A DNA stretch of 64,000 bases from Diphasiastrum complanatum. Its lineage: Eukaryota > Streptophyta > Lycopodiopsida > Lycopodiales > Lycopodiaceae. The notes beneath the pieces were generated by a model, which saw only the letters and a list, made by a program, of their open reading frames with translations, did no database searches and was not told where the DNA came from. The position numbers and the translations under genes were made by a program. Where the stretch lies: the NCBI GenBank assembly GCA_029204225.1, contig CM055101.1, forward strand, positions 43,611,546-43,675,545, written 5' to 3'. Below, piece after piece: positions 1 through 64,000 of the stretch (within the stretch, counting starts at the first letter, position 1; each line of letters starts with the position of its first letter).

Positions 1-1050
1 CAATGGTCCCAATGCAACTATTAGGAAAGATGAAAGTGGTCATTTCACCATTGACTCTACCAAGCTTTGGATGGATCAAAGTGATACATTTGTTTTTCCT
101 CAACAATATGAGCAGGTATATTTCTTTTATGTCTTCAAGATGTCTATGCTCCTTTGATTCAATATACTGCAAAAAAAAAGATTGTGTGTACCCAAGCAAT
201 TGTAACATAGATATAGATACTAATTAAGAGTCAGTGTTTATGGCATGGTAACATCGAATAATTATAGGTGGTCTTTCACCTCGACCGTTCAGATCCCAGT
301 GTTGGATTTCAATGCTCAGACTCAAATCCTTTTGTTAATGAGCATCATGAAAGTTGAAAACAAAAGGCTCTAGTTTTTTCAGAAGATCGAAAAATCCAGT
401 ATTGGATTTTTCCGACCCAATGTCAAGTCTAACAAACAGAGATTTTCGGACCCTGGACCAGGTCGAATCGGGTCTGATTTTTACGACCCTAGAAAATCCG
501 ACCCTATGTAAATTTTTTGACCCAATGTAAAATTTTGATTTTCTGTATAAATTTCGATACTTTGTAAAATTCGATACTGTCGGTCTAAAATTTGACCCAA
601 CGACTTCGTGTTGATAGTCCTCCTACATTGTACATACAGTTATAGTTATGAGGCGGTTGTAAGAAGAAGTAGTTGTAGATATTTTGTAGTATATCACACT
701 TACAATCTTCATCAGAAATCTTCTTATGATATTTTGAATCTGATAATTCATTAATCTATATCAGCGTAATCACGCAACAAGCTAAAGTTATAATTTCATG
801 CACTTGTACTCGTTGTTGATAATAATCAGAGTGCGATTTTTCATTTGATTTATTCAAACTTTCATCGCGTTCTCTGAAGGAAAATTCTCAGTGTTTTTCC
901 TACATAGTTTAACTATGTACTTGAGTGTACATTTACAAATATTTGATGTACAACAACATCTGGACAACCACTTAGGGTTTAACATTATCGGAAGCATGAT
1001 AACGTGGCATTATCATAACCGTGTACTGATTATAGCCATTATTGTACAAA
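1..1050. other. Unassigned AT-rich sequence
   Basis: No open frame here resembles a known family. The stretch around 380-600 repeats short phrases such as 'gaaaatccgaccc' and 'gacccaatgtaaa' in degenerate form, which suggests old simple or minisatellite-like repeats. I see nothing else to support. Confidence 0.3.
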
Positions 1051-1059
1051 AGAACACAT

Positions 1060-1560
1060 GTAGCAATATCCACGCAAATATCCACGCACAATACAAAGGA
1101 GGACGCGCGGGCAAAATAAATTTTGCATGAATATAGCCGTGGATTGGCGTGGATATACGCGTGGATATGGGCGCGTGGATTATCCACGCATGGATGCTCC
1201 ACTCAAGTGTCATTTCCAGCAGAAGATCAGCTGGATGTCGTGAAATTCAAACTACGTGGATTATCCACGCCAACTCCGACAACCGGCAACCGAGCAAACC
1301 TCTGACACCCGGAGCCGGAAATGAGAATTTTAATTTCGTGTGGATAATCCACACCATAGTAAGATTTTTTTAAAAAGGCTCGGCTTTCACGTGGATAGTG
1401 CGTGGCAAATTATCCACGTGTGGATAAGCCATGCGAAAATTTTTTATCCACGCGAAATCCAAAGAGCTGGGGCCGTGTCTACCGTGTGGATAATTTTTTT
1501 TTTTAATATCCACGCGATTAAGTCTCTGGACTTTGCGTGGATAATCCACGCAAATTTTTT
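1060..1560. repeat. Cluster of palindromic ATCCACGC/GCGTGGAT repeats
   Basis: Half-sites ATCCACGC and GCGTGGAT occur many times in both orientations. Several join as palindromes: GCGTGGATTATCCACGC near 1172-1188, CGTGGATTATCCACGCC near 1256, and GCGTGGATAATCCACGC near 1536. A second, shorter cluster of the same motif lies at 3835-3900, on the other side of the gene at 2334-3484. Known precedent: CACTA-type DNA transposons carry many short direct and inverted subterminal repeats at both ends that bind an element-encoded protein. That this cluster is a subterminal region is my inference. I did not identify terminal inverted repeats or a target duplication. Confidence 0.75.
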
Positions 1561-1619
1561 TGACCAAAAAAAAACATTTGGCACGAACCAAAATGTGGTT
1601 CGCTCCTAAACTAGAGGTC

Positions 1620-2333
1620 GACTTCCTTTTTCTCTGTTGTGTGAGAGAGAGAAAAAGAGAGTATAGATGGGAGTGAGGATGAGATGGGGATGAATGTGAG
1701 TGAGAAGATTGATAGTGTTTAGGGCTTTTAGTTCATTGATGGATGTTAATAGTATGTGTTTTGTGATCATAAGTTTGAAGATCTTTTTTTGTTTGTGATG
1801 TAGGCTTGGATATGAAAAATGAAAAAAGAGCTTTCATTGCAAAGGATTGAAAGATCAAGTGCACGCAAAAGGAAAAACAAAGATTGCAAAACAATGGAGA
1901 TACAATAGTAAATGTGAATTCACATTTATTTTGATTCATTTGATATTTAGTTGATAACTTAATGTGTTATCTATTGATGCATTCTATTGTGGTTTCCATT
2001 ACTTTCCATTGTGCTTTCCATTACTTTTATTTGTGCATTCTAGCATGCAAATCATGTGCTAAAATAGGTACATTGCATTGAATTCATAAATAGATACATT
2101 TGCATTCCATAGATGTGCATTAAATAAACTATACATTGCATTGAATACATACATTTGCATTCAATAGACTATACATTTGCATTCATGAATTGAAAATATA
2201 TGCATTCAAAATTTTTGCAAGAATGATGTGGTGCCAAAACATTATATTGATTGATTTAGAAAAAAGTACATTGAGAATAAATTCTCCCTTCCTACATTGC
2301 CTTCTACAAGGCCTTACATTTAATTTAAAAACT
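1620..2333. other. Noncoding interior between repeat cluster and transposon-type gene
   Basis: A GA-rich stretch (1640-1690) is followed by AT-rich sequence. Between about 2030 and 2190 a degenerate phrase 'tacatttgcattcaatag' recurs several times, so this is a short minisatellite-like patch. No supported coding sequence. Confidence 0.35.
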
Positions 2334-3484
2334 CTACTCATCATCACTTCCTCCCTCCTCGCCTCCTTCATCTTGTAGGTGTATGTTGGTGTCCACATCT
2401 TCAAACTCCCCTTCGCTCTCATTCACGTTTTCTTCCACATTTTGCTCCTCAAAATTTTTCGCATGTTCTTCCACATCACAAACACTTGAAGTTGTAGAGC
2501 CTTTCTACAAAATAGAATCAAAGATTCAATTAAATTGAGATTAAAGTTACTTGTAAACCACAAAGTAAACAATCACAAGACAATAAAGATTAAGAGTTTA
2601 CGATTGGAAACAATCCATGGGATTCCATAAAAGCCTTAAGGCCGGCATATCCATGATCGTAACCTTGTTTGTACTCTGCGACGGTCATGTGTCTTCCAAA
2701 ATGACTAAGATACATTCAACAAAAAAACATAGTTTAGCAATACAATATAGTTTAGCAATAAAAAACATTAACAATCTCACTACAAAAATAGAATCATAGT
2801 AAAAAATATTGCACTTACAAATTGGGCCTCTAGATTGCCCCTTCCTCCCGATCCCAAGTGACTTTGGCCATGTTTTAAGAGCTTCTCGGTGGCGGCCCTA
2901 CGTTGTTGTTCATACTTTTGGGGATTGTTTTGCAACAATTCTCCTTTCACCTTTCTCCAATCCCTTTTGGAGCACCATCCAGGCTTCCTGGGATTCTTGG
3001 GATTCCTCACAACTCTTCTCATCAATTGCCTTTTGTTTTGAATCCAAAGGCACATTGAATTCAAGGCCCAAGTCCTACTAAAAGCATTGGATTGAGGGAC
3101 TTCATAATATAAAGTCTCTATTATTTTATTTTTGTCTTCAAGCGATTGGGAGGACCAATCGATCATGTAATCTTTACCAAAATATAAAACAACTAAATCA
3201 CGCAAACGGGCATGAACTACATTGCCACGCGTATTTTTTATAACTCCACCACGTGGATTAAGATCATAATACACACTACACAATTCCTGGGAAGGGACAT
3301 CTTTGGAAGCTCTTCTCTCGGATGATTCACCCGAAGAAGATAACACAAGATTTTTGATTCTATCTCTTTGTTGAGGAGATAGATTCTCAAACCACTCTTG
3401 ATTATATTCTTCAGGCTCCTCACAAGCTCTTCTCCTAGATGGTCTCCCACTTGACATTTCACTTGACCTACCACTTGAAGACAT
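2334..3484 (-). CDS. Spliced transposon-type gene, possibly Ptta/En-Spm family (tentative)
   Basis: Three exons can be read: 3484-2819, 2704-2602 and 2504-2334 (stop TAG). Exon 1 starts at an ATG with a Ser/Arg-rich leader (MSSSGRSSEMSSGRPSRRR) and encodes 222 residues. It is rich in Trp and basic residues and ends with RRAATEKLLKHGQSHLGSGG, which recalls plant Ptta/En-Spm transposon proteins. Exon 2 reads GRHMTVAEYKQGYDHGYAGL. Exon 3 is a very acidic tail ending GGEEGGSDDE. The donor after exon 1 (GTAAGT) and the acceptors (CTTAG, TTTTGTAG) look genuine. The exon 1-2 junction is out of phase by one base, so either a 1-nt indel has broken the gene or I misplaced one splice site; exons 2 and 3 are in phase. 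Repeat clusters with the same palindrome on both sides suggest the gene belongs to a small DNA transposon. The family assignment is a pattern impression only. Confidence 0.5.
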
Positions 3485-3834
3485 TGTATCAAAGAAAAAC
3501 TTTAAAAGTTAGAAAGTAGTAGAGAATGAGAGTGAAAGAGTAGTGAAGACTTTTAGATTAGAAAAGTAAGCAATGACAAGAAAGCAATAGATTAATAGTA
3601 AGCAAGAACAAGCAAGATCAATACCAAGCAAGATCAATAGAGCACTCAATAGCAAGAGTAAGATCACTAGCAATGAAGAGCAACCAAAAGCAAGCAAGCA
3701 AGCAAGCAAGATCTATAGAGCTTGGATAGCAAGCAAGAGCACTAAACACTAGATTAGAAAAACCTATAAAACTTGAAAGCAAAAGAAGAGGAGCAAGAAT
3801 GCTCGCGAAAATGTTGTCTTATTGGCATTCAAGT

Positions 3835-3900
3835 TTCGCGTGGATTATCCACGCAGAAGTTATCCACGCGATATCCACACATGGATGTTCCACGCAGTTT
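3835..3900. repeat. Second palindromic GCGTGGATTATCCACGC repeat cluster
   Basis: CGCGTGGATTATCCACGC is followed by TTATCCACGCG, ATATCCACAC and TTCCACGCAG within about 60 bases. It shares the module 'atccac(g/a)catggatg(c/t)tccac' with the end of the block near 1180-1205, in the same orientation. This supports the two clusters belonging to one element or one repeat family. Confidence 0.7.
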
Positions 3901-5170
3901 TTTTTCCCTCTCTTCACACGTGAGAGGGTCCCTTACATGGGCTTGCATGCTTTAAATGTCATTCAATATTCTTATAATCTTTTCTAGATTTTATAAGAAT
4001 ATTTTATCGTAGGATTTTACATAAAATATATTTTTTAATATGATGGAACATAAAAAAATCAATTCAAAGATCGTTATTGTAGTATTTAATTGTTAAAACT
4101 AGTTCTATATCGTTATATATTTTATTTTTCTTGAGATTTGACATACAAGGCAAAATCATGAGATAAGAAATAGTACATATTATTATTCAACATGCAATTT
4201 GACAAGTTTTTTAAGATTTTATGACATAATATTATGTCAAATTGGTGATGTCATAAAACATAGTTTATTAATAATCTAGGTGTCATAGATTTGATATAAT
4301 TTGATGACATAATTATATGGCCAAATAGAAAAATTTTGCTTTTGTTATGTGGCCTCTTAAATGGTTGCATGAGGTCATTTAGTTTTAGGATCAAAAGCAT
4401 TTATGTTATATTGAGGACCTTAGTGATATGTGACCTATATGATATATCTTTTTAATTGTTGGTGTGTGACCTATATAACCTTATATGAAATCATAGTAAT
4501 TAGTTGAAATATCATTTAGCATTGTAATAAAGATGTTGATCAATGGTGTGCTATCTAGTATATGATTGCTTGACATTGTCCAATTGCTCGTCTTTTCTTT
4601 TCGATTCAAGGAACATCATCTTGCATACAAAGCAACCATAGATAGAAAGGGCAAATGCATATTGCTCGTCATGAGATACCATGGCACACTAGGCCAATCC
4701 AAAGAGATTTATCCCTGACTAACACGAGCCAAGTATTAATTAATCAAATGAGTGATTGAATGGGCAATGAATCAATTGAGTATATGACTGATTGTTTGAT
4801 TTTGATTATTCCATCTTGAAAGAACGATTAAGTGAGATCATCACTCATCTTGGACAAGAGTTCAAACTGAAAGCTTCGAACATTGACTGCCATGTGGTCT
4901 TTAAATTAGTTGAGATAGGCCTACGCACACTGTCTACTGATGTCTAACATTTGTCAATATGAATCTCATTTTGATTGCTCGTCATGTGTTGCCCCACCCA
5001 AGCAATTTTCTTGATAGCAATGTTACTAGAATATTAGATTTACATTAAGCATAACTAGAATATACATGGATTAGATGTTGGCATGTCTTTAACAAATTTT
5101 ACTATATGTGTTCAGTACATATGGTCTCATAATGACTACTTATGATGGGGTATAGAGTATCTGGCTATAG
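3901..5170. other. AT-rich noncoding stretch
   Basis: No recognisable coding sequence on either strand. Around 4190-4320 the words 'gacataat' and 'gatgtcata' recur in a TA-rich context. Nothing further can be supported. Confidence 0.3.
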
Positions 5171-6065
5171 TGTATATGACATCGACGATGTCATCATCAT
5201 CAGATAGTGATTCATCTCATGATTGCAGCAGTAGGTATATATTGTTATTGATATTGACATCAATTGCACTTTATTTGTTATTTGAATATGAGTGTATAAT
5301 TTTTCTTGCAAATTTATTCTTACAATGATATTTGATTGGAATTATGAATTCTAGGAAAATTATTGTACCTCCACGTGATTTAGAGAAAGAAAAAAGAATT
5401 GAGCTCTATTATAGAAAAAAGGAGCAAGCAAGACTAAAGTACAATGAACAACTATTGACTGGTTCATCTTCAAGCTCTTCCATCAGGCGACGTAGACCTC
5501 CTATTGATCCATCACATGTATGTATATTGATTTATGTCACGATTTTTTTATTTGTAATAGTGATGTACTCCGATTTGGTTGAGAATTGTGACATAGTATA
5601 TTGCTCTTTGGAAAGCCAAGACACCACTCCATCACAAATGAAGGTTGCAAATATACTAAATGTACAAAGACTATTTTGTCAATTTTTGTCACATGTTAAA
5701 ATTTGTCAATTTTCACTTGAATGACACTGAAAGAATTTGTGCAATTTGCAATTGGATTATTGGACTAGTTTCAACCAGAATATGATGAGAGGATACCATG
5801 TACATGCACATAATGCAAAGGCCTTAGGATTTGGACAAGGAGGATTGTCAATGATCATATTTGGGCCAATGGAGTGCACACAGAGAATCCAAGAGTACGA
5901 GAGGTAAACTCTTTATAGTGTTTTTTGGAAATGCTTTAATCTTTGACCCTTATGACACTTCAAGTATAGTTTGGCCAATAAATATTGATCGATAGGATGA
6001 GTGCCACGATACTTTGAAGTTAATCTCTCACTTGCTTCCAATCACCCATAATAGACTCATTTACA

Positions 6066-6233
<168 letters not shown>

Positions 6234-7243
6234 AAAGGTAACCAACACTCCCAATTCTAGGAAGGTGTGTAGCCCTTGTTTTCTTCCATTAAAGGCGTGG
6301 TTCAAATGTTTTTTTGTTGGAAGATGAGTTCCACAAAAAAGCCCAAGCGTTGTAGGGAGGGTGCATGTGGTGACACGTTGGAGTAGGATATAATCGTGTG
6401 GTTTAGGACTTTTGATTAGCACTCTATAATGTTCTCTCTGTTTTTCTCTTCATGTGTGTTTAGGGTGGGTGTGTGTTGGTTGTGAAAAATTGCCTACATT
6501 GGCAAATCTAGCCATGTAGAATATTGTACATTTTGTCAATATTGTTTGTTGGTTACTTGAATGGCCAAAGTGCCACTTGTACATTCACACCTAAAGTAGG
6601 TTACCACGAGTCAAGAGGAGTGGTTGTGTCCGTTTGGTAGTGATTCCTACTTTGTAGGATCTAGACCATGATTTATAATGAGATTTGTACCTACCATGCA
6701 CCTATCAAGCATGACTCTTGGATCTAGGCTAGGGTTTTCACATTAGGGCAAGAAAGTTGAGTCTACTTCCTTATTACATGCTGAATTTTCACCTAACTTA
6801 GCAAAGGAAGTGTCTTTTTATTATGTGAGATAGAAACTTTTTGGAGCCTCAAGGAGAAACTCGAGTTTCCTCTCATTGTATGGTGATTGCTTTTGATTCC
6901 AATGAAACCCAGCTTTGGCACATTCTAAACACTGTCTACAGGCCATACTATAGCCTTATTTCCACACGTGTGGAGTTGGATTATAGTTATTGATCAATGC
7001 TTTGATTGTCTCTACTTGTTTTCTATCAAGCTGCTAAACTAGATCTTGTTTTCTAATGACTAGTATGTGATAGATTGTTTAACAAGCACACAATCAACCT
7101 TGTGGATCATTCAAAGATCCATTTATGGTCCTTAGTACTGTACTTTTAACATTGGTTTTGTGCGTGCGTGCGTGTGTTTGTGTGTGTTTGTGTTTCATGC
7201 TATTGGTTTACGGTTTGTGTTATATATTAATTTATGTTTCATG

Positions 7244-7375
<132 letters not shown>

Positions 7376-8421
7376 TGATACATCTAATATTTTCAACTTT
7401 TGTAGAAGAAGGAACATAAGTTGGTTTTAAGAAAAAGAGTCGCAAGAGAGATCGAGAATATTATTAATAGGATAAAACATATGAATATTGATTTTGGATC
7501 ATCATTGGCCTTAGACGATGCTCTTGTTGATGATGACCCCTTGCATGATATAATTAGTTCATCAATGCCTTGTGATTCAATCCATGTCTCCAAATCTCTA
7601 GAACGTTGACCACAATTGGGGTGATTGGCATGCTTTGTGTTGTCACCCATGGAGGATGCAAGTATATGGCTTGAATTCAAATGCTTGTTCTTTAGAGGAG
7701 CAACGCATGCAAGGAGGCAACATCTCAAAGGCAAATCATACATACATTGATGGACGTCCAGATGTGCATGGAAACATTGCTACATATATAAATAGTTCCA
7801 TTGGCTACCCTCTATTGACGAATTGTGATTTTGAAGAACGCACCAATGGAAAAGAAGAGTATTTTACTAGGAATGTAAAGGGCACTTATGTAATGGTCTG
7901 TTCCACTAGATCTATCAGGTTTGGGGAGGAATTGTTCATCAAGTATAGTTTCAATCGTCCTCTACCCAAATATTTGCAAAAGACAATAATTCAAATGTGA
8001 AGATTTGAATTTTGTTGATATGCAGAGATGTATAATCCATGCATCTTGATTGTATTTGGTTTGTGTCATTAAATATGTCAAATGTTAGGAGCATTATTCG
8101 TCATTTGCCTAGATGTTTAGATAAGATAATAAGTGAGAGCTAATGAATGTGAAATTCATTAATATGTAAATATGTAGAAGCATGCAATTCTTTGAGTTCA
8201 TTGAATATTAAGAAGTTGAAAAGAAAAATGCTCCAATAGATACATCGGTATGTTCATACTTTTATATATTCATATGCAACATTTAGATCTATCAAGTATT
8301 GGGAGGAAATGTTTATCAAGCATTGTTTCAAACTACTTCTTGTTATTTTGGTATATAGAATTCTTCATCCTCATTTAGCGTTGGAGACAATAATCCTCAT
8401 AATGGTCGACGTAGACGATGA

Positions 8422-11122
8422 ATGCAATACAACGGTCCTCATATAAAGCAATTACCTCGTCATCTATGTCAAGCCTTAAAAGAGATGATGGAAATAGTTG
8501 AGCACATTAATCAAGAGACTAATGCATCTGAATCTAGATCATCTAGATCTACTTCTTCGCAAACAAGTTCCAACGATGAAAATGAGCTTCCAATGAGTGA
8601 TGAATTTGAAGTCATGGGAGACATGTTGGATGATATGTACGAGAACAATAGTGCAGCTAGACACAATGACCAAGATGAGGAGGCACTTTTGTCTAAAGAA
8701 GAAATGAAATCAAAGACCGCATTGTATCCTGGAGCAAAGACATCTCGTTTGGCGACTTCTCTACTTCTATTAAATCTTCAAGCCAAATATAGATGGAGTG
8801 ACCAAAGCCTCACATCATTATTTGAGTAATTTTTTTTTCATTTACTTGTCATGTTTGCTTTGAAACAAAACTTACAATTTGGACATCTAGTGAGAATTTT
8901 TTTACAATGACTTCTTTTGTCATGTACAGACTATTGAAAAACAAAATTCTCTTAGAAGAGAATGTCATGTCTGAGACAAGAGATGAGGCACGAAAGATGT
9001 TGTCTAACATCGGGATGGACTACAAGCAATATCATGCATGTCCAAAAGATTGTATTTTATATCGAGGAAGGTACGAATCACTCAAGAAATGTCCCATTTG
9101 TGATACTCCTCGACATAGAGATGATTTGCAAGGGGCAACCATTCCATGCAAAGTTTTATGACATTTTTCAGTAATTCCATAATTGTAGCGTTTATTTTGT
9201 TGTAAACCTCTTGCACAAGTTATGGACTGGCATGCACATCATACCTCTACGGATGGGATGATGAAGGTACCTTTAGATTCACCTGCATGGAAACACATCA
9301 ACAAAGAGTATCCAGGCTTTGCCAATGAGTCAAGAAATGTGAGATTTGGTCTTGCAACATATGGTGTGAACCCCTTTGGTGTACGAGCAACTATGTGGTC
9401 CATTTGGCCTGTTTGCTTGGTAAATCATAATATTCCTCCTTGGTTGAGTAAAAAAAAAGGGACACATTATGATGGGACTTCTAATTCCTAGCCAACGCAA
9501 GGTTAAGAACATGGATGTGAATCTTGAGCCGCTTATTGATGAGTTGGAAAATTTGTGGAAGGGGATAAAAGCATATGACATTTCGCACCCCTTACATGAG
9601 AGGGAATTTACACTACATGCCATTGTAATGTGGACAATGCATGACTATCCAGGATTAGGTGATTGCTCAGGTAATCATTCAAACAATGTCTATCTTGTGT
9701 ACATAGGAGTTTGTTTACAGTTACATACAACTAGTAACTCCTGACATCTATATGATATACTACAATGGCTATAATTATTCCTTGACATATACTTTTCTAA
9801 TAGTGATTGATAGTATCCATTTGTTGGGCAGACTTTCAAACGACTGAAAAAATGTTTGTTTTTTTGTGCGGGCCAAATCTTGTGGAAACATACTCTTATA
9901 GTCTCAAAAAAGTGGTTTATGAAAATAATTGTAAATACTTGCATGAAGGCCATCCATTTAGAGACACTCATAGAAGAGGTTTTGGAGGAAGAGTTGAGAG
10001 AGAGATGCCTCCAAAGAGGATGTCTGGGAGAAATCTCAAGCAAAGCCAATCGATGAAATGAAAAGATTATCTATATTTCATCATTTGGAATATTGGAATA
10101 ATCTTTTGATTAATCACCTACTTGATCCCATGCACATATTTAAAAATGTGGGTGAATCTATTTGGAAACACTTGATTGGTGAAAAAGATACCATTGTTGC
10201 AAGGCACGATCTAAAAGAATCAAACATCAAAAAAGAATATTGGATAAAGGATGGTGAAGATCATGCTCCAAAAGTACCTTGGACATTCACTAAGAAGGAG
10301 CTTAACCATGTGTGCTCCATTATTCATGACATTAGAACACCAACTAGTTTTGCCCATTCTCTACGGTCATCATTCACGGTGGATGGAAAGTTGCAAGGTC
10401 TCAAATCTCATGATTGGCTAAAGATGATTCAATTCATCTATCCATTGTCAATTCGTGGGTGCTCGTCAAAAGATATTTGTGAGACCATATACAAACTATC
10501 AATCATTGTCAGGTATTTACAAGTACTGGTGCATTTTTTTATTTAGTATTTATTGACTGGAAATTCAAATAGACATAAAATGGATTGAATATGTTGCAGA
10601 TGGATGTGTTCAAAAGAAATCCACAAGCTGGATCTTCGCAAGAGACATGAGCATATGGTGGAGATTGTGTACATGTTTGAGAGATATTTTCCAACTTCCA
10701 TCATGGACTCAAAAGTGCATTTATTGGTGCACTTGGTTGAAGAAGTTTCTATTGCTGGTTCAGTGCACACTAGGTATAAATGCATAAATTTTCTTTTGCA
10801 TGTGTATTTAAACTAAATCAATTGATACATGAACTCATTAAATAAAACACTTATTTTTAACCATTTGTGACTTTTTAGGTGGATGTTCTTTATGGAAAGA
10901 TACATGAAAATCTTAAAAGATTTTGTGCGTCAAAAGGCAAGGCCTAAAGGTAGCATGTCAAAGGGATGGTTAGTACATGAATCTCTCTTTTATGTTATTG
11001 AAATTTTGCACCAACTACATCCATCTGCTCCACTATTGTGGCGTGATGGGGAAGCCGAAGAGGTAACGAGTGAAAAACCTCAAGGGATGGGTAAGGTCCA
11101 TAGGTTGTCACCCTTCCAATGA
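8422..11122 (+). pseudogene. CACTA (En/Spm) TNP2-type transposase, decayed
   Basis: Blocks follow the TNP2 (Transposase_21) family in order. The N-terminal block ends WSDQSLTSLFE (exon end 8825). Its in-phase continuation from 8930 contains ARKMLSNIGMDYKQYHACPKDCILYRGRY and CPICDTPRH. Then come AWKHINKEYPGFA, NPFGVRATMWSIWPVCLVN and PPWLSKKKG (9222-9480); LIPSQRKVKNMDVNLEPLID (9475-9680); a GHPFRDTHRRGFGGR block (about 9820-10060); LLDPMHIFKNVGESIWKHLI with GLKSHDW (10058-10510); and HLLVHLVEEVSIAGSVHTR joined to RWMFFMERYMKILKDFVRQK (10604-11080). It would catalyse cut-and-paste transposition. At least three in-frame stops occur around 9160-9200, in the segment preceding MDWHAHH, and a frameshift lies in the A9 run near 9451. 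CpG/CNG-type C-to-T change explains several stops. It is not functional as it stands. Confidence 0.9.
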
Positions 11123-11159
11123 AAAAAAATTTCTACATTCATGCTTTATTATTGTGGAG

Positions 11160-12262
11160 TTATAGATAAATGGTTAGACCTATATGAAGAAGAAAAAAAA
11201 GAGAGGGACTTGTCTAGAAAGCGCCACTATAGAATAGAGGTAGACACATGGCCACAAGTTCACATGATCTTAAGCCATTGCCCAAGCAATGCACTATAGA
11301 GTGGATGCATGACACACTACAAAAAACAACAAAAAGAGGGACAAAAAATATCAAACGCAGAATGGGACTTTGCAAGAGGATGCGAATGGAAGGTATTATT
11401 CTTTAGATACTTTATTATTAGAACATTCTTGTCTATAACAATATTTGTTTAATCATTTTGAAACACCATGTTCATTCACAGTGATTATTTATAAGATTCA
11501 TGTTTGTCACGTGGCAGTGCAAAATGTATAATGCTATATGGGCTTTTGGTTTTCACTTTTGTGCTGAAAGGATTGATAACAAGAGACGCACACACGATTG
11601 TGGCGTAATAGCATCTTTCCAACAAGAAAGTCAAAGCAATGCATGAGATCGGAATCCCATCTCAGGAGACATAGAATACATAGGAACTATACGAAATATT
11701 TATGATCTGTCATTTGGTGAAAGTGGACACTATTTTTTATTTGATGTGAAATTGTTCAAGGTAGTTTGTAGAGGGCCAAATGCAATCATAAAATCGGATC
11801 CAAGTGGAGTTTTTGTGATTGATTCATCAAAAACATTGAGCATGGAGTCCTTTGACACGTTGGTGTTGCCTCGTCACTGTGAGCAGGTGCACATGCTATG
11901 CTATCATGTTTTTCATTTTATTGCAAGTGACTTCAGTATTTGAGTTTTCGATATTTTCTAAAATAGTGATTTTTGCAGCTGTTTTTTCAACCAGATCGAC
12001 TAAACAAGATATGGTGGTTTGTAGCTCAAGTTGAACCATGTTCACGACGAGTATTTGAGGGTGCAAATGTTGAGAATGAAATGGAAACTTTCATTCTAAC
12101 TATGAGATTGAGCTACCTAGAGATGTAGTAAATCGTCAAACCATACTTGAAGCACCCACATCCATAGATGTTGAGAATAGAAATTCTAATAGTCATCAAG
12201 ATGACGAAATAATTTTTGAAAGTGAGAGTGATGATGAAAATCATCTAAGAGGAGACTAATTG
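11160..12262 (+). pseudogene. CACTA-associated DUF4216-type region, decayed
   Basis: Just downstream of the TNP2 blocks, fragments read KWLDLYEEEKKERDLSRKRH, then a block around 11515-11640 (AIWAFGFHFCAERIDNKRR), then 11700-11885 with DLSFGESGHYFLFDVKLFKV and FVIDSSKTLSMESFDTLVLP. After an intron an exon near 11979 gives LFFQPDRLNKIWWFVAQVEP. This order and spacing match the DUF4216 domain that follows TNP2 in plant CACTA elements. A stop lies near 11643. The tail to 12262 is acidic and low in complexity. The role of DUF4216 in transposition is not established. No CACTA terminal inverted repeat was identified downstream. Confidence 0.75.
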
Positions 12263-12398
12263 CAAGATGCTGTCGCTGATGAAATTGATTCTTGTAATTC
12301 CGAATAAAAATTGATTATTGCAATTTTGAATGAAATTGATTCTTGCAATGCTTTCAAATGATTGTTATTTAGCCAAAATCTCATTTATGGTCAAGTAA

Positions 12399-12720
12399 GT
12401 GAAAAAGAATAGACATCGTTTGACTTCAATCCCATTTTTTTTGGAAATAATGTCGGTGAAGATAGATGTACGACTTTATGTTCCAAGAAAATTCTCATTT
12501 TTTAACAAATGTTGCAAAGGTAGTAAATCACTTAAAGCATGTGAGTTAATGAAATCACCACCACAAACTATGACAAAATCAAGTGTTTCATCATAGTCAA
12601 TCCCCTTGAATTGAGCATATCCATTGGCAACTAGTCTTGTTTTATAATTGTTCACACTACCATCTTGATTAAGCTTGATCTTAAAGACCCATTTGCAAAC
12701 AATAACATTCTATATCTCTG
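12399..12720 (-). pseudogene. Copia reverse transcriptase N-terminal scrap
   Basis: The minus strand reads [20 protein letters not shown] followed by [18 protein letters not shown], the conserved start of the copia reverse transcriptase domain. It fades out quickly. No YVDD motif or RNase H is present nearby, so this is a short relic. Confidence 0.75.
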
Positions 12721-12933
12721 ATGGAGGATTAATAATTTTACAAGTATCTCAAACAATGCATCGTATACTCACTTTTCATTGCATCAAATCACTCTTTTGT
12801 TGCTACAGTTTCATTCACACTTGAAGGAACATCATCAAACTTAAGGTAGTAATAAGGGCAATAAAAATTTAACAATCATCAACTTGTAATTGCTTCTCTC
12901 TTCCTTGTATTTGAGCCTTGATGGTTTGATTTT

Positions 12934-12948
12934 GGCTCTGATACCATG
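12934..12948 (-). promoter_or_regulatory. Copia primer-binding site (initiator-Met tRNA type)
   Basis: The minus strand carries TGGTATCAGAGCC, the standard plant copia PBS complementary to initiator methionine tRNA. It lies between the gag scrap (13343-13165) and the RT scrap, an order impossible in one intact element, so at least two copies are mixed here. Confidence 0.7.
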
Positions 12949-13164
12949 ATAAAATCAAAGGTTATGAACCTCATTTGGATACTAAAACATTGAAAAAGCA
13001 TCAAAGGTTTCACTTATATCTAATAGATAGAAAACTAGCACACAATTCAACCTAAGTTTGCATCTAATTGGCAAGAGCTTTTGAACACCAAAATAAAACT
13101 AAAAATAATTGATCTTCACATACTGTCACACACGTGGAAAGTATAGTACTTTGTTGCAATTCTG

Positions 13165-13343
13165 GTTCTTTTGTGAAATATTGTAGCTTCATTAGGTGTA
13201 GCAGGTTCTTCTTCAGCTCCACTCACAATGTCCATTACATCCTGTAGAATCAACAATGATTCCATTCTAATCTTTCACATTGCATAATTGGAAGATGTTA
13301 ATATCTCACTATGCTCCAAGAAATGTGAATCAGATGAAGACAT
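13165..13343 (-). pseudogene. Copia gag N-terminus
   Basis: The minus strand starts at ATG (13343) and encodes MSSSDSHFLEHSEILTSSNY, then a WK.RMESLLILQDVMDIVSG block. The 'L..SNY..W+..M...L' pattern is typical of plant copia gag N-termini (DUF4219/UBN2 group). One stop lies between the Trp and MESLL. The reading ends within about 60 codons. It resembles the gag at 31981-32346 more than the other copia gags here. Confidence 0.65.
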
Positions 13344-13520
13344 TTTCTCTATGAGAAATTCTAGTATTGACAAAGATGGAGTTGAAAAATGTTGCTTGAT
13401 ATCTCAACCTAGGATCTAACACTGATGATGTTAATCCAACCTATGAAATCTAGCAACAAATGTGAGAACAAATTTCCAACACAGAAAATCAATCTATCTT
13501 GAATTTGGATCTTGCTTCAG

Positions 13521-14337
13521 TGTTGGGGGTATTCCCAACAAAGTGTAAATAAATAAAATCATCTAATAAAATGTGTTGCGAGGGCATGGCATCCTGCATG
13601 TATAAGCCCATGGCCCAATGAGCACGCAAATAAAGTTGTAATAAAATAAACATGACTTGGGCCTTGGAATTGAAATAAAACAATGTCATTTTTAAACCTA
13701 GAGATTACTTTTTAGAGTTGGGTCCAAATTGGGACTCACATGAATCTTGTGATTTCTAATGTACTTTTGGTGGACCCTTGGATCAAGTTGGGTCCAAGAT
13801 GAATGGATAGGATCATTGTGAATATTAGCCAATAGGATTGAGGGGCAAGGGCCTTCCCCATTTTATGAAAAGGCACCATTTTTACACTATTTTCATGCTT
13901 AATGAGAAGGAAGAAACTCTACCAATTTTGGAAGAGAAGCATCCATTTGCAATTCAATGCTTGCTATTGCTCTTGTTGTTTTCAATTGCTTTCAAGTTCA
14001 TGCTTTTTGGTTTCAATAGTTTATGTTTATCCTTTAGCAAGTAAAATGTGCATTTGAGCTAACATCCACCCTCACTCTCTATCTCTCTCTCTCTCTCTCT
14101 TTCTCTCATCTCTTCTCAATCTCTTCTTTTCTATCCCTTCCCTTCACCCAAATCATGATGAATGTTAGTGTAGAGGAGTAGAGTTAAAGGAGAATAGTGC
14201 TAGTGGTGAGTAGAGTTAAGGGAGGAAGTAGAAAACTACCTAAAAGTAGCATCTATGCATAGTTAGGTACCTATCTAGTGATCTAACTCTTGTTGACAGG
14301 CGGAAGGGCTATACTACGTGAGATCTTCGACCCTACA
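13521..14337 (+). repeat. Gypsy 5' LTR
   Basis: It begins TGTTGGGGGTATTCCC and ends CGACCCTACA, directly before a PBS. It holds a (TC)n patch at 14083-14107. Its layout (a 'ggcatcctgcatgtataagccca' phrase near the start and 'ccaataggatt...ggg' in the middle) parallels the LTR at 63359-64000, suggesting related families. No 3' LTR partner is visible in the window. Confidence 0.75.
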
Positions 14338-14338
14338 G

Positions 14339-14356
14339 TGGCGCCGTTGCCGGGGA
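14339..14356 (+). promoter_or_regulatory. Gypsy primer-binding site
   Basis: TGGCGCCGTTGCCGGGGA, the common plant Ty3/gypsy PBS, one base after the LTR end. It fixes the element as plus-oriented. The matching tRNA should be confirmed by alignment to tRNA 3' ends. Confidence 0.9.
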
Positions 14357-15253
14357 TAGGTTCCCACTAACTAGTTTAGTTGCATTTTAGATATTTTCTT
14401 GCTTTTTAGAGTAGTTTAGGTAGATTTTTGGGAGTTTCGAGTTAAAAAATTCAAAAAAACCCTTGAAAAAATCCAAAAGAATTCAAATCTTCATAAGAAC
14501 TCTCCCAAAGCCCTCTGAAGTTCCATCTCAGTGGAACCAGGACATAGAGAAACTTGCAAGAGTTAGTTTGATATCTAAGTACCTGTGCGAGAGTTCCCAG
14601 TGAAAAAAAAAACGGGAAAGTACCAATGAAATTTTTAGTTCCAATGGTCAAGAACTCTTGCAGAGGATTCTGAAGTTCCATCTCAGTGAGACCAGGACAC
14701 AGAAGAGCTTGCGAGAGTTAGTTTGATTCCAGTGAGCAGAAAATTGATTTAAGTGCAAAAAAATCACTAAAAAGTGAAGATCCAAAAAATCCTTCCAGTA
14801 AGAACTCTTGCAGACCCTCTCAATCGATTCAGAATGTCAATTTACATCAGTGATGAAGCTTGTGAGAGTTAGTGTGAAGATCTGGTGAAGATCATGGCAA
14901 AAAAGTGGTTTTGGACCCTTGCAGACAGTGAAATTTTCACTTCTTGCGAGAGTTAACTCTCGTAGAGAATTCTATAGTGAGATCTGACCCAGATCCAGCT
15001 ACTTTGAAACTTGCAAGAGTTACTTCCCAGAGATCTGAAAGATATCAAGTTTTTTACCTACAAAAATAGCTGAAGAACCCTCGCATAGCCAACCCTCGCA
15101 CAAGATAACCCTTGCAGACCAGATCAGTGGAAAGATCTGCATCAGATCCAGCTACTGTCAAAATCTCAGATCAGAGATCGATCAGATCCTTGAAGATCCA
15201 GACTGCATCCTATTGTATAAGCAAGATCCAATCACTTTGGAACGCACCATCGG
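14357..15253 (+). repeat. Gypsy leader with repeated CTTGCGAGAGTTAG motifs
   Basis: The untranslated leader between PBS and gag contains about ten copies of CTTGC(G/A)AGAGTTA or its variant 'aactctcgc'/'aactcttgc'. A longer direct repeat of about 55 bp ('gttccatctcagtg...gagttagtttgat') occurs near 14519 and 14673, spaced about 154 bp. No clear coding; the frame starting at 15112 looks spurious. Confidence 0.7.
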
Positions 15254-16045
15254 ATGAATCTGAGATTGGGACGATCAATAGCACGAAGGATAGCAAATCA
15301 AGAACCACACCTTCCCAGATTAGCAGTTGTGCAACAAGAGACAGAATCGAAACCAGCACCAATGGATCCAATGGGCCAACCCGTACCTGTCACTCCCTTG
15401 CAAGCAGTCCGAAGAGCACCACAGATGGAAATAGCAAAATACGACGGATCATCAGATCCCATCCGATTCCTCCAAATCTACGAACAAGCTTGTGTAATCT
15501 ACGGCGAACGGACACCTACAGAGAAGCTGATGCTATTTCCTATGTCCTTACTGGCAGTGGCTCAGGATTGGTTTTTTAACCTGTCAGAGGAAGAAAAATC
15601 CACCTGGGAAGCAGTTAAAGCGGCTCTCAGTACACGCTTTAAACCAATAAAGTTCCTGGAAGACCCATTTATCCTGCTGAGCAAAGTCAAGATGGGAAAA
15701 CGAGAAAGGGTCCGGGATTATATTGAACATGTCAAACATCTACAATCCGAGTGCAGTGCAGCCCTAACTCCCGATCATGCGATGATCATGTGGTTCCTAG
15801 CCGGATTACCACAAAGCATCAGAAGAGAACTGAAACGACGGGAGCAATACGCTACTCTGCAAGAGGCTATGAAAGATGCCATCAAGGAAGAGGATGAGGG
15901 ATCTGATGACAAATATCCTTTCACCGACACTCCTACTCCCTCGATCACATCATCATCATCAAACGCATCCGCTCTATCCACAGAATTGTTGTTGGAGCAA
16001 ATGATAAAATTACACAAACAACAGATGGAGCAATTTACGACGTAG
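15254..16045 (+). CDS. gag: Ty3/gypsy gag protein, intact frame
   Basis: 263 residues with a Retrotrans_gag core: SDPIRFLQIYEQACVIYGER, then LLAVAQDWFFNLSEEEKSTW, then RVRDYIEHVKHL and IMWFLAGLPQSIRRELKRR. A Ser/Thr-rich stretch and a short charged helix close it. The family forms the virus-like particle in the cytoplasm. No zinc knuckle is present in the frame and no protease or reverse transcriptase follows; instead the sequence soon enters the opposite-strand element. It lies about 900 bases after the PBS of the same plus-oriented LTR element. Two upstream ATGs in frame are not excluded; 15254 gives the longest frame. The element is a 5' half only. Confidence 0.85.
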   Translation: MNLRLGRSIARRIANQEPHLPRLAVVQQETESKPAPMDPMGQPVPVTPLQAVRRAPQMEIAKYDGSSDPIRFLQIYEQACVIYGERTPTEKLMLFPMSLLAVAQDWFFNLSEEEKSTWEAVKAALSTRFKPIKFLEDPFILLSKVKMGKRERVRDYIEHVKHLQSECSAALTPDHAMIMWFLAGLPQSIRRELKRREQYATLQEAMKDAIKEEDEGSDDKYPFTDTPTPSITSSSSNASALSTELLLEQMIKLHKQQMEQFTT

Positions 16046-16369
16046 TTTGGCCAAAAACTGAAAGCCTTACATGGAACTATAGTAGTAACTCCACATCAAC
16101 CGGAACCAAACCAGCTGCAGTATCCCTGACGGGAGAATGTATGGTGTTCAGTATGCACGCAAAACCATACAACAAACGAGTGTCCAGTCTTAAAGCAAAA
16201 TCTGAGACTAGCACATAGATTCTGCCATCTGTGCAATGCAATATCACACAATACGACATTTTGCCCATTTAACCCCCGGATTGTCCAACAGAAGAGGAAC
16301 CAAATGATCCACTAGCAAGACCAGTGGTAGCAAATTTTGGATGGCTCCTTATCTTTTCATTTATAGGCT
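16046..16369. other. Junction between two oppositely oriented gypsy halves
   Basis: Sequence continues past the plus-strand gag for about 250 bases with stops in all frames, then becomes readable as the minus-strand gag C-terminus. I see no LTR, PPT or target duplication here, so the junction looks like a rearrangement rather than clean insertion. Confidence 0.5.
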
Positions 16370-17569
16370 CTAGTCTGGATGAATACAGACATCGTAGATG
16401 CCTTGGGCTCTCCTACCATACTCATCAAATGCAGAGGGGCATATACCTCTCCTTGTTTCTCCTTTCTCATTAGACACGTGAGATATGGGTGTCCGGTACT
16501 CGCAATCTCGGCATAGTGCTACAAAGTTGCCTTGTGGCTTGTTAGGGCACTCGACAATTCTATGGTTCTCTCCGCATCCGTAGCACTTGATGGGAGCTCT
16601 AAATTCAGTACCTTTAAGCTGATTGGCATAGATTGGCACTAAGTCACCGTTCTCTTTGTCTACGAAATGTACTGGAGTAGAATCCTATGCTTTTTCTGGT
16701 GGTAGGGTTCTTCAGTCACCTCGACCACGTTCTCAACTGCTGAGAAGCTGGCTGTGAATTTCGTACTACTAAATCTTGGGTTCTAAGGGGAATGGGAGGT
16801 AATTCCAATCTAGGTAGTGGTTGGGATAAGGCACCTTGACGTTGCACCAATAGAACGAGATTCTGTAATGGTCGATGAGCTGCTTGGTTTCTTAGGTTAT
16901 ATTGAAATTCGTTGGTATCGTGATTGCTCATATTGCAAATATGGCAATAGCAGGCAGGTCGCTCTAACCTATCTCAACTGCGAGCACTCATTTTCTGTAT
17001 GGTTATTAGAGCAGTGTGGCCACCAGGTGGATTCTCTCCTTAGATAAGCGCGGGTAGGTCTTGGTTGCATGCCTTTCAGCTTCTGATTAATAGCCATGGT
17101 AAGGTCGGTAGCGAGCTTTCTAATTTGCTCGTTGCTCTGCGTGTACAACCTCTCTAAGACAGATATGATGGTATCGGCACTATTGGATGTAGAGGTTAAA
17201 GCATCATCGTGAAGCTTATCCTTACATTTGGATCGTGTGATGACCTCAGCCTGTAAGATGTTCCAATCATCTCTTTCATTCTGCTCAAGATTGAAGTACC
17301 AATCTTTTGCACTGTCGATTAAGCACAGATTGAAATATCTTAATAGCTCTTGAGGGCTGTCATCTCCATAGGCTCTACATGCCATCAAACCTCGGAAGGT
17401 CGATCTTGGAGAAATTTCGGACTGCGTGGGGTACGAATGGCCTAGTATTGTCCATCTGTGGTGGATCTAGGTCAACGGGTTCAAGTAATATTTTGATCAG
17501 TACGCTGATAAATTCCTTGAGTTTAGGGAGATCTAGGGTAGATAATCTCTTGCCAAATCTCAGATGCAT
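16370..17569 (-). pseudogene. gag: Ty3/gypsy gag protein, frameshifted
   Basis: Read from 17569: MHLRFGKRLSTLDLPKLKEF, then NFSKIDLPRFDGM, then after a frame change RAYGDDSPQELLRYFNLCLI and SAKDWYFNLEQNERDDWNIL, the gag core. A first cysteine cluster reads CSNNHTENEC. After a degraded stretch, 16639-16370 contains CYGCGENHRIVEC, a zinc-knuckle-like CX2CX3HX4C that is one residue short of the usual CX2CX4HX4C. Several frame changes and stops break it (near 17380, 16960 and 16650). It belongs to the minus-oriented element whose PBS and LTR lie at 18562-18588 and beyond. No protease or reverse transcriptase is present. Confidence 0.8.
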
Positions 17570-17579
17570 ACAATAGAAC

Positions 17580-18561
17580 GAGAAATGGGACTTTTTTTTG
17601 GTATTTTTGCTTTTTGGTTGTTTTTTTTTTATCTTTTTCTTGTTTTTATCGTTTAGATATTTTTGTAGATCTTTTCTGTATTTTGTCGATCAGATCATGG
17701 ATTTGGATAAAGATTGAACCAAAACGATAATGATCTCAGATCAAGATCGGATTGGGATCAAAAAATAAAAGTCAGATGGATGGTCGACGATGTAAATGAA
17801 AATCCAAAAGACAAGCGGGGAAAATAAAAATAACAAAAAAATATATATGGTCAAAAGATATGGAAAATACTAGATTTTCTCTGATGGTGAGTTATAGCTA
17901 GGCGAGTAATAGTAGGCACAAGAATAGAATTATAACTCTTCGAGTTGTCTACAGGTTCCTATTGATGTTCAGAACACTCTGAAAAAGTGGCGAGTAATGT
18001 GGAGCTGATGGCGAATAATGAAATTATAACTTGTCGGTCTGACAAAAGATAGATCAGTATGTGTAGAGGCCTCACCTTTGGTGGCGAGTAAAGACAATGA
18101 ACAATTAAAGAGAAACTCTAATTGTGAGTTATAAATCCTTGTCAGCGAGTTATAACTAGCGAGTAATAAAAATGATGGGAACTACAATTTTGAGCTGGAA
18201 AATTCAAATGACGAGTAATAGCCTTATAGCTCGTCGGTCATCAGAATGATAGTTTTGAGATTGTTGATTATCCTGCTCTGATGGCAATTAAATATGGCTT
18301 AAAAAAAGTGCAAAAAAGTGACTTGGCGAGTAATAGGTTGCTGAGCGAGTAATGGTACCGATGACGAATTATAACTTATAACTTGCCAAGCTCATAGAAC
18401 AGAGCTTGGACCCTACCTAGCTCTTTGGAGAAGTAGCGAGTAAAGAGGGTAACAAAAAGGTAAGAAAAAGCCTGTAGGCAAGTAATAAATCTGTCAAAAA
18501 TACAATAAAATTTCAAGCAAAAAGCAAACTAAAAATCCATCTAATCAGTGGCTTAGCACCG
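17580..18561 (-). repeat. Gypsy leader with repeated GCGAGTAATA motifs
   Basis: The untranslated leader of the minus element. Read on the plus strand, (G/A)GCGAGTAATA or GCGAGTTATAA appears a dozen or more times between 17900 and 18440. It is noncoding. A (T)n-rich patch lies at 17585-17650. Confidence 0.7.
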
Positions 18562-18581
18562 TCTCCTCGACAACGACACCA
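18562..18581 (-). promoter_or_regulatory. Gypsy primer-binding site, diverged
   Basis: The minus strand reads TGGTGTCGTTGTCGAGGAGA, six bases from the LTR end. It matches the TGGCGCCGTTGCCGGGGA pattern with C-to-T and G-to-A type changes. Confidence 0.7.
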
Positions 18582-18587
18582 AAAAAA

Positions 18588-19555
18588 TGTTGGACCCTTT
18601 ACGTGCCTCCCTAAACGTCACGATCAAGGGCAAAGTCGGGGTTTGGATCTCCAACTATTGGATCTTCAGCATCCACACCGGCTATGGCTCCAACTAGCAT
18701 GACTATGGCAGTCGCCCAACTAGTTTACGCTATGGCTTCTCCAACTAGTTTGGATATGGATGCAAGAAAGACAGTCATGAGCATGGTGGTGAGTATTCTG
18801 ATGGGTAAGATCCACTCTTCTCTCTTTTTTCTCCTTAGTTTCTAACAAATGACGGGTTAACCTAAAAGATAAAACCCTAAACTAATTCTCATCCTCTAAG
18901 GCTTACCCTACTAGAGAATGGAGAGCCTAGATTAACTTAACCTGTTGCCAGATGAATAATATACAATACAAAATGTGAAGTAACACAGTACATGAAACCA
19001 CACAAGGGAGAACACTGAGAGAGAAAGATTGGCTTGTATTACAAATGACGTTCTTCTCAAAAATGGACTCTTCCACTCCTATTTATACTTGGAGTGGTGG
19101 TCACTTACAAAAATGCACTGTGGGACAAGTAAGCCACATAGACTAACTTAACTTTGAATCACATTGGTGCCATGGGACAAACCCCCAATAGGCCTTTGTG
19201 ATTAACTTTTACATAACTTGAAATTATATATCTATGTGCAGTGCCCATGGCAATTTAAACTTAGAACTAAATAACTTAAGCCAGTATAGATACCGTAAAA
19301 GCCTAAACTTGTTGGGCAAGTTCTACGCTTAAATCCTATCATGCTTGTATTTTTTAAGATGTTCCGTAGAATGGCTAGAATATTCCTTGGAATATCAGTC
19401 TACACCAACCGGGTGAGTATCGATGTAGTAGCGGAATTCGATCCAATGGGGAGGGGGTTAAACTACGGATCTAGATGGAATCTAAGCCTACCAAGGTTGT
19501 CAATCTTGGCTTTGGATCTAAAAATGGAATGGCTTAGATGAGGGATGGATTGCTT
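18588..19555 (-). repeat. Gypsy 5' LTR (minus orientation), outer edge uncertain
   Basis: It begins on the plus strand TGTTGGACCC next to the PBS, so on the sense (minus) strand it ends GGGTCCAACA. A TATA box on the minus strand, GTATAAATAGGAG, lies at about 19075-19087, so transcription would start near 19050 and run toward lower coordinates. I could not find the far boundary; about 1 kb is a guess. Confidence 0.6.
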
Positions 19556-20540
19556 GACATTCTTCTTGGTTCTTTTTGGGTTTTGGTGTGAAGATCCTTT
19601 TCTTGGATCTTGGCTTTCTTGGTAAACTAGGCTTTTTGAGCTCTAGATCTTCTCCTCTTGAGGCTTATCTTCTGGGAGGGGAGCAATGGAAATAGAACCT
19701 ACCTATGGATCTTAATGATCTCTCTTAAAGTGCTCTCTAACACCTATTTTACCATTGTGTGATTTTGTGGATTAATGGATGAAAGCTTGAGCTAATGGTC
19801 TTCTTTAGTGGGATAGCATGATTAGGAAATAACAATCAAGCATTCATACATCCACAATCAATCACACAAATGCAAAAAAGGAGGGCTTCACAAAGTAAGA
19901 TAAATGGAGGAGGCTTCTCTTCTCTCTCTCTCAATCTCTATTCTTACATATGTAAAGTGATTACAAAATGGTGTCACATCCCTACTTATAGACAAAGCTA
20001 GGGTTAGGGTTTTTGGTTCACCCAAAAACCATGTGCCATAACAGCTTGACTATCTTAAAAATTTATGAACCAAAAAGCATTTAAAAACTACTTGGGTCCT
20101 TTCTTATTTTTGGTCCATTGGAGTTTAGATCTGGGCAGACTTAAAGGGCGGCAGCCAGATAGGCCGGCACCTGGGATGCGTGTCGGGAGCTGAAGAGGGT
20201 CGGGGCCAAACCCCGACGTGCTAATAACATACGAGGTTGGTCAACCACATTATCTGGCACATGTATGATGTAGGTTGCTGAAAAGATCAATATGCGCCGC
20301 AGAACTTAGCGGGCTATGGACTTCACCAGAATTGATTGCTTCTGGACAGACATCTGGAGGTGAGTTAGGATGCAATGATGGTACATTTCAGACAGCTAGG
20401 CAAGGTGAGTGGTCACATAAATGTCTATGAACCAGTGAGTAGCGTTAATCCTCAATGGATTCAATCACACGGGATAGAATCGTGTAGCAATAATTAGATG
20501 AATGGCCGCAGTGCTCGGGAATCCTCTTGCCACTTACCCT
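19556..20540 (-). repeat. Probable second LTR-like remnant
   Basis: It is organised like the neighbouring LTR: a (TC)n run near 19915, then a TATA-like CTATAAGTAGGG on the minus strand near 19983-19994, and flanking GC-richer sequence (20130-20230). No PBS, ends or coding region are seen, so the assignment rests on layout only. Confidence 0.35.
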
Positions 20541-23100
20541 AACAAAATCTGGTATAAACTTGGAGTTCTCGGAATCATATTTTTTTTACCTTCAAAATCC
20601 TTAGCTTCAAAAAAGATGACCTCCTTTTCTTGCACAATTTTTTTTTGAAAGTCTAAGATCCTACAACTTTCCTTTTGAAAACTTAAATTTCCTACATACA
20701 TTTTTTTGTGTCTTCCTTTATAAATTTTGTTGTTTAGGATTTTGAATCCTTTAAGTTTCCATTTACACACTCATATTTCTTGTATATATGTATAGTTTAC
20801 ACACTCATTGAGAGCAAACCACACAACTATGCTCTCATATTACCCTAAATTGAAACATACAAAAACTCTCATATTTGCTTAAGCCTTATGTAGCATTGAC
20901 TGCAAATTTGCAAAAATGTACAAATTTTGTGAAGTGCAATTTGAAAGTGAATGCATTGATAAAATCATACGAGGTAAAATTAACCAACATCTAACCACAC
21001 CAACACATTATGCAACACATAAAATATTAAACACTATAAAGAAATGATTCCATCAAATTCATAAATCCAGTAGGATTTACATTTGACGTTGATTCATGGC
21101 AAAGCAGTACATAATAGGCATCTTCAAAATCATAGTATTGCTCAAAGTCACCAAAGTCACAAAACTGTCTATTCAATATTGTCATTGATCAAAAATTGAA
21201 CAATATGGTTCTAGATTTACTTCACACACAGGCAAGAGTGAACTCTTGTATGATTACATGGTTTAGGAAGCACCATCCTTTGAGACTTGATAGAAAATTG
21301 GCACTCCCATGAGTTGCCTTTTTAAAGCTTACAAAATTATGCTAGTGTACGAGTAACTACTCCAAAAGCTTCATCAAAACTTCTTAACAAAATAGCAAAC
21401 ATAACAAAACAGTATCATATATATTGGTGCCATATACTCGACCATCATGTACAATAGATGGTTTCCACTCTGCTTTACATATATAATCAACATCATGTGA
21501 TTCTAAATCATCAGTCCTCTTGCCTTCCCGTTAGGTTCGTTGAAATATTCACTTCACAATTTGGAGACAAAACCGCTGAAATACACTTTACAATCTGGAG
21601 ACAAAACCACAATTTAGTATCCTTCTTTGAAGCATTTACATCATAACAAATTTAACTGAAAAAAAAAAGTAATGGCAAAGCATTCTCAAGCAACTTCAAT
21701 AAACTCACCCAATAAGCTTCTGACCCTCATAAAAAAAGGGCTAACTGTCAAAAACAACATTTGAAATATAGTGATTCTTTAAAGCATCAAATACATGGCA
21801 TATAAGCAGAGAAAGCCAACAAGTGAAATTATTCTTTTTCACCAAAAGAATTCAAACTACATTTGCAATATCTACATACTAGCATGTGTCACTGGCAACC
21901 TAGTATTATACAACTTAGATATGCTAGTTGCCTTCTAGAAGACCTACAACGGCCAAAAATTGAAATCACTACTTTTCAAGCTGATTTTGAATCTGATTTT
22001 AACATCACTGAAATAGCAAGATGAGAGCATAGTTCACAATTACTAACCAAATAATAGTATACATATATATATTCAAAATTGTAATACTAAATTTGTCCTC
22101 CTGCCTTTTCATCAATTGAGTTTTTTGCCTTCTCATCAATAAAGTGATTCACATCTAAACCGAAAAAATCAGCATTCATGATTATGTTCTTTTTCCTGCT
22201 GATCCCATAACAAATTGATTCGCAAAGAAAAAAATTAGAAAAGCACTCAAAAGTAGCAGATTCATATAACATGATTAGGCTTTTTAGGCTTCTGAAGTTC
22301 TTAGCAATAGCCCAGGCCCCATACATAAGTATTAGACGGGTTTATTGAACATAGCTCTTCGCACGTTCCAAAGTTTAGTCATGACTAACTACATAGTATG
22401 TAGTACATATTACAATTATAATCTATAGTGACCATAAACTTCAAGTTTTTCAACATTAGAAAAAACAACCAACTATCAATCACATTTGGAAGATAGAATT
22501 TGAGTTTTCAATACTTAAATTACATGTCTCAAGCCAAACAAGCTAAAAAAACTAGCATTTTATTATTCTCCTGAATTTTTATGGAACTAACACAAAATCA
22601 ACAATCGTAGTATAGGTAGGCTATAGCCAAAACATGACCTAAAATGCATGCTATAATTATCAATATGCTATGACTTTCTTGAGAGTTAGAATTGGCATGT
22701 TCTCGTTCATGCACACTCACAAAAGTCAACTTTTTTAGCTCGATACTTCTTTGTACTTCTGAATGCCTCAATGTTAGTCTTGCAAACCTATGACATTTGC
22801 GACAACTTCAATATCTCAAAATAAACACATGCTACAAGGTTTTTGAAATATATCATGATACAGATAACAAGTAGCAATTTGAAACAACAAAATCCGAATA
22901 AAAGCTTAAAGAGCTGAAACAATCAAATGCTAATATTATTAAGAAACTATAACAAATAGATAACCATTAATGTTGAAAAATATGAAAATTTGCATTTACA
23001 CTATTGCAAAATGAAAGTTGAGATGAAACGTACAAGTTTATAAAAAGATCGCTATAGCACTTTTTCGCTAGTGTTATAAAAAATATGTCTATATTCGGCT
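20541..23100. other. AT-rich unassigned sequence
   Basis: No family recognised on either strand. A small 34-bp direct repeat ('atacactttacaatctggagacaaaacc' type) occurs twice near 21545 and 21579. Frames such as 22326-22087 (minus) have no recognisable motif. Confidence 0.3.
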
Positions 23101-23114
23101 GATGTAGCCCATGA

Positions 23115-25342
23115 TCAAATAGCAGCATCAAAATCAATTGATTCCACATCAGCACTCCTCTCAATGGAGATGCGCATCAAAGCATCCATTGCTTCCAAAC
23201 TATTTCTTTTTCGGTCCTTGATAAGATTCATCCTGCTGAAGCCTCTCTCACAAGCAGCTGAGTTAGCACATTACACGAGAGCAATGCATGCTAACATATG
23301 CAAACCCTTATACTTTTCTCTTTATTGTTCGTTGGACCCAATTATTGACCAAGTATCTCGAAAGGATCTCCCAGCCCAATCAGTCATTGCTTGAATTTTG
23401 AGCGTCTTGTATTCTGCCTTTACATCTTGTAAATCAATTATCGGAGGAATTGAAGTTCCGACATTGTCGACTTTAGCTGTTGCATAAAATTCACCAAGTT
23501 TATTGATGTCGCTATAACCAAAGTCCTTCATTTCTCGCATGCACTTCGGAATGTTGATAGGGGATAGTACTTTGAAAGAGCCTAGATGGCCCTTGTCTTT
23601 GAATTATTGTGACAAACCTTCTACTACAGCATGAGCAAAACTCTTTTGAAAAGCTATTGCCTCATCTAAATCAGCTCCTAAAATACATCTTTTGATCTCA
23701 ATATCATCATATATATTACCGCGAAGGCAAGCTTGCAACCTTCTCAAATATCCCTTTTCAGGACCGTATTTTGAAAGAAGAGGATAGTCTTTGCTATCGC
23801 ATGTTCCAGCGTTTAAGTTGGTGAGTGGTTCTTCAATGTACTCTAGTTGAATTGTGGCAATGTCGCTTGATACAATCCCCGATATCGCTCCCACCTCAAT
23901 GTAATCTCTTTGAAATATTAGGCTCAATATCGACAATCTTCCAAGAATGTCAACTAGAAAATGCAAGCTGTACAGATTCTTGAAATCACATAAATTTTCT
24001 AAGACCTTTTTCGCGGCAACAACTTCAATTGCTTTTTTTGACTTGCTAGTAGACGATAGGGCAGCTTCAAAGGCATCCTCATCAACATCAAGGATTTCAT
24101 CATATCGAAATGAATTTCTTTGATTTTTTTTTTCTTTTTCTTGATAGCTTGTTAAATTCATCTTTTATTGCATGTATGACAGGTTGGAGAACGTCACACA
24201 ATCTTTTAAGGGAACCATATCGACTTAGCCATCTAGTACTAATCACTCTTGTCAATTTCAAAACATCATTGGCCAATTCTATTTCTAATGATCGTAGAAG
24301 TGCTAGTCGTTTGCAAGTAATGGCAAAAAATGCTACAGTTGAGTTAACAAGTGCATCAAGGAATTTAGCATAGGGCAGTTTAGAAGTTGGACCAGAACAA
24401 GCAAGGTTACATCTATGGGCGACACAATGTATACTTGATAAAAAAGGACAAACTGCTTTCAATCTAGTTGCAACTCCAGATTTTGAACCTACCATGACTC
24501 CAGCTCCGTCAGAACCAAAACCAACAAACTTTCGAATGTCAAGATTAGAAGTACTAATGATACCAATTATGGCATCATATAAGGCTTCAACATTTTCATT
24601 TGGAAGTGAGACATAAGTAAGAGGTCATAGGACTACAATTATCAAGGCAAGTTATGTACACTACTAATGACTTGATATCAGATATATCAGTAGATTCATC
24701 TACCATAAGTTCAAAAACTGGACTTTCCTTCACTTTTTCCAATAAGTTTTCTCAGAGCGAGTCATCGATATATTTTACAAACTCTGCACTTGCTTTATCA
24801 TGCTGATAAAGGCTTTTGGTCATTATTTTTACCCCGCATATTCTAAATAATTGCAGCAAAGACTGAAATTTAGTATATGCAAGATTTTCTTTCGCGATAT
24901 AATATGCAACTCTGAAAAGAGTCCAAAGTGTTTCTTCTTTTTGGCCACATATGGTCATATTGGCCACACGAAGTGCATTTCTTTTAGCCTCCATCTGATC
25001 TTTATAAATGTCTTTGTGCTGCTTAGACCTTCCATGGTCTAGCCATGTGCTAGCACAGATATTTGTGCTCCCTACAAAGCCAAAAACATTTTTTAGCCTA
25101 TTTGGTTGCTGCTTACACACTTTGCAGAATCCTTTTCGCAAGTCGCGACTGAATTCCAGCCAAGGATAATCGATAAGCCAACGATCTTGCCATAGATTGC
25201 ATGCTTCTTTGATTCTGGCAAATTCAAGACTTTCTTTGTCATTGGAAGGCTTGATTTGTTCGTTCACAATGCTAGTCTCACCTACATCATTGCATCCATC
25301 ACAGCCATGTGTGGTATGCCTTCTCCTTTGAAAGCTAGACAT
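23115..25342 (-). pseudogene. hAT-superfamily transposase, decayed
   Basis: Reading on the minus strand: the start at 25342 has a TTF-type zinc-finger-like block (ARIKEACNLWQDRWLIDYPW, then KGFCKVCKQQPNR and WLDHGRSKQHK). A stop lies at IDDSL(stop)EN (24752). Then comes VFELMVDESTDISDIKSLVV with the catalytic-type D, and from about 24500 GSKSGVATRLK and SIHCVAHRCNLA. After a frame change in the T-rich run near 24120 there is a long block ending HAVVEGLSQ (23604), then 23540-23322. Finally the C-terminal hAT dimerisation signature SAACERGFSRMNLIKDRKRN is at about 23260-23200. Order and spacing fit a ZNF862/DUF4371-like hAT transposase. Several stops and at least two frameshifts make it nonfunctional. 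Terminal repeats were not found. Confidence 0.85.
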
Positions 25343-26780
25343 ACTGAAAATATTGGACTGTTTTCGTTTAGAGCATTTTACTATATTCTCATTTATGCTC
25401 TCTTAGAAGCATCGAGTAGATTTTGATTCATGCTCTCTTTAGAGGCATTTTGTGACATGATTTCCAAATGTGTTAGCCACAAAGATTGATTTTCAAGCAC
25501 AAAATTATGCCAAGGTGTGATTCACATATGCTATCTTTTAGTTGCGTGGAGTGTGATTATAGCACATTTGCGATATGTCGCAGCTGCACATGAAAAAGTT
25601 ATTTGTCAATTATTTTGTTATGAAGTTATCACACAATCTTTCAAGTCACTACTAACACAGTACAATTATGTTCATAATACTTTGTATTATGTAGTTCAAG
25701 ACGAATATCAAACAATAGGTACATTTTATATTTGTTAGAGATTCTCTCACCAATTTACAACTGATGTCTAGGATCTCTCACCCAGATTACAAATGCACAA
25801 CACCAGAGTAGAACTTCACAAAACAGGAAACAAGCAGTCATTAACAAAGTGGCTATGATTTTCAAGAAAGTAAAAGGTGTAAGAACCATCAAAACATTGC
25901 TATTTCAAGAAACAAATATGATCAATAGGATGAAAACAGCTTTGAGCTCTCTAATCAAAAAGTTTGAATTATAAGCTTGGCTAAGTTTTCCAAGATCATA
26001 AAAAAACATACGCTAAACGAGAGACTTAGCTGATATGGATAGAGGCCCAACCGATAAATAATCTTAAAGAAGTTAATAGCTGTACCTGACAGAGATGTTG
26101 CACATACAGAGATGGCTTGCAATGCAACCTTATTCGTTAGATGCTGCTCTCATGTCTCGTTATGGCTTTCTTCTCATGCCCCAGTCGTTGCTCATGCCTC
26201 AGCCGCTCATTTCTCAGCCCTCACTGCTTCAAGCTTCAAGAAATAGAAGAAAGCTCACGATTTATCATCCCTATTCGTGATTCCCTAACTCTGCACATGC
26301 AATGAAACAAGACATCCCTACTCAAGGTTGAATTTGATTGAACTGAACTATCTTTTAACATTTGTGCATGCCAAAACACAGAAGCAGTCCTCATCCGGGA
26401 CAATAGGAAGTGCATTTAAAAGGTTTGGCAACTGTGACATCAAAATGGAGGATTGCAATTGCCAATTTGCCCTCAACAACTGACCCCAGAAGAGCTAAGC
26501 TGCCAAAATATAATTTCAACTTTCAACAAAACTAAAACAAATAGCTAAATACAACTGGTTAAGATCAATATGCATTTCTTGTATTTAAAACTTTTAAGTA
26601 AGGCCATTAATAAATGGCAAAACCAAACTTTGAGAGAGCTACATATGCATGATTATCATATTTATCAACAATAAGTTTAAAGATTAAAACCTCTGATGGG
26701 CATGCAAGCATATCAATCTTAATCATTGCTTCTACTTTATTGAGAAGTGGCGGTGGCTGTAAAGACTTGAACCAGATCAT
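25343..26780. other. Upstream region of the NAC gene
   Basis: AT-rich sequence without recognisable genes. The open frame at 26095-26280 has no family resemblance. The promoter of the NAC gene should lie in its distal part; I see no reliable TATA or cis-element set to name. Confidence 0.35.
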
Positions 26781-28309
26781 ATGTTTCACAGCAATATGGA
26801 TGCCATATCAGCTATGATGAACTTGCATGAAAAAGTGGAGCCTTGGCTACCCCCATGCTTCAGATTTCATCCCACAGATAGAGAGCTTGTAAACGACTAC
26901 CTGACAACAAAAATCTTGGACAATAACTTTACAGCTTGGGCTATTGCAGAGGTAGATCTCAACAACTGCGAACCATGGGACTTGAAAGGCTCAAAATGTG
27001 TGTGTCTGTGTGTGCGCGCGCGTGTGTGTGAGAGCGAGCGAGAGAGCTGATTTCGTCATAGTCTTGTACAGAAAGGGCGAAAATGGGAGAAAGGGAGCTA
27101 TATTTCTTTACTCTCCGTGATCGAAAATATCTGACGAGCTTGCGAACAAATCGAGCCACAGAAGCCGGATACTGGAAAGCTACCGACAAGGATCGCGATG
27201 TAATATGCTCTAAATCAGGCTCTCTGGTGGGCATGAAGAAAACGCTTGTCTTCTACAGAGGAAGAGCTCCCAAAGGAGAGAAAACTAGCTGGATCATGCA
27301 TGAATACCGACTGGATGATGAGATAGGCCACATTCAGGGCTCAAAATTGCCCAAGGTAAAGAGGGCCTTAGAGCGAATATAAGATGGAGTGTCTGAAAAT
27401 CTTAAACGTAACAAAGTACAGATGCATCCAAAATAAATCTTTCCAGACATTCACAGATACTTATTCCTTGCTTCTTAACAGTAATCTTACAAATATCGCC
27501 GATTCCAAAGTGGCGACTATGATGGCAAAGAAGCTCTGTGTTTGTATATAATCTCTGCTTTACTAGGTGCTTTGGCTTAAAAGATCTAAATGCGAATTTG
27601 CTTCCACTACAACTTAGTTAATCTCATTTCCATACAGCAGATTTTGATCAGTACAAGATTACTGCGGTCTGCTATTCTCTAGAACGATGCTGTTCTGGTT
27701 GGTGGTGATCATTGCAGTACATGTATGACAATATATTTCGTGCTTCTTGGCATTAACAAATATGCTTGTTGAAACTGACAGGAAGCTGAATGGGTTGCGT
27801 CCCGCATCTTCCAAAAGTTGCCTGGCGGGAAAAAAGCTCTTTTCAAAGACACACTCAAGGCAAACTTCCATAACGTCTTACTAGAATCGAAGTCCTCACT
27901 TTCTGCTTTGCTCGAATCTCCCATTCCAACCACGCCAACTGACGATCCTGGAATTGACAGTGACTCAGATTTTCATGTCGGTCATTTTTCCTGCATTACC
28001 AAAGGAACTGACGGATTATTTTCTAATGCCAGAAGTGAATTCGCAAGCTGGAATCACTCAAGAGGATCAAACAAAATGACATCCCTGGAAGTTCCACAAA
28101 TAGCTGCTGCATTTTGTAATACCTTTGACATTGGAAAGAGCATGATGAAGTGTCCATCTTACTTTGATATTTACAACCTCCGGCGCATCCATGTCCTCAG
28201 TCAATGTATCGAAGTTACGACAAAACCTCATCATACAAAAATCTCTTGGATCGAATTCGAGTGCGATTTCCTGGAAGGAATCAGATCAGTATCCAAAGGT
28301 TTTGGCTGA
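26781..28309 (+). CDS. NAC-domain transcription factor (NAM/CUC-like), three exons
   Basis: Exon 1 (26781-26988) encodes [19 protein letters not shown] and [20 protein letters not shown] (subdomains A and B). Exon 2 (27072-27355) encodes [35 protein letters not shown] and [20 protein letters not shown] (C and D). Exon 3 (27782-28309) starts [18 protein letters not shown] (E), then a 150-residue variable C-terminus ending at TGA. These nuclear plant factors bind DNA as dimers. Exons 2-3 join in phase at GTAAAG...CAG. Exon 1-2 only joins in phase if 26988 is followed by a GC donor (AAAG|GC); this is also the standard NAC intron position. The intron holds a GT/GA microsatellite. Odd residues: Cys for Gly in LPPG, Arg for Glu in PTDEE, Asp for Gly in WKATG. 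The start codon is the first ATG; two others in frame follow. It may be a diverged or dying paralogue. Confidence 0.85.
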
Positions 28310-29027
28310 GCAATATCCCAACATACTGCAACGTGGGAATTTAAGGCAATGCAAGGTAGAGCCATACGTAGAACCTGTGAACGAAGGTGTTCAACTTTTC
28401 ACAAAAGTCTTGATCACAATGAATGGATAGGAAAAAACTTGGTTCACGAAGCGCCTCATTTGCTGCACTCAAGCCTATCTTCGTACAATTCGGTGACTGA
28501 GGTCTAGGAGATGCCTGCAACACTCTATGAAAGCGCTGTCTCAGGAGGAATATTAGAAGTGGACTGTCTCTGGGGTTGTTTATCATTTCGAACATGGTTT
28601 TCATTCATGGTGCAGAAGTATTTCTTAAGGATGAGGTTGATTTTGATATATAGCTTGAGGGCAATGACTTTTCTTGCATATTCAAAAGCCAAGGTTCCTT
28701 TGATTATGCTATATTGGAGTTTCTTTCTGTTCTGATCCCTCCTACGAGTAAAGATTTTCTTCTACTGGTTTCTTCTTCACGTTTTCTACAGACTTGGATT
28801 CTCTCAGACTCATGATGACACTCTGATGCTGGGAAAAAAAATCGTTGCAAACAGTTGTGTTCATAGATGTATAGGGAGGTTAATACTAGAGGAGTAATTC
28901 ACGGACCAGCTTTGCCTGAGACATATACTTGTGTTGATTTTTAAGCACAAATTCTAAATATACAAGCTGATATTCTGTGTTTGATGTGGACATGCGAACT
29001 GTAGATAAAAATTCCACTATTTCTAAT
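28310..29027. other. 3' flank of the NAC gene
   Basis: No gene seen. It may include the NAC 3' UTR. The plus-strand frame 28511-28735 shows no motif. Confidence 0.3.
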
Positions 29028-29079
29028 ATCAAGTCTTTGGCTTGCTAATCATCGGCGATCAGCAAGCCAAAGACTTGAT
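29028..29079. repeat. Perfect 19-bp inverted repeat (hairpin)
   Basis: The left arm ATCAAGTCTTTGGCTTGCT (29028-29046) and the right arm AGCAAGCCAAAGACTTGAT (29061-29079) are exact reverse complements around a 14-base loop. The stem stops sharply on both sides. It could be a small RNA-like foldback, the ends of a tiny MITE scar, or chance. Confidence 0.9.
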
Positions 29080-29644
29080 GTAGGTGCCGAAGTAATCTAT
29101 GGAGCCTCTTCTTCTCACACTCTTTGATCAAGAAGCCTCATCACCGTTGTTGCATACAACACTCACTCATCTGACCTTTTTAGTTTACGGATTTGCAACA
29201 GAATCATGAGCCTCTGATCGCTTATAGTAGCTTATTCGAATGCTACAATGGTTGCCAAAATAGAAGATTTAATTATCTGGCTGATTTGAACAGATGGAAA
29301 AAACTTTGAGAGACGGGTAAGTACTATTGCGTCAATATTGCCCTTTCAAAAAAATTTCTCTTAATTAAAGTGTCATGCATTTAATAGCACATTAGTCGCT
29401 TATAGAGAACATATGTTCCATGTAATAAGTGGTCACTTAATTTAGAACACCTGCTCAGCTATAAAAGCACTAGTTTATTTCATGCTCATGCATAGAACTT
29501 AGAAGCTTTATCCTCTAGAGTGTCCACAATGCACACAATGTTTGAGCAAACATATTACAAAGGACATATTTGATTCAATGATAACAAACGATTCTCATCC
29601 CAGAAATCAAACAAGTTCAAAATAAAGTTCATTTTTGAAGTTTT
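29080..29644. other. Unassigned sequence
   Basis: No coding or repeat family seen between the hairpin and the copia RNase H scrap. Confidence 0.3.
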
Positions 29645-29950
29645 TCACACAAAAATATGTACAGAAAAATCCTCAAACCACCTGTGTATCACTTGTATTG
29701 TGGCTCTCTGTCTTTCAAACAATCCCTTGTCTAAGGGTTTTGTGAATATATCAGCAACCATCTGTTTGGTCAGAATGAACATAGTTTTTAGTTTGTCTTT
29801 CTCAACCATGTCTCTGATCAAGTGATACTTGATTGCAATGTGCTTCGTTCGTGAATGAAACACAGAGTCCTTTGTCAGGTGTATGGCAGAGGTGTTTTCC
29901 ATGTAGAGGATCAACGACTCATTGGTGCTTTCTCCCAATCTGTCAAGTGT
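29645..29950 (-). pseudogene. Copia RNase H C-terminal fragment
   Basis: The minus strand reads LILYMENTSAIHLTKDSVFH, then SRTKHIAIKYHLIRDMVEKD and MVADIFTKPLDKGLFERQR, the invariant end of copia polyproteins. It is the same lineage as the copy at 40100-40408. It begins abruptly at a shared 145-bp module (29948-30093) rather than at upstream RNase H sequence. Confidence 0.85.
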
Positions 29951-30093
29951 GAAGTTTCTAGCATGTGTGAACTTCACCACACACCTTACAGGATCTTTAT
30001 GAGGTGTTGTGATTGCACAAGGTTGATCAATGAACAGATTACTTGAAAAATCTATGGCAAGAGCACAATGGCATACATCAGACTGAAAAAACT
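29948..30093 (-). repeat. 145-bp module shared with 55946-56095
   Basis: Both copies contain 'aacttcaccacac', 'gaggtgttgtgattgcacaa' and 'gcaagagcacaatggcatac' in the same order and spacing, with scattered differences. In each copy one edge is fused directly to copia pol sequence, but at a different pol position. Confidence 0.8.
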
Positions 30094-30658
30094 AACTCCT
30101 TTCTATGAGAAATGGATATCAGAAAATATTCTAAGTGCTCACTATGAAAAAAATAGCCTGCTCTTGGGTAGAGAGAGAGAATGAGCCAAAATCATCAAAA
30201 TCTCAATATTCACAATATGGCAAAACAAGCCAAAGTTTCTCTACATCAAAGAGGCTCAAATTCCTACAGTGGAGTTGCATGGAAAGTCCACTTCACTTAG
30301 TTAACTCAACTACCAAGGATCCACATGTGAAACTGCATGCATGGATATTGCATGTACTGCAACTCTCAAAATTATCTAGACATGTGTAGATCATGAAAAC
30401 TACTTTGCATGTTGCATGCACTGATTGCATGTTGCATGCATGCACTCTGAATGACTATGCATGTTATCTAAACTTTTGCATGACATCATAAATGAATCTA
30501 TCTAGCTCAAACTCGACCTATTCTAAGAAGGTTATGTGCTCAATTCACATACCTCTATGTACAATAAAATATACAAAGAAAATAAGGTGAGCATAGTTCC
30601 CAAAATCAAGATAGGAAGATATTTTTTACCATTCTTCACACTCCTCCTTAAAATATAT
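30094..30658. other. Noncoding, with CATGCA-rich patch
   Basis: Between 30395 and 30475 the word GCATG/CATGCA recurs about ten times ('gcatgttgcatgca' twice). This resembles RY-type elements but is more likely a simple-sequence patch in an LTR-like region. Confidence 0.4.
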
Positions 30659-30922
30659 CTACCTATTCAACATAGACTTTGAGATTAAGCCAAGATTGGA
30701 CCTCATCTTGACAAATACATTCTTGAGAAATGGCTTGGTGAGAAGATCTGCAACACAATTTGAAGATCCAACACCAATAACTTTTTCTCTTACAAAATGA
30801 TGTGCTACCTCGATGTGTTTGCTCCTTGCATGGAACACAGGATTGTTTGCAAGAGCCTGAGACAAGATGTTATCATTCTTGGTAATTGGAAGGTCTTCAT
30901 CTCCATAACACTTTAGCTCCAA
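30659..30922 (-). pseudogene. Copia RNase H end, internally deleted junction
   Basis: The minus strand reads ALANNPVFHARSKHIEVAHH, then FVREKV and CVADLLTKPFLKNVFVKMRS, the copia RNase H terminus. Immediately upstream (30925-30960) the frame ends the integrase start SPLDLIHLDV, so almost all integrase and reverse transcriptase were deleted between them. Confidence 0.8.
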
Positions 30923-30924
30923 GA

Positions 30925-32346
30925 GTAGCCTTTAAAGTATGTACATCCAAATGGATAAGATCTAAAGGTGAGGTAGATCTTGTTAAAGATCCTTGCAGGA
31001 AGTCTTGTGTGACTTTGCAAGGCCACATGCCTCACACACTTTGTCACACTTCTTGAAAGCTTTTGGTAGGCCAAGAGCTAGCTCCTTTGATGCCATGGAT
31101 TCCATTGATTGAAGATTAGGATGGCCCAATCTTTTGTGCCAAAGCTCCACTTGAGTCAACTCCTAACCATATTCACACTTTCAATAGCCACATTAGCATC
31201 CAACTTAAAGAGCCTTCCTTAATACCACTAGCTATGCACTTATCATTTTTCAAGATGGAACACACTCCATTCTTGAAATGTACATCTAGTCCATTGTCCA
31301 TTAATTGACCAACACTAAGCAAGTTTTTTTGTAATGGATGGAACATACAAAATATTATCAAGATCTATCCTCTTAGATGATCCTAAGCATAATATAATAG
31401 ATCTATGCCATCTATCTTGCATTCTTGATCACTAGCAGTGTAGATTAATTTCTTAGAATCATTACAAGAAAGTAGATAAGAAAAATAATGCTTGTGGAAT
31501 GACATGTGGGAACTAGCCCCACTATCAATCCACCATGTCTTTTGGCTTGATGTTGGTGTAGATGCTACCATCAAGGATGTGTTGAAGCCATCATCTTCCT
31601 CCTCCCCTTGTGAAGATTGCCTTGATCTTCACTCCCTTGTGCATTCTTCTTCTTATAGCATTTGGAAGCAAAGTGTCCTTTCTTCCCACAAAAGAAACAC
31701 TTTAACTTTGCTTTGTTCTTTTGATTCCCTTTGGAGGTAGATCCTCCATCCTTTGCCTCGCCCTCCTTGCCTTGGATCTTCTTGAAAGGATGAGTCTTCT
31801 TTTTGCCTTTAGATGTGAAGTTTGCTTTCTCATCACAATTATGTAGTGATAAGGACCCCATTCTTGTTTTGAGGTGTAGAAGCCTACTCTCCTCAGCCAC
31901 AAGAACATTATGCAATTTTTCAATTGATGGAAGTTGGTCTTGAAGAGCAAAAGATTGAAGTAGATTAGAAAACTCATCTCCTAATCCATAATTACTTGTA
32001 CTGGTTCATTGTCTTGGATCTTCTCTCCTATAGATCCCAATTCTTTGTTCAAAGATTTTATCCTTAGGACATACTCTTGTCCATTTTCTCCACTTACCCT
32101 CATGATTTTCAAGATCAAGTTTCTTAGCATAAGCACTCTTGAAGTGTTATTGGATTCATAAATGTTCTTTAGTGAATCCCAAGCCTCTTTTGATGTGGTA
32201 CAAGAAGCCACCTCCTTCAACTTCAAGCAATGTAGGGCTAATCTAACCCTCTTCTTGTATTTTAGTTGTTCTTGGGGAGCTTGTGGCTCTTCCTCAACTC
32301 CTAAGACAATATCAAAGAGATCATGAACCACTAGTAGTGATTCCAT
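30925..32346 (-). pseudogene. Copia gag-protease-GAG_pre-integrase, broken
   Basis: Blocks in order on the minus strand: gag core from 32346 (MESLLVVHDLFDIVLGVEEE, EAWDSLKNIYESNNTSRVLM); zinc knuckle CFFCGKKGHFASKC (about 31690-31650, a proper CX2CX4HX4C); protease WWIDSGASSHMS (about 31540); the LLSVGQLMDNGLDVHF block (31361-31173); and the GAG_pre-integrase region with LGHPNLQSMESMA and CEACGLAKSHK to about 30990. Frame changes near 31975, 31575 and 31380 break the frame. It is a deletion derivative joined to the RNase H end at 30922. Confidence 0.85.
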
Positions 32347-32471
32347 TCTTACTTTCCAAATGAATAGTTTGTGGAAGTTAGTTTCTCACTAGATTCTAAC
32401 ATATATCCGCCCATGGATGTCATTGTGAATGAAAGCCTATGAGATACACAAAAATCTCTTGATAAGGTATG

Positions 32472-33028
32472 ATCTAAGATAGACTTCTATCTTTCAAAAA
32501 TCTTCTAATCTCGGCCCAATCAATCCTAGTTCAACTTGGATGATGGTATAATAGATCAACTACAAATATCCTAGCAATTCACTCCTCCAAAATATTGATT
32601 CTAGTATTCCTGCAAGACAGGCAGGAATACTTACCACTATACTACAACAAAAACATTTAATAGAGATTCGGTTCTGAATCTCTTACTCAGAGAGGTCCTC
32701 ATGACATAGTACCTCAACCATACCTGCATCTCAAGCTATATCTCAACCATACCTGCATCTAAGATAGATTTCTAGCTTTCAAAAAGCTTCTAATCTTGGC
32801 CCAATCAATCCTAGTTCAACTTGGATGATGGTATAATAGATCAACTACAAATATCCTAGCAATTCACTCCTCCAAAATATTGATTCTAGTAATCTTGCGT
32901 GACAGGCAGGAATACTTACCATTATATTACAACGAAAACATTTGATAGAGATTCGGTTCTGAATCTCTTACTCAGAGAGGTCCTCAGGACATAGTACCTC
33001 AACCATACCTGCATCTCAAGCTATATCT
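32472..33028. repeat. 285-bp tandem duplication
   Basis: Two head-to-tail copies (32472-32756 and 32757-33028) share most of their sequence, for example 'ggcccaatcaatcctagttc' and 'gattcggttctgaatctctt', with a handful of differences. The unit also contains the 10-bp-arm inverted repeat 'gagattcggttctgaatctc'. It lies just upstream (in element sense) of the copia gag. Confidence 0.9.
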
Positions 33029-33978
33029 TACAACATCTGCTATCAATGATGGTAGATTTAGTGTCATCCACCCTACCTTGTTTTGACAAGAGCATGTCAG
33101 AGTAAGTCACATTACTCTACAAAACAAAAGGAATATTGCAATTGTCAAGGTAAATTATCAATGTTGATGAATGCAAGTTTTGTTCGACAAGTGCTATATA
33201 GTTCTCACTCTCTGTAACGTTTGTTTATTTCCTTGTTTCTCTTCACCTATTTTGTGTGATTGATTTTTGCATGAGAAATAGCGACTACACGAGAGTCTTC
33301 TGTAGAGCATCTCACGAACACATTTTCATTCATCTATCCATCTTCAGATTCCCTTGTACAGAAGTTTAGGATTCTTGAAACATATGCAAAATCCATGTCA
33401 AATTAGAGTTGATTTCTGCATCTCATTACCATATTTATCTTTGCATCAACTACAGCAAGATCGAAACAAATTTAGTTAAAATTTGTTCTATCTTTAGACC
33501 AATCACATGTTCAACGTGTTTTCAACTATGTGTTCCACATGCTGATCCAATCCTGAGCATGAATAGTTACCAGCAACAACATCCCCACCAACAGATTTTG
33601 AGGGAGAGAGAGTGGATCTGCTTGGATCCAATGGAGCAATTACGCTGCCAATAACAACATCAACAAGATCGACAGCCAAGGTCACAAGTCAAATATGAAA
33701 AAGACAAGGCTAAAGAAGGCAGATGGGTAATCCGAAGAGACTCAATCAGAATAAGTATTCCAGTCATGACGAGGATCCTTCAGAAAGGGAAACACAAGCA
33801 TTGGAAAATCAGTCTCCTTCTTCAACCAACCTCTTGCCATACTTTTGTGCCCATTCTCATGTCTATCGTCCACACCATCTACCGTTGTCACCACCACCCT
33901 TCCTTCCGTCTGTTTGTTTATCATCAGTTTACTACTCTTCTGGGAAATTCCCAGTTTTTGATAGTCTTACCGAAGTAG
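33029..33978. other. Unassigned sequence
   Basis: No recognised family. Open frames at 33409-33654 and 33723-34097 lack motifs. The Gln-rich stretch at about 33560-33600 (SYQQQHPHQQ) is not diagnostic. Confidence 0.3.
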
Positions 33979-34215
33979 CTGATAGATCATTGCAAGTGTC
34001 TTGCGGAGACCAACTATATTGGTTGTTCAGCCGAAAAAGACCTACAAAAGCAGGCAAGGCAGCTAGAAGAAATAAAGAGAAAGATCCAAGAAGCTGAGGA
34101 GGAAAGGACAAAACTTAAGCAACAGATGAGTCAGATCAACCTTGATCAAAAGAAACTCTCTGGAGCAATGATAGCTGAATCCCCTCGTATGAAGCCCAAA
34201 GAGATCCAAAAGTAA
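33979..34215 (+). pseudogene. Coiled-coil fragment of unknown gene
   Basis: An open stretch encodes QKQARQLEEIKRKIQEAEEE and LKQQMSQINLDQKKLSG, heptad-like and charged, ending at TAA (34213-34215). It has no ATG near its start and a stop at 33976. I do not recognise the parent. It could be a captured host-gene exon. Confidence 0.4.
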
Positions 34216-34933
34216 TGGATCAAAAGAAAGAGTTGTAGAAAAAAAAGAAAGATGAAGACAATCGTGAACCTGCAAAATAAAGCAAGCTCCTCACCCAGCA
34301 AGTGGTGGTCAAAGCTCAACATTGCAAGGGTCCAAGGCTGCAACTGTAGAACTATCAGTTCCTTCACCCTGTCACCAAGCCTTCATCATGTCTCCTTACC
34401 GTTACCAGACCGTCCATCCAAAACTGTTCCTACCACCAATTTTTGATGAGTCCATCCCCTTGAGACTGATAATCAAAGGTTGTGCAACCTGTAGATCAAA
34501 GATTTTCCTTGAGACTGAAACTTCAATTGAGAGAAGAACTGCAAAAACACCCAGAAGCAAATGGAGGATACAGACATCCCAAAAGATAGAATCTGCCAAG
34601 AAACCAAAGATGAAACCGTCAATGGTAGATACAAGTGACAAAACAAAGAGACACATGGAAAGCACTCGAGCATGCAAGTTGTGAAGCTGCTGAGAGCACT
34701 CCAATTTTGAGAATGTCAACCAATTGCAGCAATAAAACATTCTGGTTAAACTGCGGCAATTCGTGAAAAACGGTTTTTGTGATATAGACTAGCGACAATA
34801 AGCACTTGGTTTTATGTAAGCGAACGAGGATCTATGCTTTTCCAGGTGACGATTGAAGATGCCAATGTAAAGTGGAGCGACATCGTCCAATATGAGTTGC
34901 AGTGGGTCCTGCAACACATTAGGGGTGGGATGA
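34216..34933 (+). other. Sequence leading into an LTR, with polypurine tract
   Basis: No recognised coding. AGGGGTGGGA at 34921-34930 looks like a polypurine tract directly before TGTTGGC, as expected upstream of a 3' LTR. Confidence 0.45.
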
Positions 34934-35601
34934 TGTTGGCTGATTCTGACGAATCCCCAAGATACTCAGACATAGCAACTCAAGAGCACCTCTCTCCTTA
35001 GACCGAGGAGGTCTCTGAGAAGACAAGACAAACGAATACTGAGAGCCGAGTATGAGAGCCGAGAAATGCTAGTTAGGAATGGCAAGCAAGAATTGTGTAA
35101 GCCTCGTGGTGAATCCCGAAAGATGGAATGACCATGTAGGAACTAGTATTTCTAGGCAAATGTATTAAATGCAAATAGATCCTTCTTAAAGAAAGTAGAG
35201 TGAGCCACCTTTTGATGGTGACCTCTAGTGGAGAGCATTATTCCACTTGTAATTTGTGAAATGTGGAAATTCCACTAGGATGCCACCTAAGGAGCTCTCT
35301 TGCTTATTTAAGAGACTCCCTCTTTGTAAAGAGGAGCTTTTTTGTGAATTGTATCAACTCCATGCTGAAATGAGAAGAGCCTTCACGAGTTTGGTGCATC
35401 CATTGAGCTCCTTGATCATTCTTGTTTCTTGAGTGATGCATTTATGATCTTGCCCTTCCCTCCTTTTGTGTGTGGCTTAGATTTGCTGCTTTCCTAGAGT
35501 GGATTAGTTTCTTTTCTTGTTTGTGTAATAATGTAGGAACCAGCATTCAGGTAAACTAAATAGGCTGGATCTATGGTGTAAATCTTGCATATTCTCTAAC
35601 A
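34934..35601 (+). repeat. Probable LTR (3' or solo)
   Basis: It starts TGTTGGCTGATTC after a purine tract and plausibly ends TTCTCTAACA. It contains a plus-strand TATA-like TATTTAAG at about 35304-35311 followed by an AAAG-rich stretch. No second copy or target duplication was found, so the ends are inferred. Confidence 0.55.
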
Positions 35602-35626
35602 TTCCAGTTCTTGATGTTCTTGGGGT

Positions 35627-35668
35627 GTCCAAGAATCAAAAGGCTGGTTGGTTTCTTGATTCTTGGAC
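35627..35668. repeat. 13-bp inverted repeat
   Basis: GTCCAAGAATCAA (35627-35639) and TTGATTCTTGGAC (35656-35668) are exact reverse complements with a 16-base loop. Pairing can extend about three bases with one mismatch. Confidence 0.8.
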
Positions 35669-36488
35669 TCCAAAAAAAAAATGTTGTAGATTAGTTCTTG
35701 TTTCTTGTTTTGTCAATTTATGCAAGTGTAGCTCAGTGTTAGTAAAATGCAGACTCTGATTCAGTTCATTTTAGAGTAGGTAGCTGTAGAATCCATTGAA
35801 CGTTCATTTGGGCTGCACTCTGATCTGTGAATGAGCGTTCTTGACTTGCATCTATGTATGAATGTAAGTGCGTTCAAGAGAGTTCGACCCTAAGCAGTCC
35901 TCTGACAGGAAGGACAAATCTATACTACAATGACCAATCCGTCCCTTCTGCCTAATCTGGGCCTTTAAATAGGAACGATAATCTCAAGAAGTGCCCACAG
36001 CCTTTGCTGACAGGCAGAATACCAGCCGTGAAGTTGTAAGCAGAAGAAAAAGGTAACCAACAGATCCTCTGGAGGAGGGGATCTATCAACAATTTTGTTT
36101 GATATTTCACACACACTTAAGATCTGAACAAATCAGCCTTAAAGATCTGATCTAATGCTTCAAAATGAATTGCTTCAATGACTCAAATCACTATTTGATC
36201 ATTAGCATTCAATAGATTGAACCTAGATCTAGACAATGCACTAAAAAGCTTGAATTTTGGACTAGTATGCACTTTTTTGGATCAAGAACACTAATGGAAG
36301 TTAATTTGAAGGTTGTTGTACGGTTTCACACGTGTGGACAGTACTTCAACAGCCCACAAATCGATCTTGACCAAAAACAATGATGCTACTTCTCTCCTTG
36401 AACTCGCCCTCTCAATTAGAACTCAAAAACAACAAATTGTCAATGATTTTACAAGTACTATTAATCATTTAGATCACTCTTAGACTTG
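35669..36488. other. LTR-like noncoding sequence
   Basis: A TTTAAATAG TATA-like motif sits near 35965 on the plus strand, and CACACGTGTGGA near 36326. No coding found. Confidence 0.3.
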
Positions 36489-36602
36489 GCTCTGATACCA
36501 TGTCAATTCTCAGAGAAAAAGGACAAATATGATTGTACTATCAATCATTAAGAGTTATTGGTTGCTAAATCCAAAAATTTATCAAGTTATGAGGAAACAA
36601 AG
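36488..36602 (-). repeat. Copia PBS and truncated LTR edge
   Basis: The minus strand reads TTGACA then TGGTATCAGAGCC (36500-36488), an LTR end followed by an initiator-Met PBS. The LTR continues to 36602, where another copia LTR begins. The rest may lie beyond 41394, but I could not prove that. Confidence 0.6.
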
Positions 36603-37610
36603 TGTCTCTGAATACAAAGCCTTGCTAGCTTACGGCCCCTCGCTTGACAAACATGTTCGCGAACTCGAACATCTGAATACACGAAACACGAAGAGTTTTG
36701 CGAATACAAAAGTCAACGAAGACAAAGACCAACTGTTCACGAACACGAATGATCCACGAACGAGATTCCCTTGCGGTCCTATACGAGAGAAAGACGGACG
36801 AGATAAATGAAACCAACGGTGGAAATGAAATCCGTTCTGTTCTCACGCCCCAAGAAGTACCACCAGAGATCACGCAAGTACTAGAAGTACAGACATCTGA
36901 CCTGATGGCATGATGTCAGCAGATACTCCCTAGGTCGTGGCTAAACTGCCATGCTTGTAATTCTCTGGTTAGTTGTAGATGGTTAATCACTCTAATCTTA
37001 GATTTGCATAGAGAGACTGTACTTACTGAATAATACTTGACATATATCAATAGGATACACAATGTGTAACCAAGTAAGAAGAACAAGAAGTAGTCTGATG
37101 CAAGTAAGCAATCAAGACAAACACAAACAGAAGCTCCGTCTGTGTGCGAGAAGATAATTCTGTCTAGGATCAGAAGATCCAATTGTCTGCTAGTGAAGTG
37201 AGACTACTACTCGTGAGAGAGCCATGCTTCTCTCACGCCAACGCATTGCGTGGATTCGCATGTAGTGCCCTGAAGAAATCAGAGAAAATCAATATAGATT
37301 ATTTTTCTGGCTGTGGCTGATCTTTGATGTCGAATGCTTATGCTGTTTATTTTAATATGTCTGAGTTTTCTTGTTCCCTTTGAATTCTGCACCTTGGTTG
37401 AAATGAAGTCAAATGCTATATTAATTTTATGAACGTAGATCAGTAGTACCTGACTACCCTCTGGAGGATTGTAGGAGTGTTTCAGCTGGCAGTGCCCAGT
37501 GAACGCATCTAAACTCCATCCGAATCTCGAAAGAGAGTCGTGAATGTTTTGCAAATTTTTCTTCTCACGATTCTCAACAGTCGTATCCAAGCACTGCTCG
37601 ACTCACAACA
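36603..37610 (+). repeat. Copia 5' LTR
   Basis: About 1008 bp, TGTCTCTGAATAC...CTCACAACA, a direct repeat of 40400-41394. Numerous substitutions and a few indels separate the two copies, so insertion is not recent. Confidence 0.92.
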
Positions 37611-37624
37611 GTGCTATCAGAGCC
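37611..37624 (+). promoter_or_regulatory. Copia primer-binding site, variant
   Basis: GTGCTATCAGAGCC follows the LTR end directly. The usual form is TGGTATCAGAGCC. Confidence 0.8.
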
Positions 37625-37723
37625 ACCCTATCATAATCTGACATAGCCGAGAAGCTAGCAAATCCAGGAGGCCAAGCATTCAGACAATCAACCAAACGAC
37701 AAGAAAAATAGACTTCAAGAAGC

Positions 37724-40408
37724 AATGGCTTCAATCAGCAGCATGCAGAACAAGATCTGCACTATACTTAATTCTTCAAGATCTAACTTTCTAGCCTGGA
37801 AAGTTAAGACATATTTGATACTCAAGGGCGAAGGACTCTTCCCCTAGGTGGATGGCACAGAAGAAATGCCTACGACAACAGGCAAGGAGCTACGCGAATG
37901 GAGGGAGAAAAACAACAAGGCAGTAACCTTGCTATCATCTTCCATCGAAGATAGCCTTATACTTGACCTGGCTATACTCTCCAAAGCTAAGGAGATGTGG
38001 GATACACTGCTCACAAGATTTCAGACGAAATCAAGATGTTAGATTATGATGCTGGAAGATCAACTGACGAATCTGCAGTGGGATGGAAAAGACCTCACCT
38101 CTTTTGTGAGAAAGATGAAGGATCTGTTTCTATCACTACACAACTCAGGAGCAGAGAATGCAGTATCAACTGAGAAGCAACTCACATATCTGTTGAGAGC
38201 CTTACCCAGATCTTTCCAGATGACATGAACCCTACTCACGAAAGATCCTACCGTGAACCTCGAAAAGGTGATTGTCGAGATTCGATAGGAAGTCGAGGTC
38301 GGGGAGCATCTTGATCACAAAGATGGTTCTGACCAAGCACTCTACGGCAACAGAGAAAAATCAAAGAAACAATTCAAGCCTAAGAGGGAGTCAAATTAGA
38401 GGCAGGATCGTGACCAACAAGCAGAGGGGACCAACAAAAGCAACTGGAAGACCAAAGGGAGGTCAAAATGACAAGATGCCGACAAGAAAACCTGCACGAG
38501 ATGTAGAAGAGATGGGCATACAGTAGATACCTGCTGGCTCAATCCCAAGATTGAGTGTATCCATTGTCATAAGAAGGGTCATGCAGCCATGGATTGCTGC
38601 CAGAACACAAGAAATAGATCAGCACAGAACAGACATGAGAATGATAATAGTTCTTCCTATGTTGAGGGCTCAAAGATGGGCAAAGAAAGAACGAACAAAA
38701 ATTGTTCGACCGCCTACATCTGTGAAGATGTGTGTGCAGCATCAACGTTTGACACACACGAGGTGATCCTGGATTTGGGAGCCACCTCACACTTCGTGAC
38801 ATCAAGACGAATCATGTCTGATTTCAGAAGTGCAGATTCCTCAAGATTCATAGTTCTTGGAGATGGATCCAGACATCACGTGAAAGGTTTTGGTTCACTC
38901 TGGCTCAACACCAATGGTAGAGACAGACGGCCATTACCTCATAAGCCCAAGACTGTCAAATGCAAATGGGTTTTCAAACTCAAATATGGACCAGACGAGA
39001 GTGTGACGAAGTACAAGGCAAGACTGTAGCAAAGGGTTTCTCTCAAAGATACAATATTGACTATTCTAAAACCTTTTCTCCTGTCGTCAAACATTTGTCC
39101 CTACGTGTGTTGTTTGCATATGCAGCAGCTTATGACCTCAAGATCCACATTGTGGACAAGAAAACAGCCTTCTTGCATGGCGAATTAGACGAAGAGCTCT
39201 ACATGGATCAACCCCCAGTATTTGTCTCGAATTCACTTCCTGACTATGTATGCAGAATGCATAGAAGCATCTACGGTCTGAAGCAATCAGCCCAACAATG
39301 GTACAAGAAGAAGGATCAGGCCCTGAAATCATTGGGATTCAAGCCCCTGTTGGCTGACTCCAATGTGTATGTCAGAGTTACAGATGGGCAGATAATCGTA
39401 GTGGCTGTATATGTGGATGACACTCTGATACTTTGCAGGAGTGAGCAGTTAATTGCTGAAGTAAAGACAAACATCTTGAAGCATTTCGACATAGTGGATC
39501 TGGGAGAAGCCAGGTGTTACCTATGCTTACAAATTGAAAGGGACTATGAGGGAGACAAGTTATACCTTCACCAGTTCAGATACACCTAGAAGATCCTAGA
39601 GGACTTTGGGATGCTGAACTGCAAAGGAGCAAACACTCCAATGCTCGCAGGAACGGTGCTAACAAATGACGACTGTCTAAAGACTGAGGAAGAAAGAGAA
39701 GAGATGCAACTCACTCCCTACAGAAGGCTGATAGGTTCACTGATGTACCTTGCAGACAACACACGTCCTGATATTGCTTATGCAGTATTCAGGATGAGCC
39801 AATTCAGCACGAATCCAGGCTCAACACATTGGAAGATTACGAAACGAATTTTGCAATATCTTCAATTAACGAGGGATTATGGCTTGTGTTATTGTCCTGG
39901 TGCAGGTCTCAGGAAACTTTCCTATAGTGACGCTGGCTAGGCATCTCTCAGGGACAACTGTAAAAGCTCAAGAGGATGCACCATCACATCAGGAGCAGCA
40001 GTTCTCTGGGTCAGCAAGAAGTAGACCATTGTAGCCCAGTCGTCTTGCGAAGCAGAGTACGTAGCAGCAACAAAGATGGCCAACAAAATACTTTGGTTAA
40101 GGCAGTTCCTGGACGAATTGGACGAAACAAGAAACGAGCCACTGGTCTTGCAGATGGACAACACCTCTGCAATACACCTCATGAAGGATCCCGTGTTCCA
40201 TTCCAGGACGAAGCACATTGCGATCAAGTATCACTTGATCAGGGATCTGATTGAGAAGAAGATGATGCAGACCACCTTCATTGGAACAAAAGATATGGTT
40301 GCTGACATCTCCACAAAGGCTCTGTACAAAGGACTCTTTGAGAGGCAAAGGATTAGTCTCGGGATCACAAAGCTACCAGAGGGAGCTGAAGAAACAAAGT
40401 GTTTCTGA
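37724..40408 (+). pseudogene. Copia polyprotein lacking integrase
   Basis: Blocks in order: gag (MASISSMQNKICTILNSSRS; LREWREKNNKAVTLLSSSIE; DGKDLTSFVRKMKDLFLSLH); two zinc knuckles at about 38490-38605 (CTRCRRDGHTVDTC and CIHCHKKGHAAMDC, both CX2CX4HX4C); protease with DLGATSHFV (Ser of DSGAT replaced by Leu). Directly after, in the same frame, comes the reverse transcriptase start KCKWVFKLKYGPDESVTKYK at about 38957. The catalytic VYVDD is at about 39410. RNase H runs to LFERQRISLGI at about 40370. Stops lie near 37845, 38041, 38227, 39029, 39587, 39940 and 40022. All of GAG_pre-integrase and integrase is missing. The protease-RT join reads through in frame, which is unusual for random decay. 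Polyprotein chemistry is reverse transcription in cytoplasmic particles; this copy cannot integrate by itself. Confidence 0.9.
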
Positions 40409-41394
40409 ATACAAAGCCTTGCTAGCTTACGGCCCCTCGCCTGACGAACATGTTCGCGAACTCGAACATCTGAAGAACGAAACACGAAGAGTTTCGTGAA
40501 CATGAAAGTCAACGAAGATGAAGACCAACGGTTCGCAAACACGAACGATCCACAAATGAGATTCCCTTGCGGTCCTATACGAGAGAAAGGCGGACGAGGT
40601 TAACAAAACCAACGATGAAAACGAACCCGTTCTGTCCTCACGCCCCAAGGAGTACCACCAGAGATCACACAAGTACCAAAAGTACAGAGATCTGACCTGA
40701 TGGCATGACGTCAGCAGATACTCCCTAGGTCGTGGCTAGACTACCACGCTTGTAATTCTCTGGTTAGTTGTAAATGGTTAATCACTCTAATCTTAGATTT
40801 GCATAGAGAGACTGTACTTACTGAATAATACTTGACATATATCAATAGGATACACAGTGTGTAACCAAGTAAGAAGAACAAGAAGTAGTCTGATGCAAGT
40901 AAGCAATCAAGACGAACACAGATAGAAGCTCCGCCTGCGTGCGAGAAGATAATTCTGTCTAGGATCAGAAGATCCAATTGTCTGCTAGTGAAGTGAGACT
41001 ACTACTCGTAAGAGAGCCGTGCTTCTCTCACGCCAACGCACTGCGTAGATTTGCATGCAGTGCCCTGAAGAAATCAGAAAAAATCAATATAGATTATTTT
41101 TCTGGTTGTGTCTGATCTTGGATGTCGAATGCTTATGCTGTTTATTTTAATATGTCTGAGTTTTCTTGTTCCCTTTGAATTCCACACCTTGGTTGAAATG
41201 AAGTCGAATGCTATATTAATTTTATGAACGTAGATCAGTAGTACCTGACTACCCTCTGGAGGATTGTAGGAGTGTTTCAGCTGGAAGTGCCCAGTTAATG
41301 CGTCTGAACTCCATCCGAATCTCGAAAGAGAGTCACGAATGTTTCTTCTCACGATTCTCAACAGTCATATCGGAGTACCGCTCGACTCACAACA
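40400..41394 (+). repeat. Copia 3' LTR
   Basis: About 995 bp, TGTTTCTGAATAC...CTCACAACA, partner of 36603-37610. A purine-rich stretch (GAGGGAGCTGAAGAAACAAAG at 40379-40399) precedes it as polypurine tract. The flanking five bases (CAAAG left, AGTTC right) do not match as a target duplication. Confidence 0.92.
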
Positions 41395-42210
41395 AGTTCT
41401 AGGTGTTAGATCTTGATCTAGATGCTTTACACTATGATTTAAGCAAGAGCAATGGATCAAATGATCAAAAACATGGATGGGCAGCCTCACACGTGTGGAG
41501 GATAGTACCAGTATGGCCTGTTTACAGAGAGTAAAGTACATTATCTTACAAATGCATTTCAATCATAAAAACTCAAGACAGGTGTGGAAATCACAACAAA
41601 ACTAGAATTTGCCAATGTCACATCAACTTGTTATTGATTTGGTTGATCCCTTTATAGATCAAGTACATCCACGAGTTGAAACTGTCCAACAAGCCTGCAC
41701 ACGTGTGAAGAGTGCCTAGTCATCCAGATCCACCAATGGGAGCCATATGTGCTCATTTCCCAAAGTTGACTATTCGCTTTGGCTAGAAAACAAAAAGCTA
41801 GTCTTCCACATTTATAGGAATATTCTCTATAAAATAGAATCTAATGGAATATTCCTATCTTATCTTCTAGAAGCATATCCACACATGTGAATGGTATCTT
41901 GACATGTGTGAGTAATAACTCATTCCCATGGAAGTCCAATCTATTTACACAAAGTTTGACCAATTTGACCATTTTCAAGATTCTACTCAAAGGTCAATTT
42001 CACACTAGTGTAGGTAAAGGTAAAATCAATCTATCTTTATAAAAGTGACTTACGTACATTTTTTCACACGTGGGAAGAGACTCCACACGTGTGAGATCCT
42101 ATCAAGATCAAATAAATTGAGATCTACAAAGTACATCAAGCTGGAAGTGATTTTTTTAACACTTCCACCATACTTAGTTGGTGTGTATTTGGAATACCAG
42201 ATTTGCATAT
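41395..42210. other. Noncoding region with repeated CACACGTGTG motifs
   Basis: The palindrome CACACGTGTG or near-variants occur at about 41489, 41698, 41880 (CACATGTG), 42065 and 42082. It may be part of an LTR. The core CACGTG equals the G-box consensus of plant bZIP/bHLH factors; function is untested. Confidence 0.5.
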
Positions 42211-44152
42211 TCAGTTTTGCAAGTAGTTGGCTGTAGCTACTGCTTCAGCCCATAAGAAGATTTTTGTTGCTTTGGAATAGGCCATCATGGATCTTGCAAC
42301 TTCCATTAGTGTGTAGTTCCTTCTCTCAGCCACACCATTGTGTTGCGGTGTGTAATCTGCGGTCTTCATGTGCAAGATTTTGTGCTCGCTGTAGAACTCG
42401 ACAAAATAGTTGGAGATGTATTCCCTGCCTATGTCGGTTTTTAGTTGCTTCACCTTCTTCTCGGTCCATTTCTCGGCCTATTTTACAAACTCTGTAGACT
42501 TGTCAATTGCCTCTGATTTGTTTTGAATGAAGTATACGACAACAAACTTGCTAAAGTCGTCAATGAAAGTGATGTAGTACTTCGACCCTCCAAGTGAGAT
42601 TACGTCGAAAGGTCCGCAGATGTCAAAATTTATCATCTCCAAGAGCTCTGTTGTCTTGAACGAGTCTCTTGTGAAGAGTGTTCTTGACATCTTGCCTTTG
42701 TTACATGCTTCACATGATTTTAGACTGTTTGTACTTTTTATGCTTGCGCCGATAAATACTCTGTTTTGACTAGCCTTGTATAGAGCCATCGTATTCATAT
42801 GGCATAGCCTTCTGTGCCATAAGATGTCAGTGGACTCGTGAATCTGGTGTGCTTGTTCAGTTGAAACTCATATTTTAAATGGTACAGGTTGTCTCTGCGC
42901 TTTGCTTGTGTGATGATGTTTCAGTCAGTTCACATAAGTCATCTGCAAAGGTAACGTTCATGCTTGCATCAACCAACTTTGCGATAGATAATAGATCCTT
43001 TTGGAGTGTCGGGACGTATAGCATGTCATCAAGCTTTCTACCTTTGCCATTGGCATACCGCCACAGTCGGCCTGTTCCACTTACTTGGTGTCTTGATCCA
43101 TTTCCCAGAATAATGTATCTAGAGGAATCCGTCTCACATTAATCACCCATCATGTGCTTGGTGGTCACGAAATGTGCATAAACTAGAGTCAAGAATCACT
43201 TTTTCTATATCTGTTTGAGATGTAGTGCACATTTCGGTGTATAGATAGGCGGGTGGATTGTTTGTCGCTCGCTCCTTAGCCATCTTCAAGGACTCTGGCT
43301 CCTCTACATACGAGCTATTGGAGGGATCCTTCATGCTCTGTGTCTTCTTGCTTTTTGGGTTCTGAAAGCAGTCTACTATTGCATGACCTTTCTTATGATA
43401 GTGTACACATTGAAATTTTGTATTTAACCAACATGAATCAATGGTATAGCCGTCGCGTCTGCATCTAACGTAGAACTTCTTGCCACCACCTTACAATTTA
43501 TGCTTGGTAGGTGCTTTGGATCTTTCTTCTTTGTCTGCATCCTTTGTTGATTACGGTCGGATCTTTGAGATGACTCCCTCTTAGCATTAGGCTTCTTCTT
43601 GCGTTGAACCTTGTTGCCATACAAAGCTTGATCAAACTCTTGTCTGTTACTGTGGTGCTCTCTGGTTTCTAGTTCCTTTGTGATCTCGGCTACTGCCTTC
43701 TCAAAAGTCATAGGAGGAACCTTAGCTAATAGAGTGCGTGTTGTTTGGAATGATCTAGGTAGCACGCACAATAGATACATCAATTGCTTCTCATGTGAGA
43801 CTGCATGCTCCATGCCAGCATTGTGTGCAAAGAAAGAAATAGATTCTTCATCTTCCTAATGAATGTCGTGAGATCTTTACCATCCCAGCGTAGGTATGTG
43901 AATTGATCTTCCAAATGCATGATTTGGTTGCGTGATTTGGTTTCAAACCTTGCTATCAATGCAGCTTTTCTCGTTCCATTCATGAAGCTCCTTGCCGGTG
44001 TTTACTGACTTTTCTTCAACCCTGTCCACCCAAAGCCAAAGTGCTTCTCCTCTTAGGATAAGTGAAGTCTTTACCTTCCAGGCTAGGTAGTTTGACGCAT
44101 CTGCTTGAAGTACTATGCAAATCTTTGATTGAATGCTGCTTATCGATGCCAT
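42211..44152 (-). pseudogene. Copia gag-protease-integrase, lacking reverse transcriptase
   Basis: From 44152 on the minus strand: gag start MASISSIQSKICIVLQADAS, the same lineage as the element at 36.6 kb; then LEDQFTYLRWDGKDLTTFIR and VLPRSFQTTRTLLAKVPPMT; a Lys-rich linker; degraded zinc knuckle and protease area (about 43480-43140); and GAG_pre-integrase CEACNKGKMS. Integrase follows with the first Asp in INFDICGPF (about 42620), the second Asp in LKTDIGREY (about 42440) and PQHNGVAERRN holding the Glu (about 42330). It stops at ATANYLQN (42211); the rest of pol is absent. Frame changes near 44000, 43800 and 42480. Confidence 0.85.
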
Positions 44153-44247
44153 TGTCGCTTGTAATGTTTCAGCTTGAATGAAACTTCTTTTGTTCAGAAT
44201 GACCTTGGTCTGATAAAACCTTAGTGCTCTAATACTCTGATCGAGTA

Positions 44248-44260
44248 GGCTTTGATACCA
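44248..44260 (-). promoter_or_regulatory. Copia primer-binding site, variant
   Basis: The minus strand reads TGGTATCAAAGCC, one change from the canonical TGGTATCAGAGCC, one base beyond the LTR end. Confidence 0.8.
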
Positions 44261-44261
44261 C

Positions 44262-45346
44262 TGTTGGAATGCGACACTGACAGAGATGATTCTTAGTAAG
44301 GCGCTTTGTGCATGTTAGATCTGATAATGTGCTCTCTAATCTGATTTCTATGATTAAGCTTAGATAGAGTCAAACTTCTCGCATCAACTACAACTGTGAA
44401 CGAAGATCTATCCTCTGCCCTAGATGGACACTGCCTATCTAGTACTGATTTTATGAGCATTCAACCAACGAGCCTATGTGCGAAAAAACTTAATGACCAA
44501 TAAACAATGAACGAGCATAAAGGCATTCAAGATTATACACAAGGGGCAAGATGTGCAAATAGCATATATATTCTCAAATGATTTTGTGAGCGTTGCTCGG
44601 CATACCGCACAAAGCGTTGACGCAAGAGAATCTCTATCTCTTACGAATTCTAACTTATTAACTGGTCTCGCTTATTAGCAAACTCTGACATCAATTCATC
44701 TACCAATGCTTTGCAACCCTCACAACCTTCTTTCTTGCATTCATCCTGTTTATATAGGAACAAAGAGAATGAGCTTAAGCTAATCATCAGATTACAAGCA
44801 CTGGTAACAACTTCTAGTTTGTTGTCTCTTTCGTCCATGGAGTTCGTTGTGCATCTGGTACTTCGCTTGATCTTCCCTATACTTGGGTCATGAAGATATG
44901 CCGTTTTTGCAACCGTCTGTGATACCCATCTGTGACCACAATCGTTGCTTTGCGGTCTTTCGTGGTCGTGAGCCGTATCACATACTATCGCATACTGGCC
45001 GCAATTGTTCCATTTGCGATGGCCTTCGGTCAGCTGCTTCGTGAATTGGTTTCTTTTGGTCTTTGCTTGCAGACCGCAATCTTTGACATTGAGGTGGCCT
45101 TCGGCTCCTAGCGGTGCCTTGAGGTGCGGATGGTTTCTTCGGTCTTCTCTTGTGAAACTGCAAGTGTTGACTTGCAATTTCCTTCGGTTTGCCTTGTTTT
45201 TGTAATGAACCGTATGCATTGTGGTTGCGGTTGTTTATGGTTTTTGCCTGTTGACAATTCTCGTGTATTTCTGTAGGTACTGGATCATAAGCTATAAATG
45301 CTTTGTAGGTAGAAACATCATGTTTCTTTAACAATGGCCCCTGACA
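44262..45346 (-). repeat. Copia 5' LTR (minus orientation)
   Basis: On the plus strand it begins TGTTGGAATGCGACACTG beside the PBS and ends GGCCCCTGACA. A minus-strand TATA (CCTATATAAACAGG) lies at about 44746-44759. The outer edge is set by the point where CACTA transposase coding sequence resumes (45347). The minus frame 45219-44650 inside it has no motif and I do not call it a gene. The partner LTR is not in the window. Confidence 0.75.
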
Positions 45347-46575
45347 TTGACTCCACCTCGATATTGAGATTTTAGCCACTTGATTTGTTGTCCCTTGTGA
45401 AGGCACCCTTTAGGCATCGCATTTGTCCTGTCGAAGTTCGAAATGAGGCTATTGCCTTCTTCACAATGGTCTCTTCTCTCCTCGAGAAGATCCATGGAGC
45501 CTTTGGGAGGACAATTGAATTCCCCACCGTTTGTGGTCATAAATCGGCCATCTTTTCCACTTCTTTTAAGTAATCTCATGTGTCTTTTTTATCTTTCGCA
45601 CCAGTCAAGTGCTCCCAAATTATGCTCTCGACATTCTTGAATATGTGCATCGGGTCCAAAAGATGGTTTATAAACAATTTTCCCCAATATGGAAGTTCAT
45701 GAAATATTGATAACCTCTTCATGCCAGGAGGGAGTCGCACTAGATCTTGATTGGATCTCCAAATTTGAAGCCAATCACTTGTCTACAATATTATTAGCAA
45801 ACAAGCACACACATTTAATTGAGATTATCATTAGAAGAGATATAAAGAGAGTAACTATTTAAAAAATAAATGATATTAATTGGCCCAAATATGTATTGTA
45901 CCTTCATGGAGTGGGGACGTTGACCAACAAGCCCATCACGCATAGGGTGATCGGGTGGAAGGTATCGAGTGTGGCCCTCATAAACCATCTTTCTTAGATG
46001 TTGTGAGTGATGTGCTTGCAAATACTCGCCACAAACGGGGCATGCATTGTAGCCACTACTTTGGAGCCCTGCATTGAAACAAAACAACCGAGTTCATTAT
46101 GAGTGTAATGTTTGAATTGAAATTTTTTTTGTGAACAGTAGACTTAATACCATGAATCTAACCAATAACAACAATATCTCACCGGAACATTTCCCATATC
46201 CAGGAAAGTCGTGCATCAAGATCCCCTTTACGACAAAATCTCTTTGTGTGCGTGGTCTTGATATATCGGTCACTTGAACTCCTTGCCATAGAATCTTTAG
46301 CTCATCTACCAAGGGAGCCATATACACGTCCATATTTTTGGCCTTGTATTTTTTCGGGATAAGAACGGTAAGCATTAGGTGCCTCTTCTTAATACTTAGC
46401 CAAGTAGCATCCACATGCTTCCACGCTGGACAATCGGTAGGGATCCTCATAGTATAGTCCGATGAAACGATTGCTCGAATGCCATGTCATAAGCTCCACT
46501 ATGGACTTGCACTTAAACATATGGCATATCCTAGGTATGATGGGAAAATGTCTTACTACTTTGGCGGGTATGGTG
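45347..46575 (-). pseudogene. Second CACTA TNP2 transposase fragment, cut on both sides
   Basis: The minus strand reads VVRHFPIIPRICHMFKCKSI and ELMTWHSSNR, with a frame change to MRIPTDCPAWKHVDATW, then NMDVYMAPLVDELKILWQGV (exon to 46183). The next exon (46068-45902) gives LQSSGYNACPVCGEYLQAHH and YLPPDHPMRDGL. The next (from 45782) gives TSDWLQIWRSNQDLVRLPPG and LLDPMHIFKNVESIIWEHLT. After a stop at 45578 the homology goes on: PKAPWIFSRGEKTIVKKAIA, then DNKSSG, to the copia LTR edge. The three exons join in phase at GT-AG sites. It is a different copy from the one at 8.4 kb. The N-terminus is removed at 46575 by the LTR element and the C-terminus at 45346 by the copia LTR. Confidence 0.88.
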
Positions 46576-47719
46576 TGTGGTACGTTTGGTGTGTTGCTTA
46601 ATAGTGTTCATAACACTATAGCGGGGTTTTGGTATGATTATGAAGCCAGTCATAGGGTTTCTAGTTCGGATATTGCCATATATTATACTAGAAGGTAACT
46701 TAAGTTTGAACCCATTCACCTCATAAGTAATCCATCTCAAATATTCTTTTCAAAGATATAAATGTTTTTCATTTACTAATTCTTGTATTGTCTCCAATCA
46801 AGCAAACTTAATTTTATTCAATCTTTGATGCAATTGCCATGATTTATCTACGACTTGACCATCTTTTTCAATGGTTTTATCATGACAATGTATGTACTTT
46901 TGAAAATATATAATATATATATGGCTCTAATGGTGTTTTTTAACCACTTTGAGCGGTAGCTTTTCCATGTTTTTCAATGGTTTAGCAATATGGGATTTAT
47001 TATACTTGTAAATTGCCATTATGTTTGTTAAGCATAGAGCATATTCGGTAAACCAAAACATAAATTGAAATATATTTTATGCTGATTGTTTCTTACTTCA
47101 GACAGTAGCTTAGTGAATTATTACTGACTGTAAAACTATGTTTCTTACTGCAAAAGGTAAATCCATTAGTCATTTTTTACTGCATTAAACATTTAGTATA
47201 AATAGACTAATCAGAGTCCATTCTTTAATTCCATTCATAACCATTGAAATAATACACTGAATAACATTTACTCATCTTCTATATGTATTATGAAGTAAAT
47301 GAAGACATGAGTCAAAACAGAGATGAGCAATGAAAATTACCTCAGTCGTTTTACTCTGACTTAAGTTTCAAGAGACTGTCCATAGGCTAAGGTCTTTTCT
47401 TCAACATGCATCCGATTCTTTAATATCTTTATTTTTGTGGCTCATTCACTTTATTTCCAGACTGCCGGTTCCCATCTTAAATCTTTGCCGGGTGATCTCT
47501 TTCACTAAAAGAGATTTTTGAAACAAGAAGAAAGGAGGGAGGCTGAGTGCTGGAGCGCGACAGTGAGGGAAGAAGGACCTCAGGTGAGGGAGAGAGAGGG
47601 AGCGCGATAGCAGAGAGGGATCGCAGGAGGAATGGAGAGCGCAAGCAAGGGAGGGATAGATTTTGAAGAGGAAGGGGTGGACAGAACGCAGATGGAAAGC
47701 GCAGTTCTAGAGAGTAGGT
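46576..47719 (-). repeat. 3' LTR of gag-only retrotransposon
   Basis: Direct repeat with 50617-51765, starting TGTGGTACGTTTGGTGTG on the plus strand. It shares long nearly identical blocks, such as the region around 46600-46760 and the GA-rich block near 47520-47719. Homology ends at 'gagagtaggt'. Confidence 0.9.
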
Positions 47720-48501
47720 GAGGAGAGAATAGGAGAGGTATCGCTGGAGGAAGGGAGGAAGCAACTCAACGATGGAGATATCATATTATATACATCTACA
47801 TCATCATAATTATATCAATTTATTTGGATATTTCTTATGGTAATTATCATGCAGCATCTCATATGTATGATGACTTAATATCATATTGTACCAATTATTA
47901 CAAATAATCTTGTAACATTTGAAACCATTGTTTTTTTTGGACTTTCTTTGATATTCACCATTTTTTTCATAGATTTTATTTTGAATATCTTTAGCTCTTT
48001 TGTAGTTATAATCACTTCTCCACCTCTTATCATGCTTTCTTAGTATTTCGTCAGTTAGAGATTTTAATGCTCATATGTAGTTATATTTTTCTGAGTTCAT
48101 AAAATTTTGATAGAGTATTATAATTATAAATGATAACATAATACTATATTGATATGGTAATACATCCAAAGATTCATTTACCATATATTATTAAAAATAT
48201 TTTCATTCAGTTCCTTTTTAGTAGATATGTCATTGATCAATTTATCATGTATAACATTTTGATCCACAAGTGTAAACACTAATTTATCATCGATTGATAT
48301 TTCAATATCTGTACCATATAATGAATTAACATGGTCATTATTTCAATGGCTAAACTCTTGAAGAACATTTTCATTTGTATTCTTGGTACAAATCTCATTA
48401 TCGTATATTGAATTTATTTTTTTAGAATCTTCCATTTCTCTTTCATTCTGGTTTTTCACATTAGTTTCTTCATATAGCTCATTACTAATCAGCTTCAAAG
48501 A
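47720..48501 (-). other. 3' untranslated interior of gag-only element
   Basis: AT-rich, stops in all frames. No protease, reverse transcriptase or integrase motif is present between gag and the 3' LTR. Confidence 0.6.
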
Positions 48502-49783
48502 TTAGTGATCCAACTTGGATAATTCTAATTCTAACTCTTCATCATATTCATGAAAAACTTGTAACTCATCCATCTTAGATGATAAATCCTTTTGATCTTT
48601 CTTTGAATCAGATGAGCTATCATTTTTTTCCTTGGGAATAATGAAATTTATCTCTTGACCTTGCAACCTTTCATCGATGTCACTCGTATTGGAAGTAATG
48701 ATTTTCTTTATAAATTCTTCTACTCCAACAAAACTATCTTCAATTTCTTGATAATATTTGACTTTCAGGCTGTGATATCCATATGTCATTTGGTATCATT
48801 TCTTCCTTCAAAAGACATTGACTTTGGAACAAGTTAGAATCAACCAAATTTGATTGGCCTTCTTGTTCTACTTCCTCAAGAGCATATTTATCAATTATAA
48901 CATCATATATATTTTCCAGTTTTTCATTATCATTATATAAAGACTCCATCAGTTCCGGGTAGACATCAATGGAATGCACCACATCTTGAGTATCTTCACA
49001 ACAATTGTTTTCTTCAATCACAGCAGTAATTTCATTTGATTGATCAATCTTATAGTCATATTCAATATTTTTACTACATCCTTCTTGCACCATAATATTT
49101 TCTTTGATTTTAAAAAGCTGATTTGTTTGAATAGGATCATCTGTATAACAAAATTCATTTTCTGTAAGAATTTTAAGAATAGATGATACTGTAGCATAGT
49201 AGGAAGGGATTTCTACATCAAATTCATCCAAGGATCTATCTATCCAACTCTTCATATCAAGTTCTTCTATTTCAGTCATCATCTTATCAGCATGTTCTAT
49301 AGCAACTGCCCTAGAGATAGCTTCCTCAAAAATCTTAGGAACTTTTGAGAGAATACCATATGAAATGTCATCAGACAAACTTGATATAAACCAAGATAAG
49401 AAAAACTCTTTTCCTGGTCTTTCACTTAATCTTTTAGCCAAACAATTGATTCTATCAAAAAAGTTTTTGATAGGTTCATTTTGTTTCAATTTAATTTCAT
49501 TTAGTAATTTGATAATATCAGAAGAGTAATTCCATCTTCTAAACCTATCCAAAAAGCTTGTTTTAAGTTTTGTCCAATTGCAAATTTTCTTTTGATTCAA
49601 TATAGAATACCATTCAAGAGCAAGATTATACAATGTTACTGGAAATAATCTAAACATATCATCATCTTCTTCTTCATAATTTTGTCTACACACATTCATG
49701 AATCTTTGAATATGTAGATCTGCATCTTCATCTTCATTTCCATTAAAACTGAGTAGACTAGCACTTTCTTCATCCATTGACAT
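48502..49783 (-). pseudogene. gag: Retrotransposon gag (Retrotrans_gag), one frameshift
   Basis: Start ATG at 49783 (MSMDEESASLLSFNGNEDED). The core reads HIQRFMNVCRQNYEEEDDDM, LFPVTLYNLALEWYSILNQK, WTKLKTSFLDRF, IKLKQNEPIKNFFDRINCLA and KEFFLSWFISSLSDDI, the Retrotrans_gag pattern. A long acidic tail follows. The first frame stops at 48740; a second overlapping frame (48789-48502) continues the acidic, Lys/Asp-rich character to HEYDEELELELSKLDH, so one indel near 48770 probably split the tail. No zinc knuckle. This is the only coding unit of the element, which would need another element's enzymes to move. Confidence 0.85.
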
Positions 49784-50591
49784 TGTTTTTTTTTTTGTTT
49801 TTTGTTTTTTTGTTTTATTTATTTATTTATTTTTTAAATGTTCTATTGGATTGTTGTGAAATGATCGTATAAATGATTTTTTTTTTTTCAATTATAGCTT
49901 TGGTGATAATGATTGATTTCAATTATGAATTGGACTTAGTTTGTAATACTTATAGCTTCTTTAGCTAGTTCTCTTCATCTTTCATTTCTAAGTGTTTTCT
50001 TCTTCTTCTTTTTCACAATTTTTTTTTTCTTCTTTTTGTTTATCAAGTATGAATAACACTCATTCAAGACATGCAATTTCGATGCGGTCCTCTTGAGTGA
50101 CTTTCCTTGTCTACTTCAAGATGGCACCCACTAGGCTAGGATGGTGGGGCTAGGCTTCACACCTACACCTCTTTGTCCAACACTATACCTTACTTTTTCT
50201 ACAAATCTTGAAATTGTTGTACTACTCAATCATGAAAACATTCAATCTTGCTCACACATCTCACAAATATCACCAAGTCCAAACAACAATTTTTATCACA
50301 CAATACCATCATGATCAAAAGTTACAATCATTCATTTTTCATCTATACAATCATTAAATAATGATTGTCCATTCAAAATCAAAACACATATAAAGGATTT
50401 CACGAGGTCAATTCCATGTGGAATATTCAATTTTTTCTTCTTCTTCTTTTTCATCAAGATGTATGTTTCCCTTTCGTATTTGTCCAATTTCTTTCATATT
50501 CGGAGCATTGATATCACTTCTAAACCTTCTAAATCCTCTATTGCAGTATGAACTAGGATACCACTAGAGTATCTGGCTTTCATGGATCTAA
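49784..50591 (-). other. 5' leader of gag-only element
   Basis: Noncoding, with T-rich and (TTC)n-like stretches on the plus strand near 49790-49830, 49995-50040 and 50430-50460. Confidence 0.5.
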
Positions 50592-50609
50592 ATCCCATTG
50601 TGGTCGCCA
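50592..50609 (-). promoter_or_regulatory. Primer-binding site of gag-only element
   Basis: The minus strand reads TGGCGACCACAATGGGAT, seven bases after the LTR end. TGGCGAC-type sites are used by some gypsy (Tat/Ogre-like) elements; the exact tRNA needs alignment. It proves the minus orientation, matching gag. Confidence 0.75.
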
Positions 50610-50616
50610 TAAAACA

Positions 50617-51765
50617 TGTGGTACGTTTGGTGTGTTGCTTAATAGTGTTCATAACACTATAGCGGGGTTTTGGTATGATTATAAAGCCAGTCATAGGGTT
50701 TCTAGTTCGGATATTGCCATATATTATACTAGAAGGTAACTTAAGTTTGAATCCATTCACCTCATAAGTAATCCATCTCAAATATTCTTTTCAAAGATAT
50801 AAATGTTTTTCATTTACTAATTCTTGTATTGTCTCCAATCAAGCAAACTTAATTTTATTCAATCTTTGATGCAATTGCCATGATTTATCTACGAAAGCTT
50901 GACCATCTTTTTCAATGGTTTTATCATGATAATGTATGTGGTTTTGGAAATATATAATATATATATAGCTCTAATGATGTTTTTCAACCACTTTGAGCGG
51001 TAGCTTTTCCATGTTTTTCAATGGATTAGCAATATGGGATTTATTATGCTTGTAAATTGCCATTATGTTTGTTAAACATAGAGCATATTCGATAAATCAA
51101 AATAGAAACTGAAATCTATTTTATATTGACTGTTTTTTTACCTCAGACAGTAACTCAGTGAATTATTACTGACTGTAAAACTATATTTCTTACTGCAGAA
51201 GGTAAATCCATTAGTCATCTTTTACTGCATTACACATTTAGTATAAATAGACTAATCAGATTCCATTCTTTAATTCCATTCATAACCATTGAAATAATAC
51301 ACTGAATAACATTTACTCATCTTCTATATGTATTATGAAGTGAATTAAGACATGAGTCAAAACAGAGATGAGCAATGAAAATTACCTCAGTCTTTTTACT
51401 CTGACTTAAGTTTCAAGAGACTGTCCATAGGCTAAGGTCTTTTCTTCAACATGCATCCGGTTCTTTAATATCTTCATTTTTGTGGCTCATTCACTTTATT
51501 TCCAGACTGCCGGTTCCCATCTTAAATCTTTGCCGGGTGATCTCTTTCACTAAAAGAGATTTTGGAACAAGAAGAAAGGAGGGAGGCTGAGTGCTGGAGT
51601 GCGACAATGAGGGAAGAAGGATCTCAGGTGAGGGAGAGAGAGAGAGAGCGCGACAGCAGAGAGGGATCGCAGGAGGAATGGAGAGCGCAGACAGGGGAGA
51701 GATAGATTTTGAAGAGGAGGGGGTGGACAGAACGCAGATGGAAAGCGCAGTTCTAGAGAGCAGGT
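50617..51765 (-). repeat. 5' LTR of gag-only retrotransposon
   Basis: Partner of 46576-47719, about 1149 bp. The outer edge at 51765 is not followed by TNP2 sequence, and no target duplication matches the left flank, so this end was probably trimmed or rearranged after insertion. Confidence 0.9.
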
Positions 51766-52224
51766 TTGGTTCTACATCTGCTCATCTGATGCCTGCAGGA
51801 ATCACAAACTTAGACAACCAATTTATTTGAAGAACGTCTACAATGGGCTTCCAGTCGATTCCAGCAAAGGGTAACCAATCCTGTCATAATTTCAAAGTTT
51901 AGATGCTAAGTTTAATAACTTGAAGTCATTGAAGACTTGGCCATCTTCAAGGACTTCCACAAAACTTGCATTTAGAACAAGTTTGCAGATATACATTACC
52001 TTTTCAATAGTCTGCAGAAATACACTATGTTTTCAATAGCTTCGGTGTCAAGGATCTTACTAGTAGTATACTTAGCTAGTTTGCAAGCAATCTAACATCA
52101 CTCAAATAAGCAGTAAAGAGAAATCACACACCAACCCAAGAGAACACTTCTAAACTATATTAACAAAAGAGACTGAAAGGTACATATACATAGTCTAATT
52201 TTTGTGGGGTATCACTACATGGCA
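51766..52224. other. Unassigned sequence
   Basis: No coding recognised. A repeated phrase 'gcagatatacatt..ttttcaatag / gcagaaatacacta..ttttcaatag' occurs twice near 51990-52040. Confidence 0.3.
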
Positions 52225-53713
52225 GTTTGGTCCCCATCCTTCGTGCGTGCATAAAGTATAGGATTTTTAGCTAGTTGTATAGCGCTCTGGCTGTCATATC
52301 TGATCATAGTAGGCTTTTTTTGTGGAATTCCAATGTCTTCTAACATTTTTCTTAGCCAAACTGCTTCCTGTGTAGCTGAACATAGTGCTTTGTATTCTAC
52401 TTATGTAGTAGAAAGAACAACTGTGTCTTGTTTACACATTGCACTTCATAACAACAGCATTTAACTTGTACAAACCACAAGTTTTATCCCTAAAGCCATC
52501 AGCAATCACCTTGAAATCCCATTTCACATCCTTGATCTGGCATTTCTTGTTGTTGAACTCCACCTTCAACTTATGATCTGTCATTGTACCAACAGATAAG
52601 AGACTCTTCTGAAGACCATAAACATACAACACATTCTCAATTACCTTCACATGTCCATCAAGAAATTGAATAGGCACTGCACCAACTCCATGAATTTGGC
52701 ACTCGTCGTCATTCGCTTGTGCAACTCTATCTCCATCATCAATAATCTCTAGATTTTTAAACCATGATTTGTTGCCAGTCATGTGTCTTGTTGCTCCTGA
52801 GTCCACGTACCAATGTGTATGATCAATGGAATGTTGTGATGCTAATGTTGTCGCAAATGTTGTGCCTTGATCTTTGTTATCGTTATCATTCTCTTCTTTG
52901 ACAAAATTGGTCAACTACTTCACTTTGCCCCTCTTAATATCCACCTTCTTCTTGCAAAAATCTCTTGCCCAATTTCCAGGCTTTTGGCAATAGGAACAAT
53001 TGTCTTTCTTCTTCTTGCCTGATGTGGATCCTTGATTGTCATCCTCCACATTCAACTTCTTGGATTGTTTCTTGTATCTATGCTTCCCTTTGGCTAGCAT
53101 TGCTTGATCTTCCAATGGGGGAAGTCGAGTTTTTACTACTTCACATCTTTTTTCCTCCTGTAGGATGATGCCATGAAGATTTTCAAATGTTGGTAGCCTC
53201 TCCCTTGAAGCAATGCCACTTGCAAACATTTGGAAATTTTCAGATAGGCCATTCATAGTTGTGTGAACTAGCTCAACATCTCTTATTGGCTCTCCAATGG
53301 CTGTCAATTGGTCTCATAACTCCTTTATTCATGTGAAATAGGACCCTCCGCCCTCATTCTCCTCCATGCGAACACTTATGAGTTAGGTCCTCAAAAACAT
53401 CATTCAAGAGGGGTTCACCATCTGAAACTGTGTTTTGAGTGCATCCCAAGCGCCTTTGCTGATACAGCTTCACTACTGTGGGCAATGACATGATCCTTCA
53501 TTGACAAATTTATCAAGGATAAGGCCTTATGTGCCCTTTTGTCAAATGCACCAATACTGGAGTTGTAGTTGGCCGTTGTTCCACCCCAGTGACAATGTCC
53601 CATAGCTCCTTTTCCATGAAAATACTTTTCATTTTGAATTTCCAAATGCTATAATTGGATACCCCTTCCAATCTACTAGCTTCTCCAAACACGGATTCCC
53701 CCAATCCTGCCAT
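52225..53713 (-). pseudogene. Internally deleted copia: gag-protease joined to RNase H
   Basis: Minus strand from 53713: gag start LEGVSNYSIWKFKMKSIFME and LWDIVTGVEQRP; from 53307 AIGEPIRDVELVHTTMNGLS and a zinc knuckle with a missing spacer pattern (CSYCQKPGNWARDFC, where the usual His is Asn); from 52914 protease HWYVDSGATRHMTGNKSWF and SLLSVGTMTDHKLKVEF, ending at TGLYKL-type GAG_pre-integrase. At about 52434 the sequence jumps to RNase H: KQDTVVLSTT, then YKALCSATQEAVWLRKMLED and QSAIQLAKNPILYARTKD. Integrase and reverse transcriptase are gone. The frame is broken in gag near 53310-53420. Confidence 0.85.
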
Positions 53714-54940
53714 TTTGCCAAAAAATTGCTCCTATAGCGCTTTAATGAGGCCCAATGACTAGCTTATAGAGCAATTTAGACTTCTAAAAGTCAACTTTAA
53801 GGTCTGACCAAAAATGTTTCAGGACCTCCCGCCGCTTTTCTGCCAAATCAGAAGCAAAATCGGTGTTGTCCTCCGAAATGCCCTTCGTCACCAACTCCTA
53901 ACTACTTGTCCACTGGAATGGTGAAAAGACTTTGGCGCGGTCCGAACACTTTCTCCGCGACAATCTCAGGTATCGTACTTGTAGGGTACAATCCTTTCTT
54001 GCCCTTAATTTGGAGGATTTTGGCTTTTGGATGGCCCTAAACGAAGAAATGAGCTAAAAGATATGTGCCCTTATAGAAAATGCATTGTTTCTTCACAATG
54101 AAACAACTTCAAACTTCATAAAATTTGGGGACCCAACTGCAATTTACATTCAAGATTTTTAAAGAACTTGAAGTGTAAAAGACCCTTTAATTTCTTAAGG
54201 CCTTCTTTAGGGCACCCTTCAAGTCAATCTTCACCGTTAGACGAGATCCTACAGCCCACGATGCTCCTTGAGAAGTCAATCTCAACTAGGGGTGCACGGA
54301 TCAGTGCCCAAATTGCTTGCAGACCATCAAATCAAAGGTTTAGAAAATAGTAGGTCCTTTCATACACAATATGTTCCTTTCCACTGGGCGCGCGTGACCT
54401 CTCCATCGCGACCCTCTCCATTGCTCTTTTCCTTGGTTTTCAAGCTATGGTGAACAACCAGAAGAGCCTCACTATAAATCGAGCCTGCATCTGCTCTCTT
54501 CCGCGAAATGCATATAGAAATACAATGTTGCATTTTTCGCCTGTGGAAATTCACGAATAAAAATATAGACTGTAGCGACAACACGAGTAAAAATGCAGAC
54601 TTGTTTTGCCAACAGTTCTACAGAATGAACAGATCCTCATTATCAATTGAATTTTAGAGAAATTTCAGCAAGCAACACTTTCACTCGACTTGGCGTGCCA
54701 AGTCAGATGCTACCATTTTTTCTGCTTTTTAAGATGCTAGATGCCAGACACGACTTCCTACGACACAGGGCAAATCTTAGAAGGACGAATATCTACTTGG
54801 ATGATGACCTCACCCATTCTCAATGACAACAACATAGAGAGGTCATTCAACAAGCACAACAAAGAGGTCAGAGAGTTGTGTGTTCAGTAGGGGTGCCACC
54901 CTTCTTTGCCTCTCACGAATAGGGACTCGAGGACATTGGG
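53714..54940. other. Noncoding, probably copia leader and LTR remnant
   Basis: No coding or PBS recognised. It lies 5' (in minus sense) of the gag at 53713, so an LTR is expected here, but I could not define ends. Confidence 0.35.
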
Positions 54941-54949
54941 GCTGGGAGC

Positions 54950-55452
54950 ACCTTGATTTTTCCTACTCTGCTCTCCATCGCATCCATCGCACTTTGGAAC
55001 TGCAACGACTTGCATTCTTCTTCCATGCAGCAAGGCTCTCTTCTTTCTTATCCTCGAAATGGATTCGTTGCTTCATAGAGACTCATGAGTCACTTATTCA
55101 TCCTCTACTGCGCTAGCATGGCCATACCTAGGTTTCAACTCTTCGTCCAGCTTTACGGGACTCCACTCACAGAGGCTCAGAAGGGGTCGCATGTTCTTTT
55201 CCTTCTGCTTGAGTGCCTTTCATCCATCTAGAGCAGCAGGATGACCAGAGTTTGCTTCTCTGGATACATATCTCTTGTGCTCTCCTCCACCTCGACAGGG
55301 ACCTCTTTTTGGTAGTCTATTACTTCCCTCTAGACACCTCCCCATTCGCCAGACCAGGAGATGATCCTTTCGACCTTCTTTCTGTACATGTTGTAGCCTT
55401 TTCTCAGTAGGGATACATCCTTTTAGCAGGGACTTTAATGCCCGTGCAAGGG
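54950..55452 (+). pseudogene. LINE endonuclease domain fragment
   Basis: Across three frames the order of an AP-type endonuclease of non-LTR retrotransposons can be read: SIALWNCNDLHSSSM (about 54980-55025, the WNC.GL start), THESLIHPLLR, VPFIHLEQQDDQSLLLWIHI, DRDLFLVVYYFPLDTSPFAR with DDPFDLL, and finally DFNAR at about 55431-55447 (the usual GDFN(A)RT, catalytic Asp and Asn). This domain nicks target DNA for target-primed reverse transcription. No reverse transcriptase follows. The fragment ends where copia RNase H on the other strand begins (about 55440-55460). Frameshifts and stops are present near 55070, 55118, 55212 and 55410. Confidence 0.75.
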
Positions 55453-55945
55453 ATCTCCTCGGCCTTTAGCACTTGTAGTTCCACCAAAAGTCTTCTTAGC
55501 CATAGGAGCTCTTTTGTTGTTGAAGTCAATGCCTTGTACTCGGCTTCACAAGAGGAAAGTGAGATTGTGTCTTGCTTTTTAAGAAGCCAAGATATCACTC
55601 CTCCACAAAGGAAAGTGGCAAATGCACTTATAGATCTCCTATCCATCTTGTCTCCTCCAAAATCTGAATCCAAATATGCCTGCAAGTACAAGTTAGATCC
55701 TTGATAGAGAATGCCAAGAAATCTAGTAGAAGAGATATATCTAAGTACCCTCTTGGCACTTTTTCGATGATGCATCAATGGACCTTGCATATATTGACTT
55801 AACTTGCTTACACTATACCTCAAATCTGGTCTAGTGATTGTTAAATAGATCAAGGAGCTAATAAGCTTTCTAAAGAGTTTGATGTCCTCAAATGATGCTT
55901 CATCACCTTCATTAGAAATTTAACAACTTGCTCCATAGGGGTGTC
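55437..55945 (-). pseudogene. Copia RNase H with preceding DTPM block (copy B)
   Basis: From about 55945: TDTPMEQVV, an acidic linker, then after a frame change IYLTITRPDLRYSVSKLSQY, KSAKRVLRYISSTRFLGILY, AYLDSDFGGDKMDRRSISAF and SCEAEYKALTSTTKELLWLR with the RNase H Asp and Glu residues. It breaks off at LLVELQVLKAEEIP at the LINE boundary. It duplicates the DTPME block present in copy A at 56100-56230. Confidence 0.85.
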
Positions 55946-56095
55946 TGTGAAGTTTTTAGCACATGTGAACTTCACCACACATACTATAGGATCTTACTGA
56001 GGTGTTGTGATTGCACAAGATTGATCAAAGAACAATATGCTTGAAAAATCTAAGGCAAGAGCACAATGGCATACATTTGATGAAAAAATCTAGTC
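55946..56095 (-). repeat. 145-bp module shared with 29948-30093
   Basis: Same module as at 29948-30093. It is sandwiched between two copia pol pieces that both carry the 'CKG.DTPME' region, so the element was rearranged here. Confidence 0.8.
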
Positions 56096-56993
56096 ATTGT
56101 TAACCAAATAAGTGAGCCAATAAGACTCCTATAAAGAGTGATGTCCTCAAAGGATTTTTCATCATCTTTAATAGGAACTTTTACAGTGTGCTCCATAGGT
56201 GTATCTATGCCTTTACAGTTCTCCATATGAAATTTCCTGAGCATGGGAAGTGCATATCTACTTTGGCTTATAAATGCATGACCTTTCCAAAAATCTATTT
56301 CAAGGCCAAGAATATAGTGAAGAATTCCTAAGTCCTGCATCGTAAACTCAGTACCAAGTGCATGCTTAGTTTCTTCAACTAACTTCTCACTATTTCCACA
56401 AAAAATGATATCATCTACATAGATGAGAAGAATAATTACAAAGTTATCTACAAACTTATGATACAGAGAAGGGTCATATTCAATTAGACAAAATCCGAGT
56501 GATATGAGATAAGAATTGAGCCTTGCATAACAAGACCTTGGTGCCTGTTTCAGTCCATACAGAATGTTGAACAAAAGACAAACTTTTGATTCATCACCAT
56601 CCTTCACAAAACCTGGAGGTTGCTCCATATAATTTCCTCCTCAAGGTAACCATTGAGAAATGCATTAGAAACATCAAACTGGAACATACTCCATTTGTGA
56701 AAACATGCAAGAGAGATAAGTATTTGAATTGTTACCATCTTTGCAACTGGTGCAAAGGTATCTTCATAATCAAGACCTTTAATATGAGAGTAGCCTTTAG
56801 CACAAAGTCTTGCTTTATACTTATTGATAGATCCATCATGATTATACTTGATTATGAATATCCACTTACATCCGATCACGTGCATGTTGTTTGGTGGCTC
56901 CACAAGCTCCCATGTGTTATTTGACATCAAGGCTTCAAATTCTTGGGTCATTGCTTCATTGAAAAGCTTCTTGAACATCCTTAGGCTCTTCAT
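56096..56993 (-). pseudogene. Copia reverse transcriptase (copy A)
   Basis: From 56993: EAMTQEFEALMSNNTWELVE, CKWIFIIKYNHDGSINKYKA, RLCAKGYSHIKGLDYEDTFA and FQFDVSNAFLNGYLEEEI; after a frame change MEQPPGFVKDGDESKVCLLF, ILYGLKQAPRSCYARLNSYL and LIYVDDIIFCGNSEKLVEET, holding the catalytic YVDD-type motif; then HYILGLEIDFWKG and CKGIDTPMEHTVKVPIKDDE. It ends at SLIWLTMTR, where the 145-bp module starts. One frameshift near 56620. Confidence 0.88.
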
Positions 56994-57137
56994 CTAATAT
57001 AAAAAGTGTATGATAGGAAGTTTCACCTTCTACTTGCCTTCCTTCTTCATCATATGTGAGCCTCCTTGGCTCAGATCTTGCTCGTGTAGATCTTCTTGGT
57101 GTGATAGCTTGAATCTGCTCCTCCTCAAGCCTCGGCC

Positions 57138-57728
57138 TCACCTCTTCTTGAACATCTGAACATCATCCAAATTAAATTTCTGATCTTCATGGAAGACCAC
57201 GTCTCTACTAACAACATTTTTGTCAGTATAGGGCAAATAAATCTTGTATGCTTTTTTAGTAGATGCATAACCTACAAAAATTCCTTTCACTGCACTAGGA
57301 TCTTCCTTCTTCCTAGTTTCTATAGGTACTTGCACAAAGCATACACAACCAAAAATCCTAAGATGATCTACCTTAGGCTTTTTGTTAAACAACATCTCAA
57401 ATGGTGTCTTTCCTCCTATTGCAAGATTTGGAAGCCTATTACAAAGATAGTTTGCACATGCAACTACCTCTCCCCAAAATTCTTTAGGCAGAAAAGCTTC
57501 CAGCCTAATGGCTTTTGCACATTCACACAAAGTTCTATTTTTTCTCTCAACAACTCCATTTTGTTGAGGAGTATATGAACAAGAAAACTCTCTTTGAATA
57601 CCCTCTCTCTCACAAAAGTCTTTAAACTTATTGGAAGTGTATTCCCCTCCATTATCACTTCTTAAAGCTTTTATCTTGAAAGGAAATTGCTTCTCTACAT
57701 AAGCTTTAAAAGTAAGAAAAACATCATA
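57138..57728 (-). pseudogene. Copia integrase, C-terminal two thirds
   Basis: The minus strand reads VFLTFKAYVEKQFPFKIKAL, RSDNGGEYTSNKFKDFC (second catalytic Asp), YTPQQNGVVERKNRTL (catalytic Glu), EFWGEVVACANYLCNRLP, PFEMLFNKKPKVDHLRIFGC and VFVGYASTKKAY-type end. The first catalytic Asp segment is absent, replaced by the foreign block at 57729-58215. A linker with RRSTRARSEPRRLTYDEEG follows at 57141-56956 before the reverse transcriptase. Confidence 0.88.
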
Positions 57729-58215
57729 AATCATGCCCACCAAAAGGTTTATATTGTTTGGTAGTTCATACGACAGACCAAGAAAACTTTCCTGTTTAAG
57801 TAGCTTATCAATAATAAAACAAAGTCTGCTCCTTAAAAAATTGTTTTTTTGAAAGGCATCAATAAGTGTCAGTACCTCATTAAGAAAGGTAAGTTGTTTG
57901 TTACAATAGTACATGGCAGCAATTACTTGGAAAATGATAACATTGTACGAGTTAAGAATAGGTCTATTAGAAGAAAGATGTATTGTATACTTGAAAGGGT
58001 AGGTCCCTCCTTTTATCATATTTGGAAAGGTGCGTTATTTCGTAGTTGGATCAAAAGTAGTAGTAATGTTAAGGAAGTGTATGATATTCTTTTTTATGGT
58101 GATGTTATCAATCTCAAGATAATTCAATGGGCACATCCAAAATGGATTATTAGCTGATCTTTCTTGAAATTTATCCAAAAAATGATCGATAAAAGAGTTA
58201 TTTATAAATCATATA
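57729..58215. other. About 490-bp foreign block inside copia integrase
   Basis: Copia homology stops at RRPFPRSRDN (58216) and resumes at VFLTF (57728). The block between encodes nothing copia-like on the minus strand. On the plus strand 57849-58157 is open and reads VGPSFYHIWKGALFRSWIKS, then NVKEVYDILFYGDVINLKII. I do not recognise it. About 45 integrase residues, including the first catalytic Asp, are lost. Confidence 0.6.
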
Positions 58216-59090
58216 TTATCACGTGATCTAGGAAAAGGCCTTCTGTGTGACTTTGCCAGCACACAAGCTTCACAAGGTAGAAGCTCCTTTGACAATGTCT
58301 TTGGTAGACCAACAACTTTTCCTTCTTTGACCGTAGATTGCATGGCTTTGAAATTGGGATGACCCAACCTCTTATGCCACAGATCCTCCTGTAGAACCTT
58401 GGTCTCATAAGCAATATCTGAAATGTTAGCACTCTCCCTAGAATCTAGTTTGTACAACTTACCAATTCTAGATCCTCTAGCAATAACTTCATTTTCTCTT
58501 GAGATTATACACTTGTCAACTTGAAACTTGACATCCAATCCATTATCAAACAACTGTCCTACACTAATGAGATTCTTAGTCAATTTAGGTACATACAGTA
58601 CATCATGTAAGCAAAAAGATTTTGATGATGATGCATGTAATGGAATACTACCTATTCCTTCAATTCTACACTCTACGTCATAAGTAGTATAGATTGACCT
58701 TTTTGCACCTAAATATGGCATGAGATTAGTGAAAGAGTTCCTAGAACTAGACATGTGGGAACTAGCCCCACTATCTATCCACCAGACTTCTTCATTCTTA
58801 AAAAGATGAAAAAGTAGACATCATTAAGGAATCCTCTCTTTCACTCTCTACACCCTCACACTCATCCTCATTAGCAAGGTTAGCTTGCTTAGATTGGTTC
58901 TTCTTCTTGAAACAGTTTGATGCATAATGTCCTTTCTTTCCACAGAAAAAACACTTGATCTTTGACAGCTTCTTCTTGCCACTGGATGTTGCACCTTGTG
59001 AGGACTGATCCTCACCACCTTCTTTGGCTTTGTCCTTCTTGAAGTGTTGTTGTCCTTTGCCCTTGCCTCTTGACTTGTCTCTTTAGGAGT
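58209..59090 (-). pseudogene. Copia gag zinc knuckle, protease and GAG_pre-integrase
   Basis: The minus strand contains a Lys-rich region and zinc knuckle CFFCGKKGHYASNC (about 58945-58905). Protease is reduced to WWIDSGASSHMSSSRNSF (about 58780-58740). Next come HDVLYVPKLTKNLISVGQLF and DNGLDVKFQVDKCII, then GAG_pre-integrase LWHKRLGHPNFKAMQSTVKE, CEACVLAKSHRRPF. The gag core upstream of the knuckle is missing. A frame change or stop lies near 58795 and 59085. Confidence 0.85.
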
Positions 59091-59258
59091 GACATTTCTG
59101 AAAAAAGCCTACGCCATCTCTATCTTCAGGGTCAAAAACAAATGTTTAGCGCCATCTCTATCTCCAGTGGAGTCGTTAGTGCCATTTCCAGCTTTGTTAT
59201 TGTCATTGTGTTGTTTGTTACTATACTAATGTACTGATGACAAAGCTTTATCATCTTC

Positions 59259-60572
59259 ATGTGGATCTGTCACCAGAATGTTCCGCTCAGGACGAGAAAT
59301 TCAAAGCAGCCCAAATTTTCAACTTCTGATATAGTCCGATACAGGGACGAAAAGCTAAAGCATGTAGATTTATGGTCATCAGGAACATTGTATCCTATTG
59401 ATCCATGTTCATTGCAACATCCAGATTTTCATTCGGTGAGTCAGTTAATAATCTATATGTGTCATGGTAAAAATGACCTTTTGGGTTACTGTGAGAATTT
59501 GATGCTCTATGGAATGCACATTCAATGCAAAGAATACATTATTTGGAAGAGGAATCAAGGAAAATATCAAAGGAGTGCGAAGAAAAATCTACAAAGATTA
59601 AAAAATTGTTTGGATGAAAATGAGATGCTCAAGGAGGAGATCCAAAGGTAAAAAATCTTCTTTGTATCATTATACAACTAATAATGATGAGATAAAAATT
59701 GCATTTCAATCCATGCGTATCTCATATCCGTCTCTTGTAAAAGATATGAATGTGCTCAACAGAAAGGTTCGAAGCAACAAGAGAAAAAGACTGGTAAACA
59801 AGGATATATGTGATCTATCATCCAGAGGAGGTCATAGAAAAAGACGAATCCGTGCATTCAAGTAAGTTATAGCTTATTTGGTATTGAATATTGCTTGAAC
59901 TTTTTGATTCATTCATAATTATTGGAGGATCTAAAGCTTGAAGATTTTTATCAAATTATTCTGGCAAACAATCTAAGGTTCAATACACGGTTTGGAAAGA
60001 AATTATTGCAGCAACTCAAGGTTTTGAAAAAGAAGGTTCTACTCGTATACACAAAGTAGGAGTTTGGAAAAAGTTAGACAACATGGTGAAATACTTAAGA
60101 AAAGATAAATTTTCAAATACTGATGTACAAATGATACAGAAAACAACCAATGAATTTGTGGATGCAGTTTAAAGTGCATGGGGTGTTGATCATATAACAC
60201 ATTATATGGTAAGATTTTGATTTTACACTACGATAGACAAATATGTGCAATTAAATTAGATACTTTTGGTACTGATTTAGATTATGTTTTTATGACATGC
60301 AGCACATATTACGACATCATTCGACATTCTTTACAAGAAATAGTGGAAGTCTTAGCATATGGTCATCGTAAGGAATGGAAAAATATCATTGGCAAACAAG
60401 AGCGGCATTTCATAAAAGTACACAACATGGTGGGACTAGCACGAAAAACAGCTATATACTACAACTTTTTCAATGGTTTTACAGAAGAATCCAAATTCGT
60501 CATAATACAAAATCGACGGATTATAAAAAATTTCAAAAAGCATACAAATTTATACAAGCTAGTAGGCTATAG
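59259..60572 (+). pseudogene. Spliced transposase-like gene with QGxEK C-terminal domain (unclassified)
   Basis: Four exon blocks are readable. 59259-59647: charged, ending in a helix (NCLDENEMLKEEIQR) before a GT. About 59690-59861: QSMRISYPSLVKDMNVLNRK, very basic, before GTAAGT. 59942-60208: VQYTVWKEIIAATQGFEKEG, VWKKLDNMVKYLRKDKFSNT and AWGVDHITHYM, before GTAAG. 60303-60572: HILRHHSTFFTRNSGSLSIW, WSS(stop)GMEKYHWQ, then LFQWFYRRIQIRHN. The last two join in phase. ITHYMHxLxxH, GSL and the WSSxGMEK site match a family of uncharacterised proteins, common in invertebrate genomes, with ITPYxHxLxxH...FSxQGxEKxN and thought to be transposon-encoded. Two stops (60171 and 60369) are both TAA where CAA (Gln) is expected; at the second site Gln is the conserved residue. 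Superfamily not settled; a KDZ-type element is one possibility. Confidence 0.55.
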
Positions 60573-60773
60573 ACACATAATAAAATTTTGTATATTGAAT
60601 AAAAATATTTACAACGTACAATTCAGCAGTATCTAATCTGCTTCCGATATTTTCTCCAATGAAAGTTGCAACTTAGAATCATACAACAAGTTTCTTCTTT
60701 CGTATGGATCCAATAGCTCATAGGTTTCATGCTTACTCAGATCAACGTAAGCAACATACAATGCAAAATGAGA

Positions 60774-61620
60774 TTATCTGAGCATGGAATTCACTGGTCC
60801 ATATCCTAAAATTTTAACCGCAATAGTTTTCTTTACAAAAATTATTTTATGCACCTTATTGAAATTATGTCCTCCAAGAAAATGAGACAGTGCCTTGATT
60901 GCCATAATCATAGTTTTACCATGTTGATGAAACTTTGAATGGGCAACACTTATCTCATTATTCTTGAAGGACTTTAGATAGTGCCCCAGTGCATGATCTC
61001 TTGAAAATTCTCCAGCATTGTTTCCTGAAATGTTAAAAAACAAAGTAAGCTCCAGTATATAATCTGACATAACAAATCTACTAGTACTTGATAAGATACA
61101 AAAACTTACGCATTCGGCTTTGTCTTCCCTGATTACTGTCTCTCCATCAATACTATGTCCACCTTTTGATGTCAATATTGTTGGTGAATAGACACTTGGC
61201 TGTGGAAAACCAAGTTGACTTTGAGTTCTAAGAAACTCCTCCTCAGAAGGTAGATCATCTTCTTTGTTGCGCATTTCCTCCACAGCCATTTTCAAACAAT
61301 CTTTCCATGAATAAAACTTATCATTATGTACATCGTCAACACCAGGGAGAAGATTATCAGCATCAAAATCAATTATATCCGAAAATTCATCAAGCTCTTT
61401 GTTCAGAATGCAAAGAGTCTCAACTTCAGTGAAGTAAAAAAAATTCGATATATCCGATATTGTCAAAAAAGAATTATTATCTATATTATAAGTAGGCAAA
61501 GTGATCAAAGATTTATCAGAAGGAGAAAGAGTAGTGGGTGTTCTAGGGCCTATAAACGTAGCCCTATTTCGAGCATGATCAAAATCAGAACAATCCTCTT
61601 GATGATGGATGCATCAAAAC
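60774..61620 (-). pseudogene. Convergent gene of unknown function
   Basis: The minus strand is open from about 61620; first ATG at 61508 (MITLPTYNIDNNSFLTISDI). It encodes an acidic domain (ELDEFSDIIDFDADNLLPGV, MAVEEMRNKEDDLPSEEEFL) to a GTAAGT donor after DKAEC (about 61109). A TTTCAG acceptor near 61027 opens exon 2: EFSRDHALGHYLKSFKNNEI, SVAHSKFHQHGKTMIMAIKA, ending GYGPVNSMLR with a stop at 60774. As drawn, the exons are out of phase, so either a small indel or a missed splice site is present. I do not recognise the family. The exon 2 pattern has a faint Alba-like look, not enough to call. It points toward the gene at 59259-60572 with about 200 bases between their 3' ends, so both may belong to one element. 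Confidence 0.45.
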
Positions 61621-62190
61621 CCAAGAGTTTTTTAAATATTTTCTTGGCACCCATAATCCATTATCATCTGTCTTGTTGAATAGATGTATAGAGTCGATTG
61701 AAGAGCACGGCTTCCTTGATGGTGCCATTCGTAATTTGCATGCAAAAATTTGAAACAATGAACTATGAATCTGAAAATTTGCATAGACAAAAAGCCATGA
61801 ATCTGAGAAAAAGTGTTGGCAAAAATTTGAAACACTGATCTATTTGGCGCCACAAATTAACTTTGGTTAACCCTGTTAACCATGATTTGACAATGCATAT
61901 ACATTAATGGTACATCGATTTTCTCATCTCAACCATCTGTCATATACATTTTCAATATTTTTGGGTCTCTTCGAGCAGTGATGAGCTGGAAGGGCAGGCC
62001 TAATCAACCAATAGCATTTCCACATGCTGCCCGACGAAACAACAATATATTTAAAAAGTTTTTATTTTATTTATATTTGGAAAATTCTATGTTACGTAAA
62101 ACCCCGAAGCTAAGGTTTCAATTGGTCCACATGGCAACAAAAATAAGAAAAAAAATCAAAAAAACATATTTTTTAAAGGCCCTCGTCGGG
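61621..62190. other. Unassigned sequence
   Basis: A short phrase 'gcaaaaatttgaaacaatga / ggcaaaaatttgaaacactga' occurs twice near 61741 and 61819. No supported coding sequence. Confidence 0.3.
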
Positions 62191-62199
62191 TTCTAAGTT

Positions 62200-62544
62200 T
62201 CTCTAATGTGTCGCAGGGCCTAAATGTCAAGTTAGTGAATAAAGTTGGGTTTCCCTCCAATTTGGATGGTTCTCACACTTTTTTAAATTTGAATAATTAG
62301 GGAGGTAGAAATGGACCAATAGGATTCAAAGGCCAGGGTCCTCCTCTCTATTATAAAAAGGGACCAACTCGAGTTCCTACACATGTTCATTTCCTCATTT
62401 CAATAAAGCAGATTGGTTCTCCTCAGAAAGGGATTGATGAATGTCCTTGCTCTCTATCACTTTTTCTCCATCTCTCATGCTTTCTTTGGTTTTTGCTTAT
62501 TGTTGTCTTGGATTCAAGCTAGGCGAGGAAAGAAACCCACTACA
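62200..62544 (+). repeat. 5' LTR of short gypsy-type element, truncated
   Basis: Direct repeat with the right LTR over about 62210-62505 versus 63529-63814 (for example 'gggcctaaatgtcaagttag' and 'gaccaactcgagttcctaca'). It ends AACCCACTACA before the PBS. Its 5' part is missing compared with the right copy. Confidence 0.8.
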
Positions 62545-62548
62545 ATTT

Positions 62549-62566
62549 TGGTGCCGTTGCTGGGGA
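62549..62566 (+). promoter_or_regulatory. Gypsy primer-binding site
   Basis: TGGTGCCGTTGCTGGGGA, two C-to-T changes from the canonical TGGCGCCGTTGCCGGGGA. Confidence 0.85.
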
Positions 62567-63358
62567 GCTACGCCAATTTTTCAGTTTGCAGCATGTTTGT
62601 TGGATGGTTAGCTTGCATTTAGGCATCTTGGTCTTGGCATGCTAGGGTTAGCTTTGCATTATGGATGTGATTTGTGAGAGTTATGTCCAAAAACGTTCAA
62701 AAAATGAGTGGTGAATGTATTTTTTGTTTTTTAATTTTTTGCTTCTTTTTTATTCAATTTTTTTTCCTATTTTCTGTTCCTTATAATTCAATCTGAATAG
62801 GTAGGATTGTAGAGCATTGAAAGGGCTTTCTTTCCGTTTAATTGATTTTGAATTCCGTTTAATATTGAGCAAGTTACATTTTTTTGAAATTGGCAACAAA
62901 ATTTTATAAACTTGTCAAAAACCAGAAACTTCCAGATTTTTGTATTTCTTTTTTTGCCCTATTTGATTCATTTTTCGCCCTACCTTTTATTCTCTGTAAT
63001 TCCATCTGAATAACTAAAGTTGTAGCATTGAAAGTGCTTTTTGGAGATATAATTTTTATTACATTTCATTAAGTAATGAGGAAGTTACAAATTTTTTAAA
63101 ATATAAAAAAAAAAAAAAAATTATGTGACCTTGTCATTAGCTTCAACAATGTCATTGCTAGCAGGTGCACCTATCTACAAGTATCAACATCAACAAACAT
63201 TATCTTGGAATCTTTTTTTGGATGGTGTCGACTACCCATTTGGCAATGAACAAGGTTATCATGAATGGCCACCGGACCCATATGGCTATTATTGAAAATT
63301 TGCATTTAAGCTTCGAGGAAGGTGTCGTGGGACTGCCACCAGTTTTGGTGGGGGATAC
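62567..63358 (+). other. Very short interior of LTR element, with polypurine tract
   Basis: About 790 bp with no gag or pol motif. A possible gene-like scrap (GVDYPFGNEQGYHEWPPDPY) at about 63225-63290 may be a gag C-terminus. GGTGGGGGATAC at 63347-63358 is a good polypurine tract directly before the 3' LTR. Two A/T homopolymer runs are near 62750 and 63105. Confidence 0.65.
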
Positions 63359-64000
63359 TGTTGGAGGGTTTGCGGATCCCAAGGCAACCCTAACCCTAGT
63401 TAATAAGTGAGAGGGATTTGGCACCCTGCGTATGTAAGTCCAGCCCGATGATTACATAGTTATTTGATTAGTTACAAGTCAATAAAAGGACTTTAGGCCT
63501 TTTTGCGGGACTTTTAATGTTGCGGGGCCTAAATGTCAAGTTAGTAAATAAAGTTGGGTTTCCCTCCAATTTGGATGGTTCCCACACTTTTTTAAATTTG
63601 AATTATTAGGGAGATAGAAATGGACCAATAAGATTCAGAGGCCAGGGTCCTCCTCTCTATTATAAAAAGGGACCAACTCGAGTTCCTACACATGTTCATT
63701 TCCTCATTTTAATGAAGCAGATTGGTTCTCCTCAGAAATGGATTGATGAATGTCCTTGCTCTCTATCACTTTTTCTCCATCTCTCATGCTTTCTTTGGTT
63801 TTTGCTTATTGTTGGATCTGAATGTTATTGGGATTGTATGTTATTATATTTTTTATGAGAGAGAAAGGGAGAGAGAGAAAGAGTAAGCTATTTCTATTGT
63901 GGATTGTAGTGTTAATGGATCGTAGTGTTAATAGATGTGTAGTGTTAATGTTTAGGGTTAATGGATGTTAGTGTTAGATTTGGATCCTCCATTCATGTTG
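63359..64000 (+). repeat. 3' LTR, running off the window
   Basis: It starts TGTTGGAGGGTTTGCGG after the polypurine tract. It contains the block shared with the left LTR, then a GA-rich patch and short tandem repeats (63906-63983). The end is outside the window. Confidence 0.75.
63906..63983 (+). repeat. About 16-bp tandem repeat, TAGTGTTAATGGAT type
   Basis: Roughly five degenerate units of 'gtagtgttaatggat'. A related phrase ('gatggatgttaatagtatg', after a GA-rich run) occurs at 1640-1755 at the other end of the window. Confidence 0.7.

Follow-up and report, generated by a model that had tools for sequence, protein, structure and literature searches.

What is the convergent pair of spliced gene remnants found near one end of a 64,000-nucleotide stretch of the Diphasiastrum complanatum genome (hereafter the window), and does it belong to a mobile element? 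The original prediction placed the pair at 59259..61620 and saw in it a possible two-gene, undescribed plant DNA transposon. Comparison with other genomic copies confirms the observation and supports its interpretation in part. Taken whole, the region is best explained as what is left of a plant DNA transposon with several genes, a copy now dead through internal deletions, a reading to which we give a probability of about 0.72.

A repeated unit with inverted ends

Window positions 59900-61700 were used as query against the whole 1.74-Gb genome. At least 41 matches were obtained at 40 scored places. In 38 of them, counting the window itself and two near-identical local duplicates, the match covers both convergent genes (query 22-1695 or more); the remaining two reach query 1362 and 1373, well inside gene 2. 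The two genes thus lie in one unit, as had been supposed. Searching at the protein level with the 3' portion of gene 1 gave at least 203 matches, 119 of 16,834 candidates being scored. As only the best candidates were scored, these copy counts are lower bounds.

Two fuller copies possess both ends and measure 10,238 bp and 9,000 bp (aligned copies, for which neighbouring stretches of two loci were joined). They start with CATTAG and finish with CTAATG, the terminal inverted repeats being imperfect (25/31 bases match). Every 5' end found opens with CATTA, while the preceding base varies among copies. Helitrons have TC...CTRR ends without inverted repeats, and this class is ruled out by the inverted repeats and the CATTAG...CTAATG ends.

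The proposed limit of two genes does not stand: the fuller copies, 9-10 kb long, hold at least four gene regions, namely the transposase-like gene 1, gene 2, a histone H3-like gene and, near the right end, gene 4. We refer to these copies and their close relatives as family 1. In its fuller copies, the interval from gene 2 to the histone gene holds two tandem units of about 600 bp each (6059-6645 and 6648-7221 of locus L010, about 81% identical).

The two genes contain introns and match no family, as ordinary decayed host genes might. This origin is next to impossible, and we reject it: the same arrangement recurs on many chromosomes, with sharp, precise ends and empty sites.

Insertion without target-site duplication

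Four copies with both ends (L010, L012, L020 and L027) were compared with empty sites, and the target-site duplication is 0 bp in 4/4. Aligning the flanks of copies, as originally suggested, therefore yielded the expected terminal inverted repeats but not the expected target duplications. In a stretch of L013 with 83% identity, the two flanks of L020 meet exactly. For L027, the joined flanks match 40 of the 40 listed Copia places across the junction, and two of its empty sites (L058 and L059) are seamless when read base by base. The joined flanks of L010 were matched at no fewer than 40 full-length places, of which two (L063 and L064) were read and are seamless at the junction. L012 is a weaker case: its flanks join gap-free in a 71%-identical paralogue inside the window (7653-7901).

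The four target junctions read AAC|ACA, AAA|CCA, GCT|GAT and CTA|GCC. These four sites lie in Copia and other repeats, with no pointer to satellites. A CATG target with AT duplication, suspected from the ends alone, is ruled out by the empty sites. The element is a repeated DNA transposon with CATTAG...CTAATG inverted ends and no target-site duplication, and in this the prediction of a plant DNA transposon is upheld.

The window copy

The two genes originally placed at 59259..61620 are real, but the unit to which they belong is longer: aligned by blastn to the two fuller copies, the window copy spans 59083-62208 and is retained as three pieces. Its features are as follows (element coordinates refer to the 10,238-bp copy).

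59083..59919, plus strand: left piece, equal to element 254-1049 (blastn to the two fuller copies, 93-100%)
about 59241-59864, plus strand: gene 1 exon 1 remnants, inside the left piece
59921..61599, plus strand: middle piece, equal to element 2424-4148 (blastn, 92%)
59942..60208, plus strand: 3' part of the penultimate exon of gene 1, with TAA at 60170
60209..60302, plus strand: gene 1 intron, GTAAGA...CAG
60303..60572, plus strand: last exon of gene 1, with zinc-type HxxxxH, the GSLSIWSS*GMEK block and the predicted catalytic Glu; TAA at 60369
60633..61024, minus strand: gene 2 exon 2, its end being the stop of its relatives, placed by eye against L006
61025..61109, minus strand: gene 2 intron, GTAAGT...TTTCAG
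61110..61613, minus strand: gene 2 exon 1 without its 5' part, convergent with gene 1
61594..61668, minus strand: probable remnant of the gene 4 first exon (tblastn from L061, 44% over 25 aa, E 0.004, weak alone)
61594..62208, plus strand: right end of the element, equal to element 9624-10238 (blastn, 94%)
62178..62208, minus strand: right terminal inverted repeat, reading CATTAGAGAAAC... on the minus strand

The left piece aligns in two parts (59083-59125 and 59150-59919), and the first 253 bp of the element, including the left terminal repeat, are absent. Ahead of the middle piece, a deletion of 1,374 bp (element 1050-2423) has taken the first two predicted catalytic Asp, and both Asp regions are missing from this copy of gene 1. 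A second deletion of about 5.5 kb (element 4149-9623), ahead of the right end, includes the histone gene. The window copy lacks the parts for acting alone and could at most be moved by other copies.

Several other repeats were seen in its surroundings. A Copia gag-pol fragment (Pol_BBD, gag_pre-integrase; 58209-59082, minus strand) ends at the truncated left edge of the element. The right end of the transposon is also the exact start of a 297-bp direct repeat (62209-62505 and 63518-63814, 96% identical, 1,309 bp apart) that resembles the LTRs of a small retroelement. Repeats in direct orientation, about 1.0-1.15 kb long, at 46576-47719 and 50617-51765, and at 36590-37610 and 40387-41394 (95% and 92% identical, respectively), are probably LTR pairs, and a 285-bp unit forms two tandem repeats at 32472-33028 with 95% identity. 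Near-identical copies of the element occur three times within about 100 kb (G000:C10 43671445, 43705233 and 43773627), one of them inverted, which may reflect local segmental duplication or an assembly effect.

Gene 1, a probable transposase

Both gene models are borne out. In other copies of gene 1, one exon reads SALVVEDHL...KLDES...IWWLAAFQ, the next VLKEDH...EWHLAGDLK...SKHPCLYC...HITHYM, and the last HILRHH...GSLSIWSSQGMEKSHWQARA. The exon junction originally drawn at 60208/60303 is accordingly found again as the HITHYM and HILRHH exon edges, with the GTAAGA...CAG intron between them. The claim that both stops are TAA in place of Gln codons proved right as well. At 60170 the fetched places carry CAA or CAG in 26 of 36 cases, TAA in 3 and other sense codons in 7 (diverged lineages). 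At 60369, where Gln had been expected to restore a QGxEK motif, 34/37 have CAA, and TAA is confined to the window copy and the two duplicates that nearly match it.

We consider it likely that gene 1 encodes a DDE-type transposase of the RAG1/CACTA group, in line with the earlier suspicion that the plus-strand gene is transposon-encoded; the product looks like a transposase. The predicted residues are the Asp in KLDES, the Asp in GDLK followed by CxxC, then HxxxxH and the Glu in QGMEK. GDLK...CLYC is kept in the readable alignment rows except that of L034 (CLYY), though not all of 16/18 rows can be read there. YMHILRHH aligns gap-free with RAG1 H937 and H942. The last block, ITHYMHILRHHSTFFARNSGSLSIWSSQGMEKSH, gave an ungapped score of 57 against a 34-letter RAG1 stretch, and none of 2,000 shuffles scored as well (mean 28.5, sd 4.2, maximum 52). 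The catalytic Glu of RAG1 was located through PDB rows reading EGNESGNK and EGNQSGNK, the latter with Gln at that position. In RAG1, this block supplies the two zinc-binding His and the catalytic Glu.

The likeness to RAG1 is confined to this block. There, hhalign of gene 1 with RAG1 gave a probability of 3.6% (E 0.012), and a gapped alignment of the two was no better than shuffles (z 1.3-1.6). A PDB profile search with gene 1 returned 0 matches; Pfam and NCBIfam gave nothing usable, with no Pfam transposase at E up to 10. PDB matches to mitochondrial mS27 (E 0.7) were regarded as chance, and Pfam matches to BLYB, CbiC, DUF1717, PB1 and coiled-coil families fell below their own cut-offs and were set aside. 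The AlphaFold model is poor (mean pLDDT 35); its strand order (the strand bearing the first Asp, two further strands, helices, then a strand ahead of the second Asp) would fit an RNase H core, which we take only as a hint.

Genes 2 and 4

The GTAAGT and TTTCAG sites assigned to the minus-strand gene are present, and in copy L016 a splice of gene 2 at them is in phase. In the window, by contrast, bases were lost right after the acceptor and exon 2 is out of frame at its start, with an additional stop at 60774-60776. The Pfam search gave no family match for gene 2. A relative occurs in the diverged locus L033 at the same position and on the same strand. The first exon of gene 4 is clear in copies L012 and L015.

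A histone H3-like gene

In L020, the frame beginning MARTKSTARAITT matches the Pfam family Histone with an E-value of 2.5e-25, as well as CENP-A/H3 chains in the PDB. PF00125 was found in four loci (E 2.5e-25, 1.3e-21, 3.1e-11 and 1.3e-28). The third of these values belongs to L033, where gene 1 is about 70% identical and the order is again gene 1, gene 2 (minus), histone (plus). Among 22 non-redundant fetched places, 12 supplied rows for the histone, and 12 rows served part of the selection test; 13 held too little histone or none, being short loci or carrying deletions.

The family 1 protein keeps the H3-type tail start ARTK.TAR. Leaving out the near-duplicates L011, L017 and L007, residue 4 is Lys and residue 9 is Ala in all 13 non-redundant copies readable there; in L033 they are Lys and Leu, respectively. 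Compared with H3, the tail is shorter by about 13 residues, and no counterpart of Lys27 or Lys36 is seen in the alignment.

The histone-fold protein might have a structural role in the transposition complex, or help in targeting, e.g. to centromeric chromatin, rather than serve against silencing, an explanation we hold possible but less likely than not. It would suit the long extra C-terminal part of the family 1 protein and the long N-terminal part in a second family described below, and CENP-A and H3 score alike by phmmer (74.5 and 74.1 bits). Against it, family 1 retains its H3-type tail start and its alignment to H3 outscores that to Arabidopsis CENH3 (208 vs 173), and the four insertion sites examined do not point to satellites.

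With a length of about 10 kb, several genes, inverted ends and a host-like histone gene, the element also recalls an endogenous DNA virus or virus-like element. We regard such an origin as very improbable: no capsid, polymerase or other viral family was matched in the part of the open frames that was scanned, and no viral relative was found in IMG/VR (three pattern scans) or in phage records.

A second family

A genome search with H3 gave at least 152 matches, 150 of 6,101 candidates being scored. By hand count, the 150 listed comprise 13 at 97-99% identity (host H3), 10 partial ones at 79-93% and 127 at 51-59%. Many of these 127 diverged-type matches carry no stops. They do not appear to be family 1 histones: 17 were read, and 17/17 belong to another type, in which the H3 fold is C-terminal. 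The H3-type tail is absent in all 17 family 2 loci sampled, and a canonical H3 tail with Lys4, Lys9 and Lys27 is found in neither family.

In one such locus, L061, three upstream frames show a relationship to family 1 gene 4, with lowest tblastn E-values of 9e-10, 3e-10 and 2e-10 and 0/2,000 shuffles as good in each of the three comparisons. A candidate terminus, CATTAGGGCCC, read in L061 alone, lies 547 bp before the first base region of this locus, as family 1 geometry predicts. The family 2 gene 4 stretch recurs at 40 or more scored places at no less than 97% identity (of 503 candidates), and by hand comparison 12 of 40 such places have a listed H3 match within 5 kb on the same strand. Because of the L061 frames, the candidate terminus and this proximity to H3, family 2 appears to share terminus type, gene 4 and histone with family 1. 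Compared with family 1, its histone lies on the opposite strand relative to gene 4. In family 2 no transposase was seen. The stretch 789-1154 of L061, part of family 2 gene 4, has a weak, sub-threshold likeness to the PB1 (ubiquitin-like) domain.

Selection on the coding frames

Between lineages, the coding frames were under protein-level selection. For the gene 1 exon with the second Asp (D2), dN/dS is 0.08-0.18 in 9/9 pairs, against 0.80-2.47 in shifted frames. The last exon of gene 1 gives 0.07-0.17 (3/3 pairs) and gene 2 gives 0.22 (1 pair), both below shifted frames. The histone protein reaches 0.41-0.58 (3 pairs; shifted 0.77-1.82). In the D1 exon of gene 1, 7 of the 9 between-lineage pairs are saturated.

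Within family 1, several genes failed the out-of-frame control (0.62 in frame and 0.53 in frame +1 for the pooled omega), and the signal is frame-specific only for gene 1 exon 1 (0.28) and the histone (0.46). Low ratios between lineages, together with the unclean test within the family, suggest decay of the copies themselves but selection on the lineages. The feature in the window is more than chance, as its unit recurs genome-wide and keeps its frames from one diverged lineage to another.

These ratios bear on a rival view, in which the element captured the histone gene as a passenger that multiplied with it but has no function for it. Gene capture is common among plant transposons (PMC13317346), and a fungal hAT took histone H3 to hundreds of copies, all inactivated (PMC6710886). 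In addition, two family 1 histone folds compare at a dN/dS of 0.80. We nevertheless think the passenger explanation unlikely. Family 1, L033 and family 2 have all retained the H3 fold, with synonymous change between the families saturated (type 1 against type 2: dS saturated with dN 0.55-0.61 in 9/10 pairs, dN/dS 0.20 in the tenth). A passenger would decay, yet 127 of the 150 listed genome matches are of the diverged H3 type, many of them stop-free.

Relation to known transposons

The best reading of the element is a plant transposon lineage that is RAG1/CACTA-like but without target duplication. EnSpm/CACTA elements have a CACTA terminus, a 3-bp duplication and, in plants, a CACTA transposase domain; here the terminus is CATTAG, the duplication is 0 bp at 4/4 sites and no Pfam transposase is matched. 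This makes an ordinary but drifted CACTA/EnSpm member quite improbable, even though CxxC, HxxxxH and CA...TG ends are common to that group (PMC12730594).

The CMCT group comprises EnSpm/CACTA, Mirage, Chapaev, Transib, Plavaka, ESTA and Lanisha (PMC12730594). With this group and RAG1 the element shares a C(2)C that follows the second Asp and an H(4)H that precedes the Glu, as well as CA...TG ends. It differs in carrying a histone gene, and no similarity of gene 1 to RAG1 over the full length could be detected. Members of the group make 2-5 bp duplications (PMC12730594), whereas the element makes none, which is a mark against simple membership in the known RAG1/CACTA-like lineages. A lack of target-site duplication is shared with Spy (PHIS; PMC4482050). 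Spy has an AAATTT target and a PIF/Harbinger-type transposase, unlike the element, whose junctions are not AAA|TTT and which has no Pfam match.

Histone H3 on a DNA transposon is already known in fungi. The hAT of Pseudocercospora fijiensis carries H3, makes 8-bp duplications and is present in hundreds of inactivated copies, and H3-carrying transposons occur in other fungi too, the Pyrenophora case included (PMC6710886). The element resembles this hAT as a DNA transposon bearing an H3-like gene in hundreds of copies, and differs from it in its plant host, its transposase type, the absence of duplication and the H3 fold kept between lineages. Other transposons carry genes that act on host silencing: VANDAL with the anti-silencing protein VANC, HarbingerS with a SET methyltransferase, and TET/JBP-bearing fungal transposons (PMC12730594 and PMC13317346). 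The element's histone may be alike in such action, while none of those carried genes is a histone.

In one open-access library we found no description of the element, nor of any plant H3-carrying transposon or RAG1-like plant element without duplication, and the word 'histone' is absent from a 2026 review of plant transposon gene capture (PMC13317346). The plant case is thus unreported in the open-access library searched, in agreement with the prediction of an undescribed element. Since subscription papers and Repbase reports lay outside this scope, the negative is no proof of absence.

Proposed mechanism and meaning

We propose the following course of events. The gene 1 transposase probably binds the ends and excises the element, which is then likely joined to staggerless (blunt) target breaks; with such breaks, no duplication would form. 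The H3-like protein might enter nucleosomes, possibly those of the element itself. With neither Lys9 nor the methylation sites further along in its tail, it would not receive the silencing marks deposited by the host on transposons, and the element might so escape them. Evasion of H3K9 methylation by this protein is what we infer from its tail sequence.

In its widest form, the proposal is of a new plant superfamily, with a RAG1-type transposase, no target duplication and a long-held H3 variant of its own that kept Lys4, lost Lys9 and would work as an anti-silencing device against H3K9-based silencing. We put it forward tentatively, with the odds rather against it.

If the histone is made and used, silencing would be disturbed at the nucleosome itself and not through enzymes or DNA binding. 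The element-type H3 genes would then outnumber the host H3 genes in this genome (127 vs 13 near-identical ones among the 150 listed, by hand count). Finally, a RAG1-like transposase that inserts its element without target-site duplication would broaden the known range of this enzyme group.
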